DNA from: Argopecten irradians
Taxonomy: Eukaryota; Mollusca; Bivalvia; Pectinida; Pectinidae
DNA length: 64,000 nt
Direction of reading: 5' to 3'
Assembly (NCBI RefSeq): GCF_041381155.1
Contig: NC_091142.1
Location: forward strand, 25,010,362-25,074,361
The position numbers and the translations under genes were made by a program. The notes below the pieces were generated by a model. That model was not told the DNA's origin and searched no databases. It worked only from the letters and a program-made list of their open reading frames with translations. Of this stretch, positions 1-64,000 are shown piece after piece; position 1 is the stretch's first letter; every line of letters starts with the position of its first letter.

Positions 1-363
1 AGCTAGTGATATATACACGCAATTTAACATAAATTTAATAATTGTCTAAATATTACTGTTTATATGCTTTATTGTCAATTTAGCGTCTTTAAGCAGAAAA
101 CCTGATAAAATATTTCTGTAAAAGCCCATTGATAAAAACTGTATATGAATTATCAAACTTGATTTAGAAAGATGGCTGTATTTTTTAAGCTATAAAGCCT
201 ACTGGTCAATTCTAATTAAAGCAATCATAGGATAGAATAGTTCGGAAAAAATGAAATTTCAAATAATGTAATTACCTCATGGGTTAGGGTTATTTTTATC
301 ATATAATGTAGCAAATAAAGTTGGCTTTTTATCCAGTGATAAACTGAATGTTTTATGTTTCAG

Positions 364-447
364 GTGCTTTGTACAGCGGGAAACAGTCCTAAGATTGATG
401 TGTGTACAAACTTTGGATACAAGGCATTCTCATTAACGTTCAGCTGA
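364..447 (+). CDS. Probable terminal exon of an unidentified plus-strand gene
   Basis: A pyrimidine-rich tract ending in TTTCAG at 357-363 is followed by an open stretch of 27 codons in one frame (starting VLCTAGNSPKIDV), a TGA at 445-447, and overlapping AATAAA signals at 468-477. This is the layout of a last coding exon with a very short 3' UTR. The upstream exons would lie left of the window, so the phase is unknown; another frame gives ALYSGKQS and a stop. I do not recognise the protein. Positions 1-360 would be its last intron and show nothing else. Confidence 0.35.
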   Translation: MLCTAGNSPKIDVCTNFGYKAFSLTFS

Positions 448-467
448 TCAGTTCATTTTTGTATTTC

Positions 468-477
468 AATAAATAAA
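468..477 (+). terminator. Poly(A) signals of the left-edge gene
   Basis: Two overlapping AATAAA hexamers lie about 20 bases after the stop codon of the putative terminal exon and are followed by a T/G-rich stretch, as expected downstream of a cleavage site. Confidence 0.4.
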
Positions 478-759
478 TGTTTCTTATGTTTTCTATAAAT
501 ATTTTGTTTGTGTTTTTGTTTACATTCATTTACAAAGCAGTGGCAGGTTCATGTTAATGTTTAATCCTTGATATTCCAGGGGTTATTATCACTGTCATCA
601 TGTCCAACCCTGGACAATGTCTTATTGAAACTGAAGACATTTATTAGAAAAGGAGAGAGAAACTTACCAATTACAGGCCTACAGAGACATCCTGTAAAGT
701 TTACAGAGAGTGACACCCAACTTTATATCCAACAGTACACCATTATTGTATTCCTTTGA

Positions 760-2013
760 TGTACATGAAGAACCAAGCTACCTGTTCCATCTGTTGTTGC
801 ACACAGAGTCTTCAGTTTTGATATGACATGTGCAGGGGTGAATATTTGAATTTGAATATTTATTGCCTTTGATATTGTATAAGTCTTTAAAAACATTTTG
901 CCATTGTCATTGATGGCCCATTAGTTTAAACATTTAACAAGTATCACTAAATTAGAAACAAATTTTGAAAAACATCTTCAATTTCAACACAAGAATGTAG
1001 GAGATTAGTCCGCTAACCCTGCATATATCATAAGGCTTTAAAAAATGCTAAATATATAGATATACATTGGGAAAATAAAAATTAAGTAAAAAGCCAAATA
1101 ATATAGGCAGGTTTAGCAGACTAATGGGAATGTGCAACATTTCTCTTGTTCAAATAAAAGCAGATATTGTACTTTTCAAGAAAAAAAATTGGGGAATATT
1201 GACTTTATTTAGTGCAAGCTTTAATATGGATATCCAGATATGTTGTTTTTTCAGTATTTGTACACAATGGGAGAAGATGATAAATCTGTTTAAGAAATAT
1301 TGATGTCACCATTACAAAAATATATTTTCTTGTAATTAAAATCAGATTCAAATACAGATAGCAAAGGTGTTGTAAAAGAAAAGATCATAACCTATTTATT
1401 TCAAAGGGTGATTGGCTGTAGGCTGATCACAATATAACAACATTTTTTAAACCAAGATAGAATAATAACTACTGATACTAAGTTGAAAAAATATTTCTAA
1501 TTCGGAAGTACTTTTTCCACCAACTTTAATACTTTTTCCACCAACTTTAATTTAGTGGAGATGATAAGTTTTATAGCAGACTACAACTGAAAATTTCACT
1601 AATCAAGTGATGGAGCTAATTCCATTTGAAAAACCACGCTTTGGGGGGCAATAATCTGAATTCAGCTTAATTCTTTGCACCAAAATGTGAACTAAATATA
1701 TATTTATATGCATATGCGTGAATTACTTGTACTTGTCAAAAAGGATTTGACGCTCAAAGATTGTGGAAAAAATAAATAGTACTTTGTAGCATAAAAAACG
1801 AAGGAGTCAACTTTAAAACATTTTGTAGTCTAAGGAAAGAAAGTACAGTTCTTCAATGATATTTTTCCTCGTTTTTCCGTAATTATTGTTATTGAAACAA
1901 AGCACTCTTGTTATTGTATTTGTTTGTTTATTTGTACATTTGACAGATGCATGGTAACACAGTAACACATTAACGCTTTATACAAAACGATATAATCACA
2001 CTTATATATAATT
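760..2013. other. Non-coding stretch, convergent gene ends
   Basis: AT-rich DNA between the 3' ends of the left-edge gene and Kir-A. The only structure I see is a short direct repeat at about 1507-1549 (CTTTTTCCACCAACTTTAAT twice). No convincing coding potential. Confidence 0.5.
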
Positions 2014-2019
2014 TTTATT
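2014..2019 (-). terminator. Candidate poly(A) signal of Kir-A
   Basis: TTTATT on the plus strand reads AATAAA on the Kir-A strand, about 270 bases after its stop codon. A second AATAAA at 1927-1932 is an alternative. Confidence 0.35.
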
Positions 2020-2289
2020 GTAAGTAGTAAGTGTCGAAGCGCGGGAAATGCTCATACTTCCGGGTCACTACCGCCTTACGTCAGGTCATCACGCGCATTC
2101 TGTCCTTTGCACAGTAAGGAGTGGGACTATGATTCCTTGCAATCAAGGCCAAACAAGTAGCGAAAAGTTTCTTGAAACTGTAGATTTTGGGTTTATCTCA
2201 AACTATCAACAAGTTCATGGCATCATGGGGTACAGCGACAATTGACTTGTTTGCTCGATCGATAAAATTTTTCATCAAATTCACAAATA

Positions 2290-3207
2290 TCAAGATGACA
2301 GGTACTCATCATCGGATTTTCCTTCATCGCCGTCGTCGGCATCAGCATCTGCATACTTGTAATGAGCTAAATCATCATGCTCCTCCTCCTCTTTTATATC
2401 TCCCAGGTTACCGTTGCCAAGGTCGATGTGGATTTCTGTGTCCTCGTTCGGATTTGTGTCTAAGGTAGGAGTTCTGTTTTCTGATCCAGCCTCGCCTTCA
2501 TTTTCAGTCATGCTTTGTGTGGAATGAAAGTAGTTTTCCATTTCATCCTCTGACGTCATTTCCGGCATGATTGAAGTCCCTCCTGATCCCGGCGCCGTAG
2601 TGTCTGCGGCATCCTGGAATGTTTCCGATGTTGGCGGGGAATCGTATGGTATTGTGTGGAGTGAAACTGACAGTGGAGGGCTCGGTGTTTTACTTCTTGG
2701 ACTGGTGACGTCATCCTTTGTCTTGTCCTTAGCGGGATTGAATTTCAGATCATGTAATTCCTTTGCGCTCTGTCGGATGTTTGTCATGTAAATAACGTCA
2801 TGGAAGCCTTCGAAATCGACTTCCCATCTCCCGTTTCCGGAGTCAAACTCCTCTAGCCTGTCAAAACGATGTCCCCAGAGGATTTCTGATGGAAGATATG
2901 AAGTACGAGCTTGGCAGTATTCTCCTGTGGATTCAATAGTTCCCTCAACGTAAATGATCAACTCATATTTGTCACTCATCAGATCAGCTGGTTTGACATC
3001 CCAGAATGGACTTTTGGAGGTGATTTTATGCGAAAGGACCAGTGGCCACATCAAGACTATCTTGTCTCCCATCCCTTGTGCTTCGAACTCGATGTCGTGA
3101 AGGTAAAGTGGGTACTGAACTCCTTCTGTGGTTACGTGCTTTTTGGCAAGGACTCCATGGACCCTGGCGTCCAGTAGATGGCTCTGTCTCATGTCTCCTA
3201 GACGAAT
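2290..3207 (-). CDS. Kir-A exon 3 (cytosolic domain and acidic tail)
   Basis: The acceptor TTTCCCACAG precedes ATTCGT (IRLGDMRQSHLL). The exon encodes the cytosolic beta-sandwich domain, including FEAQGM, EGTIESTGEYCQ, TSYLPSEILWGHRF and WEVDF, then about 150 residues of low-complexity acidic tail ending in YLSS. TGA is at 2292-2290. Confidence 0.92.
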   Translation of the reverse strand: MRLGDMRQSHLLDARVHGVLAKKHVTTEGVQYPLYLHDIEFEAQGMGDKIVLMWPLVLSHKITSKSPFWDVKPADLMSDKYELIIYVEGTIESTGEYCQARTSYLPSEILWGHRFDRLEEFDSGNGRWEVDFEGFHDVIYMTNIRQSAKELHDLKFNPAKDKTKDDVTSPRSKTPSPPLSVSLHTIPYDSPPTSETFQDAADTTAPGSGGTSIMPEMTSEDEMENYFHSTQSMTENEGEAGSENRTPTLDTNPNEDTEIHIDLGNGNLGDIKEEEEHDDLAHYKYADADADDGDEGKSDDEYLSS

Positions 3208-6200
3208 CTGTGGGAAAGAGTACAGTTCATTTAGTACTCTATTATCACATACAAGTATATGTTTATGTTTGGCAAGATTTATTCAAATGTTCGTGAAAGG
3301 AGGAACAAATCAACAAAAATATTTACAAATTATGTCTTACAAGGTGTATGAACAGGGTACTGAATAAAGATGCAGACGAAGAATAGAGTGCTCTAGATCT
3401 AGTATTCGTTGTGAAATATCTTCAGTTTGATATAGAAATGATAAAATAGTATAGCTGGGGCAAAGAAGTAATTTCAACAGTGTGGACAAACTATTGTTAT
3501 CCTTCGTCTGCAGCTTTATTCCGTATTCTAACCCTAACCCTAACCCTAGTGTAAAATAGTATATCTTAAATCATAAACACAACCTTACTTCATACATATT
3601 ACTGAGTTTTAAGCAGCAATTTTATGACCTCCTTATGGATTTACCTGCAGACAAAGGTTGCCATTTTCTTGATGGACGACGGCAGTCTTGCTGAAGACGA
3701 TGGTCTTCTGTCGGCGCTTGGGTTGTGCGAACTTGACGAAGACGAACCCCAGTAGGAGGTTTTCCATCAATATCCCACATGTGATCTGGATGAACAGTAA
3801 GACGAGAGTGCTGGAACACTCCGAATTGATGTAAGCGTATCCGTATCCAATGGTCGTCTGAGTTTCTATGGAGAAGATGAGCGTGCCGGCGAATGTGTAG
3901 ACCCCAGTTAGACATGGTTTCCAGTTAGGATCGTTGATGTGGTCGAAGTCGCCATTGCTGGCCATGATCCAGTACCAGCAGACTCCGAACAAGAAGAATG
4001 TGACGAGGTACATGTTGAAGACAATGGCTAGGAGGTACCGCCATTGTAGATCTATCAGGGTGATATAGAGGTCCCGGAGGAATAGTCCACGGAACTCCTT
4101 AAGGCCTACAAAATGAAAAAAAGGTAAATTACAATTAAGTAGTGTACAGTTCCAAGAACGGAACTCCTTAAAGCCTACAAAATAAAAAAGGTGAATTAGA
4201 GTTAAGTAGTGTACAGTTCCTAGAACAGAAATCCTTAAAGCCTACAAAATAAAAAGGGCAAATTAAAAATAAGTAGTGTACAGTTCTTAGATCGGAACTC
4301 CTTAAGTCCTACAAAATAAAAAAGGTAAATTAGAATTAAGTAGAGTACAGTTCCTAGAACGGAACTCCTTAAGCCATTAAAAATGAGATGAAGTTAATAA
4401 CAGTTCATAGAGCAGAACACATTATATGATAAGGCATACAAAATAAAAAAGTAAATCGAAATTACATAAATCACAGCTGCTAGAACGAAACTTCTTTGGG
4501 CCTACAAAATAAAGTAAAATACATGTGTTTTAATAACTTAATCACAGTTCCTAGAACTCTTCCCTAATTTCTAAAAGAAAAAGAGATATTTAAATTTTGA
4601 GAGCATAGTTAATTACTAAAATTACATATTTTTGTCGTTATTCAATAAAATATTGAATAGTATATATAATACCGTTATTGTATTGACTTACAGTTCTAGT
4701 TAATTTCTAGGATATTTTTTAAAAATTTAAATCCAAAATTATTGTTTTTTGGCACATCAGACTTTAAGTGAATAAACGAACAAACGAGTGTTTTTAGTGG
4801 TTAATTGGTAACTGGAAATACGAAAAAAACCATCAATTAATTGAAATTAACACAGCTGGTGATTAGTAACGCACAAATGTTTTTGTTGCAATATTTTACA
4901 TAATACATTTCAGCTTAATTATGTAAATTTTTCCAAGGATGAAAATCATTGATCAACTACTGAATACAGAAATTACATTTTCAATTCAAAACTTATTGAT
5001 AATAGATGATTTGTGGTTTTCTATACGTTAATCATCACATGTACTTTTTTACATCTTCTAGGTTGGTAAAATCACAAGACCAAGCTTATGCATAAGCGAG
5101 AGATTGGCCTTCAATGAAATTTGAATTTCTTTTAAATTCCATTAAGTCACAAAAGATAGAATAAGTTAAAGTCAGTATAAGCCTAAAGTATTAAAAGAAA
5201 TATATTTCCACAAATTAACTACCCTACTTTACATCAAATCTAGGTCAAGCCACAAAGGATCTACTAATGATCATGATGCAGCTTAGCTGACTTATGAAAA
5301 GCAAAAACACTATCTCTAGGTCATGTATCCTGATTTGAAATGATCTTTTCAGGTTTTTTAATTGCGTGCGTACGAAATTATTACGGGTTTTGAGACGTAT
5401 ATAGCACACATCCCAAGGCATTGTAATCGAGCAGTATTATGTTGGAGCCAACGTGTCTAACTAAGCCTCTTTCTACAGAAATTAATACCGTGTAACAGTT
5501 TCACACTTGAAACTTAGATCTGCTATGATTTAGCGCTTTCTTATGATGTAATATGATGTAATTGGCTTATAGAAAATGTTCTGGCTGAAAGGAATCCCTA
5601 CTATCTCTTTCAGACAATAACCAAATGAAACGCAATGGTACAAAGCTAATTGAGTTGGTTCGTATTGAAATGATGCGATGTGTAAACTTTTTCTTTAAAG
5701 GGGGGTGGTGTTATATATTATAATGGCTGTCATCGTTGATGTTTTGCACTACTGTAAACCAGCTTGCCTTCGCGGCTATTATTAAAGTTCGTGAAAATTA
5801 ACATCCGCGGATTTAAACATTAATTGGGAATTTCTTTCGATATAAATGGTGTAGATATCAATACACTGAGATTTACTTTCACGAATTTCATGGGATCGCG
5901 AAATTCGCGAACGCAAATTGGACGCGAAAGAAAAGCGGTTTTCAGTGATCGTTTGTAATGCTAAATTTAAGTTATATAATCATTACATACTGGTGGTTTT
6001 TCGTCGTATATATTTGTTTATCTTTATCTATTGTCAATTGCAAACTACTTTGCTTCTGTTTCACTAGCATAGACTTTAGTGCTGTCTTCAATATGCTAAA
6101 CAAACAATTGATTGTTATAATCCATGATTTTAATATACCAGTTTAACTATCTTTGGTTCATATAATATGGATTTGATTTAATTATCTTTTGATCAATGAT

Positions 6201-8126
6201 CTTGATTCATTATCAATCATTATTCATATCACGAATTCAATACTAAGTAACTTGAAATGTCAACTACAAACATTTTGTTTATCATTGTATTTTGCATGCT
6301 TCATACATAGTATATCATTAGTTTATTTTCTACTCGAATGCTAACTGATGATAATTTACTGAATATCATTTATGTCTACATATACATGTGACAGCACATA
6401 AAACATTCGCAAGGAATGGTGACAAACGTCATGTTTAATATACTGTATACTGTTTAATTAGTAGCCGGTAATTTTCGCGGGTCAAGACTTTCGCGATTTG
6501 ATTTAAAACGGGAAAAAATTATTTTCGGGGATCAACGTTTCGCGATATCACAACAGAGTACATTTGATTTATCTATTATTTATTGTTTGGCTGATAAAAT
6601 TCGCAATCACATAAATAATCACGAAATTGCGAAAGTTTTATCCGCTTGAAAATTACAGGATATATCGTAAACATTTTTTTGATTTAGAAAAATAATTAGC
6701 ACAACTACATATATTAAACTGAGTAATTGAAATGTGTTGTTTGAATTATTGGTAAAATATAAATTGTGAAACTATATTTTAGCGCGCGTATTTTTTGCAC
6801 GTTAAAAAGCGCACTTAAGCTTATCTAAATGAGTGACAGTTCTGTTTCCACCAGGGATTGAATAATTGTTTCTACTGATTGAAAGCGTTAAGTTGATTCG
6901 GTTTCTGTAAACCAACATTCTTTGGCTTGCAATTTAAGTTTGCTGTCAAAAGTAATTAGCGAAAGTGTATCTCTTTTAGGAAATATCTATTTAATTGCAC
7001 TGAAAGGTATTTTGATTCAATTTGTGTCCGGAAAGTTTTATATCTGGGATTTATTTTAAAGCATAATTTCCGAAAGTAGCCTTATAAGGAATACTGGTTT
7101 AAATTAGTTCTACTGAACGAATCCTGACATGCATGGAAACCTTTTTTTTATTTTAGCATTTCTTTATCTATTCAGACGTGACAAAGGTAAGAGTGAAAAG
7201 TATTGCATTTTGTAGTTATTAGCGACGAATGCTTCCCTAATAATCTTTGATTTAACTAACAATTAAAACAGCTAGATCCTGATATGCAAGTTTGGGGAGA
7301 CATTGACATTTTATAAAACTAGCGAAAACAAACTAAAAGTTTGAACTGGTTTAGTACTGTATTAATTATAATTGTAAAGCAGTCAACATACTAATCGAAT
7401 CTTATTAAAATTTAATGTAAAAAAAAGATTGCATCTGATTTAGTACTGTATTGATTGTACATGTATAGCATTCAACATAATCATCGAATTTGATTAAAAT
7501 TAGATATTAAAATTTCCACACTGTTTTAGTATACGTTTGCATTGTGTAAAAAAATGAATTTCATTGAATTGAATATTAAAAGATTGTAACTGATTCAGTA
7601 CTGTAAACGTTATGATTTTAGCGCAGACAAGTTTTCACGCAAATGCGGAAAACTGTGAATTATGATTTATAAGCGGTGATTCAATACCGGAAAAAACATT
7701 TTTACAAAATTTAGCGCTGTACATGATTTAGCGCTTTGAAGACATCGCGGAGAGCGCTAAAATAAAACTACCGCTAAAATAAAACTACCGCTAAAATTAT
7801 TATGTTTACAGTATATTTTGCATTAATAACATTTTAACATAATTATTGAATTTCATTGTTCAAAATTGAATGTTTAACATTAGCAACTATGATATATCAT
7901 GCACTTTAAAAATTCAACAAATATTCTATTGTTAAAACATACCTGTGTATTTGACCCGATAGTGTCCAGATTTCTTTACCAGTGCCTGCCTTTTATCTTC
8001 CGGATCGAACTGCCCTATTTTAAGTTTCCGTTTGACGTATTGTAGGATTGGGTATCGGCTTTCTACTGTAGGTTTGGAGTCTTTGTACATGTAAAACATG
8101 CCGAATTCCTGGCCGTTCGTAGTCAT
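2290..8126 (-). CDS. Inward-rectifier K+ channel Kir-A (3 exons, 520 aa)
   Basis: Join of 8126-7943, 4105-3645 and 3207-2290 on the minus strand. Both introns are GT-AG and the phases agree (phase 1 inside Gly62, then phase 0). The product is a plasma-membrane Kir subunit working as a tetramer. It has a cytosolic N-terminus, M1 about residues 84-108, a pore helix, the filter TIGYG at 146-150, M2 about 160-187, and a large cytosolic domain ending in a long acidic tail rich in D, E, S and P. Cys126 and Cys158 match the conserved extracellular disulfide pair. Glu176 sits where Kir2.1 has the M2 Asp that controls rectification, and the cytosolic Glu in EGTIEST is kept, so strong or intermediate rectification is likely. 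Among PIP2-contact regions PKRR is kept, but the usual RKSHL reads RQSHL. Length is somewhat above typical Kir because of the tail. The start is the first Met of exon 1. Confidence 0.93.
3208..3644 (-). other. Kir-A intron 2
   Basis: Intron of 437 bases. It contains a fold-back pair: arms at about 3360-3385 and 3498-3525 are inverted copies (TGCAGACGAAG against CTTCGTCTGCA), each next to AATAAAG or CTTTATT. A short telomere-type run, three CCCTAA units, follows at about 3530-3549. Confidence 0.7.
3645..4105 (-). CDS. Kir-A exon 2 (transmembrane core)
   Basis: The acceptor TTTTGTAG lies at 4113-4106 and the donor CAG/GTAA at 3645/3644. The exon encodes LKEFRGLFLRDLY, M1, the pore loop with TIGYG, M2 and the first cytosolic strand up to GNLCLQ. 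Its first 15 or so bases and the acceptor are repeated in the tandem array immediately upstream in the intron (4106-4557). Confidence 0.93.
4106..4557. repeat. Tandem array made from the Kir-A exon 2 acceptor
   Basis: Copies of the intron-1/exon-2 junction follow one another, with the exon-start motif GGAACTCCTTAAGGC (plus strand) or variants at 4091 (the real exon), 4160, 4227, 4294, 4361, 4414 and 4487. Spacing is 69, 67, 67, 67, 53 and 73 bases. In the gene's orientation the first units read a T-rich tract, TTTTGTAG, then GCTTTAAGGAGTTCCG, which is the acceptor plus the first codons of exon 2. Later units are more decayed. Confidence 0.85.
4558..5750 (-). other. Kir-A intron 1, unremarkable part
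   Basis: AT-rich intronic DNA with no recognisable coding or repeat structure. The rest of the intron (to 7942) carries the MITEs listed separately; 6667-7340 is likewise featureless. Confidence 0.5.
5751..5947. mobile_element. MITE family 1, copy 1 (ACTGTAAACC termini)
   Basis: Palindromic element starting ACTGTAAACCAGCTTGCC and ending in its approximate inverse (CGGTTTTCAGT), with inner CGCGAAA-type motifs on both sides. A second copy in the opposite orientation is at 20765-20970. There is no coding capacity, so it would be mobilised in trans. Confidence 0.7.
6463..6662. mobile_element. MITE family 2, copy 1 (TAGCCNGTAATTTTCGCGG termini)
   Basis: Starts TAGCCGGTAATTTTCGCGGG, ends with the inverse (GAAAATTACAGG), and carries inner inverted TTTCGCGAT motifs. 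An inverted-orientation copy lies at 12826-12980. Confidence 0.65.
7344..7880 (+). repeat. Left arm of a diverged inverted repeat, including MITE family 3
   Basis: This segment matches 12990-13440 in reverse complement. The shared order is a MITE (7599-7815, ACTGTAAACGTTATGATTTT to GTTTACAGTAT, rich in TTTAGCGC), the flanking motif TTGCATTAATAACATTTTAA, and GATTTAGTACTGTATT repeats (7350-7640). Divergence is substantial, so it is old. Confidence 0.6.
7943..8126 (-). CDS. Kir-A exon 1 (cytosolic N-terminus)
   Basis: The exon starts MTTNGQEFGMF and ends SGHYRVKYTG, where the donor ACAG/GTATGT splits the Gly codon (phase 1). The last residues join exon 2 to give HYRVKYTGLKEFR, matching Kir-B KYRVSYKGLKEQK and confirming the junction. 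No convincing TATA box is visible just upstream. Confidence 0.85.
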
Positions 8127-9534
8127 TGTGAAAACGTCTTTAATATTTTTTTATATCGAATGTAATGTCCAATATGGTAATGATATTTTGTGATACTAAT
8201 TCCGGATATATTACGACATCAGCAGAGCTGTTTGTGTTTCTCCAAACTCCTTGAGATGTTGTCTGGTCAGGTAAAAATTAATAAATAAATAAATTTCATT
8301 CCCCGGTCCATCCCAATATCATTTGGTGACTGATCATGCGTGAACCCTAGTATTGCCTTTAGTTATTTTTTTCAAAGGTTGTAATACCCTGGGGGTAATT
8401 TGTACGACCTGTCAAATTGTAAGAAATATAGATGTAAAAATTCTATAACCTACAGTAATTAGTTTAAGTCAGTGACAGATTCTCGGTAAATGTACAGATG
8501 TGATGTTATCTTGCTGGATATGCATAAATCAATTTCAACATATATATACATATTGATTTATTTGTATTTTAGGTAAATTGAGAAGTTTGTCAATCCCCTT
8601 TTCTGAACCCCAGTACTTAGATACTCTGTAACGAGTTCTACTGTTAACTGTGATAAATGACGACAGCGCCAGCCAATGAGCTGTTAAATGAAGGATTGCA
8701 TCAGTAGCACATACGTTTTATTTATCACTGCCAGTCTCTAGTACTATTAGCTCTGTCTGGACAAATTTTACCTGTCAAAAAAACTACAAGGGAGAAAGTT
8801 TATCTGAGAGATCGAACACCTCTGTGATTACAGGACATAGTATGATACCTTGTTCCCGTTAGAACATTTATCAATATAACGGGGATTTGTCAAAATCCAT
8901 GTCACATTGTAATCCCTATCATCAGAGAGATGTCATACTTGAATAGTGATACGTGCGTAATAGGTATCTGTCATGGCATTAGAGGACTGGGTGATAAAGT
9001 GTAATGAACATTTAATTCGTATCAATTGTCAATAAGATGTTCTTTTATTAATTATCTATCAATATATTTTGTTCTATATTCAACGCAATTCATGGTATAG
9101 TTGTTTATGTTCGAGAAGTGAAAATTAAGCATATTGTATTACCAATGAACATTTATTGTAAATTTCAATTTTATTTGAAAATCAGATAATCCAACATATT
9201 AATTAACCTAATACTATATACAATGTATCATTCATTATAATCAATGTTCACTATTTTAATGAATTGAATAAGTTTGTTATAATAAACCAAATTTCTCTCA
9301 AGCAAAAACCATGTCCATGAACAAATGTAATCTGACCCGATATGCTAGGACTTCTTCCATTATCAATTTTGATGACTGGAATGAATTTGGAAAACACAGT
9401 TAAATGAAGACTATTGGGAAGTTTTAATGTCGATATCCTGTTATTAACATATCACATTAACCTGTGTGGATAAGGGTATAAAATGTATGAAATAGAATTG
9501 TTTTCAAGGAACTATTCTTAGATCATAACCTTTA
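8127..9534. other. Upstream of Kir-A, no gene seen
   Basis: Presumed 5' flank of Kir-A. No coding potential and no strong promoter motif was recognised. Confidence 0.4.
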
Positions 9535-11165
9535 TGGCGACACACTATTTTAAAAGCATGATCATAACCATCGCCCATCGCATTTATAATGAGACTCATA
9601 AATCTACTATGCAAAGTACAAGTACATAGAGATACAAAATTCAACCCTAACGCATAACAGGTCACATATTTGCAACTTAGAAGTAAGGTCCAAAGGTTAT
9701 CCCCCCCCCCGTTCTCAGATCTAGTATATTATTTATATGTTCATATTTATTAACATTATATATCAGAAAACCACAGTCTATCTCTCTCCAAACATTTTGT
9801 CCTTGTTTAGTCGTTTCTGAGTTTTAAAATTTTGCTTTGACATTTGGATATATTTTTGATATACGATATTCGCTGTGTGTCAATTATATTTTTATGAAAA
9901 AAATAAAATCTCATTATTTCCTTATCAATTAGTTATTAAAAAGTATTAAAATATGTTGTTTTTTCTATTCAGTTTTATAAAAAATTCAATTACTTGCAAG
10001 TATCGCACCCAAGAAAAGATATGATATTGTTTAACAGAAAGGGGTCATTTAAATAAACTATCATTTATTGTTTATAGTGAAACAATATTTCATTTCAATA
10101 AATCTTGAAAATCTTTATTTGTCATATTTTGTTATGAAGTTGAGATGGCAATAAATGTTCAAACTTCTAATAGGTTAGAGATACTCCACCGCTGTCAAAT
10201 GGTATTTTTTTCACTATCACAAACAGGAGCAGACGATCTAGTATTTTTCTTCAGTAACAAAAGTTACTTATTTTACATCATTACCACCATTGGAAAGTTT
10301 GAGCTTCTAATTTTACTTCAAATTAAAAATATGAAGAACAATTACTTGCATCTCGAAAAAATTCCGTGTCACTATATCCTATATGGAATGAAGTACTGAT
10401 TGCGCATGCACCAAAGTCAAAATGAATTATTTTATTTTATTTTTTGTGTTAATTAGACATATATATACACGATTAAACGCCAATTATTGTTAAAGATGCT
10501 TCACCGCTGACGAATGGTATTTTTTCACTATAAAAACAGGAGCAGACGATTTAGTATTTTTCTTCAGTTACAAAAGTTACTTACTTTACACCATTACCAT
10601 TATTGAAAAGTTTGAGCTTCTAATTTTACTTCAAATTAAAAATATGAAAAATAATTAATTGCATCCCGAAAAAATTCCGTGACACTATATCCTATATGGA
10701 ATGAAGTACTGATTGCGCATGCACCAAAGGCGAAATAAATTATTTCATAATATTTTTTGTGTTAATTAGGCATATATATACACGATTAAACACCAATTAA
10801 TGTTCAAATGATTAATATCATTTATGCTCTGTCGGCGGTGGAGCATCTTTAAGTATTAATTTGTTGCAACCATTTCCTTCATTTGAATGTCTAACTATTT
10901 GTAAATGTAAGTTTAATTAAACCAGTGAATAATTTGGTATATTGAATTAAAACAATTCCAAACTTTAACCTGCAACTTTTGACGTTACAGTACCGTTTTT
11001 GTACAGTTTCAGTTCTCTTTCTAGTCGTGAGTACTTCATAGGAACCGTAAATCGATAGAAAACTCTCAGTATTTTATCTGCAACATACGAGAGATGTTAT
11101 CTTAGTGTGTGTCCATATGCGATATATTTATTTGCCTTGATTTACATATATAATGTAATTACTTT
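9535..11165 (+). repeat. 1.6-kb tandem duplication, copy 1
   Basis: The sequence from GGCGACACAC to TAATGTAATTACTTT recurs almost unchanged in the adjacent copy, offset about 1637 bases. Differences are small: a C-run at about 9700 is longer here, and there are short A/T indels and single substitutions. It contains two tandem partial or complete copies of MITE family 4. The 84-residue open frame inside it is not conserved in copy 2. Confidence 0.85.
10490..10852. mobile_element. MITE family 4, complete copy 1
   Basis: Begins TTAAAGATGCTTCACCGCTG and ends CGGCGGTGGAGCATCTTTAA, so the termini are inverted copies flanked by TTAA. A 5'-only relative lies in tandem just before it (about 10170-10489). 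Other copies are at 12125-12488 and, inverted and interrupted, at 31498-32745. Confidence 0.8.
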
Positions 11166-12800
11166 TGGCGACACACTGGAATTTTCAAAGAATGTTTATC
11201 ATAACCATCGCCCATCGCATTTATAATGAGACTCATAAATCTACTATGCAAAGTACAAGTACATAGAGATACAAAATTCAACCCTAACGCATAACAGATC
11301 ACATATTTGCAACTTAGAAGTAAGGTCCAAAGGTTATCCCCCCGTTCTCAGATCTAGTATATTATTTATATGTTCATATTTATTAACATTATATATCAGA
11401 AAACCACAGTCTATCTCTCTCTCTCTTTGTCCTTGTTTAGTCGTTTCTGAGTTTTAAAATTTTGCTTTGACATTTGGATATATTTTTGATATACGATATT
11501 CACTGTGTGTCGATTATATTTTTATGAAAAAAAAAAAAAATCTCATTATTTCCTTATCAATTAGTTATTAAAACGTATTAAAATATGTTGTTTTTTCTAT
11601 TCAGTTTTATAAAAAATTCAATTACTTGCAAGTATCGCACCCAAGAAAAGATATGATATTGTTTAACAGAAAGGGGTCATTTAAATAAACTATCATTTAT
11701 TGTTTATAGTGAAACAATATTTCATTTCAATAAATCTTGAAAATCTTTATTTGTCATATTTTGTTATGAAGTTGAGATGGCAATAAATGTTCAAACTTCT
11801 AATAGGTAAAAGATGCTCCACCGCTGTCAAATGGTATTTTTTTCACTATCACAAACAGGAGCAGACGATCTAGTATTTTTCTTCAGTAACAAAAGTTACT
11901 TATTTTACATCATTACCACCATTGGAAAGTTTGAGCTTCTAATTTTACTTCAAATTAAAAATATGAAGAACAATTAATTGCATCCCGAAAAAATTCCGTG
12001 TCACTATATCCTATATGGAATGAAGTACTGATTGCGCATGCACCAAAGTCAAAATGAATTATTTTATTTTTATTTTTTGTGTTAATTAGACATATATATA
12101 TACACGATTAAACGCCAATTATTGTTAAAGATGCTTCACCGCTGACAAATGGTATTTTTTCACTATAAAAAACAGGAGCAGACGATTTAGTATTTTTCTT
12201 CAGTTACAAAAGTTACTTACTTTACACCATTACCATTATTGAAAAGTTTGAGCTTCTAATTTAACTTCAAATTAAAAATATGAAAAATAATTAATTGTAT
12301 CCCGAAAAAATTCCGTGACAATATATCCTATATGGAATGAAGTACTGATTGCGCATGCACCAAAGGCGAAATAAATTATTTCATAATATTTTTTGTGTTA
12401 ATTAGGCATATATATACACGATTAAACACCAATTAATGTTCAAATGATTAATATCATTTATGCTCTGCCGGCGGTGGAGCATCTTTAAGTATTAATTTGT
12501 TGCAACCATTTCCTTCATTTGAATGTCTAACTATTTGTAAATGTAAGTTTAATTAAACCAGTGAATAATTTGGTATATTGAATTAAAACAATTCCAAACT
12601 TTAACCTGCAACTTTTGACGTTACAGTACCGTTTTTGTACAGTTTCAGTTCTCTTTCTAGTCGTGAGTACTTCATAGGAACCGTAAATCGATAGAAAACT
12701 CTCAGTATTTTATCTGCAACATACGAGAGATGTTATCTTATGTGTCCATATGCGATATATTTATTTGCCTTGATTTACATATATAATGTAATTACTTTGG
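11166..12800 (+). repeat. 1.6-kb tandem duplication, copy 2
   Basis: Second copy of the block at 9535-11165. A complete MITE family 4 copy occupies 12125-12488 and its 5'-only partner about 11806-12124. Copy 2 differs by small indels. Confidence 0.85.
12125..12488. mobile_element. MITE family 4, complete copy 2
   Basis: Duplicate of the element at 10490-10852 with the same TTAA flanks and the AGATGCTTCACCGC / GCGGTGGAGCATCT termini. Confidence 0.8.
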
Positions 12801-12825
12801 TGGAATTTCAAAGAATGTTTACAAT

Positions 12826-12980
12826 AAAGCCTGTAATTTTCACGGAAGTAAAACTTTCGCAATTTCGTGGTATAAATGTTAGATAAATAATATGTACTCT
12901 ATTGTGGTATCGCAAAACGTTGATCCCCTAAAATAAAATTTTCCGCGAAAGTCTTGACCCGCGAAAATTACAGGCTACTA
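12826..12980. mobile_element. MITE family 2, copy 2 (inverted orientation)
   Basis: Starts GCCTGTAATTTTCACGG and ends CGCGAAAATTACAGGCTA; it is in opposite orientation to the copy at 6463-6662 and slightly deleted internally. Confidence 0.65.
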
Positions 12981-12989
12981 AAACAGTTA

Positions 12990-13440
12990 ACTATATATTA
13001 AGATGAATAATGAAATTAAATAATTATGTTATAATGTTATTAATGCAAAAGATAACGCAAACGTACTTATTTTAGCGATAGTTTTATTTTAGCGCTCTTC
13101 ACGGTGTCTTTGAAGCGCTAAATCATGTATCGAACGCTAAATTGAAAAAGTGGTTTTGTTTCGGTATTGGACCACTGAATTATGCTTATTTATATCTGTG
13201 CTTATAAATCACAGTTTTCCGCATTTGCATGAATTTTTTTCCGCGCTAAAATAATAACTTTTACAGTACTAAATCAGTTGCAATTTTTTAATATTCGATT
13301 TTAATAAAATTTTATTTGTTTACACAATGCAAACGTATATAAAACAGTGAAAATTTCAGTATTCAATTTTAATAAAATTCGATAATTATGTTGAATGTTA
13401 TACAATTATAATGAATACAGTACTAATCCAGTTGATTATG
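12990..13440 (-). repeat. Right arm of the diverged inverted repeat, with MITE family 3 copy 2
   Basis: Reverse complement of 7344-7880: a MITE with TTTAGCGC-rich interior at about 13060-13267, flanked by AAATAATTATGTTATAATG on one side and AATACAGTACTAATCCAGTT on the other. Confidence 0.6.
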
Positions 13441-15475
13441 ACTTGGAGTGTTTTGTGCATGGTTGTACCGCTACTAAACATAAAGAATATTAAAACAATT
13501 AAAAGGCCAATTGGGTCATTTCTGCCTTTTTGAAATGTTCTTATGTTAGCAGCCTATTTATTTTATTCATATGTGTATATTTAAAGGAGGAAATTTGTGT
13601 TTTCGCTAAGTAAAACAACGTATTATGACCAACTCTATTGACTTTTTGACTAGCAGACTTCTGCTGTTGAGAAACAATTAAAGAAAATAAACTCTCTAGA
13701 AAGCAAAAAATGTAAAGAAGTTATACACATTGAAAATGGAATAATAAGTAATTTACATTGAAATCAATTTAAAAACTGAGATGAACCGGGTTCACCTACA
13801 ACCACATATCCTTCTCATGACATTTTAAAATGCTATGTCAAACAAAAGAGGCCGGATATGATGACATAAAGATGGACATGTTGTGACAGCCAGCTCCGCA
13901 ATAGTGTTACAACATGTGTCCTCATACAGAAACATGCCTGAAAGCTTGACCAACGCGATGACCGTAATCAATAATCAGTCAAACCATGACAACCCCAATC
14001 ACTACATAACTTAATGTTTCCTGTCTACTGTGCCATAAATACAAGACGTCAAGTTCAAAGGGAACAACTCCTCATCGACCTGTAATAGGAATCGTTTGGT
14101 ATTGATATATGGAGTATATCAAACAAGCAACACTTATGGCCGGATTACACCAATCATCTATTGTTTGACTGTACTCTACAAGGACAAGAAACATTTATTT
14201 TTAGATAAAAAATTGTACAAATTTTGATAGGTCTTTTTCTGAATCGGGCATTGGTGCATTAAAAGGAAAATATATTTCGGAACACTGTTTATATATATAC
14301 TCGACTGAATTCCTGATTCATATCGTCAATATATTTTATAGTACTGAATATCAAAATATTACATCGTGAGTTTTTAAAATTGACTTGGTTCTTGAAATAG
14401 AGGTGGCTCACAGGATATTAATTAATTTGTATTAAGGTTTCCGTTTGAATAGAGATAATGCTAAAATTGAGTACGTATATAGTAGTACTGTAGTATTTTG
14501 TTCTTATGTCTTAATGGTTATTGTCCAAAGTCACTTTCCATACAGAGAAATTTAAAAAAAACAAATAAATTTCAAATGTGTATCATGAAGTTATCATTTT
14601 ACATTAACCTTCTTTGTTTATAAGGCACAACAAATATCAAGACAACGACCTTTGTTTGATGCAAAAGCGGAAACATATTGTTCCTAAATTAAATACAAAT
14701 GCTTATTTATATCTCTTGTTTTTGTACTGAATCTAACTGGCTCATATTTTTCTCATAACGCTATTAAAAAAACCCAGAAAGACCCAAAACATTGATATTA
14801 TTATTACAATACAAACAATAAGGTATTCCTTGATAAATCAACGGAATCATTCATTAAAACGTACTTTATGTATTTTTTCTCGAGTGATCTGAACAATTGA
14901 TTAAAGGCGCTAATGTTGCTAGTTTTTAATTTCATCGGCATATGGAAAATTGCAAACAAAAAATCATACCCTCATGAAATTGAAAAACAGTGGCATAAAT
15001 TCTTAAATATTTCTACCCACAAAATAATAAGTTCTAAACCACGGCAGGCAGTAACCATGAATAGATAATGTTTTAACAGTATTATATTAAGTAAAAATAT
15101 GACGTATGAGCCAATACTGAAATTGAAATACGTGCATTTGAATTATGTAGAATGCCGGATGTCTTTATTAGCTAACGGAATTTCCCATAAATACATTCAA
15201 GCAGTTATAACCTCATGCTAACAAAAATATTGCGAATATCGCTGTCTTATTCCTGCTACATTATAATACACAAAACAGATCAAGCATTAAGACTATTATA
15301 ACAGAAAATTCATTATAGTTATGGAATTAATACGGAACAGGATGGTCTTTCATCCATTCGGTGTCATATTGGGTAAGAAAATTATGTAGTTTATATTGAT
15401 CAAGAAAACGGTTTATTTATAACATGCGACTCGGGCGATGGAGAAGGGAGATACACTAAATGATATATTTCTATT
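13441..15475. other. Intergenic, no feature seen
   Basis: AT-rich DNA between the divergent Kir genes. No open frame with protein-like composition and no repeat structure recognised. Confidence 0.45.
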
Positions 15476-15890
15476 GAAACCTTAGGTTTTCATTTCAACT
15501 CTATTTGTGCTTATTGTGTTGTATAACTCAAATGTTATTCAACATACTATTTTAGTAGATCACTTTATTCGTATGTTTTTTTGTCTTCAAAAAGTGTTTG
15601 ATTCAGAATACAATATTGTGAAATGTCGCAAAACCTATTTGAAAATTGACGAAAAAGTAAGCATAAATGTATAAGACAATTGATATAGATAATGAAGATA
15701 CATGTACACAAAGGGTATATTTGTATTGAAACCTTAGGTGTGCAATTCAACTGTCTTGGTGTATATTACCTAACTGTTATGTAGTTTTCAATGGATTCAT
15801 TCGACAAAAGGTTCATTCTGAAAACAACATATTGTGAAATATCGCAAAATCCACTTGTAAATGAATATTGAAATACAAAATATGTTGGTT
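15476..15890 (+). repeat. Diverged local tandem duplication
   Basis: Two similar blocks begin ATTGAAACCTTAGG at about 15475 and 15726 and later share ATTGTGAAATRTCGCAAAA at about 15617 and 15832. The short open frame in the first block is not kept in the second. Confidence 0.45.
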
Positions 15891-18800
15891 ATATCAAGCC
15901 ATTTTCATCGACAATGTACAAAAGGAAATGCTAATTCTAATTAATACGAAGAACGAAAATATATTATAAATTCCAACATTTTAATAAATGTTTTACAAAC
16001 AGATAGCAATACAAGTGTATATCAAATCAACCCGTCTACATGGATTGAATTTATAGATTTTTGGATATATTTCAGTGAAGTCGAACGTAAAAAGTCTGTT
16101 AAAAGAATTGTAAAGACAGTTTGCGAAATGGCATCTTAGGTAATACCTTCCCTGGCAATTTCGAACATTAATCATATAATTCAATTGATAATAAAAAAAA
16201 ACATTTCCGGAAAGGTATGAAGATAATTCATGACTAATAATTTCTGCGATAAAATCAAATGCTTTATTTTTGAAAAATAGTTCTACAGCTAAGTATAGCC
16301 TATCTGCATGTACATCGTTTTGACAAGTCCAAGGATAAGGAGCTGTCATGATGACACATAACTCATCGTCCGCAAACTGACCAAGGGCCACTGCTAGGAC
16401 AATCATTTGGTCATCATTATCTGTCACTGGACGCCGCCGAAAACGTGACAGCTATATTGAGGTTCATAACAAGTCGAGCAGGTGAGAATGGCTTACCTGT
16501 ATGGAAATTGCCGGACAATGTATATGTCATAAAGACCTGTGGGCATCCATGTTATGGCTGACATACGGACATATTGTTCGGCAAAAAATATTGTTGACAT
16601 TGAAACATGACCAGATATAGTGTTAGCGTTGACATGGAATCATGTTTTGTAATAGGGGACATGTATTGTAACAATGTAGTTGTTACCATGGGAACAAATT
16701 GTTTGAAATTGCATATACAACTACTGCGAAAATTATAATATTAGTAGTAAAGGGGATAAGCAGTAATTGTTGCTTTTTATGATATTGAATGTACATTATA
16801 ATAATAATACGCAATCAGACTTCTGTTTTTATAAAAAAAAATATTTGTAATAATTATGCAAAAAAGGGGAAATACAAGTCACTCCCCAGACGTAAGTTTA
16901 TTGCACTTGAATAATACACGACTATTTATTGTAATATTTTTATACATTCTGTATATTTTTATCTCCTTGATTTTTTTTATTGAGGGGAATACCAGGTACT
17001 TGGACTTCTTTTATTCCATAGCTATTGTTTTGCACATGTATGTCAACAGCTATAGAGCGGGTTATTTTCACGGGGCAATAAGGTTATCGCAAACATTTTA
17101 CCCTAATGACACGGGTTGTTTTGCCTAATAAGAAGCTGACTAAATTGTATACTAGTATACATGTAGAAGGGTGATATAAAAGTACAACCTTTAACATCAA
17201 TAAGATGTCCTGGGCCCGGTTTAACTGCAAAAAAAATTCCGCTGGTATACACTAAGGAAACTCCTTAACTTTATGTTTCCTCCCCTACTGCAATGCTTTG
17301 TAAAAAAACAAATGTAGAATTTTAAGTTAATGAATATCAGTTATAGCAGTTATTTGGTATAGTTCATTTCAATAATAAAATAGAAAATAGCCCTCCTTTA
17401 TGCTCCTGTTAAAATCTTCCCGTGAAATATCCGATGACAAGGCGTCACCTAATATAACATACACCCCGTGTGTAACGATATTTAATCAAAACTACCAAAT
17501 ACAAAAACAGCATCAACTTTTTTTTCAACTAACAAAAGGTAAAAGATGTACTATCAAAATAAGTAGCAGAAAATGAACATTAAACGACTTTAGAATCATA
17601 ATAAGGATACATACAAATAAATAAGAAATAAAAATGATTTTTATTCAGATGTCTAAACATGATTTTTTTATTTTCGTATTCAAGCTAATTTCACATGATA
17701 TTTTGTCTACGTTCACCAACAAGGCTCTTTTAAGCATTTTTGCAAGAGCTTGTTGGGAAATATACTCGATTAAGGACAGATATTTGTTTTACCTTTAGTT
17801 AGCGTCCTGTTATTTCTTGTAATATGGTAGACAACATAAAATATACATATACATTATGGCGAAGTACACGATGGCAAACATGCATGAGGTAGGTTGTTAC
17901 TAGATAAACAATGTATGACAAATACACGACATTGTCTTACATACTGTGATATACACAATGTAAATAGACCTCCCAGATCATGTCTATAGACTACGCTTAA
18001 CCGTGGGAGGAATAAGCAGCGAAGCAGCCTTCTGTTAAATTTCCCACAGGTAAATTAATCTGTACAAGAAACAGATATAAATACCGAGTTGCAATGTGAT
18101 CCTTAGAAAACATTCTGCACATGTCTGCAAAATGAACTTTTAAAACGGAATCTAAACAGGTATAATTAGCATATTGTCATCGTATCATCAGAATATTTCG
18201 GTAAAGATCAAGTTACCATTCTACTCTGAACATAAATAAAATGAGGACCAAATATCAAATGCATTTCATATTGTTGAGTATTCAATGGAAATAATATACT
18301 GAGATGTTTTACAACAGTAACAAATCTGGTCATGATTGTAACATATGGTCAAAACAATACAAATCTTACATTCACAATATAACATTCATATCCTTTTTGC
18401 TGTGAATAAATTGTAATGCTAAATAAAAAAATGTTTCAAAGCAAACTAATTGCTGACTAATTCTGCTGTGACGAGGCATCACCGATGTAGAATGTTGAAA
18501 TGTCAACAGTGGGAAATAAACCAGGTGATAAAATGGTACCAAGAATATGTGGGAATGAAATGTCTAAACCACACAGGGGAATGAGGCGGTTAGCTGTTAA
18601 CTCTCACAGGTCTGGAATGTGCACACTTATACATTACACTAATTGGATATACATAGTGATTTCGTTCACATTTACAAATACAAGACGCACACGTTTAATC
18701 AATAAACAAATATGATAATGGTTTACGAATTTCATTACCCACTTAATTTATGAGCAGTCCACATCAACAGCAGTGTATGTATTGAGTACATGAAAATGCT

Positions 18801-20764
18801 TACAGTTCAATTTACATTGTTCAAAAAGGCAAACATGTGTTTTTATTTCGCTAATCAGAAATAGAAATAAAAGTTACATCCGTTTATTTTTCAAATGTAG
18901 AAAATATGCACATTTGTTGTGTGAATAACTATCCGAAAACCTACATTGAATTTTGATAAAAACAAAACAAGCTTCTTATCTACTTTAAATAAACGTTAGT
19001 TATTTGTTGAATATTTAGCTAAAATTATAGAAAATGCTAATTTCTTATTTGTCTTACCATTTACATTGATCTGTATTGGTTAAGTAGCAACGGATTGAAT
19101 ACAAAAGTAATGGTCACAATGAAATTACATTTGATGACTAGAGAGATGGAATCCTGCGTCTGACATACTTTCTTGTCAGCATATAGTTAAAACTTGTCAA
19201 ACCTGTCTATTAAGACCAGGCGCATAGTGAAGTTGTCTTTATAATAATGTGGTTGGGATACACAATTTGTGCAAAACAAAATGTGATTTGTGACCCTAGA
19301 AAAGTTATCTTTGTAAGCAGATGGTCTTTATACAGAGGTGATTGTTAAACCAGGTTTTAGTGTATTGTATACTATATATACTATATGCACCTTGCTATAT
19401 AATATTAAACAATATTAAACAAAATAACCTGTCCTATAGACAAGACAATTTAATACTTTATGTCTACGTGAAGTGTTTCCTCTATGTGAAAGCTCTAGGA
19501 TATTGGTACAATAGCGTCAGATGTAAGCTTAACGTATATACAATTTATCCATCTGATAAATAAACGTTTCTTAGCCAAGTAAACAAAGATACCAAGTTAA
19601 TTCGATGAAAGCCATTCTGAAACTTTTAAATGCCATATACCTGCTATATATGTAGTTGATTATTCAAAACCATTCGTTAATCGTGTGAAACAAGCTTGCC
19701 AGTTTCAGTTGTAATTCGGACTCTATGTGTGATAAAACTGGGCCAATCGGAAAAAAGACAGATTCAAAATTACCGAATGAACTTTTACAATGGATGACTA
19801 CGTCTTATGTTTATAAACTTTCACATTGGTGATAGAGACATAGATACAAGTGATGGCGGAAGAAGTGATCCATTACGTGTACCTGTCGAACGCATGTTCC
19901 CACACATCAAACGAGAAAGGCGAGACACCCAACATGTGAAAGAAGCAATACTTCAAACCACCCCGAACCTCGTCTGTCGTCTATTAGAGCACGGATCTGA
20001 CCTCAAAGATTAAACAGAAAAACTTCCCCTAAAGTCTCATTTCCGTGATTTTCCTAATTTGTCAAATGAAATGGACGTATTTTCTTTGAGCTTACATAAA
20101 AAGACAAACCTCTTAGATTTAATACCACGTAGCTATAAAATGGCCAGGCCTTTAAGATAATCTAGGTAATTTTCCGAAAACCACGATAACATGAAGATCA
20201 AAACCTCATTATATGGTAATGATTTAGTAGAAGCAAGATATTGTTTAATTTGCGTGTTTAATTAGCATGGATCAAAATATTCATTCGCTATAGACAACGT
20301 GGATGGGATTTTGATTGGAGTAAAATAATATTTCGAAGTTCAAGAAACTTGTTCGGGATTTAGAACTATTCAATGTCATTGTCCCTATTCCTGGAAAGCC
20401 TATAGTAAGTATATGATTCCCTATTACCCATAAAATAATCAACAACATTTCTTAAAGTAGCATTTGCTAAAGTAATAAGTTATTATTATGAATTCATAGT
20501 TAGAAAATCTTTGCGGTAAAGTATATGTGACCAAAAATCAATTTGGTTTATTGGAGATCAAATAACACCTGTATTTTGTTTTACCATAAAAAGGTATCTT
20601 ATATTATAATTAAAGTATGTAAATATCGCCACTAAATACTGCGTAATTGAATAGTGAAAGATTTTAATAAAAATATTCAGTTTTTTTTTTTTTTTTTTTT
20701 TTTTTTAAACAATTCTTTTTAATATATTCAAAGAACCAATTATCTGTTACCATAACATAACTTT
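15891..20764. other. Intergenic, no gene supported
   Basis: Only short open frames with composition like the surrounding AT-rich DNA occur here (for example 16856-17128 and 19807-20013), without splice signals or recognisable similarity. Confidence 0.4.
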
Positions 20765-20970
20765 CTGTAAACCAACTTTTTCGCGTACGATAAACTCGCG
20801 AATTTCGCATTTCAGGTAAATTCACGAGATGTATATCAATATCTACGTCATTCATATTCATAAAAATTTCCATTTAATTTTAAATCCACGAAATGTTAAT
20901 CTTCGTAAACTTGCATTAATATGGTAATCGCGAAATTTAATGGCCGCGAAAGAAAGTTGGTTTACAGTAA
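20765..20970. mobile_element. MITE family 1, copy 2
   Basis: Starts CTGTAAACCAACTTTTTCGC and ends GCGAAAGAAAGTTGGTTTAC; opposite orientation to the copy at 5751-5947. A 26-base T-run just before it (about 20681-20706) may be an unrelated retroposed tail. Confidence 0.75.
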
Positions 20971-23726
20971 TCCAAATCAGTTAGCTACAGAACCTATGAT
21001 TATAGGTAGATCTTCCTATCACTACCAAGGTGATTTTGTGACATATTTTGATCCTGTTTAGATTAACTGGTGAATCCTAGACGGATAAAACCGCATAGTG
21101 GTTGAATACGTTGATATACTTCTTACACTTATCTTTTATATCTTTGCCAAAATGTTTCGATTTTAATCCTTTTGTTTCTGCTGAAATTGAAATTTTAGAC
21201 TTATTAATGTTTACATATATTTCTCTACAATTACAAGGAAATAATGTTTTATCTTATAATTGTCGACATAATTAATGCTAAATTATGTGTCTAATACTTT
21301 ATTCTAAATGGGTTTGATATTTGTTCAATTACATGTTTATTGTTAAAGATTTGTTTATATTCTAAAGTTCTCACGATAGGATATTAAAGAAGCATTATAA
21401 GTTCGTAATAATTCATATTAATAAACAGATATCCGCCAGCAATTCTGTCGATGTTAAAATATTCATAACTATTTCTGCAGAAAAATATCCAATTCCATAT
21501 CATATTTGTTAAATGATTTATTTTCTTCGACACAATAGAGTACTTTGGTAAAGTTATTCCTGACAAAAATATTGATATATTTGATGAAATAAATACATCT
21601 GCCGCAAATTATAACTAATACATATGTCATTATTAAATGTAGAAACAGCTAAATATTGCAATGGTATATATTTATATGTGTTCCGTCGATGTATTTCACT
21701 CTAGCCAACAGGTTCATCTAACGAGACGAGCAGTATGTTGAAGTACTAGCAGCACCAGTTGATTAAGACTAAGTATCAATACACCATGGGGTCACAGGAT
21801 GACGGACTACAGCCGGAACGACCTCCTAACATTACGGGCTTTGTTTTATCAGTAGGAAGACCACCAGTCCTCAGCGCCGGTTCATCATTATAGTACATAA
21901 TAATGTAGTCAGCAGGATTCGATACATGTATAGACTACAAAAACCTATGAAGCTTTTGAAAATATCCCTTATTAGTGCTTATAACTGTTTTAGGGGTTAA
22001 TAATTCAACAATTAATTTATTAGGTTATCTAACTTGTCCTGATTAAAAATACAGATGATGTCTGAAATTACGCTATTTTAATACTAGCGTAAAATGGTGT
22101 AATAATGTCACGTAAACTACAAGTATTTAGATACGTAATTCTGTCTTTATTTTGCTTACTATTATCAAACAGAGCGATATCAAAAAAGCTGAAAAGGGAA
22201 ATATAATTATATATATAATAACTTAATACTGCATTTCAAGCGAGTTTTCAAAAATGATTACGTTCTTGATTTTTGCAAAGATAAACAGCCTTAGTGTGCT
22301 ACCAGTAAAGAATAACTGTCTAGTGTTATAGCAATTTGTGAAAATCCTTATAGTTAACTAACTAACTAACTAACTTATACAATTGTATGTTTAAAACTGT
22401 TTGAATGAACTTAAACCATTTATCAATATCAGACCAATATTGCATTTCGGAAATCTGATATGCATTTAATGTATTCTTATTTTATAATAAATTATGGATA
22501 AGTAATAGGTCGTAATATTTTTCTTAATTTTTTTTTCCTTTTTTCTTTTTTTTCCTTTTTTTGCTGAAATGTTAATTTTGTATCATAACGTACCAAAATA
22601 TTTCATTTGCGATTATGTTATATCTATGGTAGTTTATGATGATGACATTACAAAGTGTACTTTCGGAAACAATACTTTCATCGCTTCTTAAACATAAGTT
22701 TTTGTGTATGTTTATTTCTAATAATTTTGGTAAAGCATAAAGTCACAGAGATTCCTTTTTTAAAATTGTTTGTTTGTTTTCTACTTTGAATCATGCAGTT
22801 TGAATGTGTCATTTAAATATACATAAATGTAGCTTTAAAAAAAACTGTAATAATAGTTATGATGTCAAATCTGATTTCACTTACAGTTAGATTAAACAGA
22901 CATTTAAACACATGCCCTTTCATTTCGTAAATAATTTTAATTCATATGTATTTATTGATAATAAAGTATGACGGCGACATAAAAGATTACCATTCTTGAG
23001 GAGTGTATAGTATCCAACTTTTGTGCATAGAATTCGTTAATTTATTTACTTTTGGCTATATATTTCCATTCACAAACATAATCACAATTATTCATAAAAT
23101 ATCATATTTTGGTTTTTCTTTTCTTTTCAGATTGATTTCATTCATGTAAAGAATTTTGTATGTTCATTTTGACTGAATAGCTAATTCAGAATGATTAGAC
23201 ATCACGATAAATGCCAAATACAATGTTAAATTAATTCATTTCGTGCAATGTTATATATCATACATCATTGGATAGTATTTCACGGCTCACTAAATGTATG
23301 CTCAAATCGTTGAATCGATAATTTAAAATAATGTTGAATATTTATTTTAATTTTGGTTAATAATGTGTAAAATGATAAAAGATATTTGAGATTAATCTCA
23401 TTTTATAATATTGTTTTATGCATTATTTAATATCTAAATGTTTAAAAATTATCGATTTACTTCATAGCTTTGAAATTGGTTATAGTTATTCGGGTTTTAA
23501 AAACAAATCTAATTACCTTATAAATTGATTTTAATTTTGAATACCAAACAATATTTTTACACCTTTTAGAGTTTCCAAAATATTATAAGGTTTTTTTGCA
23601 GATCAATTTGCTTACATATATACAGATCCGTAATAAAAAGATAACTTTCGTTAATCGTAAGCCTTGGGATATATCTCTGTTATTTCATAGGTAACAATAA
23701 ACTATCAGGGGTCATATGAACATGTA
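20971..23726. other. Intergenic, no gene supported
   Basis: AT-rich. Simple repeats include TAAC runs at 22356-22374 and T-rich tracts at about 22527-22562. Nothing else recognised. Confidence 0.4.
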
Positions 23727-24305
23727 TTAAGGCCATTCGGTAAGGCTCGTATAGATGTGAAGAGGATTATTGATCGCCAGCCAATGATCGTTCGGAACAT
23801 TTCTGGTCCTTTGATGCCCCGCGGCCCTACAATGATTGCTTTGTGCGAAAGGCGAAGAGTCACATGTTCGTTGATGCCGTGAGCAATAATAAAAGTGATG
23901 TTTCTGACATTCCTCTGCTGCCGGCATGCTATCCATCACCGTCTCTCGATAAACCGCCATCATGGTCATTCGTACTCTTGAACAATTAACAAAACAACTC
24001 TCTACCTGACATCGCAGATCAATAAGGCGTGTAGTCATTGTTCCCTTACTGACCAATCAGAACGTCCCAAAAGCCATTAATTTTCCCCTCTCCTCGTCGT
24101 GATTGATAAAGCCCAAGTTTTTTGCATTTTGGTCATCAGTTCTTCATAATTCCATCTTAATCATGATCCTCGTCACAGTATTGCCGATGCCCGCACGTTA
24201 ACTTGCCTAATTCGCCTTAGTCGTCCTCATTTTCACCATAGCTGAGCATGTCAAGACCGGATCACAGCCTTATTCAGTAATATATTTTATATTCAACATC
24301 ACGCA
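23727..24305 (+). promoter_or_regulatory. Probable promoter / 5' UTR region of Kir-B
   Basis: Base composition turns markedly less AT-rich here than in the preceding kilobases. A CCAAT box (GACCAATCAGAA) lies at about 24050-24061, some 250 bases before the start codon. No strong TATA box. A CAG at about 24274 after a pyrimidine stretch could be the acceptor of a 5' UTR intron. Confidence 0.35.
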
Positions 24306-25670
24306 ATGTCTTACGATCACCGCAGCTCACTGCTTGCAAGCTTCAGGAAAACCAAACACACCGAGGACCATACCAGCGAGGATCCGGGACAACTGTTGGA
24401 GTTTCCAGCGCTCAGCGTAACCAAGGAGGAGAAAGGACTCAAAAATGGCTACCAGCTTGGACGCCCAGCGCTACTGAAAAAAGGCGGGAAATACAGAGTA
24501 TCGTACAAAGGGCTCAAGGAACAGAAAAGGATCCCATTCTTGAAAGACATTTTCCAGACGCTGATAGATATAAAATGGCGGTATGCTATTTTGATCTTTT
24601 GTGCAACATTCCTTTTTGTATATTTTGTGTTTGCCATTATTTGGTATATCTTGGGTTATGCACATGATGATTTCAACCCAGATAACATCAACAATCCTGA
24701 TTGGCGACCATGCGTGGAAAACATGAAGACGTTCGCCGATTCATTCATGTACTCAGTAGAGACTCAGACCACCATCGGGTACGGGGCTCTGTACCCGAAT
24801 ACACAATGTGGGGGAACGTTATTTCTCGTCTATCTTCAGGTGACGGTGGGATTCCTCATCGAGACCCTCCTTGTCGGATTCATCCTCGTCAAGGTCGCTA
24901 GGCCAAAGCACCGACGACTCACACTCTTGTTCAGCGACAGCGTGTGTATCTGTATAGAAGATGGCGAACTTTGTCTACAAGTTCGGGTAGGAGACATGCG
25001 TAAATCCCATTTAGTTGATACCAAAGCCTGTGGCATCTTCATTAGCGAAAAGGTTTCCAAAGAAGGGACAGTTTATCCCCTGTACCAGACTTCCATGGAC
25101 TTCGAGGCACATGGTATGGACAATCGCGTGTTTATGATGTGGCCAATTGTTCTTAAACACAGAATTAACGATAAAAGTCCTTTTTGGAATATGGAGTTTG
25201 ACGAAATCCTATCAAACACATTTGAAATTATTGTTTTATTAGAGGGAACTATTGAATCCACAGGCGAGATTTGCCAGGCAAGAACATCTTATTCTTCAAA
25301 GGACGTTCAATGGGGGTATCGGTTTGCTAACATAGTAGACTTTGATATACAGACCGGTCTTTGGGAAGCCAATTTTAAGCAGTTTAATGAAACTGTCCCC
25401 ACGCCAACGCCAAAGTGTAGCGGAAAGGACGTCACCAACATCTACAACGGAACCGGAACCTTGGATAACACTGAAGGAGCCACTGGCCGATCAAGTTTCC
25501 GGAGAACCCAAAGTCATGCCGGACCCCTGAATTATATGTTAGGCAAAGCCAGTCAAGGCACAGAGGCTGCAAGAGAAGGTGGGAGGGGTACGGTAGCACT
25601 CCGGGAGGAACCCTATGATAGCCAAAAATGGTATGTATCCTCTTCATTGTATTTTAGATTCATTTACTAG
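24306..25670 (+). CDS. Inward-rectifier K+ channel Kir-B (single-exon core, about 449-454 aa)
   Basis: Plasma-membrane Kir subunit, a tetrameric K+ channel. The N-terminus leads into KYRVSYKGLKEQK; M1 is about residues 92-118, the filter TIGYG at 156-160 and M2 about 171-197, followed by the cytosolic beta-domain (PKHRR, MRKSHLVD, FEAHGM, EGTIESTGEICQ, TSYSSKDVQWGYRF). Cys136 and Cys168 have the same spacing as the conserved disulfide pair. Glu186 occupies the M2 rectification position. RKSHLV, a PIP2-contact motif, is intact, unlike in Kir-A. Neither Kir-A intron position is interrupted here. A consensus donor (AATG/GTATGT) at 25631 suggests the last 13 codons read intron and that a short 3' exon follows, perhaps 27810-27834. 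Similarity to Kir-A is clear but not close, so this is not a recent copy. Confidence 0.93.
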   Translation: MSYDHRSSLLASFRKTKHTEDHTSEDPGQLLEFPALSVTKEEKGLKNGYQLGRPALLKKGGKYRVSYKGLKEQKRIPFLKDIFQTLIDIKWRYAILIFCATFLFVYFVFAIIWYILGYAHDDFNPDNINNPDWRPCVENMKTFADSFMYSVETQTTIGYGALYPNTQCGGTLFLVYLQVTVGFLIETLLVGFILVKVARPKHRRLTLLFSDSVCICIEDGELCLQVRVGDMRKSHLVDTKACGIFISEKVSKEGTVYPLYQTSMDFEAHGMDNRVFMMWPIVLKHRINDKSPFWNMEFDEILSNTFEIIVLLEGTIESTGEICQARTSYSSKDVQWGYRFANIVDFDIQTGLWEANFKQFNETVPTPTPKCSGKDVTNIYNGTGTLDNTEGATGRSSFRRTQSHAGPLNYMLGKASQGTEAAREGGRGTVALREEPYDSQKWYVSSSLYFRFIY

Positions 25671-27780
25671 TATTATTTCATTAACTATAGTTGGTTTCAA
25701 AAAATGCATATTTAAAGAAATTAAATAATTAAGTAATAATAAGTAATTCTCCAAAATCAGCTCCATAAAATGGATGTATAATTACATGAACACCACCAGT
25801 CAAAAAAAATATGTTTTCTTCCCTAAAATAACTATTTCTACGAAAAGATACATTTCATTTAAAATATATCTTATTTAATTTAGCAAAAAAAAAAAAAAAA
25901 AAAAAAAATACGTTAAATATTAAACTTTAAATATTAAATTAGCTTCTGTAATAGCATTAATATTAATTGGTGTTTTTTTTTTACAATTATCATTAAAAAT
26001 GATAATGCCAATTTTGAAATTTGAATCTAATCTAAGTTTTGAATTTAAATATCAATGAAACGCAAAGCTGCATAGCAGCATAACTTTAATACAAGTAAAC
26101 CTTATGTGACGTTTTATTAAAAAGAAAGCAAACGAAATAAATAATTCAAACACAATGCTAAAACTTAAGTTTTGAAAATATACATCAGGTGGTTATGTAA
26201 TGAAAGTGCTGATATTTTAATCGCGAAAAATTGGAATTGACATAATGTATTCCGTTGCGAGATTTGAACAGAAACAACTAATAAAAAGACACTAGGTCAA
26301 TCTAAGAAAATAACATACGAGGTTATGAGATTGGTGGTTAATAAACGTATAAATTGTGTCAGTTTTTTTTTCTTCTAAAGCGATGCGTGAAATATAACTA
26401 TCTAGCCGAGATAAGTTTGAATTGTCAACTTTATAATAAAGTTCAAACAGCGCGTCCCTCTGATCGCCGTCTGCGACAGGACACTTTATCAAATGTTTAG
26501 TAGTTAAGATGACTCACACTCTCTCCTTTGGTCGTGGCTAAACTTAGTCACGTGAAAAGTAGTTTTTCATACTCTGCTATTTCTTTGAAGCGTTTTTCTG
26601 GGCTTATATCGAATTTGTAAATTGGAATGTTTTGGGTGCAGCAGGTGCGCGCGTGTTTTTCTTAAGTCTGATGCCAAGTGTTAATTTCACTGCTGTGTGC
26701 GTATTGCCTTAGAAATGAATGAACTGTGAATTTTAGCATCATCCACTAAATATTTCAAACTAGTTAAATGCTTTGTTGTTTCAAGTTATCGATGTTATTA
26801 TGGTACAGGGATTTACTGTTAGGGAAGGTACGACGATGATATGACTTGTCATCCATTTAAGAAGCGTTTACGACAGGAGGAACATTTCGTACTTTGATTG
26901 GATAAGGAAGTATGGTATATTATCCTATGAACGAAAGGATTGGTGATTTGTTTTAGATGTGTACACGAGTTTCATTATCGTTCTTCGGGATGATGCCGCC
27001 ATTTATCGATTTTCGTCTGGTCAGAAATTTCAATGTAGTCGTAGATTTGCATCGGGTCATTGATGTTGAAGTTTTGAAGTTGTGTTGTCTGGGGAAATAT
27101 GTTCAACAGGACTTATTCATCTGTATACAAATATCTTCGTGGATTTTTACTCTCGGATTTGCCATATTCGCTTCCAACGACCAATATCTAGATATGACTG
27201 GTATTGTGTCCGTTTCTGCAATTGTAGAAATGAGAGAATTGTAGAAAACGACACAATATGAGCTGTATCCTACATCGACATCAGCGGTATGGCGAGTGAT
27301 GGTGTGGTTTTAGCTACCGATGGTGTATTGTCTGATTTGATTTCATGGTTTAAATATTTTGTTTTCAAACATATGATGGATTCAATGATAAGATTATTTG
27401 GTATTTGTGGTTCAATATAACAAAATGTCGTTATCATATTTATCATATTTCGTAGCGTTGCAACAATCATTGTTTAAAAATAAAAAACAAATATATTAAT
27501 GTCCACTTTCTGAAACATTATATGACAAACAACTTCTCTAATACAAAGAAATGTTATAACAAGGAATCAAAATGATAATAAAATAACAATGACATTTTTT
27601 TTGTATATCTAAACGAGTTAAACAGTTGACACAATAGATTAGATTAGTAAAGCTGAACTATACAATTTTATACAGCTGAAGTTACCGATATCAATAAAAT
27701 GACAGGTATCAAAACTGTCACGGTACGTATATTTTGTTTTTAATAGAAGATACCTTATAATGCAACATGAATGTTTTACT
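25671..27780. other. Non-coding, possibly a Kir-B intron
   Basis: AT-rich, with an A-run of 25 at about 25884-25908. The plus-strand frame 26957-27244 has no splice context or recognisable similarity, so I do not call it a gene. Confidence 0.4.
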
Positions 27781-27809
27781 AAAACAATCTCATTCTTTAT
27801 ATTTTGCAG

Positions 27810-27834
27810 GAGACTGTCGATGCCAGCTTTCTGA
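27810..27834 (+). CDS. Candidate last coding exon of Kir-B
   Basis: A strong pyrimidine tract and acceptor (CTTTATATTTTGCAG) end at 27809. Joined to the donor at 25631 in phase 2 it would complete a Trp codon and add RLSMPAF before TGA, giving 449 aa. The splice signals are good but eight codons cannot prove the exon; the same DNA is open for 24 codons in another frame. Confidence 0.3.
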
Positions 27835-27908
27835 GAGAACAAGTCAAGCAATATAACCACAAAAACCAGAGAACCGTACGATGACAATAATGACGCGCCT
27901 GGTGAATT

Positions 27909-28016
27909 CCATATAAGGAAATAAACCGTTCTTCGAAAAATTATCCATATAAGGAAATGACATTTCATCAGTAAATCCGCCTTACCATATTTAAGGAACA
28001 CGACCTCCATATAAGG
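27909..28016. promoter_or_regulatory. Cluster of three perfect CArG boxes
   Basis: CCATATAAGG occurs at 27909-27918, 27945-27954 and 28007-28016, with a longer relative (CCATATTTAAGG) at 27985-27996. CC(A/T)6GG is the serum response factor site. The tight cluster suggests an enhancer or promoter near Kir-B, though two of the boxes share flanking bases and may come from a local duplication. Confidence 0.45.
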
Positions 28017-28020
28017 AGAT

Positions 28021-29305
28021 ACGCTTCCGCCGCTGGGAGGACCTATTGTCTTTTATTTCTTTTATTTTAAGTAGTTTTGTATAGTGTCTCTGTCTCAGGT
28101 AGATTTTGACCTATGACCTTTATCACAGATTCAACCTATGATCTTGGTTTTTTGTCTTAACCTTTAACCTCAGACGAGATAAGGTACAAAATACGTTTGA
28201 AAAATCCATTTTCATCAATATTGAATTGTTTTGTGCTCGTATTTCAGTGTCCGAGATTGGTGCCCTTCGGACAGAGAAAAATGAGACAAAAATTGTGCAT
28301 AATTGTAAATATAAATAATCCACTTTCATTAAATATAAACTGTGTAATTTTGTATGAACTGCATAAATGATTCCGATTTCTACCATCACAAATTGTAGCT
28401 TATCCGAAATACTGGAAGTTCTCGATAAAATAATATTGTTGTTCACTTCATTATTCTTATGGATTTTGTTTACTTATAATTATACATTCCGGTAGGAATA
28501 CAAAAAGGAAGAAGAAAACAAAAACATGTTTTAAATGTTGGCCCTTTTATGTTCGTTGTACAAAAGATAGCGAGAAATCGTGATACTTCAATTAAAGCAA
28601 TTAACTCTCGCATTTTTAATTTACGTGTAAACTTGCGAAAACCCTACTTTTTAGTACCGTAGATTATACAGGAAAAATCACAAACCATATGTAGAAAGTT
28701 TTTCGAAATAAATGCAGATTCGATTCAATTCCATGCGGTTTGAGGAGTTGACGTAAACTCCAGGATTAAATATATGGAATATAACTTTATTTAACGTTAC
28801 TGCTACGCTCTTATAGTCCCTTATGAAAGTTGTGTTAATCGTTGACAAACTTAATAACAATTTCAGACTTTTTTTTATTTACCATGCCGTAGTTTATCAA
28901 AACATTTTCGTTTAAATATAAGAAACATTTCTCTAAAAAATTAATCAAATGTGTCCACAATGATACTGCTGTTTTTCTGTGACGCTATAAATGAAATCAT
29001 TTCAGGGTAAAATAAGAATCGTTAATTTAAAACTTTATGTTAAAAACAAATGCTAGGTTTCTCTCTTACTAACGATGTAAGCACGTGCCTTTTTTATTGT
29101 TTATAAAATCCACTTGGTATACCATACCACATTCTCTCCACTACAAATGTTATATATGTACAATTATTGTATGTCATGTGTTTTACTTCCATTTAATAAA
29201 ATCAAGAATTTACACTACTCTTTGTTGGTAATGTCTTCTGTCATCATAAGATAAATAGAAGACAAAAAGAAGGAGGACAAAGCATGTCCACAAGAAGGCA
29301 GAATT
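28021..29305. other. Non-coding stretch
   Basis: No supported gene or repeat. Confidence 0.4.
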
Positions 29306-29307
29306 AT

Positions 29308-29627
29308 ACTGTAAACGTGGCAAATTTTAGCGGCAATCATATTTTAGCGACAATCATATTTTTGTGACAATTAAATTTTAGCGACAATCAAATTTTAGCG
29401 AGAATCAGATTTTAGCGACAATTAAATTTTAGCGACAATCAAATTTAAGCGATTGATACATTTTGCGTTATGATATAATTATGTTAATCGTATCTTCTAC
29501 AAAACATTTTAAAATTAGTATAAACTCTTATTATTTATGCGCAAATTAAATCTCTGCGCAAACCTGATCAAAATCAAACTGATTGCTAAAATTTGATTGT
29601 GTCAAGCTATGCAAGTTTACAGTATTT
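29308..29627. mobile_element. MITE with ATACTGTAAAC termini and an inner tandem array
   Basis: Begins TACTGTAAACGTGGC and ends CAAGTTTACAGTAT. Inside, about seven imperfect units of roughly 20 bases built on ATTTTAGCGACAATCAA occupy 29330-29455. Related to MITE families 1 and 3 by termini and the TTTAGCG motif. Confidence 0.65.
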
Positions 29628-30330
29628 AGGGGCGAGACAAGCCAGTTTCTGAGAATCACAGATTGGCCATACCCCTCGTTACAACGACAGCAGTAAAGTA
29701 TATCATTCTTAGGGACGAGGGATTCAGAATACGGATCACCTTATCAAAATTATTCATTGCATTGGACTTTGCTTTTTTAAATAAAAAAGGCAAAACCAGC
29801 ATTTGACAAAAGACATAGGCGGGACAAGACAAAGTTCTACATATAGACAGAAACAAATGGAGATCGGAAACTCTTCATTATCATTGGCGACGTCAGAGGT
29901 TTGGAGAGACATAATTTGTCTTCACCTACTACTTTTAACTTCTTTTGAATAAATATATACAGGTTTAGCCACATTATTTTGCATTACAATAAATTAAGTA
30001 TAAAACTTAAAATTTAATTATGACTAAATTTTACTATTGAAAGGTTTGATATATGTTCAAGAACATAAATGAACAATTTTATACTTGTTATTTTTTCTGG
30101 AAAATGATACATCCAAAACCAAAATTACATGTTATTTTATTTACTTTTTTCTTTCAAACATTGTGTCTAATTTACACCATCTCAAGATTGAAAATTTGTG
30201 AGCTTTTATTGCATATTAAAATCATCCTCTTATATTGAACTGCTAAGTGGGTAGAAAAAAAAAACATATTATTTAAGGACATACCTCTACTGACTGTAAC
30301 ATTAAAATTGACGGAGATATGTTTTAATCT
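29628..30330. other. Non-coding stretch
   Basis: Nothing recognised. Confidence 0.4.
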
Positions 30331-30354
30331 TTTTGATACCAGTTTCTGACAGGG

Positions 30355-30960
30355 ACAACGACAAAAACAGATGTAAAGACAAAGGCAGAGTTAGAAATAT
30401 AAACAAAGGCAGAGTTCAAAATAAATACAAAAACAGAATTAAAAATAAAGACAAAAGCAGAGTAAGAAGAAAAGACAAAAGCAGAGTAAGAAGAAAAGAC
30501 AAAGGCAGAGTTAGAAATAAAGACAAAAACAGAGTAAGAAATAAAGAAAGAGTTGGAAATAAAGACAAAGGCAGAATTAGAAATAAAGACAAAGACAAAG
30601 TTAGAAATAAAGACAAAGGAAAAGTTAGAAATAAAGACAAAAACAGAGTAAGAAATAAAGACAAAGGAAAAGTTAGAAATAAAGACAAAAACAGAGTTAG
30701 AAATAAAGACAAAGGCAGCGTTATAAAAAAGACAAAAAAAGAGTTAGAAATAAAGACAAAAACAGAGTTCGAAATAAAGACAAAGGCAAAGTTAGAAAAA
30801 AAAAGACAAAAACAGAGTTAGAAATAAAGACAAAGGCAAAGTTAGAAAAAAAGACAAAAACAGAGTTAAAAATAAAGACAAAGGCAGTGTTAGAAATAAA
30901 GACAAAAACAGAGTTAGAAATAGAGACAGAGTTGGAAATAAAGTCAAAAAATAAAATAAG
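30355..30960 (+). repeat. Purine-rich 24-base minisatellite
   Basis: Imperfect units of about 24 bases (GACAAAGGCAGAGTTAGAAA followed by TAAA) with extreme purine strand asymmetry; degenerate copies continue to about 31190. The 24-base period keeps frames open, giving a 162-residue all-basic frame (KDKGRVRN repeats) and a leucine/serine-rich one on the other strand. Both are better explained by the repeat than by selection on a protein. Confidence 0.8.
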
Positions 30961-31497
30961 ACAAAAAGAAAGACCAACAGAGAGAAAGATGCAGCAATAA
31001 AGACAAACAAAGGCACATGGCATAATGACAGGAAAAGACAAAAAAAAAGACAAAGAAAGGGTTGAAACCAAAACAGAATGCAGAATAAGACATTGAGAAG
31101 ACATCCAGAAGACAAAATTGCACAGAAAACATTTATGATACAATTATAATCATAAACCAAGTCAAAGACAGAAAAGGAAAGACCTGGCAAAGAACATCAA
31201 AACAATAAAAAATATTCTGAAATTAAGAAATGCAGAAATAAAATAATCATGGTATATGCTGGTATAAGAAAGCTGTCTTTATTATCAGATTCTGTTTTCT
31301 CTTCATCCTCTTGTATAACACAATTTTGAATAAACTATTGCACATGAATGTCGACTTATTTATAAAATATGCAATGTTGCCTTAGTTCCCAATCATCTTG
31401 GATGTGACATTTTGTGGAATAGCAACCCTTGAAATATATAATTTATCAGGGAAAACGCAATTTATGTTTTACAACTTAAAATTTCATTTTATACTAC

Positions 31498-32745
31498 AGA
31501 TGCTCCATCGCCGACAACATAAACCATACTCATTATTTGAACAATAATTGGTGTTTAAGGATCTATTCTTCTGAGGTTTCAGTCCCGTTGAAGTCTCGTT
31601 TCGACAATGATCAAAGAAGATATGAGATTTTCAAATACATTTTATCAATATCTGTAGCAAGTTGCCAGATGCAAATTTTGTCAAAAAATTACATTTCTAT
31701 TTTCAGCAGATTTTTTTATACAGGGATTTTAAAAAATGGCCCATTTGGCGGCCATTTTGAAATTGTGTTTTTTTCCTCTTTGAGTAGAGCCATAGCTTAA
31801 CCATTTTTTACTAAAATTGTTTTTACTTAAATCATCACTGCTACTGCACCAGCATTTTTAGCTGGATCAAGCTTATTTTTGCTGTTAATCTTTACTAGGT
31901 TCATGGTTATTAAAATATTGAGCATTATTGCGTGAAGTGATATGCTTTTGTCACTTTATTTTTACATTTAATGGTAATTTGAGCACTTTTATCGGGGCAA
32001 ATAAGTAAGCACACTGACCCCCCATTTTTCTGCCTAATTTAGAAAGAAAAACCCATTCCCTATTGATATGCAAATTATTAACAAAAGTTTAATACCACAA
32101 CTGTTTCTATAAAGGGTTAAATTTGGCAAAAATGATTGAAAATGGTGTATTTTGTAGCTCAATATTAAGGGGTAGGGGTAGCATATGTTGTTATTCAGAG
32201 AAAAAATATGAGTCTTATTAATCAAAACTTGTATATTTTTAAAGAAGACTACAGGAAAATAAATTCTTCAAACTTCCATACATAACAAACATCTCATTAG
32301 GAAATTATGGCTTTAAACTCTTGTGTATATGGTCAAAACGGCAAAAATACCAAAATGTATGGTATGAACTCCTATTTCCAAAAATCTATATGAGAAAAAA
32401 AGTTTAATACAAGAAAATTTTGACTTCTCAGAGGTGTACATCCTTAATCGTGTATATATATGTCTAATTAACACAAAAAAAATTAGAAAATAATTAATTT
32501 TGCTTTTGTTGCATCCACAATCAGTTCTTCATTTCATATAGGATATAGTGCCACAGAATGTTTTCGCAATGCAATTAATTATTTATAGTATTTTTTTTAT
32601 CTTGAAGCAAAATTAGAAGCTCAAACTTTTCAATGGTGGTAATGGTGTAAATTAAGTAACATTTGTAACTGAAGAAAAGTACTAATTTGTCTGCTCCTGT
32701 TTTTGATAGAAAAAAAATGATATGTCAGTGGTGGAGCATCTTTAA
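31498..32745 (-). mobile_element. MITE family 4, copy 3, interrupted by a nested element
   Basis: The outer parts (31498-31554 and 32448-32745) together match the reverse complement of the element at 10490-10852: AGATGCTCCATCGCCGACA at the left, GTGGTGGAGCATCTTTAA at the right. Removing 31555-32447 restores a continuous copy of about 355 bases. Confidence 0.8.
31555..32447. mobile_element. Nested TTAA-target element (about 890 bp)
   Basis: Begins TTAAGGATCTATTCTTCTGAG and ends with the approximate inverse CTCAGAGGTGTACATCCTTAA, sitting exactly at a TTAA that is intact in the unfilled MITE family 4 copies. No transposase frame. TTAA duplication is the piggyBac-type target choice. Confidence 0.75.
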
Positions 32746-34763
32746 TGTTTAAAGGGGCATAAACCCCATGAAAAATAACTCCAAAATACATACAATTAAA
32801 GTCAATTTTTTCTGACAATCTAACATAGAACTTTGGTCAAGTACAAATATAACTAGAGTTTGGTACATATCCTATGCCAGAAGAATTTTTAAAGGAAAAG
32901 ACTATAGCTGTGGCAGTCTATTATATTGTTGTACTGACTCAAACATAAGTTAGTCAGGACTATTTAAGGATATAATTATCATAATGGTATGTTTCAATAG
33001 AAACTTTTGATTTAAAGTTTGAAATGTACATTGAGAACCAGGGGTACAATTACGTTTTTCAGAGGCCAATTTGATCTACACTCTTCTAAGAAGAGAAGTC
33101 TTCTCAGGAGATCTTCCAGCATATGGATGGATTTAGATTCCAAAAGCAGAAAAGCTTAGAATCATGCTATCGTCACAGTAAGTTGTATGTTACTGAAGTA
33201 TAAGAGGGCATATCGAGTGAGGCTCTGGATTGTTTGCTGAATGAACCACTATATATACTGGTATGTAAATAAAACACAAATACAATTGTTTCGTATAATA
33301 ATAAAATGTTTTAATTTTTCATTGCAACAATAAAATACAAAAGTTCAAGATCATGATCTAGTGGACAGCAATTTTTGATAATCAGATAAAAAATTATTGA
33401 TTGTATAAAATTTGACCTCATCCTACTACTCCTACCAAGTACATGTATTATCATTTACTAAATATAAAACCATCAGATATAAAATTACAACAATGTTATA
33501 CAGACAGTTCGGGATAGTTTTTGAACTTAATAAATGAACATTTCAAGAACTTAATTTGTCCACATAAAGTTTTCAAAGAAAAATACTATAAGGATCTAGA
33601 GATAAAATCAAATGTTAATCAATATTTTAAAAAGAAACAGCTTTTTTCCCTTGCGAAACATTATTGAGTTTTTCAATTTTACAACTTGCAGAACTTTTTA
33701 ATATCAAAATACAATAAAAGCAGCACCATAGTCAACATATTCTAAATGTTTTATCTTTAAATTTACCCGCCTCATCCCCCCTCCCCCCCCCCTACCATCC
33801 CTTCAAAAAAAAAGAAGACTATCCTAATTAGGAAACTTAGGAAACAGTATACCTTACTGCTTGTTGTAAGAACTTATAGAAAAACATAATACAAAAAACA
33901 ATGTAAATTGAATACAGAATGTAAAAACACATGATATACTATGACAAGATGACTAAGTGGCAGTACCAATAAACTGCCAGTACAGTGAATGTAAAGATTC
34001 CTTCAAGATCTATTAGTATACATATGTTTGTTTTGAGTATCCTTGTAAACTATTTAGTGATATAAATTGAAACATAATTAAATATTTCAAGTTATTTCCT
34101 GATATTTACCTTATTTACCATACAATAAACAAGTTTGAGGTATACCAAATTTCTAATACTACACCTAATCTATATGGATTTGAACTATTTATACAACTAT
34201 GTAACGTGGTCCTCGTGCCAAGCTGTTTTAGCATTGTCTTCACAAATGACGACAAAGCGGCAAGTAACCAGCATCTTTCTCTTATATTTTAAAACTGAAC
34301 CATTAGAATCCAGTAATCCTCGTCAATAGTGAACACGCTTCTTCTTTCATAATTACCTGCTACATATGACAAGTAGAGCAAATATAAACAGGGCACCATC
34401 ACTATCTCAATGTGTTTCTCATGACATCCAATGAAACTGAAGAGGAATGTATTAAACTATCTTCAACAATATAACACAGTTTCACTGCATGTTTTCTCAA
34501 TTTCTCTAAACTTAGTCCTTAACTCTGGAGATTTTTAGAGATCTCTGAACACCCTCCGTCTAGAAGTGCTGATTAGAAGATCTCTCAATGTGAGTGTCAA
34601 TTCACACATTACTGAAGATCTCTACACATAGCCCATCACCATATCTCAACACTTGGTCCCAAACATGGTCTATTTCTAATCCATGTCCAGCCTTCATCAA
34701 ACATTTTGTCCTTCTAATCGGCTATATTGCACTCCTTGCAAAGATGTAGTGATTTCCACCACC
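32746..34763. other. Non-coding, possible FKBP6 3' flank
   Basis: No coding exon recognised. A C-rich tract lies at about 33774-33792. Several TTTATT (AATAAA on the minus strand) hexamers could serve as distal poly(A) signals. Confidence 0.35.
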
Positions 34764-34769
34764 TTTATT
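34764..34769 (-). terminator. Candidate poly(A) signal of FKBP6-like gene
   Basis: Reads AATAAA on the gene strand about 55 bases after the predicted stop at 34827-34825. Confidence 0.35.
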
Positions 34770-34824
34770 CTTCAACATTGCAAATCAATACCTGGTCCAT
34801 TCATTGTTGTCTCCAATATCTTTA

Positions 34825-34860
34825 TCACTTTTTGTACAACTTTATCCTATAATTCTGGCC
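34825..34860 (-). CDS. FKBP6: FKBP6-like exon 14 (C-terminus)
   Basis: A very strong acceptor (TTTCTCTTCTTTTGTAG) precedes GQNYRIKLYKK and TGA, in phase 0 with the exon 13 donor. If exon 13 is not spliced, its frame instead runs to TAA at 35297-35295 (ending YQVFGL). Confidence 0.6.
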   Translation of the reverse strand, partial: GQNYRIKLYKK

Positions 34861-37800
34861 CTACAAAAGAAGAGAAACAAATAGATCAATAATAATTCCA
34901 AGCCAATACTGGGGTTTTTGAGATACTTAACTGATGTGGGCTGAATATGATTTAATGTTGATTTGTCCCACCTTCAGGCATTTGCGATGTCACATAACCA
35001 CGTAAATATATGACGTCACAAGTACTGGAAAGTGGGACTAATCAATGGTCGATCGTATCTTGAAACCGAAATTTCATAAAGCATATAATTATGTACCAGT
35101 ATTTCCTTTAGCAACCACCTCTGTATAGAGAAAATAGGAACATTTTTTCAGGATCCCAAATGGTCATTTATAACAGAAAATGACCTTTAAAGTCTCCTTG
35201 GCTATGAAGATCACTTTTTCTCATCCCTATTGTGGTTTTATACACAGGTTTGACCATCTAAAATTAAAAAAAAAGTAGCTTTTGCCCCATTATGTTACAA
35301 ACCAAATACCTGGTACATGTACAAGTAATATGGATCATTTAATTGTATATATTGCATACTTACACTTCCAATCTCCTTGGCATCTAGTCCCAAGTCTGTA
35401 GCTATCTCTAATATACACTCAATCTCACCCAGACTGAAGTTTCCCGACGGGAATGGCATCTCCATTCTGCTGGTATCGTCTTGAAAGGCTCTATAGGAAA
35501 TGTATTTTATAATATTACTGGTATGCATTCTTTATGTTTATAAACATTGCAGAATTTATTTTGGACCAGAAACTTGTTTTCACTAGACTCTAAATACTGT
35601 ACCTGTTAATCTTAAGCAGCAACCTTCACTGGTAGTAAGGTATAGCTGTTAAATTTCGTGTAGAGAACACTTCACAAATTTATTAACAAATTTCACGTAG
35701 AGAACATTTACAAATTTCGTGTAGAGATCATTTTACAAATTTAGCATAGAAAACATTTCACAAATTTTGCATAGAGGACATTTTACAAGTTTTGTGGAGT
35801 CAGAGAACATTTTGCAAATTTTATGTAGAGAACATTTAATAAATTCTGCGTAGTGAGAGAACATTTTGCAAATTTTGTGTAAAGAACATTTAACAATCTC
35901 CTCTTTGATACTTATTTGTGGGGGCAAATGCTCGGGCACTTGTAAATTTCTAACAGTAGTAAGCCATTAAGCTATCTCAATTATCATTATTTCTTTTTGA
36001 TATGCAGGTGTTCAGATTTGTGATTTCCTAAAGACAAAACTGTAGAAACTGAAAATGTATTGCTATCTAAGATGATGTCTTTACTTTTTTGTCTTCAAGC
36101 TTAAATAACTTATTCATTCCCTTATGTGAATTTTACCTTCAACATTTTACCTTTAGATTCAGCAGCTTATCATACAACTAGTGCATTACACAACACCATG
36201 ATCAGAATAAAACTGCGTCATAAGACAAACAACAAATTAAACTTACATCAGCTGTTTTCTTGCAATTTCAGCGAAAGCATCAGAGCACTTGAAAGCTTTG
36301 TTTTCTTTCTCTGTGATTTTTGCATTTGCTGCTTCTTTCTCTGTAATATATACATTAAATAATAACCACAATTGCAGAGAAAACAATCATATACAAACAA
36401 ATAAAAACAAAAATCAGAACTTACTGACAATATACTCGCAACAGGTCTCTAGAATATTAATATCAAACATCACTAAAACTTGGCTGATTATTGTCTCTGT
36501 AACATGGCTGATCTAAAGTTTCAAACAAGGGGGAGATAATCTAGCTTAATATTTCACCTGAGAAAGTCTTGTAAAAAAACTAGGGTCTAGTGGCCAGTGT
36601 CGCCAACTGACAGCTACAGTGTTTAATTCATAACATGTTTCTGCAGAAAAATTATAAATTATAACTTCAAACAATATCTCAAATGATTCCACCTTTCTGT
36701 CCCCTATACATATTTCTAAATGCCAGAAATTCAAATTTTGGAATAAACAGTATCTTTCAAATTTGAACTTTATCTGTATATGGACCAAAGAAAATCCTTC
36801 ATTTTATCAAACTTCTTGTGCTGATTATAACTATTAATATTAAATTCTGATTTTCCACTATACCCAATGGCTAATACACTTTGAAGGGCAATATCTAGCA
36901 TATCGACTTGGTGTTTCCATTTTTAGAAACACTGTGTCAATATTCCTGTTGTGACGTCACACCAGAGTTGATATTACTAAGGTCACTAAGTGAATATTGT
37001 GATAGTGACGTCACAATACCCCGACATTGATTTCTTTGGAAAGTTGTTATCAAGCCATGCTTCATGCATTTTTATACTAATTAGCATGAAGAAAACATTT
37101 TAAAATATTTATCTTTGATTTGGTCCATATGGTGTTATATCACCCTGGTAGAATATCAGATACCCGGTAATAACCTCGTGCTACGTCTTTGATCATTATT
37201 TTATTCTACCAGGGCGGTATCACAGCAAAGGTCCATGATCAATAACAACATGTATTATAATCATTACAAATCATCTATATATGTTAATGTGTTGTTACCT
37301 TCCTGTGTTTGTCCTTTTGGTTTTGCAAACATCCTTGAGCACATGTCCATTTCCATTACTTTACAATTCTTCACATCCCTACAATGTAATTATGATGACA
37401 GACTTTATCTTTATGTCGAGTGTGCTTCAATCAGTAAGATTTAATATTACAACAAAACACAATACAAATAACAGTTAGTTCAAGAGTCAGATTGTTCATT
37501 GATACAAATCCATATTTCAGTAGTCTAACATCCTCACATTTTAACAATATTTAGACGCATATATTCATCAGCTTCTCGGCTACAGAGAGTTTCTCTTTAA
37601 TTCCATCAGTTCAGGATCATTCTAGTAAACAAGAGGTCCTGAGTTTGATGCCAGGCATTTTACGTAAAATTACTGTCCTCTATTATATTAGCACTTGGGA
37701 ATAGCAATGTGAGTCTTACAAAGAAATCCTCTTATCCATCAGTCCAATTAAAATGAGACTTGTAATTCCGCTCTACTGCGATGCTCTATGTTACACTTCA

Positions 37801-40800
37801 ATACAAGATCTAACAACTCCCTGTTCAGCGCCATCTCAGCATGACCCCTATGGTTAGCCAATCAGCGTGTCCCCTATGGTTAGTCAATCAGCGTGTCGCC
37901 TGTGGTTAGCCAATCAGCGTGTCCCCTATGGTTAGTCAATCAGCGTGTCGCCTGTGGTTAGTCAATCAGCATGTCGCCTGTGGTTAGCCAATCAGCGTGT
38001 CGCCTGTGGTTAGCCAATCAGCGTGTCGCCTGTGGAATCTTCGGTGTGATTGTTTCTCTGGGAAGTGTAAACCCATACTCGTACATTCCTAGATGTTCCA
38101 ATTCTAGGCCAGGGGTCACGCTGAGGTGACCTCAAACGGGGAGTTTTTAGATCTTGTATTGGAGTGTAATAAAGAGTATCGTAGTAGAATGGAATTAGGA
38201 GTCTTAATTTAATAATATTGGTATCACCTGCTTGGTCTAGTTACTTTGTTTTCATTTTAAGCAGAGTTTTACATTCAATTCAGCAACAGCCTGACAGATG
38301 CCACTTGCATTGAAACCATGATGCTCTAATCATGGTCGTGAAAATGTTTTGAATGCATAAATCAACAAGAGATCCCAGAGGGATCTTGGCGCCCACCAAA
38401 GAATGATCTATGTCTGACAATGGAAAGAGGGATCTTTTCCCTGCTTTTCAAACTTTTTCAAACACGACTACATATAAAATTTGAAACAGATCGCTATAGT
38501 ACTTTCTAAGAAATATTGGTAACAAACTTCAACAATGAAATCCAAGCTGGCGGCGGTGCAGCCACCTTGTTGACCTATCAGTTACAAAATGCAATATGCA
38601 CCACTAGGGCCCTAAGGGAACCTACATATAAAATTTGAGAGAGATCCCTTTAGTACTTTCTGAGAAATAGCAGTAACAAACTTTAACTATCAAAATCCTA
38701 GATGGCTGCCAGGCGGCCACCTTGTTGACCTATCAGTTACAAAATGCAATATGCACCACTAGGGCCCTAAGGGAACCTACATATAAAATTTGAGAGAGAT
38801 CCCTTTAGTACTTTCTGAGAAATAGCAGTAACAAACTTTAACTACCAAAATCCAAGATGGCCGGCTGTCGGCCATCTTGTTGACCGATCGGTCCCGAAAT
38901 GCAATATGCACAACTAGGGCCCTAGGGGAACCTATATATGAAATTTGAAAAAGATCCCTTTAGTACTTTCTGAGAAATAGCAGTAACATACTTTAACTAT
39001 CAAAAACCAAGATGGTCGCCTGGCAACCATCTTGTTGACCGATTGGTCCCAAAATGCAATATGCACAACTAGGGTCCAAGGGGAACCTGCATATGAAATT
39101 TGAGAAAGATCCCTTCAGTTCTTTCTGAGGAATAGCGGTAACAAACTTTAACTATCAAAATCAAAGATGGCCGCCTGTCGGCCATCTTGTTAACTGATCG
39201 GTCCCAAATTGCATTATGCACAACTAGGGTCCTAGGGGAACATACATATCAAATTCGAGAAAGATCCCTCTAGTAGTTTCTGAGAAATAGCGGTAACAAA
39301 CTTAAACTGTCAAAATCCAAGATGGCCGGCTGTCGGCCATCTTGTTGACCAATCGGTCCCAAATTGCATTATGCACAACTAAGGTCCTAGGGGAACCTGC
39401 ATATGAAATTTAAGAAAGATCCGTTCAGTACTTTTTGAGACATAGCGGTAACAAACTTTAACTATCAAAATCCAAGATGGCCGCCTGTCGACCATCTTGT
39501 TGACTGATCGGTCCCAAAATGCAATATGCACAACTACGGTCCTAGGGGAACCTGCATATGAAATTTAAGAAAGACCCCTTCAGTGCTTTCTGAGAAATAG
39601 CGGTAACAAGAATTGTTAATGGACGGACGAGGGACGGACGGACGGAAGGACGGACCATGGACCACGGACGAAAGGCGATTTGAATAGTCCACCATCTGAT
39701 GATGGTGGGCTAAAAACATTATAGAAGCGTTTGAATGATATTGATGTGTGCGTGCGTTTGATTGGCACCTAAAGTTATGTCTTTCGAAGATCGTGGCCAA
39801 TATTTCTATTTACTTATTTCTTAACTTTCAAAAGCGTGGAAAAACAATTACAAAGGATAAGGTGTAATTTACTGTGTGAAATCGTAGAAACTATACTAAA
39901 AGCGTCAAAGGCAAATCTTTAAATGTTTGTGTTATGCAAAATTTCAAATCAATATGAAAAATTTGTTAGGTTTAAAAACACGAAATTAAGTCGCCACAAA
40001 TACAAGCTGGTGTACAGTAACCCAGAGGTTCAAAGTTTGATCCCTAGTGGAGACAGTGCTTAAATTTTATATAAAATTCCTGCTTTCTGTTACATAAGAG
40101 AAACAGGTAGAAACACATGAGAAGACTTACCTCTCTAGCTTCTTTAGCTGATCATTAATACTGCGATTACTGGGCTCCTTACGCTGAGCCCTGATTAGGT
40201 AACCTCGTGCTCTGTCAAACTCCTGTTGCTGGTGTAAGGCCTGTGATAAAACAAACTTAGTGATGACCTATAGAATCCTTATCCACCTTACACCTAACCA
40301 GTCAGGGTTCGATCCCTGGCACGGTCATGAAAAATGTAAGGAGTCAACTGTCCAATATATCATATACTTCAGTTGCCTCCCACTCGCGCTTACCTCGGGG
40401 CCATCACAAGTGATTTGTTTAATTTATATATTAACTTGTAATTGATGTAAAATAAATAGATTTTATCTACCTGTATACAACATCATCAAAGACAAAACCA
40501 TATTTCTTATCCAATAATCCGCCTGATATCCATTGACTTTTCCCATGTAATATATTTGAATATGTCACTAGTGTAATATAACCTGGAGTGATTTTCATTA
40601 TAATGTAGTCGTGATTTAACATCTAATTTAAGTAAAGTGATGTTAGGATTCCTGGACGTTGTGACAAAATGTCAGCCTCAGCTGGATTTTTGCAACACAT
40701 TTTTGCAATGAGATTCTTCGAAATGTAGGTTGTTGTAGTTATGTGATCAAGGGTATTAATTTGTGTTCATTGTATATGAAATTTTAAGAAATGAGTTAAA

Positions 40801-43800
40801 GAAGTCTATATTTTTGTGAGCCTTCTTACACGCCATGTTAAGAGTTCAAACAATTGATGCTGTCGTACATTATCATAGAGTTAAATTTAAGAACTGTTTC
40901 CTTATCAAACATAAAATATTTTTACATCAGTCTACATAGTTTACTTTATCATACTGGATTTCAAAAATATATACTATATATTTCCTACCTTGCCATAGAA
41001 GTAGAGAGCCTTAACATTTTCAGGTTCGATCTCCATCATCCTTTTACAGTAACTAATACAGCGGCCGGGTTTTTTCATCCTGTCGCTACACACAGCCATG
41101 TGATGGTACATCTTAAACAACATCTCTTGTTGTTCCTTCTCCTCTTCATCATCTTTAAGGCGGTACTCCTCCAGTATAGTGGCAGCCTGTAGGATACAAT
41201 TACAATCTCATTAAAGTGAATAGTCGTGCAAAGAAAACTGATATAAATGAGGTATTCCAAAAGTCTTTATATATCAAAATGATGGTCTAGTTTTGTCATG
41301 TTGTCCAGTTTTAATGGTGATATACAGTTCCCTAATTTTACCTTTCTATAATGGTGATATACCGTCCCCTAATTTTACCTTTCTATAATGGTGATATACA
41401 GCCCCCTAATTTTACCTTTCTATAATGAAATATGGTGAAATACAGTACCCTAATTTTACCTTTCTATAATGGTGATATACAGTCCCCTAATTTTACCTTT
41501 CTGTAATGGTGATATACAGTCCCCTAATTTTACCTTTCTATAATGGTGATATACAGTCCCCTAATTTTACCTTTCTATAATGGTGATATACAGTCCCCTA
41601 ATTTTACCTTTATACAGTCCCCTAATTTTACCTTTCTATAATGGTGAAATACAGTACCCTAATTTTACCTTTCTAAAATGGTGATATACAGTCCCCTAAT
41701 TTTACCTTTCTGTAATGGTGATATACAGTCCCCTAATTTTACCTTTCTGTAATGGTGATATACAGTCCCCTAATTTTACTTTCTATAATGGTGATATACA
41801 GTCCCCTAATTTTACCTTTCTATAATGGTGATATACAGTCCCCTAATTTTACCTTTCTATAATGGTGATATACAGTCCCCTAATTTTACCTTTCTATAAT
41901 GGTGATATACAGTCCCCTAATTTTACCTTTCTATAATGGTGATATACAGCCCCCTAATTTTACCTTTCTATAATGGTGATATACAGTCCCCTAATTTTAC
42001 CTTTCTATAATGGTGATATACAGTCCCCTAATTTTACCTTTCTATAATGGTGATATACAGTCCCCTAATTTTACCTTTCTATAATGGTGACCTACAGTCC
42101 CCTAATTTTACTTTTCTATAATGGTGATATACAGTCCCCTAATTTTACCTTTCTATAATGGTGATATACAGTCCCCTAATTTTACCTTTCTATAATGGTG
42201 ATATACAGTCCCCTAATTTTACCTTTCTATAATGGTGATATACAGTCCCCTAATTTTACCTTTCTATAATGGTGATATACAGTCCCCTAATTTTACCTTT
42301 CTATAATGGTGATATACAGTACCCTAATTTTACCTTTCTATAATGGTGATATACAGCCCCCTAATTTTACCTTTCTATAATGGTGATATACAGCCCCCTA
42401 ATTTTACCTTTCTATAATGGTGATATACAGTCCCCTAATTTTACCTTTCTATAATGGTGATATACCAGTCCCCCTAATTTTACCTTTTCTCTATAATGGT
42501 GATATACAGTCCCCTAATTTTACCTTTCTATAATGGTGATATACAGTCCCCTAATTTTACCTTTCTATAATGGTGATATACAGTCCCCTAATTTTACCTT
42601 TCTGTAATGGTGATATACAGTCCCCTAATTTTACCTTTCTATAATGGTGATATACAGTCCCCTAATTTTACCTTTCTTAATGGTGATATACAGTCCCCTA
42701 ATTTTACCTTTCTATAATGGTGATATACAGTCCCCTAATTTTACCTTTCTATAATGGTGATATACGTCCCTAATTTACAGTCCCCTAATTTTACTTTTCT
42801 ATAATGGTGATATACAGTCCCCTAATTTTACCTTTCTATAATGGTGATATACAGTCCCCTAATTTTACCTTTCTGTAATGGTGATATACAGTCCCCTAAT
42901 TTTACCTTTCTGTAATGTGATATACAGTCCCCTAATTTACCTTTCTGTAATGACGATATACAGTCCCCTAATTTTACCTTTCTATAATGGTGATATACAG
43001 TCCCCTAATTTTACCTTTCTATAATGGTGATATACAGTCCCCTAATTTACCTTTCTATAATGGTGATATACAGTCCCCTATTTTACCTTTCTTCTAATGG
43101 TGATATACAGTCCCCTAATTTGACCTTTCTATAATGGTGATATACAGTCCCCTAATTTTACCTTTCTATAATGGTGATATACAGTCCCCTAATTTTACCT
43201 TTCTATAATGGTGATATACAGTACCCTAATTTTACCTTTCTATAATGGTGATATACAGTCCCCTAATTTTACCTTTCTTATAATGGTGATATACAGTCCC
43301 CTAATTTTACCTTTCTATAATGGTGATATACAGTCCCCTAATTTTACCTTTCTATAATGGTGATATACAGTACCCTAATTTTACCTTTCTATAATGGTGA
43401 TATACAGTCCCCTAATTTTACCTTTCTATAATGGTGATATACAGTCCCCTAATTTTACCTTTCTATAATGGTGATATACAGTCCCCTAATTTTACCTTTC
43501 TATAATGGTGATATACAGTCCCCTAATTTTACCTTTCTATAATGGTGATATACAGTCCCCTAATTTTACCTTTCTATAATGGTGATATACAGCCCCCTAA
43601 TTTTACCTTTCTATAATGGTGATATACAGTCCCCTAATTTTACCTTTCTATAATGGTGATATACAGTCCCCTAATTTTACCTTTCTATAATGGTGATATA
43701 CAGTCCCCTAATTTTACCTTTCTATAATGGTGATATACAGTCCCCTAATTTTACCTTTCTGTAATGGTGATATACAGTCCCCTAATTTTACCTTTCTATA

Positions 43801-46800
43801 ATGGTGATATACAGTCCCCTAATTTTACCATTCTATAATGGTGATATACAGTCCCCTAATTTTACCTTTCTGTAATGGTGATATACAGTCCCCTAATTTT
43901 ACTTTTCTATAATGGTGATATATAGTCCCCTAATTTTACTTTTCTATCATGGTGATATACAGTACCCTAATTTTACCTTTCTGTAATGGTGATATACAGT
44001 CCCCTAATTTTACCTTTCTGTAATGAAGATATACAGTCCCCTAATTTGACCTTTCTGTAATGACGATATACAGTCCCCTAATTTTACCTTTCTGTAATGA
44101 CGATATACAATCCCCTAATTTTACCTTTCTATAATGGTGACCTACAGTCCCCTAATTTTACTTTTCTATCATGGTGATATACAGTCCCCTAATTTGACCT
44201 TTCTATAATGGTGATATACAGTCCCCTAATTTTACCTTTCTATAATGGTGATATACAGTCCCCTAATTTTACCTTTCTATAATGGTGATATACAGTCCCC
44301 TAATTTTACCTTTCTATAATGGTGATATACAGTCCCCTAATTTTACCTTTCTGTAATGGTGATATACAGTCCCCTAATTTGACCTTTCTATAATGGTGAT
44401 ATACAGTCCCCTAATTTTACCTTTCTATAATGGTGATATACAGTACCCTAATTTTACCTTTCTATAATGGTGATATACAGTCCCCTAATTTTACCTTTCT
44501 ATAATGGTGATATACAGTCCCCTAATTTGACCTTTCTATAATGGTGATATAGTCCCCTAATTTTACCTTTCTATAATGGTGATATACAGTCCCCTAATTT
44601 TACCTTTCTATAATGGTGATATACAGTACCCTAATTTTACCTTTCTATAATGGTGATATACAGCCCCCTAATTTTACCTTTCTATAATGGTGATATACAG
44701 CCCCCTAATTTTACCTTTCTATAATGGTGACCTACAGTCCCCTAATTTTACTTTTCTATAATGGTGATATATAGTCCCCTAATTTTACTTTTCTATCATG
44801 GTGATATACAGTACCCTAATTTTACCTTTCTATAATGGTGATATACAGCCCCCTAATTTTACCTTTCTATAATGGTGATATACAGCCCCCTAATTTTACC
44901 TTTCTATAATGGTGACCTACAGTCCCCTAATTTTACCTTTCTATAATGGTGATATACAGTCCCCTAATTTTACCTTTCTATAATGACGATATACAGTCCC
45001 CTAATTTTACTTTTCTATCATGGTGATATACAGTACCCTAATTTTACCTTTCTATAATGGTGATATATAATATAATAAGTTTTATTTCATAAGATACTGA
45101 TATAGACTTACAGCTATTTGTGTGTGTCCCAGGTCTAAACGTATATATACTATCAGTTATCAGTGCCATGCGATAGCTGGCCAGGTCTGTACATAATAGT
45201 CTGGGTTATAGGTATAGGTTTCTCGTTGTTGTGTAATGGTATGTGGTGTCTGAACATCTTATATGTAATGCTAATTGTGAAACTGGTCAGTATTAATTGG
45301 TTCAGCGTGTTACTTATGTTATGCAGTAGCTATCCATGTACATTTTTGTATCAGATGTTTCAGGTGTTGGATATCATGGCCAAATACTGATTCTCATGCT
45401 CTCGTTGTTATGTAGAAGAGAGAGGGAGAAACATAGAGGGGCACACACCTTGTGTGTGGTCCCATTTTGGGCCACATAAGATTTCACGGCTTGATTGTTA
45501 AGACGGCATTACGTCAGCACAAGCATTTTTTTTCTTTTCATTAACTCCATTTTTATATAGCACAAGTTTGAACAGTACTAGTTCAGGTTAATCATTTTTT
45601 TTTTAATCCTTTTTGGATTTATGAACTAAATGAAATTTCTATGCTAATGAACTCTATCATCCTTTATTTTACAAAATCATGATATTTAAACATTCTTAAA
45701 AATTACTATTAGTCTAAGATATTTGAAATACAATACAACAAAATTCTGTTTTACATATGTTGTTACTCTGAGCAAATGTACAATTACTTTTTTATAGCAT
45801 TTTCATTTTTACTGGTTGGTTAATACTTAAATATCATTCACAATACATTTGTAACCATGCACTTGGTAATTTCTATATATTGGTCATTTTATAATTGATT
45901 TATCACCTAACGTTTAACAGATACACAAAACACTGTGCCCAGGTCAAATTATTCAATTAATTATATTGCATCATGTACATTTATAACTGATAACTAACAA
46001 GAAACATATTATGTTCTAATATAGCTACACACTGTAATATAAATACCAATGATTAATTAGAGAATATTTTTCCACTTTATTAATAGTACAGATTTTCTTA
46101 AAGCAGTGTAACAATTTATTGCTAAATTTTTATATACTCTGTGACTTATCCATGGTATGCTGTTGTACTATAATTTTTCATATGGAAGTTCTTTTAACAT
46201 TTTATATTGTGACATTAATACATTTGATATTCATATTCACTTAAACATAATGTAAAATATACAATGTAAAATATACAAACACATTAACTTACAAAATAAT
46301 TTGGGGAATGCCCAATGCAGTTTTATGCTGGGTTCACATAAGTTGAAATATGTTCCTCTTGCTTTATTTACACAACTTTGCTACATTTATTACTTGCACA
46401 ACAACAAAGAACTTCCTGTGAATTGTATCATTACATTAATTGTTTACCAGTCTTAGTCTAATTAAAGACGAGGCATCATGCTAGTGTTTTAAAACGATAT
46501 GATGTTGACCTAGCGCTATTCATTTGCTTTCATTTTCATTTTTATTTTAATAACAGCATAATTATCATGAATATGTCGAAGTCCTGTAATTGTTTTTGTA
46601 TTTTGCTTACACAAACTCTAGCTACAAATATAGAATCAGTTCTTGTATGTTCTTCAAGTTGATTTACATTGTACATCATTTATAATTATTAAGTACATAA
46701 TCTATAATTATCAAGCTTTATATAAATTCATATGATAATGTTTAAGTCTTGTATCAATTTAGATTGTATTTCGGAAACATAGCGGAATATAATAAGTTTT

Positions 46801-49800
46801 ATTTTAAATTTATTATTATTATTTCAAATTAAAACTAATTTTAGATAATTATTAACAAGGGGACGTAATATAATATAATAAGTTTTATTTCATAAGATAC
46901 TGATATAGACTTACAGCTATTCGTGTGTGTCCCAGGTCTAAACGTATATATACTATCAGTTATCAGTGCCATGCGATAGCTGGCCAGGTCTGTACATAAT
47001 AGTCTGGGTTATAGGTATAGGTTTCTCGTTGTTGTGTAATGGTATGTGGTGTCTGAACATCTTATATGTAATGCTAATTGTGAAACTGGTCAGTATTAAT
47101 TGGTTCAGCGTGTTACTTATGTTATGCAGTAGCTATCCATGTACATTTTTGTATCAGATGTTTCAGGTGTTGGATATCATGGCCAAATACTGATTCTCAT
47201 GCTCTCGTTGTTATGTAGAAGAGAGAGGGAGAAACATAGAGGAGCACACACCTTGTGTGTGGCCCCATTTTGGGCTCCTGATATAATGTACAATGTATAT
47301 TGCATGCATATTGTAAAATGCACCAAGAATATAAAACGTCCACACAATATTGGTCTCCTTCATCATTGAACTACAACAAAGACACCATGCCGGCCAATTA
47401 CATTAACAACGCCAGCATCACCAGAAACAACTCGACATTTGTATATCAACAAGCATTTAAAGTCATTTTATTATAGATATACAGTCCTCTAATTTTACCT
47501 TTCTATAATGACGATATGCATTTGGATATTTTTCTTCATCATAGAGTTGTTTTCCATGCTGCAATATTGAATATTAAAAGTTTGAGTAATCATCATTTAA
47601 AATATTAATTAGACATTTAATGAAGTTTAGTTAAATACTTTCTCTATTACATTTTGGCCTTATTTATAAATAAAATCTTAAAAATTGTATAATTTTTAAA
47701 ATAAAATGAATCTACATGCAAAATAATTAGTCACTGAAAAGATTAACTTTACCCTGTAACATAACTCGACTGATCAGTTTGAATTGCATTTTGATTTCAT
47801 ACTGGTGAAGATCAAATGTCTGGATATTTGATTTGTACATTTCTGTATTAGTTCTTAGATTGGTACATAAAATGAACACATACAATGATTTCTTTATGAT
47901 AGAATTAATTTTGCTGATAAACAAGTGTACACCGTTACTTATAGTGGTATATTCTTATCATAGTGCCTTGCACATACCATAATTGCACTAATTCTGGACT
48001 AGTACAGCACTAGAATAGCTATGGAATTTTTATTATGTATTTATATGTATAACATGAGATGTAGTGGTTGTGAAATTAAAGATTGCGTTTAAAAGTCCCC
48101 ATCAGAGAGCTAGAATTCGAGTGTGCTAATTTAAGTACACATACAGTAACTTGTCAGTCTTAAGGTAATATATATTCAATTACATGAATTTTGTATTATA
48201 TCAGATACCATTTTTCACTCAATAAGCCCCAATGCCCCTATAAGTGCCCCTCTCCCTTTTTGAGGTCTTGATTTCAAGGCATAAAGACCAAAACTACACA
48301 AAACTGTATAGATTTGCAATAATTTCATCTTTCATCTAATTAGCACCTTTTCATTTTTTTAATGTTTTAAACGCCCTGGGCACTTATTGGGTCAAATACG
48401 GTCCATATAAATGTACTGTAAAATTATTATATTTCATGGGGTTATTTTCATGACTATTTCTTTTCTTGGACTAAAATCAAAAGTCTAAGATTAAATCCCC
48501 ACAAAACAGAAATATACAATTTTATAAGGTGATATGACCTAAATTCCAGATTGTATTTTCCAAGTTTTCAACTAAGGTCTTTTCCACAAGTGACAACAAA
48601 AAGTAAAATTTCGTAATTGTGAACATTGTGGCCAGCAAAAATATAAAATGATTTCATAGTTATTTTTATCATTAATCAATTTAAGATGTATTAAGATGTA
48701 ATTTGAATTATTGTGGAATATTAAATTGTTCCTACAACTGATACAGTGATAATTACCTGCTTTTCTTCGTTGTAAACTTTCCTTAGCTGCTCAAATTTCA
48801 AATTTCGCTTTTCCTCCTGAGTTAAATGGAGAAAAAAAAATGTTTCCCATTCAAAATTTTTCCTTCAGTTATCTCTTTCAGTTATCATGGTTAAATCCAG
48901 TTAATTCCGTCTCTAAAACAGAATGTGTATAATATGCTATTCAAGGAAACTAACCTCCTTTTATGCTATTCAAGGAAACTAACCTCCTTTAATGAGCTTG
49001 TATTGTTCACTAAAATAAATTGCTGATTCTTCTCTGGCTCTGATTTCTCGAAACAAAAGTACAGACTTAAGTCAAAACTTAAATTTTTCTCCTTATGTAA
49101 TTATGTTGATAAAATTGACTTAAGTTTGTTTCGAGAAATCGGGGCCAGATTACCTATCAAGCATTTGAAGATGGTTCTGATTTGGACAGAAAAGTTATAG
49201 TAACCGAATACTTAATTAGATAATTGGCAGTACTGTATATTATGAAATTGTCGTAGTGTTGAAATGTTCATTGTTTTCCTGGTAGCTATAATGGAACAAT
49301 GAATATAAAGACAATGAATGATGTTTTATCATGCAACTGTCCCACATACTGACCGATAACTACTGCCGGATAAACTTGTGCTTTATCCGTCAATACGATA
49401 TGCTTTATCCGTCAATACGATATGCTTTATCCGTCAATACGATATGCTTTATCCGTCAATACGATCACGTGAATTTGTTCCATATCTGACGGCACTTTTT
49501 CTAACTTGACCCAGAACTTGAACCTTCCGGTGAATGAAACGTCATTCAGTCCCGCTAAAACGTGACGTCACATTCACCGAAATGACGTCATTTTTACGAT
49601 ATCGAAAATCTCGTATGGCGGTGTCGTCTTTTTCTTGGCTCATGACAAAGGTATGTATTGTTAAGTAATTATTTAATGGGTATTTATTGTTATTTGAGTA
49701 TTTTCATTTCCTTTCAGTGATATATCACACTGACTAGAATTACGGTGACTGTTTGTGAATGCGCTTATTTATTTCCCACGGCAGTAAAAAGGAGTGCACT

Positions 49801-52800
49801 CTCATTCGGTTAAGTGAATGAATCTTTACCTCCGCATCAAAGAATTGTCTCGCTTTGAGCAAAACAAAGTAAGGAACTGTCAATTTGCTTTCGTTTTGAA
49901 TGCCATAATGGTTGCAGGATAAACAGAATACACGGTTAGTATCTTACAATACAAGGTTTATTTCGGTGCTCGACACGGAAAGCCGAGATGACTAGGCAGA
50001 GCCTCGTCATCTCGGCTTTCCTAAGTCTCGCACCAAAATAAACCTTGTATTGTAAGATACTAACCGTGTATTCTCTATTTATAATACATCCTTATCATCG
50101 TTGTTCCATAGGTTAACCACGAATATTTTTATCTATGAAATAAACGCTACAAACCACAAAAGTAAGAACCCACAAATAATTTATGTAATACAGTGGATGA
50201 GAGACAACATAGTTATCTCACCTCTGTTAGGAAGTTGTACTCGTCCAGTCCAGCATGCTCAACAAAATATATCAGCTCCACTTCATACATCACTATAATT
50301 AAAACACACTAATAATTACAATATTTCTTATTTGATAATCATTATTAGAATATCGTGGCAAAATAAATTTCAAATTTTCTGAATTTGAAAAATCATCAGC
50401 CCTTTGTTTTCTTTTTTTTTTTTTTTTTTTATCTAGAAGCATCTGATATATACCGGTAAGCGTTTCTGTAGTAGAACACAACTTAATCTTGTCAAGTCAC
50501 TTAACTGCATGTACTGCTTGGAGTATCAGTGCCCAGTTTCATCAACAGTCCTTAACTTTAAGGAACTCCTTAACTTAAAATACTCCATTAGAAAGCATTT
50601 ATTTACATTGAATAATAGCTTCTCTGCGGAGAATTTTAGGTTTAGGAGTGCTATGTATAGGAATGCTATATATATAGGAATGCTATGAAACTGGGCCGAT
50701 TTTTTTCCAAGACTTTACAAGGTATGATTGTATTATTTTAACATAATTTACTGTTATGGAATACATATCTCATTTGAAGCCTACAAAGGAGATTAAAGAT
50801 CAAGCTTATATTAATAACACTTTTAACAATTAACATTGCAAGTTAGGCAATGTAAAAGACTGGAATTTAGCTTTATATAGAACGAATATACGTATCCGGC
50901 CTACAATATCTTTCGGCCCGGTGTAGCATGGTATTTTGAATCATGGTATATTGACCCCAGGGTCAAAATACCATTATGGTGAAATGACCCCGGGGTCAAA
51001 ATACCATTATGGTGAAATGACCCCTCCCCCATGGTAAAATGACTCCCCCTTCTAAAAAATACTATAACACTTGTTAACATGATATTTTCTTCTCATTTAT
51101 GATAAACTTCAAATTGGGATTAAGTTAGACCTATGGCTAGTATGTGGAAGGCATTTTTTTTATTTTGTTTTGGGAAGGGGGGGCGGGGGGTCAAAATACC
51201 ATGGCCATGGTGGAATGACCCCCCAATTATGTCTTTTAAATTCACATTTAACTGCTTTAAAATACAATAAAATATTATGATTTTAATGAATATTACATGT
51301 TATTTGCAAAAAAACGGTACGAAATGGTGCCTATGTGTCCTAGTGGAGCAGTGCCTCAGAAAATCACTCGGGCAAGCTTTTCTATACTTTTTTGTAGGGA
51401 TCCAATAGTTTTCTTTATAAATATATATTTATATGTTATTTTTATCCAAAACAAACATAACAACAATTCTTAATATTTACTGTACCGCTTACAAGACATC
51501 AAGACCACAATTTGTAGACTTGCCGTATAATTTTCCTTCGAAAAGACCTTCATATTTATATGTGCAAAAAAATAATGTCTCACTGTGAATTTGATATCTT
51601 ATATGGTGCAGTTTTGTAGGTAAGTAGACTTGCCGTATAATTTTCCTTCGAAAAGACCTTCATATTTATATGTGCAAAAAAATAATGTCTCACTGTGAAT
51701 TTGATATCTTATATGGTGCAGTTTTGTAGGTAAGTGATATAAAACAAGTATGTTACAAAATGCATAAAATTGTTTGAATAATCATTACTTTGCTCCATTA
51801 GCAGTAATAGTCACCAATTGTAGCTCTAATGGCGACACCACTACCTGTCAAAAGTCTTTTGAGCTACAACATTGCAGCTAAGCCTTATATAGTCATAGTG
51901 CATTTGTCTTTTTACCTGTAGCTTCTGGAGGTATACGAGGAGCACAGCCAAGTTTTCCAAAGGCATATTCATGGTTGATAATGAACCTAGACAATTCTCC
52001 TTTCTTCATTGTTGAAACACCTATCTCTAATCCTTCTACTAGTTGGCCTGTAAATATACAAATACGGGATACTGACAGGATTTAGAGATAATCAGCTGTG
52101 TTAATGATCAAAATGTTTTTACATATCAAAATTGTTTGTTTGTTTGAGTTTTACGGCACATCGACAACTAAGGTCATAAGAGGACTGATTACAATGTATA
52201 TATTGTATCACATGCAACAATATTGGGCATTCTGCAGTGGTGCAGGAACAAATTCACCAACAAGAGGCCCAGAGGGCCTGTATCGCTCACCTGGTTTGTA
52301 ATGCCAAGTAATGTTCTAAATACAGGTTCATTGTTTCTTTTCTGAAGGAATTCGAATATTTACCTCTAATTCACCTACTGGGCCCTACCCATCCTGCCCC
52401 CGGGGGGTCAGAGCCAACATTTATAGAAGTTCTGTTTCCCTTCCCCCATGGATGTTTGTGGCCAAATTTGGTCACAATCCATGCAGAACTCTAGGACAAG
52501 TAGCGATTTATAGGATTTACCTCTATTTCCCCTATTGGGCTCCACCCCTCCTGCCCCCGGGGGGTCAGAGCCAACATTTATAGAAGTTCTGTTCCCCTTC
52601 CCCCAAGGATGTTTGTGGCCAAATTTGGTCACAATCCATGCAGAACTCTAGGACAAGTAGCGATTTATAGGATTTACATCTATTTCCCCTATTGGGCCCC
52701 GCCCCTCCTGCCCCCAGGGGTTCAGAGCCAAACTTTATACAAGTTCTGTTCCCCTTCCCCCAAGGATGTTTGTGGCCAAATTTGGTTACAATCCATGCAG

Positions 52801-55800
52801 AACTCTAGGACAAGTAGCGATTTATAGGATTTACCTCTATTTCCCCTATTGGGCCCCGCCCCTCCTGCCCCCGGGGGGTCAGAGCCAAACTTTATACAAG
52901 TTCTGTTCCCCTTCCCCCAAGGATGTTTGTGGCCAAATTTGGTTACAATCCATGCAGAACTCTAGGACAAGTAGCGATTTATAGGATTTACCTCTATTTC
53001 CCCTATTGGGCCCCGCCCCTCCTGCCCTCGGGGGGTCAGAGCCTAACTTTATACAATTTCTGTTCCCCTACCCCCAAGGGTGTTTGTGGCCAAATTTTGT
53101 TACAATCTATGCAGAACTCTAGGACAAGTAGCGATTTATAGGATTTACCTCTATTTCCCCTATTGGGCCCCGCCCCTCCTGCTCCCGGGGGGGTCAGAGC
53201 CAAACTTTATACAAGTTCTGTTCCCCTTCCCCCAAGGATGTTTGTGGCCAAATTTGGTTACAATCCATGCAGAACTCTATGACTAGTAGCGATTTAAAGG
53301 AAATGTTGACGGACGGACGCCGGACGCCGGACGCCAGACGCCGGACGACGGACGCCGCGCCATGACATAAGCTCACCGGCCCTTCGGGCCAGGTGAGCTA
53401 AAAATATACATAATGAAATCAATTTAAATTTGTAATAATTATTTTATTGTGGATAAAAACTATACATGCAGGTAAAATATTGGCATCTTACTAAGTTTGA
53501 GGGATCACTGATAAATAAATATTGTACCTAGAGAACCTGGACTGTTGTCTTTTGAGAGATCACCGATAAATGAATATTGAACCTGGACTGTTGTCTTTAA
53601 AATAGAGATGTGCAACATGACAAGAATTTATTTAACTTTTATGGCTTTGCTAATAAAGCAAAGAAAATTTCAGAAATCTAAAGGTTAGGTAGAACGGAGC
53701 AGATTGTGACATCAAAGCCATAGAAGGTAGAGTGTTAAAAGTGGTAGGCTTCCATGTATGGCGGAACATGCATTGTTAACATATATGTGTAATGCAATTA
53801 CATATTTGACCCATTCATCCCTGCCCATCCCAAAACACCTAACTCCCCAAAGCCCCCTCTCCATCTTCAATTTTTGGACTCCTTTATTCACAATTTCAGA
53901 TCCTCTCCTGTTATAATCAGGAGGCATTAAAAGCATTTCATAAAAGCTTAGCAGTTGGATAATCCAAGCTTGTTTGCACATAATTTGATACAATAAGCAT
54001 TCATGTTTCCATAAGCATTTGGGGTGTAACAATACATTGAACTATCAATATATTTTGGTTGTATGCCTCTCAACTATTCCATCTTAGCATATTACAGAGT
54101 TAGCTCCCTTGCAAGTGGGTATAAATTGTGATCCCAATGTCTTTATTTTGTGAGCATGATTCACATCATGTTCCCTGGAACTCAGAAAGGTATGACTTTA
54201 CTCTTGAAAACACATGACGTCATTAGCAATACAAGGGCAGATAACTTTGTAAGATGCAAATACGGAAAACATAATTCAATTTAATTTTGAAAACAAATAG
54301 AATTAAGAAAATTAAAACAAAAAAATGATTGTATACTAAAGTTCCAAACCCTGACAGATATTACCCCCAAACATTTCCTGTTATACAATACCATGTAGTT
54401 TCTTTATTTTATCTCTGAAAAAAAATTTATTTGTGGCTTACTTCATGTAATAATTTTGTTAAATGTCTGAATTCTGGTATTTAAAAGCACACTTTAACTT
54501 TCTCAAATTTCCAACCACACCAATCACTAATTGGATCCAATGTGGTAATTGGTGTATCATTTTTATAACAGTGTAATTGAAGAGAAAACCAAGCCATTGT
54601 TAGGATACATATGCATTTTACCTTTTCCTATCTGTTTTTTAACAGGAGCATTCCGTAGGCGTGAAGAATCAAACGGTTCATCAGCATACTCCAGAAATCC
54701 ATTGTAGTGGACTACAAAACAAACAAGATTTCCTGAATCAATATGTTTGTTAAAGGGTTCTAAAATTATTGTATGTTTATAATCTTTGGCCATCAATAAG
54801 GATTTTCTAAATTCTCTTGTTGTTTTTAAGAACCTTTCAATTCTTGTTTTGGAAAATTAGTGGGCTTTTAAAACATTCATTAAGTATCAACAATCAATGC
54901 CATGATAAAAATACTATTACAAGTCATAGGCTCCATGTGTAGGGTAAAGGTCCCTTCACACAATAGACCAAAGATGAACTACATTGTTTCATAAAGCAAA
55001 TAATATGATTATAGATAGTATGAACTAGCTCATTCATCTATAAGATAAACCTTCAGACAGGAAGATAAACCACATCATAAACACTGATCTACATATTAGC
55101 AAATTAACAAATGAAAGAAAATGAATGCAAAGAGTATCAAAATGCGTCTTCTGGACAGAAGAACATACAGAAGACAAAATTTACGATTACATATATGAAT
55201 CAGAATTATTATAAAACAAAAAGATGACTGATCAATATTACTAGTCAGAGAGAATTTGTGAAGATTCATTAATGCAGGAATATTACAAGAGTAACTGGCA
55301 TGGCCAGTATTTTATTTTAACACATTTTAATAATGAGAACTCATTTGCATAGTACATCAGCATCACCTGTCTGCCTCTTTGTTGTCCATTTTGACTGCAG
55401 TGGTCGGAGTGTTGTTTATATAATGAATGTTGGTTTACCGTTTTCGTACCCTAATCAGTGCCCCTTCATTTTAACCTGGGAGCTAATTACGATGATACCG
55501 TATATCAATTTGTATCTAATACTCACTTGTGACAATAGATCCTGCAGGGATTACATTGCCAGTTCCGTGTGTTAGGATCTTCTTAACAACACCACCATCT
55601 TCAATCAGCTTCTCCATTTTCTTTGCCATTTTTTCAAAAGGATTTGTTCCATCCTCTTCATCTGTATCCTCCTCATCCTCGTCGGGAATATAACAATTCT
55701 TCAGCACATCGTTGGGCTCAAAGAAGGCATTGCTGGTAAGGTTTTCATCTAAAAACACATTTCATAGCACATTTGTAATAATTGTAATTGAAAGTAAATT

Positions 55801-58800
55801 GCTGACTTACAAAAGCAGATGAAAACTAAGTGTTGTAAGATATAGTAAAGGTTTGATTATTCAGATCAAGCTATCTGCTGCTCATTCGCAAAGGCAGTTT
55901 TTCAAGAAGAAAATTGGCAGGCATATATGGATTTTTAGTTTGCAATGTCTCTCTTTGACCCTAACATATGTGTGAATAGGCAAACAGAGATTTGCATTAG
56001 GAATGAACAACACAAAATATTTTTGAAATCTGCAAATAAGTAGATAGTTTTAAACCTGGAGCCATGTAGTCCTCTTTCAGCTCAAAACTCTGGCCCTCAC
56101 TCAACGGATCCCGTAGTTCATTTAAGTTAAGAGGCTCCCGCAGGGGTACAGAAACATCTTCTTGCTAAAAAGAAGAAAATATTTATAATGTAATTCATGT
56201 AATTATTTTGACAGGGTTTTTGACATGGGTTTGTTTCCCAGGGTGTTATTGGTGTCTTAAATTACAGAATTTGTATATCAAAAATAAGAAAATTCATGAT
56301 TTTGTGCAAAACCAAACAAGAGGCCCAGAGGGCCTGTATCGCTCACCTGGTTTGTAATGCCAAGTAAATGTTCTGAATACAGGTTCATTGTTTCTTTTCT
56401 GAAGGAATTTTAATATTAACCTCTAAACCCCCTATTGGGTCCCACCCCTCCTGCCCCCAGGGGGTCAGAGCCAAAATTTATACAAGTTCTGTTCCCCTTC
56501 CCCCAAGGATGTTTGTGGCCAAATTTGGTCACAATCCAAGCAAAACTCTAGGACAAGTAGTGATTTATAGGATTTACCTATATTTCCCCTATTGGGCCCC
56601 GCCCCTCCTGCCCCCGGGGGAACGAGACCAAAATTCATACAAGTTCTGTTCCCCTTCCCCAAAGGATGTTTGTGGCCAAATTTGGTTACATTCCATTCAG
56701 AACTCTATGACTAGTAGCGATTTAAAGGATTTACCTCTATTACCCCTTTTGGCCCCCCCCCCCCTCCTGCCCCCGGGGGACCAGAGCCAAAATTTTTACA
56801 CGTTCTGTTCCCCTTCCCCCAAGGATGTTTGTGGCCAAATTTGGTTACATTCCATTCAGAACTCTATGACTAGTAGCGATTTAAAGGATTTACCTCTATT
56901 TCCCCTATTGGGCCCCGCCCCTCCTGCCCCTGGGGGATCAGAGCCAAAATTTATACAAGTTCTGTTCCCCTTCCCCAAGGATGTTTGTGGCCAAATTTGG
57001 TTACATTCCATTCAGAACTCTATGACAAGTAGCGGTTTAAAGGATTTACCTCTATTTCCCCTATTGGGCCCCGCCCCTCCTGTCCCTGGGGGATCAGAGC
57101 CAAAATTTATACAAGTTCTGCTCCCCTTCCCCCAAGGATGTTTGTGGCCAAATGTGGTTACAATTCATGTAGAACTCTTTGACTAGTAGCGATTTAAAGG
57201 ATTTACCTCTATTTCCCCTATTGGGCCCCGCCCCTCCTGCCCTGGGGGATCAGAGCCAAAATTTATACAAGTTCTGTTCCCCTTCCCCCAAGGATGTTTG
57301 TGGCCAAATTTGGTTACAATCCATGCAGAACTCTTTGACTAGTAGCGATTTAAAGGATTTACCTCTATTTCCCCTATTGGGCCCCGCCCCTCCTGCCCTG
57401 GGGGATCAGAGCCAAAATTTATACAAGTTCTGTTCCCCTTCCCCCAAGGATGTTTGTGGCCAAATTTGGTTACATTCCATTCAGAACTCTATGACTAGTA
57501 GCGATTTAAAGGATTTACCTCTATTACCCCTATTGGGCCCCACCCCTCCTGCCCCCGGAGGACCAGAGCCAAAATTTTTACATCTTCTGTTCCCCTTCCC
57601 CAAGGATGTTTGTGGCCAAATTTGGTTACATTCCATTCAGAACTCTATGACTAGTAGCGATTTAAAGGATTTACCTCTATTTCCCCTATTGGGCCCCGCC
57701 CCTCCTGCCCCTGGGGGATCAGAGCCAAAATTTATACAAGTTCTGTTCCCCTTCCACCAAGGATGTTTGTGGCCAAATGTGGTTACAATTCATGTAGAAC
57801 TCTAGGACAAGTAGCGATTTAAAGGATTTACCTCTATTTCCCCTATTGGGCCCCGCCCCTCCTGCCCTGGGGGATCAGAGCCAAAATTTATACAAGTTCT
57901 GTTCCCCTTCCCCCAAGGATGTTTGTGGCCAAATTTGGTTACATTCCATTCAGAACTCTATGACTAGTAGCGATTTAAAGGATTTACCTCTATTACCCCT
58001 ATTGGGCCCCACCCCTCCTGCCCCCGGAGGACCAGAGCCAAAATTTTTACATGTTCTGTTCCCCTTCCCCAAGGATGTTTGTGGCCAAATTTGGTTACAT
58101 TCCATTCAGAACTCTATGACTAGTAGCGATTTAAAGGATTTACCTCTATTTCCCCTATTGGGCCCCGCCCCTCCTGCCCCTGGGGGATCAGAGCCAAAAT
58201 TTATACAAGTTCTGTTCCCCTTCCACCAAGGATGTTTGTGGCCAAATGTGGTTACAATTCATGTAGAACTCTAGGACAAGTAGCGATTTAAAGGATTTAC
58301 CTCTATTTCCCTTATTGGGCCCCGCCCCTTCTGCCCTCGGGGGACCAGAGCCAAAATTTATACAAGTTCTGTTCCCCTTCCCCCAAGGATGTTTGTGGCC
58401 AAATTTGGTTACATTCCATTCAGAACTCTATGACAAGTAGCGGTTTAAAGGATTTACCTCTATTTCCCCTCTTGGGCCCCGCCCCTCCTGTCCCTGGGGG
58501 ATCAGAGCCATAATTTATACAAGTTCTGTTCCCCTTCCCCCAAGGATGTTTGTGGCCAAATGTGGTTACAATCCATGTAGAACTATAAGACAAGTAGGGA
58601 TTTAAAGGATTTTCCCCTATTGGGCCCCGCCCCTCCTGCCCCCGGGGAGTCAGAGGCAAAATTTATACAAGTTCTGTTCCCCCTTCCCCAAGGATGTTTG
58701 TGGTCAAATTTGGTTACAATCCATGCAAAACTCTATGACTAGTAGCGATTTAAAGGAAATGTTGACGGACGGACGACGGACGACGGACGGACGGACGGAC

Positions 58801-59245
58801 GGACGACGGACGCCGCGCCATGACATAAGCTCACCGGCCCTTCAATTCGGGCCAGGTGAGCTAAAAAAACATAACGGTTGTTATTTGTTTGTTTGAGGAC
58901 AAAACTAAAAAAAAATGTTTTAGTAGGCGCTGATTTTATAGGGTTGGTCGAGTTACAGGAAACACAAATATTTTTTTGTATGGCCCAACTATACATACAT
59001 GTATATATAATATATAATAGAAGGCGCAGGTATGTTTGGCTAGGCGATTGGGTGCCGTAGATTGCAAGTTCAAGGCCTGGATAGGGCACGAGTCAATAAA
59101 TTGTCATGCTTTGTTAAATTGTGTTTCTTTGATATTTCACATGAGTATATTAGTTATATATTAAATTATATTACTTAAAAGTAATTTGTATCCTTACATT
59201 ATAGGATCCAGTGTTATCTGGAATACGATCGTTGATATTACCCAT
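34825..59245 (-). CDS. FKBP6: FKBP6-like TPR immunophilin (14 exons, 478 aa)
   Basis: Join (minus strand): 59245-59198, 56164-56056, 55748-55527, 54711-54622, 52047-51916, 50292-50222, 48816-48757, 47558-47499, 41186-40989, 40240-40131, 37378-37299, 36340-36247, 35490-35364, 34860-34825. All introns are GT-AG and all phases agree. The N-terminus carries an acidic stretch (DEDEEDTDEED, about residues 75-85). The FKBP domain is about 105-212 (VTIHYNGFLEYADEPFDSS, KKGELSRF, IPPEATVMYEVELIYF). TPR helices run about 225-385 (QLYDEEKYPNAYRHYRK, IEPENVKALYFYGKAL, RARGYLIRAQRKEP, CSRMFAKP). Order and motifs match vertebrate FKBP6, and the 478 aa exceed the 327 of human FKBP6 through N- and C-terminal extensions. 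Several FKBP pocket residues are replaced, so PPIase activity is unlikely. Vertebrate FKBP6 acts with Hsp90 in germ-line piRNA function and meiosis; the same role here is inference. Confidence 0.88.
35364..35490 (-). CDS. FKBP6: FKBP6-like exon 13
   Basis: Acceptor TTTCCTATAG; donor AGT/GTAAGT. Encodes AFQDDTSRMEMPFPSG and GEIECILEIATDLGLDAKEI, a C-terminal extension beyond the TPR domain. Confidence 0.75.
35650..35900 (+). repeat. Minisatellite in FKBP6-like intron 12
   Basis: About eight imperfect units of some 30 bases built on ACAAATTTTGTGTAGAGAAC followed by ATTT. The cysteine-rich open frame on the minus strand is a by-product of the repeat. Confidence 0.7.
36247..36340 (-). CDS. FKBP6: FKBP6-like exon 12
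   Basis: Acceptor ATATATTACAG, donor GAT/GTAAGT. Encodes KEAANAKITEKENKAF and DAFAEIARKQL; begins in phase 1 and ends in phase 2, fitting exons 11 and 13. Confidence 0.75.
37130..37225. mobile_element. Short fold-back element
   Basis: Inverted arms TATCACCCTGGTAGAATA (about 37137-37155) and TATTCTACCAGGGCGGTATCA (about 37200-37220) in FKBP6-like intron 11's downstream flank. A MITE remnant or simple palindrome. Confidence 0.45.
37299..37378 (-). CDS. FKBP6: FKBP6-like exon 11
   Basis: Found by phase: exons 10 and 12 do not join directly. Acceptor ACATTGTAG, donor GAAG/GTAACA; encodes DVKNCKVMEMDMCSRMFAKP and GQTQE. EMDMCSRMFA corresponds to EKEMWHRMFA in human FKBP6, just after the last TPR helix. 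Confidence 0.85.
37745..38222. mobile_element. Fold-back element with about 110-bp inverted termini
   Basis: The left arm (37745-37858) and right arm (38103-38222) are imperfect inverted copies: CAATACAAGATCTAACAACT against its inverse around 38140-38165, then CAGCATGACCCCTA against GGGGTCACGCTG. The centre is a 26-base CCAAT tandem array. Located in FKBP6-like intron 10. Confidence 0.8.
37840..38036 (+). repeat. 26-base tandem array carrying CCAAT boxes
   Basis: About seven and a half units of GTGGTTAGCCAATCAGCGTG followed by TCGCCT. Alternating units carry AGCCAATCAGC (a good NF-Y-type box) or AGTCAATCAGC. Confidence 0.85.
38364..39716 (+). mobile_element. Tandem-core element A (Helitron-like / pearl type)
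   Basis: 5' end AACAAGA plus hairpin GATCCC-AGA-GGGATC, then GCGCCCACC. The core is about seven units of some 156 bases, each with an inner hairpin (CAAGATGGCC ... GGCCATCTTG), followed by an ACGG-rich tract (39617-39650). The 3' end is a hairpin, AGTCCACCATC-TGAT-GATGGTGGGCT, then AAAAA. No protein coding. Lies in FKBP6-like intron 10. Confidence 0.75.
40012..40330 (+). mobile_element. Possible tRNA-derived SINE fragments around exon 10
   Basis: GGTTCGATCCC at 40306-40316 is a perfect RNA polymerase III B box, and GTTTGATCCCT at 40035-40045 is a near one. No A box or full tRNA fold is visible, so these are fragments at best. Confidence 0.25.
40131..40240 (-). CDS. FKBP6: FKBP6-like exon 10
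   Basis: Acceptor TTTTATCACAG, donor GAGAG/GTAAGT. Encodes ALHQQQEFDRARGYLIRAQ and KEPSNRSINDQLKKLE, matching the third TPR of human FKBP6 (YQKARDFLVRAQKEQP). Confidence 0.92.
40989..41186 (-). CDS. FKBP6: FKBP6-like exon 9
   Basis: Acceptor GTATCCTACAG, donor AAG/GTAGGA. 66 codons: AATILEEYRLKDDEEEKEQQ, then MYHHMAVCSDRMKKPGRCIS and MEIEPENVKALYFYGK. Covers the end of TPR1, TPR2 and the start of TPR3. Confidence 0.92.
41312..45066 (+). repeat. 37-bp minisatellite, about 100 units, derived from FKBP6 exon 8 donor
   Basis: Array of about 3.75 kb in FKBP6-like intron 8. The plus-strand unit is GATATACAGTCCCCTAATTT followed by TACCTTTCTATAATGGT. On the gene strand each unit contains CATTATAGAAAG/GTAAAATTAG, identical to the last bases of exon 8 and its donor (47499/47498). 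Units are highly uniform, with sporadic substitutions and short indels. At least four (about 42953, 44062, 44099, 44984) keep the ACGATAT variant found in the exon itself. Confidence 0.95.
45065..45472 (+). repeat. 408-bp direct repeat, copy 1
   Basis: Ungapped match to 46868-47275 with three differences seen (near 45119, 45440 and 45460). It abuts the end of the 37-bp array. The 75-residue frame MPCDSWPG... is identical in both copies and is not supported as a gene. Confidence 0.9.
45473..46867. other. Segment between the 408-bp repeats
   Basis: About 1.4 kb of AT-rich DNA without open frames, primer-binding site or polypurine tract that would mark an LTR element interior. Confidence 0.5.
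46868..47275 (+). repeat. 408-bp direct repeat, copy 2
   Basis: See copy 1; constant offset of 1803 bases. Ends do not show the TG...CA of retroviral-type LTRs. On the minus strand both copies read CGTTTAGACCTGGGACACAC and then a good donor (AGCT/GTAAGT), but no phase-compatible exon can be built from it. Confidence 0.9.
47499..47558 (-). CDS. FKBP6: FKBP6-like exon 8 (TPR1), seed of the 37-bp array
   Basis: Acceptor TTCAATATTGCAG, donor GAAAG/GTAAAA, exactly 20 codons, phase 0 at both ends: HGKQLYDEEKYPNAYRHYRK, matching FGNYLFRQNRFYDAKVRYKR of human FKBP6. The junction holds a 37-bp segment bounded by two GATAT pentamers (47476-47480 and 47513-47517), the exact unit of the array at 41312-45066. 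Confidence 0.9.
48757..48816 (-). CDS. FKBP6: FKBP6-like exon 7
   Basis: Acceptor CCATTTAACTCAG, donor CAG/GTAATT, 20 codons in phase 0: EEKRNLKFEQLRKVYNEEKQ, the linker helix between the FKBP domain and TPR1. In intron 6, at about 48939-48996, a 29-base segment (TGCTATTCAAGGAAACTAAC...) is duplicated. Confidence 0.85.
49379..49466 (+). repeat. 22-base tandem repeat, four units
   Basis: GCTTTATCCGTCAATACGAT plus AT repeated four times almost exactly, in FKBP6-like intron 6. Confidence 0.9.
49562..49650 (+). promoter_or_regulatory. CRE pair followed by a possible nested first exon
   Basis: Two full cAMP-response elements (TGACGTCA at about 49563-49570 and 49583-49590) precede an ATG at 49615, a 12-codon frame (MAVSSFSWLMTK) and a good donor (AAAG/GTATGT at 49651). 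It may be an unrelated nested transcript start or part of a repeat; no downstream exon is identified. Confidence 0.25.
49925..50074. mobile_element. Near-perfect 150-bp hairpin
   Basis: Arms of about 68 bases, starting AGAATACACGGTTAGTATCT and ending with its exact inverse, around a 13-base loop (GGCAGAGCCTC region). Small mismatches occur only near the centre. Fits a fold-back MITE or a recently formed palindrome in FKBP6-like intron 6. Confidence 0.85.
50222..50292 (-). CDS. FKBP6: FKBP6-like exon 6
   Basis: Acceptor TTTTAATTATAG, donor GAG/GTGAGA. Completes the FKBP fold: VMYEVELIYFVEHAGLDEYN then FLTE, matching VLFEIELLDF of human FKBP6. Confidence 0.9.
50935..51225 (+). repeat. GACCCCGGGGTC-containing short repeats
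   Basis: Units of about 33 bases (GACCCCGGGGTCAAAATACC followed by ATTATGGTGAAAT) occur two to three times, with relics to about 51225. Each carries a perfect 12-base palindrome. Confidence 0.6.
51514..51735 (+). repeat. Perfect 110-bp tandem duplication
   Basis: GTAGACTTGCCGTATAATTT... at 51514 recurs at 51624 with no difference seen. Located 180 bases 3' of exon 5 in FKBP6-like intron 5. Confidence 0.9.
51916..52047 (-). CDS. FKBP6: FKBP6-like exon 5
   Basis: Acceptor TATATTTACAG, donor ACAG/GTAAAA. Encodes QLVEGLEIGVSTMKKGELSR and FIINHEYAFGKLGCAPRIPP, the heart of the FKBP domain. The positions of FKBP12 Trp59, Tyr82 and His87 are Leu, Phe and Cys here. Confidence 0.93.
52259..53404 (+). 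mobile_element. Tandem-core element B (Helitron-like / pearl type)
   Basis: 5' end AACAAGA plus hairpin GGCCC-AGA-GGGCC, then TATCGCTCACCTGG. Five to six units of 157 bases rich in CCCC/GGGG tracts follow, then an ACGG/ACGCCGG tract. The 3' hairpin is AGCTCACC-GGCCC-TTC-GGGCC-A-GGTGAGCT, then AAAAA. The 5' TCACCTGG and 3' CCAGGTGA are also complementary. Lies in FKBP6-like intron 4. Confidence 0.85.
53405..54621 (-). other. Remainder of FKBP6-like intron 4
   Basis: No feature seen beyond a short duplicated phrase at about 53510-53600 (ACCTGGACTGTTGTCTTT twice). Confidence 0.45.
54622..54711 (-). CDS. FKBP6: FKBP6-like exon 4
   Basis: Acceptor TTTGTTTTGTAG, donor AAAAG/GTAAAA. Encodes IHYNGFLEYADEPFDSSRLR and NAPVKKQIGK; the FD pair of the FKBP pocket is kept, while two aromatic positions (FKBP12 Phe46 and Phe48) read Val and Lys. 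Confidence 0.93.
54712..55526 (-). other. FKBP6-like intron 3
   Basis: No feature recognised. Confidence 0.45.
55527..55748 (-). CDS. FKBP6: FKBP6-like exon 3
   Basis: Acceptor GTGTTTTTAG, donor ACAA/GTGAGT. Encodes an acidic linker (IPDEDEEDTDEEDGTNPFEK) and the first FKBP strands (GGVVKKILTHGTGNVIPAGS). Confidence 0.9.
56056..56164 (-). CDS. FKBP6: FKBP6-like exon 2
   Basis: Acceptor CTTCTTTTTAG, donor CCAG/GTTTAA. Encodes QEDVSVPLREPLNLNELRDP and GQSFELKEDYMAP, an N-terminal extension. Confidence 0.8.
56315..58868 (+). mobile_element. Tandem-core element C (same family as B, expanded)
   Basis: Same 5' end as element B and about fifteen units of some 156 bases. ACGG-rich tract at 58765-58810. 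3' hairpin as in B but with five extra loop bases (GGCCC-TTCAATTC-GGGCC). Units of 156 bases keep frames open, producing long spurious proline-rich frames. Lies in FKBP6-like intron 1. Confidence 0.85.
59030..59105 (+). mobile_element. tRNA-derived SINE fragment
   Basis: A-box-like TGGCTAGGCGATTGGG at 59037-59052 and B-box-like AGTTCAAGGCC at 59067-59077, about 30 bases apart, as in tRNA-derived SINE heads. No intact tRNA cloverleaf. Confidence 0.4.
59198..59245 (-). CDS. FKBP6: FKBP6-like exon 1 (start)
   Basis: ATG in AGAAATGG context, 16 codons (MGNINDRIPDNTGSYN) and a consensus donor AAT/GTAAGG in phase 0, matching exon 2. An in-frame upstream exon cannot be excluded but is not needed. 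A TATATATA run lies about 25 bases upstream of the ATG. Confidence 0.65.
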
Positions 59246-59650
59246 TTCTCTGACTCATACATAGTTATATATATATGACCAGAAAACTGCCTGTCAATGT
59301 TTGTGAACTTGTAATGACCTTTACATCTTGCCAGTGAACCCAAAGCTATTTTGATCAGAGATGTTTCTATGGCTACAAAAAGGGGAGCGATTTTGAGTGA
59401 TTTAGATATAAATCAAAGCCTTTCAATTCACTGTCAGTGGTCTAGTGATTCTATTGTCCGGAATAGCCAACATCAGAATTTGAATGAGATCATGCCTCAT
59501 TAATGCTAGCTATATAGCTAGCTCCCACAATATATTAAGTACGAAAAAGCTGTCAAAATGAAGTTATCAAACAAACATGTCTTTCAGACAAAAAAATAGG
59601 ACACATACATGTATATAACAACTAGCCAATTCCTCACAGATAAAATGTCA
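59246..59650. promoter_or_regulatory. 5' flank of the FKBP6-like gene
   Basis: Presumed promoter and 5' UTR. Only a TA-rich run at 59265-59277 stands out. Confidence 0.25.
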
Positions 59651-59653
59651 ATG

Positions 59654-60310
59654 TAACACGAGCTGTTTGAGAACAGCAAAGCTCGCCTTTTGAATTTTGT
59701 TGATTTAATTCAGGTCCCTTGTAATTTACCAGTATTATATTAAATATAGCAATGTTATTACAAAACTTGAATTTTCAGCCCATACCATTAAGCCTCTTGA
59801 AATTCTAAAAATCCAGCATTTTATTCCATTAATTGATTGTCCACACCCATCACAAAATCAGTTGTGACCGATTACAGTTTTTCAACACTAACACCAAAAC
59901 CTTAACCTGGCAATTTCGGCCCATTGGGCCTCTTGAAATTCTCAAAATCCAGCAATTGGCTCCTTTAAATGATTATCAACACCCAAAGCAACAATTTTAA
60001 TCCAAAATGATTGTAGAAGTCAATGTCAGTTGTGACAGATAACAATTTTTTTTCAACACTTACATCAAAACCTTAACCTCCAGGCTATATTCAGCCCATT
60101 GGTCCTCTTGAAATTCTATAAATCCAGCATTTGGCTCCTTAAATGATTGTCCACACCCATAGCAACAATTATAATCCACAATGATTGTAGAAATCAATGT
60201 CAATTTTGACAGATAACAGTTTTTCAACACTAACACCAAAACCTTAAACTGGAATTTTCAACGCCAACGCCAGGGTGATTCTCCCTCTCTTCGAGAGGCA
60301 AGCAAAAAAT
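59654..60310 (+). mobile_element. Tandem-core element D
   Basis: 5' hairpin GCTGTT-TGAG-AACAGC enclosed by CGAGC / GCTCG. Three to four units of about 157 bases (GGCCCATTGGGCCTCTTGAA..., ACACTAACACCAAAACCTTA...). 3' hairpin CCTCTC-TTC-GAGAGG, then CAAGCAAAAAA. Same architecture as A-C with an unrelated core. Confidence 0.65.
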
Positions 60311-60394
60311 TGCACAATCATGTATACCTTCTTTATTACCCTTATTATATAATAGTACTTTGGTGTTACATTTAATTGTCAGTATTAAATTTAT

Positions 60395-60753
60395 TTAGGC
60401 CAAAAAAAATTATATGCGTGTTTCAGGTTACATGACTGAAAAAAAATAGGGTAGGTCGGTCGGATTTTTTTTTTTTTTTTTTAGTAGAGGTGGGGGAGGG
60501 GTCGAGTTGTTTTATTACTACATTACAAAGTAATGTGTCTTTCAGGCTTTAGGCTGGCTAGATGTCTTTATTTCTCATTACCATAATTGAACTTTATCTG
60601 GATAAATTTAAAGCCAGCGTAAAAATCTTAATTGAAAACTTCACACACTACATTTTTGTTTTGAAAAAGTGTGATAAAATAGGTAGGGTCGGAGGTAAAA
60701 ACTAGGGTAGGTAGGGGTACCTGAAACATACATATTATTTTTTTTGGCCTTAA
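60395..60753. mobile_element. MITE with TTAGGCCAAAAAAAAT termini
   Basis: Inverted termini of about 40 bases: TTAGGCCAAAAAAAATTATA ... TGTTTCAGGT at the left and ACCTGAAACATACATATTAT ... GGCCTTAA at the right. Subterminal GGTAGG(T)CGG repeats. Non-coding. Confidence 0.75.
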
Positions 60754-61499
60754 CTATGTCAATATTTTATATTTATTTATCAAGTATATCAGATTTTATA
60801 AGCACATGTATATAGCTACAAAGGTGTCATGAAAATATTCCATATAATTCGGAGTGTAAGCCACTATAATTTCACTGGAAATCTGGAAAAGGGCGTCATA
60901 ATTTTTCCATGGCACCATACCAGTAATAAAATTTCCTACATTATTACTCAAATGGGGACAAATTTCAAGGTTTATTTTTTTTGTAAAACCATGACATTTG
61001 CAATGAATTTCCTTGATGGCTATGGTAGTCAATGGAGAACACCTAAATTGTTACTTTATAACAAAATTATAGCATGCACAAAAACATATTTATTATTTTT
61101 CCGCCAATCTCAATGGACCTCGGTACCCCACGTGTAAATCAGTGATGGACTGATAAAAGTGGATTGAAAAAAGTTGATTAACTCATCTGTCTATAAATAG
61201 ATTGGGAATTCCCAAATCAGCGCTTCAAATTGTCGGAGTCATTTAAGCGTTTGAATGCGACACGCTATAACGAAGGTGACAATTTAAGCGTCTCTAAAAC
61301 TATAAATGAAGAAGACCTGACCAAGATGTATGAATACCCGACAAGTAGCCAAGATGTGCATCTTCTTCAATACAAGGTTTGTTTAAGTTAAATATCAAAT
61401 ACACAATCAACTTATTGTGAATATCATAAAATTTAGTAGTCAAAGTGTTGCATTTAAATTCAAACCTATCCATATCTGTGCATTTATTTTGACAAATAC
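60754..61499. other. Intergenic, no gene seen
   Basis: Two overlapping short open frames on opposite strands at 60796-61137 have no splice context or recognisable similarity. Confidence 0.4.
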
Positions 61500-62751
61500 A
61501 ATTGTATAATTCATTTGAACAACTTGGTAGCCCTTGATTCCATCATGTTACAGGCCCAATATCAGGTCTCCAGACTGTTTGGGTATAAAGAAGAAGTTGT
61601 TTTAAGATTTTAGCCTATTTGACCCCTGTGACCTTGAATGAAGGTCAAGGTCATTCATTTGAAGAAACTTGATAGCCCTTCATCCAAGCATGCCACAGGC
61701 CCAATATCAGGTCCCTAGGCTGTTTGGTTATTAAAATGAAGTCGTTTAAAGATTTTAGCCTTTTTGACCCCCGTGACCTTGAATGAAGGTCAATGTCATT
61801 CATTTGAACAAACTTGGTAGCCCTTCATCCAAGCATGCCAAAGGCCCAATATCAGGTCCCTAGGCTATTTGTTCATTTGAACAAACTTGGTAGCCCTTCA
61901 TCCAAGCATGCCAAAGGCCCAATATCAGGTCCCTAGGCTATTTGTTTATTAAGAAGTAGTCGTTTAAATATTTTAGCCTTTTTGACCCCTGTGACCTTGA
62001 ATGAAAGTCAAGGTCATTCATTTGAACAAACTTGGTAGCTGTTGATCCCAGCATGCCACAGGCTCAATATCAGGTCCCTAGGCTGTTTGGTTATTAAGGA
62101 GTAGTCGTTTAAAGATTTTAGCCTTTTTGACCCTGTGACCTTGAATGAAGGTCAAGGTCATTCATTTGAACAAACTTGGTAGCCCTTCATCCCAGCATGC
62201 CACAGGCCCAATATCAGGTCCCTAGGCTGTTTGGTAATTAAAAAGAAGTCGTTAAATGAAGGTCAAGGTCATTCATTTGAACAAACTTAGTAGCCCTCTA
62301 TCCCAGTATGTCACAGGTCTAATATCAGGTTCCTAGGCCTCTTGGTTATGAAGCAGAAGTCTTCAGATATTTCAGCCTTATTTGACCGCTGTGACCTTGA
62401 ATGAATGTCAAGGTCATTCATTTGAACAAACTTGGTAGCCCTACATCCCAGCATGTCACAGGCCCAATTTCAGGTCTCTAGGCCTCTTGGTAATATAGAA
62501 GAAGTCTGTTGTAGGTTTTCACCTATTTGACCCCTGTGACCTTGAATGAAGGTCAAGGTCATTCATTTGAACAAACTTGGTAGCCCTTCATCCCCGCATG
62601 CTATAACTCAAATTTCAGGACTCTAGGTCTCCAAGTTTTGGAGAAGAAGTTGTTTAAACGGAAAAGTTGACGCCGGACGGCCGGACGGCCGGACGACGGA
62701 CGCTGCTCCATAGCATAAGCTCACTTGCCCTTCAGGCAGATGAGCTAAAAA
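61500..62751 (+). mobile_element. Tandem-core element E with nuclear-receptor-like dyads
   Basis: About eight units of some 147 bases (GACCTTGAATGAAGGTCAAG..., AACAAACTTGGTAGCCCTTC...), a GGACGGCC tract and a 3' hairpin AGCTCA..TGCC-CTTCA-GGCA..TGAGCT followed by AAAAA. Shares the 3' end type of B and C. Most units contain TGACCTTGA-ATGAAGG-TCAAGGTCA. Confidence 0.7.
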
Positions 62752-62849
62752 TTATCAACCTTGGACTACATCCTCGGTCGATAATTGTTCTTTGGTCATT
62801 GGTCAATAAAAACATGCATCAACCTCATCAAAATGGTATAATTGTATAA

Positions 62850-62906
62850 TAAGGGCGCAGCCCTTCGTGCCCTTGAAGGGCACGAAGTGCGAAGCACTTC
62901 TACGGT
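62850..62906. other. Stacked hairpins
   Basis: CTTCGTGCCC-TTGA-GGGCACGAAG forms a 10-bp hairpin, preceded by GGGC-GCA-GCCC and followed by GTGC-GAA-GCAC. Non-coding; sits between elements E and F. Confidence 0.6.
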
Positions 62907-62929
62907 AACGGATACACGAAAACATAAGA

Positions 62930-64000
62930 AACAAGAGGCCCAGAGGGCCTGTATCGCTCACCTGGTTTTTTGTTAGTAATTATCACAATACTCTGACAAT
63001 TAGAAAAATAAGCAAAATTGACTTCAAAAGTTTAATTTTGAATCACAACCATACAATGATGCTATTGATACTAGGGCTGATACAAATATGCTATCCAATA
63101 CATAGGTTCAGAGACAAAGTAATTTATATGAAAATAGTAGCCTAGTTGACCTTTTTGACCTCGCATCTATTGCCGTTTAAGGCCCCTGGGGTCAGCCCTA
63201 TCATTTGTACAATTTCAAATCCCAACCCTATTAGGATGCTACCATTGCATTATAAGTGCTCTTCCATTCTTAGTTGCAGAGAAGAAGTCGTTTATATGGA
63301 AATAGCCAAATTGACCCCTTTTGACCCCATCTTTCAGGCCCCCGGGGGGTCAGCCCCATCATTTGCAAAATTTTGAATCCAAACCCTATAAGGATGTAAC
63401 CATTGCATTATGAGCGTAATCCCATGTTAAGTTGCAGAGAAAAAGTCATTTATATGGAAATTGACCATTTTTGACCCCGCCCCTCAGGCCCCCGGGGGTC
63501 AGCCCTATCATTTGCTCAATTTGGAATCCCGTGGCTACAAGGATGCTACCATTGCGTTATGGGTGCTATACCATGCTTAGTTGCAGAGAAGAAGTCATTT
63601 ATATGGAAATAGCCAAAATGACCCCTTTTGACTCCGCCCCTCAGGCCCACGGGGGGTCAGCCCTATCATTTGCAAAATTTTGAATCCCCAGCCTACAAGG
63701 ATGCTACCAGTGCATTATGGGTGCTATACCATGCTTAGTTGCAGAGAAGAAGTCGTTTATATGGAAATAGCCAAATTGACCCCGCCCCTCAGGGCCCCCG
63801 GGGGGTCAGCCCCATCATTTGCACAATTTGGAATCCCCACCCTATAAGGATGCTACCATTGCATAATGAGTGCTATACTATGCTTAGTTGCAGAGAAGAA
63901 GTCATTTATATGAAAATAGCCAAATTAACCCCTTCTGACCCCGCCCCTCAGGCCCCCGGGGGGTCAGCCCTATCATTTGCATAATTTTGAATCCCAACCC
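62930..64000 (+). mobile_element. Tandem-core element F, cut by the window end
   Basis: Same 5' end as B and C (AACAAGAGGCCCAGAGGGCC...TCACCTGG) but a different core of about 150 bases (CCCCCGGGGGGTCAGCCCTA, TAGTTGCAGAGAAGAAGTC). Six or so units before the window ends. Short open frames in it are repeat by-products. Confidence 0.8.

Follow-up and report, generated by a model that had tools for sequence, protein, structure and literature searches.

A minisatellite of exon 8/intron 8 junction units in a scallop FKBP6-like gene: probable origin from the gene's own splice junction and later splitting by an LTR-type insertion

The window analysed here (C9:25010362-25074361) is a stretch of 64,000 nucleotides from Argopecten irradians, whose assembly comprises 845,758,899 bases (846 Mb) in 1508 contigs. 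It carries an FKBP6-like gene on its minus strand, with predicted FKBP_C and TPR domains, and intron 8 of this gene is the host of a minisatellite array (Table 1). The exons are numbered as in an earlier note on this DNA, and exon 1 was not located. Eight joined exons are identical to an FKBP6-like protein of the same species (P0001), an identity that reads 93% when the query lacks exon 6. In this public protein model, K is followed by AATILEE across the join of exon 8 to exon 9, which is made from the authentic donor and would fit regular splicing of exon 8.

Table 1. Features of the FKBP6-like locus; positions are those of the window, and a slash marks the exon-intron boundary
Feature	Position	Strand	Details
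Exon 8, FKBP6-like	47499..47558	-	60 nt, phase 0-0, HGKQLYDEEKYPNAYRHYRK; acceptor TTGCAG, donor AAG/GTAAAA; identical to P0001
Authentic GT donor of exon 8	47497..47498	-	read from the sequence
Source unit	47481..47517	-	19 exonic and 18 intronic nt; 3/37 differences from array consensus
Exon 9 (AATILEEYRL...)	40989..41186	-	acceptor TCCTACAG
Minisatellite array	41312..45065	-	37-bp unit: 101 full or near-full copies, and one partial copy (12 nt) on the side of exon 9
Unit 3 counted from the exon side, closest to source	44956..44992	-	1 difference, in a column where 101/101 units differ from the source
LTR-type mobile element	45066..47475	+	2410 bp, deleted form; between source unit and array; copies in the genome
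Right long terminal repeat	46866..47475	+	610 bp, end TATTATA; purine-rich AACAAGGGGACG just before
Left long terminal repeat (limited to its first 408 bp)	45065..45472	+	99.3% identity to right repeat
Target-site duplication GATA, left copy	45062..45065	+	
Target-site duplication GATA, right copy	47476..47479	+	
Founding homology m1 (proposed)	47506..47520	-	TGCATATCGTCATTA in exon 8, then TAGAAAG
Founding homology m2 (proposed)	41312..41326	-	TGTATATCACCATTA at the array's far edge, then unique intron AAACTGG

On the gene strand, the unit of the array reads ATATCACCATTATAGAAAG/GTAAAATTAGGGGACTGT and consists of the end of exon 8, the GT donor and the first intron bases. The tandem units span an exon-intron boundary of their host gene, as the earlier note had recognized when it described the unit as the exon 8/intron 8 junction repeated about 100 times: between the source unit (47517-47481) and the array consensus there are 3 differences in 37 positions, and the array holds 101 such copies plus the partial one. 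Units were counted by wrap-around alignment; the range given by TRF is 41312-45067 instead. Consensus-identical units make up 42 of the 101, and the donor 9-mer AAGGTAAAA, the same as that of the authentic exon 8 donor, is found in 84. The remaining units carry AAAGTAAAA (8 units), AAGGTCAAA (5 units) or other forms (4 units), and GT is present in all 101. The exon variant, with GATAT after AC on the plus strand, occurs in four units (44992, 44106, 44069 and 42959). When the exon 8 region was compared with the window, 103 matches including itself were obtained, while exons 2-7, 9 and 10 returned only themselves; among the nine exons tested, exon 8 alone has been copied.

Variant patterns are shared between blocks of the array, with units 5-7 and 10-12 carrying the same variants in the same order, which indicates growth by multi-unit steps besides single-unit ones. 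The fraction of non-consensus units is 0.79 in the exon-proximal third (n=34), against 0.42 (n=33) and 0.53 (n=34) in the other two; the permutation p of 0.002 for the first 34 units versus the rest overstates the significance, as the test ignores the likeness of neighbours. Between 39700 and 50000, no inverted repeats of at least 30 bp were found with a 14-base seed.

The repeat appears to be confined to this locus. Searching the whole assembly with a 32-base unit pattern and up to three mismatches gave 93 matches, and the junction used as a DNA query gave at least 97, a lower bound since this search mode skips very common words. All listed matches lie in the array (pattern) or at the array locus (DNA), and the reversed pattern, run as a control over the whole assembly, gave 0 matches. 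The earlier note had named dispersal of the unit at unrelated loci as fatal to its account; as far as these searches reached, the unit is absent from such loci, and a dispersed satellite that landed in the intron is rejected because no copy was found outside the locus. This alternative, in which a satellite arrived from elsewhere and came to resemble the junction by chance or conversion, also gained no supporting point from any of our analyses, and we regard it as hardly credible.

Furthermore, the exonic bases of the unit encode conserved residues, which likewise speaks against a landed satellite. The end of exon 8 encodes YRHYRK in Argopecten irradians and FRHYRK in two other scallops, Ylistrum balloti (P0002) and Mizuhopecten yessoensis (P0003). 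The corresponding residues are FRHYRR in P0004, KYRK in P0005, P0006 and P0025, and KYKK in P0008, P0009 and P0014, whereas none of the 19 aligned rows departs from the tyrosine or from the alanine opening exon 9. FKBP4 (8ffv_D), the best sequence match in the PDB, aligns without a gap through the end of exon 8. Judged from these alignments, exon 8 is older than the array, and the ancestral status that had been ascribed to the exon holds up.

Between the source unit and the array lies a segment (45066-47475) that the earlier note had overlooked: the minisatellite it placed in intron 8 is real, and this part of the intron is an inserted mobile element. The segment has long direct terminal repeats, a short target duplication and dispersed copies, and is an LTR-type element. 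A genome search with 45068-47475 as the query gave at least 51 matches including the window itself, a lower bound as 40 of 227 candidates were scored, and the last base of the query was reached in 12 of the other 50. After the end TATTATA (TATCATA in L035), the flanks differ between the window, L022/L031, L023/L032, L033, L034, L035 and L040. The boundary at 47475 rests on these differing flanks, because the query itself was cut there. The left repeat spans 408 bp in the insert and 410 in copy L031, a shared shortness that places the insert in a deleted form of the element family. About 1.4 kb present in copies L022 and L023 is absent after the insert's left repeat; copies L036 to L039 have a left repeat of the 610-bp type, followed by internal CTGGCGCTG instead. 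Position 45065, the first base of the left repeat that matches, doubles as the final base of the left GATA copy.

Target duplications of 4 bp, read with TATAATA and TATTATA as the element ends, were found in all three insertions with both outer ends readable: GATA for the insert, AATG for L031 and CTAT for L034, the last occurring in three segmental copies that were counted once. Nine further loci (L032, L033 and L035-L041) have one usable end or a nested structure, and L024-L030 lie outside this count. Differences between the insert's left and right repeats amount to 3 of 408 bases, so the insertion is young, although we claim no date for it.

When the element is left out and its flanks are joined at a single GATA, the sequence reads exon 8/GTAAAATTAGAGGACTGTATATCACCATTATAGAAAGGTAAAATTAG... 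and keeps the unit register perfectly. The array adjoins its boundary of origin in this joined empty site, whereas today the two are 2.4 kb apart, and the register indicates that the array formerly ran straight from the exon 8 donor. This same register of the source unit is a further point against a satellite from elsewhere. It also bears on a second alternative, in which one copy of the junction was template-switched to a place 2.4 kb away and expanded there without ever having been contiguous with exon 8. The present distance between array and source would fit such an event, but the entire gap is one dispersed element, flanked by a 4-bp target duplication and inserted in unit register; ectopic copying over 2.4 kb is rejected on these grounds and seems to us very improbable. 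The joined site likewise changes the meaning of the two GATAT pentamers, 37 bp apart at the source, which the earlier note had seen as the primer of slippage. The pair is present, but the second GATAT is the start of the next unit, severed by the 2.4-kb insertion, and its role as an ancestral primer is rejected.

We therefore consider it likely that the array is a mirage-type minisatellite (the term is explained below) that arose from exon 8's own 5' splice junction, was later split by the LTR-type insertion, and contains mostly silent copies. In the mechanism that we propose, the ancestral intron would have been about 155 nt long, with TGTATATCACCATTA lying downstream of the exonic TGCATATCGTCATTA at a distance of 37 bp. 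These two 15-nt sequences, m1 and m2, match at 12 of 15 positions, and the sequence comparison suggests that they are a better candidate for the founding homology than the GATAT pair. The exonic TAGAAAG-GTAAAATTAG junction would have been the starting material; in the ancestral intron, GGACTGTATATC would continue as ACCATTAAAACTGG, and the short pre-array intron would read GTAAAATTAG-GGACTGTATATCACCATTAAAACTGG. A switch within the shared CATTA, by slippage or unequal exchange, would then have produced a hybrid unit composed of intronic ...ATATCACC, exonic TAGAAAG, the donor and the start of the intron. The 12/15 match at the far edge accounts for the ACC of the array in place of the exon's GTC: nearly all units carry ACC before TAGAAAG, and GTC is retained in the source. 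GTC also occurs in four units, which may go back to an exchange a few bases before that point or may be early relics.

Repeated exchange, in single-unit and multi-unit steps, would have raised the array to about 100 copies, after which the LTR-type element, inserting between the first and second units, would have pushed the copies 2.4 kb farther off. Intron 8 would thereby have grown from 155 nt (by subtraction) to 3898 nt with the array and to its present 6312 nt. Two observations limit this account. First, m2 may be a truncated last unit rather than a part of the ancestral intron, which leaves the founding step a candidate one. Second, birth at the exon edge agrees with the position of the closest unit to the source, unit 3, but the second closest (unit 27, with 2 differences) lies away from that edge, which counts against it.

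The copies might, in principle, influence splicing of the gene. In one such scenario, competition for U1 by the array donors delays or diverts the splicing of exon 8 to a degree set by copy number, giving rise to transcripts with premature stops. Several features of the locus would allow this. At -6.8 kcal/mol, against -14.0 for a consensus site, the authentic donor forms a weak pairing with U1 and has no strength advantage over the 84 units that share its 9-mer. Read-through from exon 8 runs straight into a stop, which lies in the first 37 nt of the joined allele and follows 11 codons in the present one, and an array donor used as the exon 8 donor would add a stop codon. In addition, GT is kept in all 101 units, more than a neutral passenger requires, which supports active donors and counts against reading the array as a passenger. 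Nevertheless, we judge such competition unlikely: the closest donor of the array now lies some 2.4 kb away from exon 8, the authentic donor is the one used in the protein model, and comparable arrays in amphioxus are reported to leave splicing undisturbed (PMC3087553, PMC3902484). The donor 9-mer, moreover, bears no significant sign of selection in either direction, be it retention or purging (3 of 19 distinct substitution types versus 4.6 expected, P 0.29).

This lack of a significant selection sign leads us to take the array as a near-neutral passenger, probably so on the sequence, with a minority chance of some effect on splicing. With no greater strength than most of its copies, the authentic donor would have to be chosen by virtue of the neighbouring exon and acceptor, and it would still serve as the only donor lying directly next to exon 8 and that exon's acceptor. 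A quite unlikely variant of the splicing scenario is that roughly a hundred decoy donors of equal strength, beginning 37 nt past the real one, once depressed or modulated FKBP6 splicing by copy number, with the LTR-type insertion acting as a spacer that was tolerated, or even favoured, as a shield of the splice site. A human cell contains about a million U1 particles, and titration of U1 by some 100 weak sites in one intron, as the earlier note had proposed, is implausible on these numbers. A stable RNA structure of the array was also considered and rejected, as one stretch of 186 nt showed no more stable folding than shuffled versions of itself (z +1.47).

Repeats of this kind are known from amphioxus under the name of mirages, for which Canestro 2002 is reportedly the cited work. 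Mirages are described as tandem duplications, resembling minisatellites, in which an exon-intron boundary is repeated; many of their units contain splice signals, and splicing is apparently regular (PMC3087553). Other lancelet genes are described likewise (PMC3902484). The genes concerned are Adh3, the globins BflGb6 and BflGb9, TnC and PGBD5 (PMC3087553, PMC3902484). The scallop array resembles mirages in that its units span an exon-intron boundary, many of them contain the splice signal, and the array belongs beside its exon of origin. The boundary units of BflGb6 are reported to escape homogenization, and the scallop source unit likewise keeps its own variants. The two BflGb6 haplotypes are given 6 and 3 units, versus about 100 in the scallop, and in the scallop, unlike the lancelet mirages, an LTR-type insertion separates the array from the source.

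Two other minisatellites offer partial parallels. The human G1P3/IFI6 minisatellite (NAR 1995) is said to provide multiple splice donor sites, as do the units of the scallop array; the human repeat donors are reportedly used in transcripts, whereas a scallop array donor serving for exon 8 would lead to a stop. Among molluscs, intron 3 of an abalone TSSK1-like gene is described, in the sections seen, as containing a minisatellite with a 27-bp unit and a repeat number that differs among individuals (PMC6905558). Like the scallop array it is intronic, but its unit is not described in those sections as spanning a splice junction (PMC6905558). We noticed no case of an exon-junction minisatellite in a mollusc among the open-licence papers listed.

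The scallop locus is informative in several respects. It preserves what appears to be a birth event, with the source unit, the hybrid unit and the candidate founding homology all locatable; it provides a natural test of how the spliceosome singles out the real donor when a hundred near-identical copies are present; and it offers an example of intron growth, from an inferred length of about 155 nt to 6.3 kb in two steps. Since amphioxus mirages have already been described, the scallop array joins a known, rare kind of repeat, of which it is a large and well-preserved example. It stands out by its bivalve lineage, its copy number, the preservation of its source and the LTR-type insertion that splits the array from it, and exon-junction minisatellites are thereby placed outside the lancelets, with far more units than in the lancelet cases of stated number.

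Alignment of the 37-bp units that make up the array in intron 8 of the FKBP6-like gene (41312-45065), numbered along the gene strand, reveals that substitutions are unevenly placed. Across the 101 units, not a single substitution occurs in columns 20-21 and 23-31 (the GT and AAATTAGGG), which form the intron side of the donor, a pattern that was noticed post hoc. The sole change in these columns is one deletion, at column 26, and all 19 substitution types of the array fall in the remaining columns.

The window contains several other tandem repeats, a number of them in the region of the same gene (see the table). The two arrays of 156-157 bp units are nearly identical to each other in unit sequence, are preceded by similar leader sequences, and both have GACG-rich short repeats behind them. 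Each is probably a copy of the same mobile element, which carries an internal satellite.

Tandem repeats in the window, by position
Position	Unit	Copies	Location or type
10174-10804 and 11809-12440	313 bp and 317 bp		tandem pairs
30374-30928	24 bp	~23	array
38468-39609	155 bp	7.4	FKBP6-like gene, between exons 10 and 11: array
51514-51735	110 bp		FKBP6-like gene, between exons 5 and 6: tandem duplication, exact (100% identity)
52358-53301	156-157 bp	6	FKBP6-like gene, between exons 4 and 5: array
56415-58757	156-157 bp	15	FKBP6-like gene, upstream of exon 2: array

The 313-bp and 317-bp units are closely related, and their pairs lie near each other. The array of 24-bp units contains a lysine/arginine-rich frame of 169 codons on the + strand, open from stop to stop, owing to a unit length that is a multiple of three. 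Elsewhere in the assembly, at L034 (C3:771700-779100), a locus with the long terminal repeat of the element inserted at 45066-47475, one solo long terminal repeat is present three times with identical flanks, at a spacing of ~3 kb; this locus is a segmental tandem triplication.
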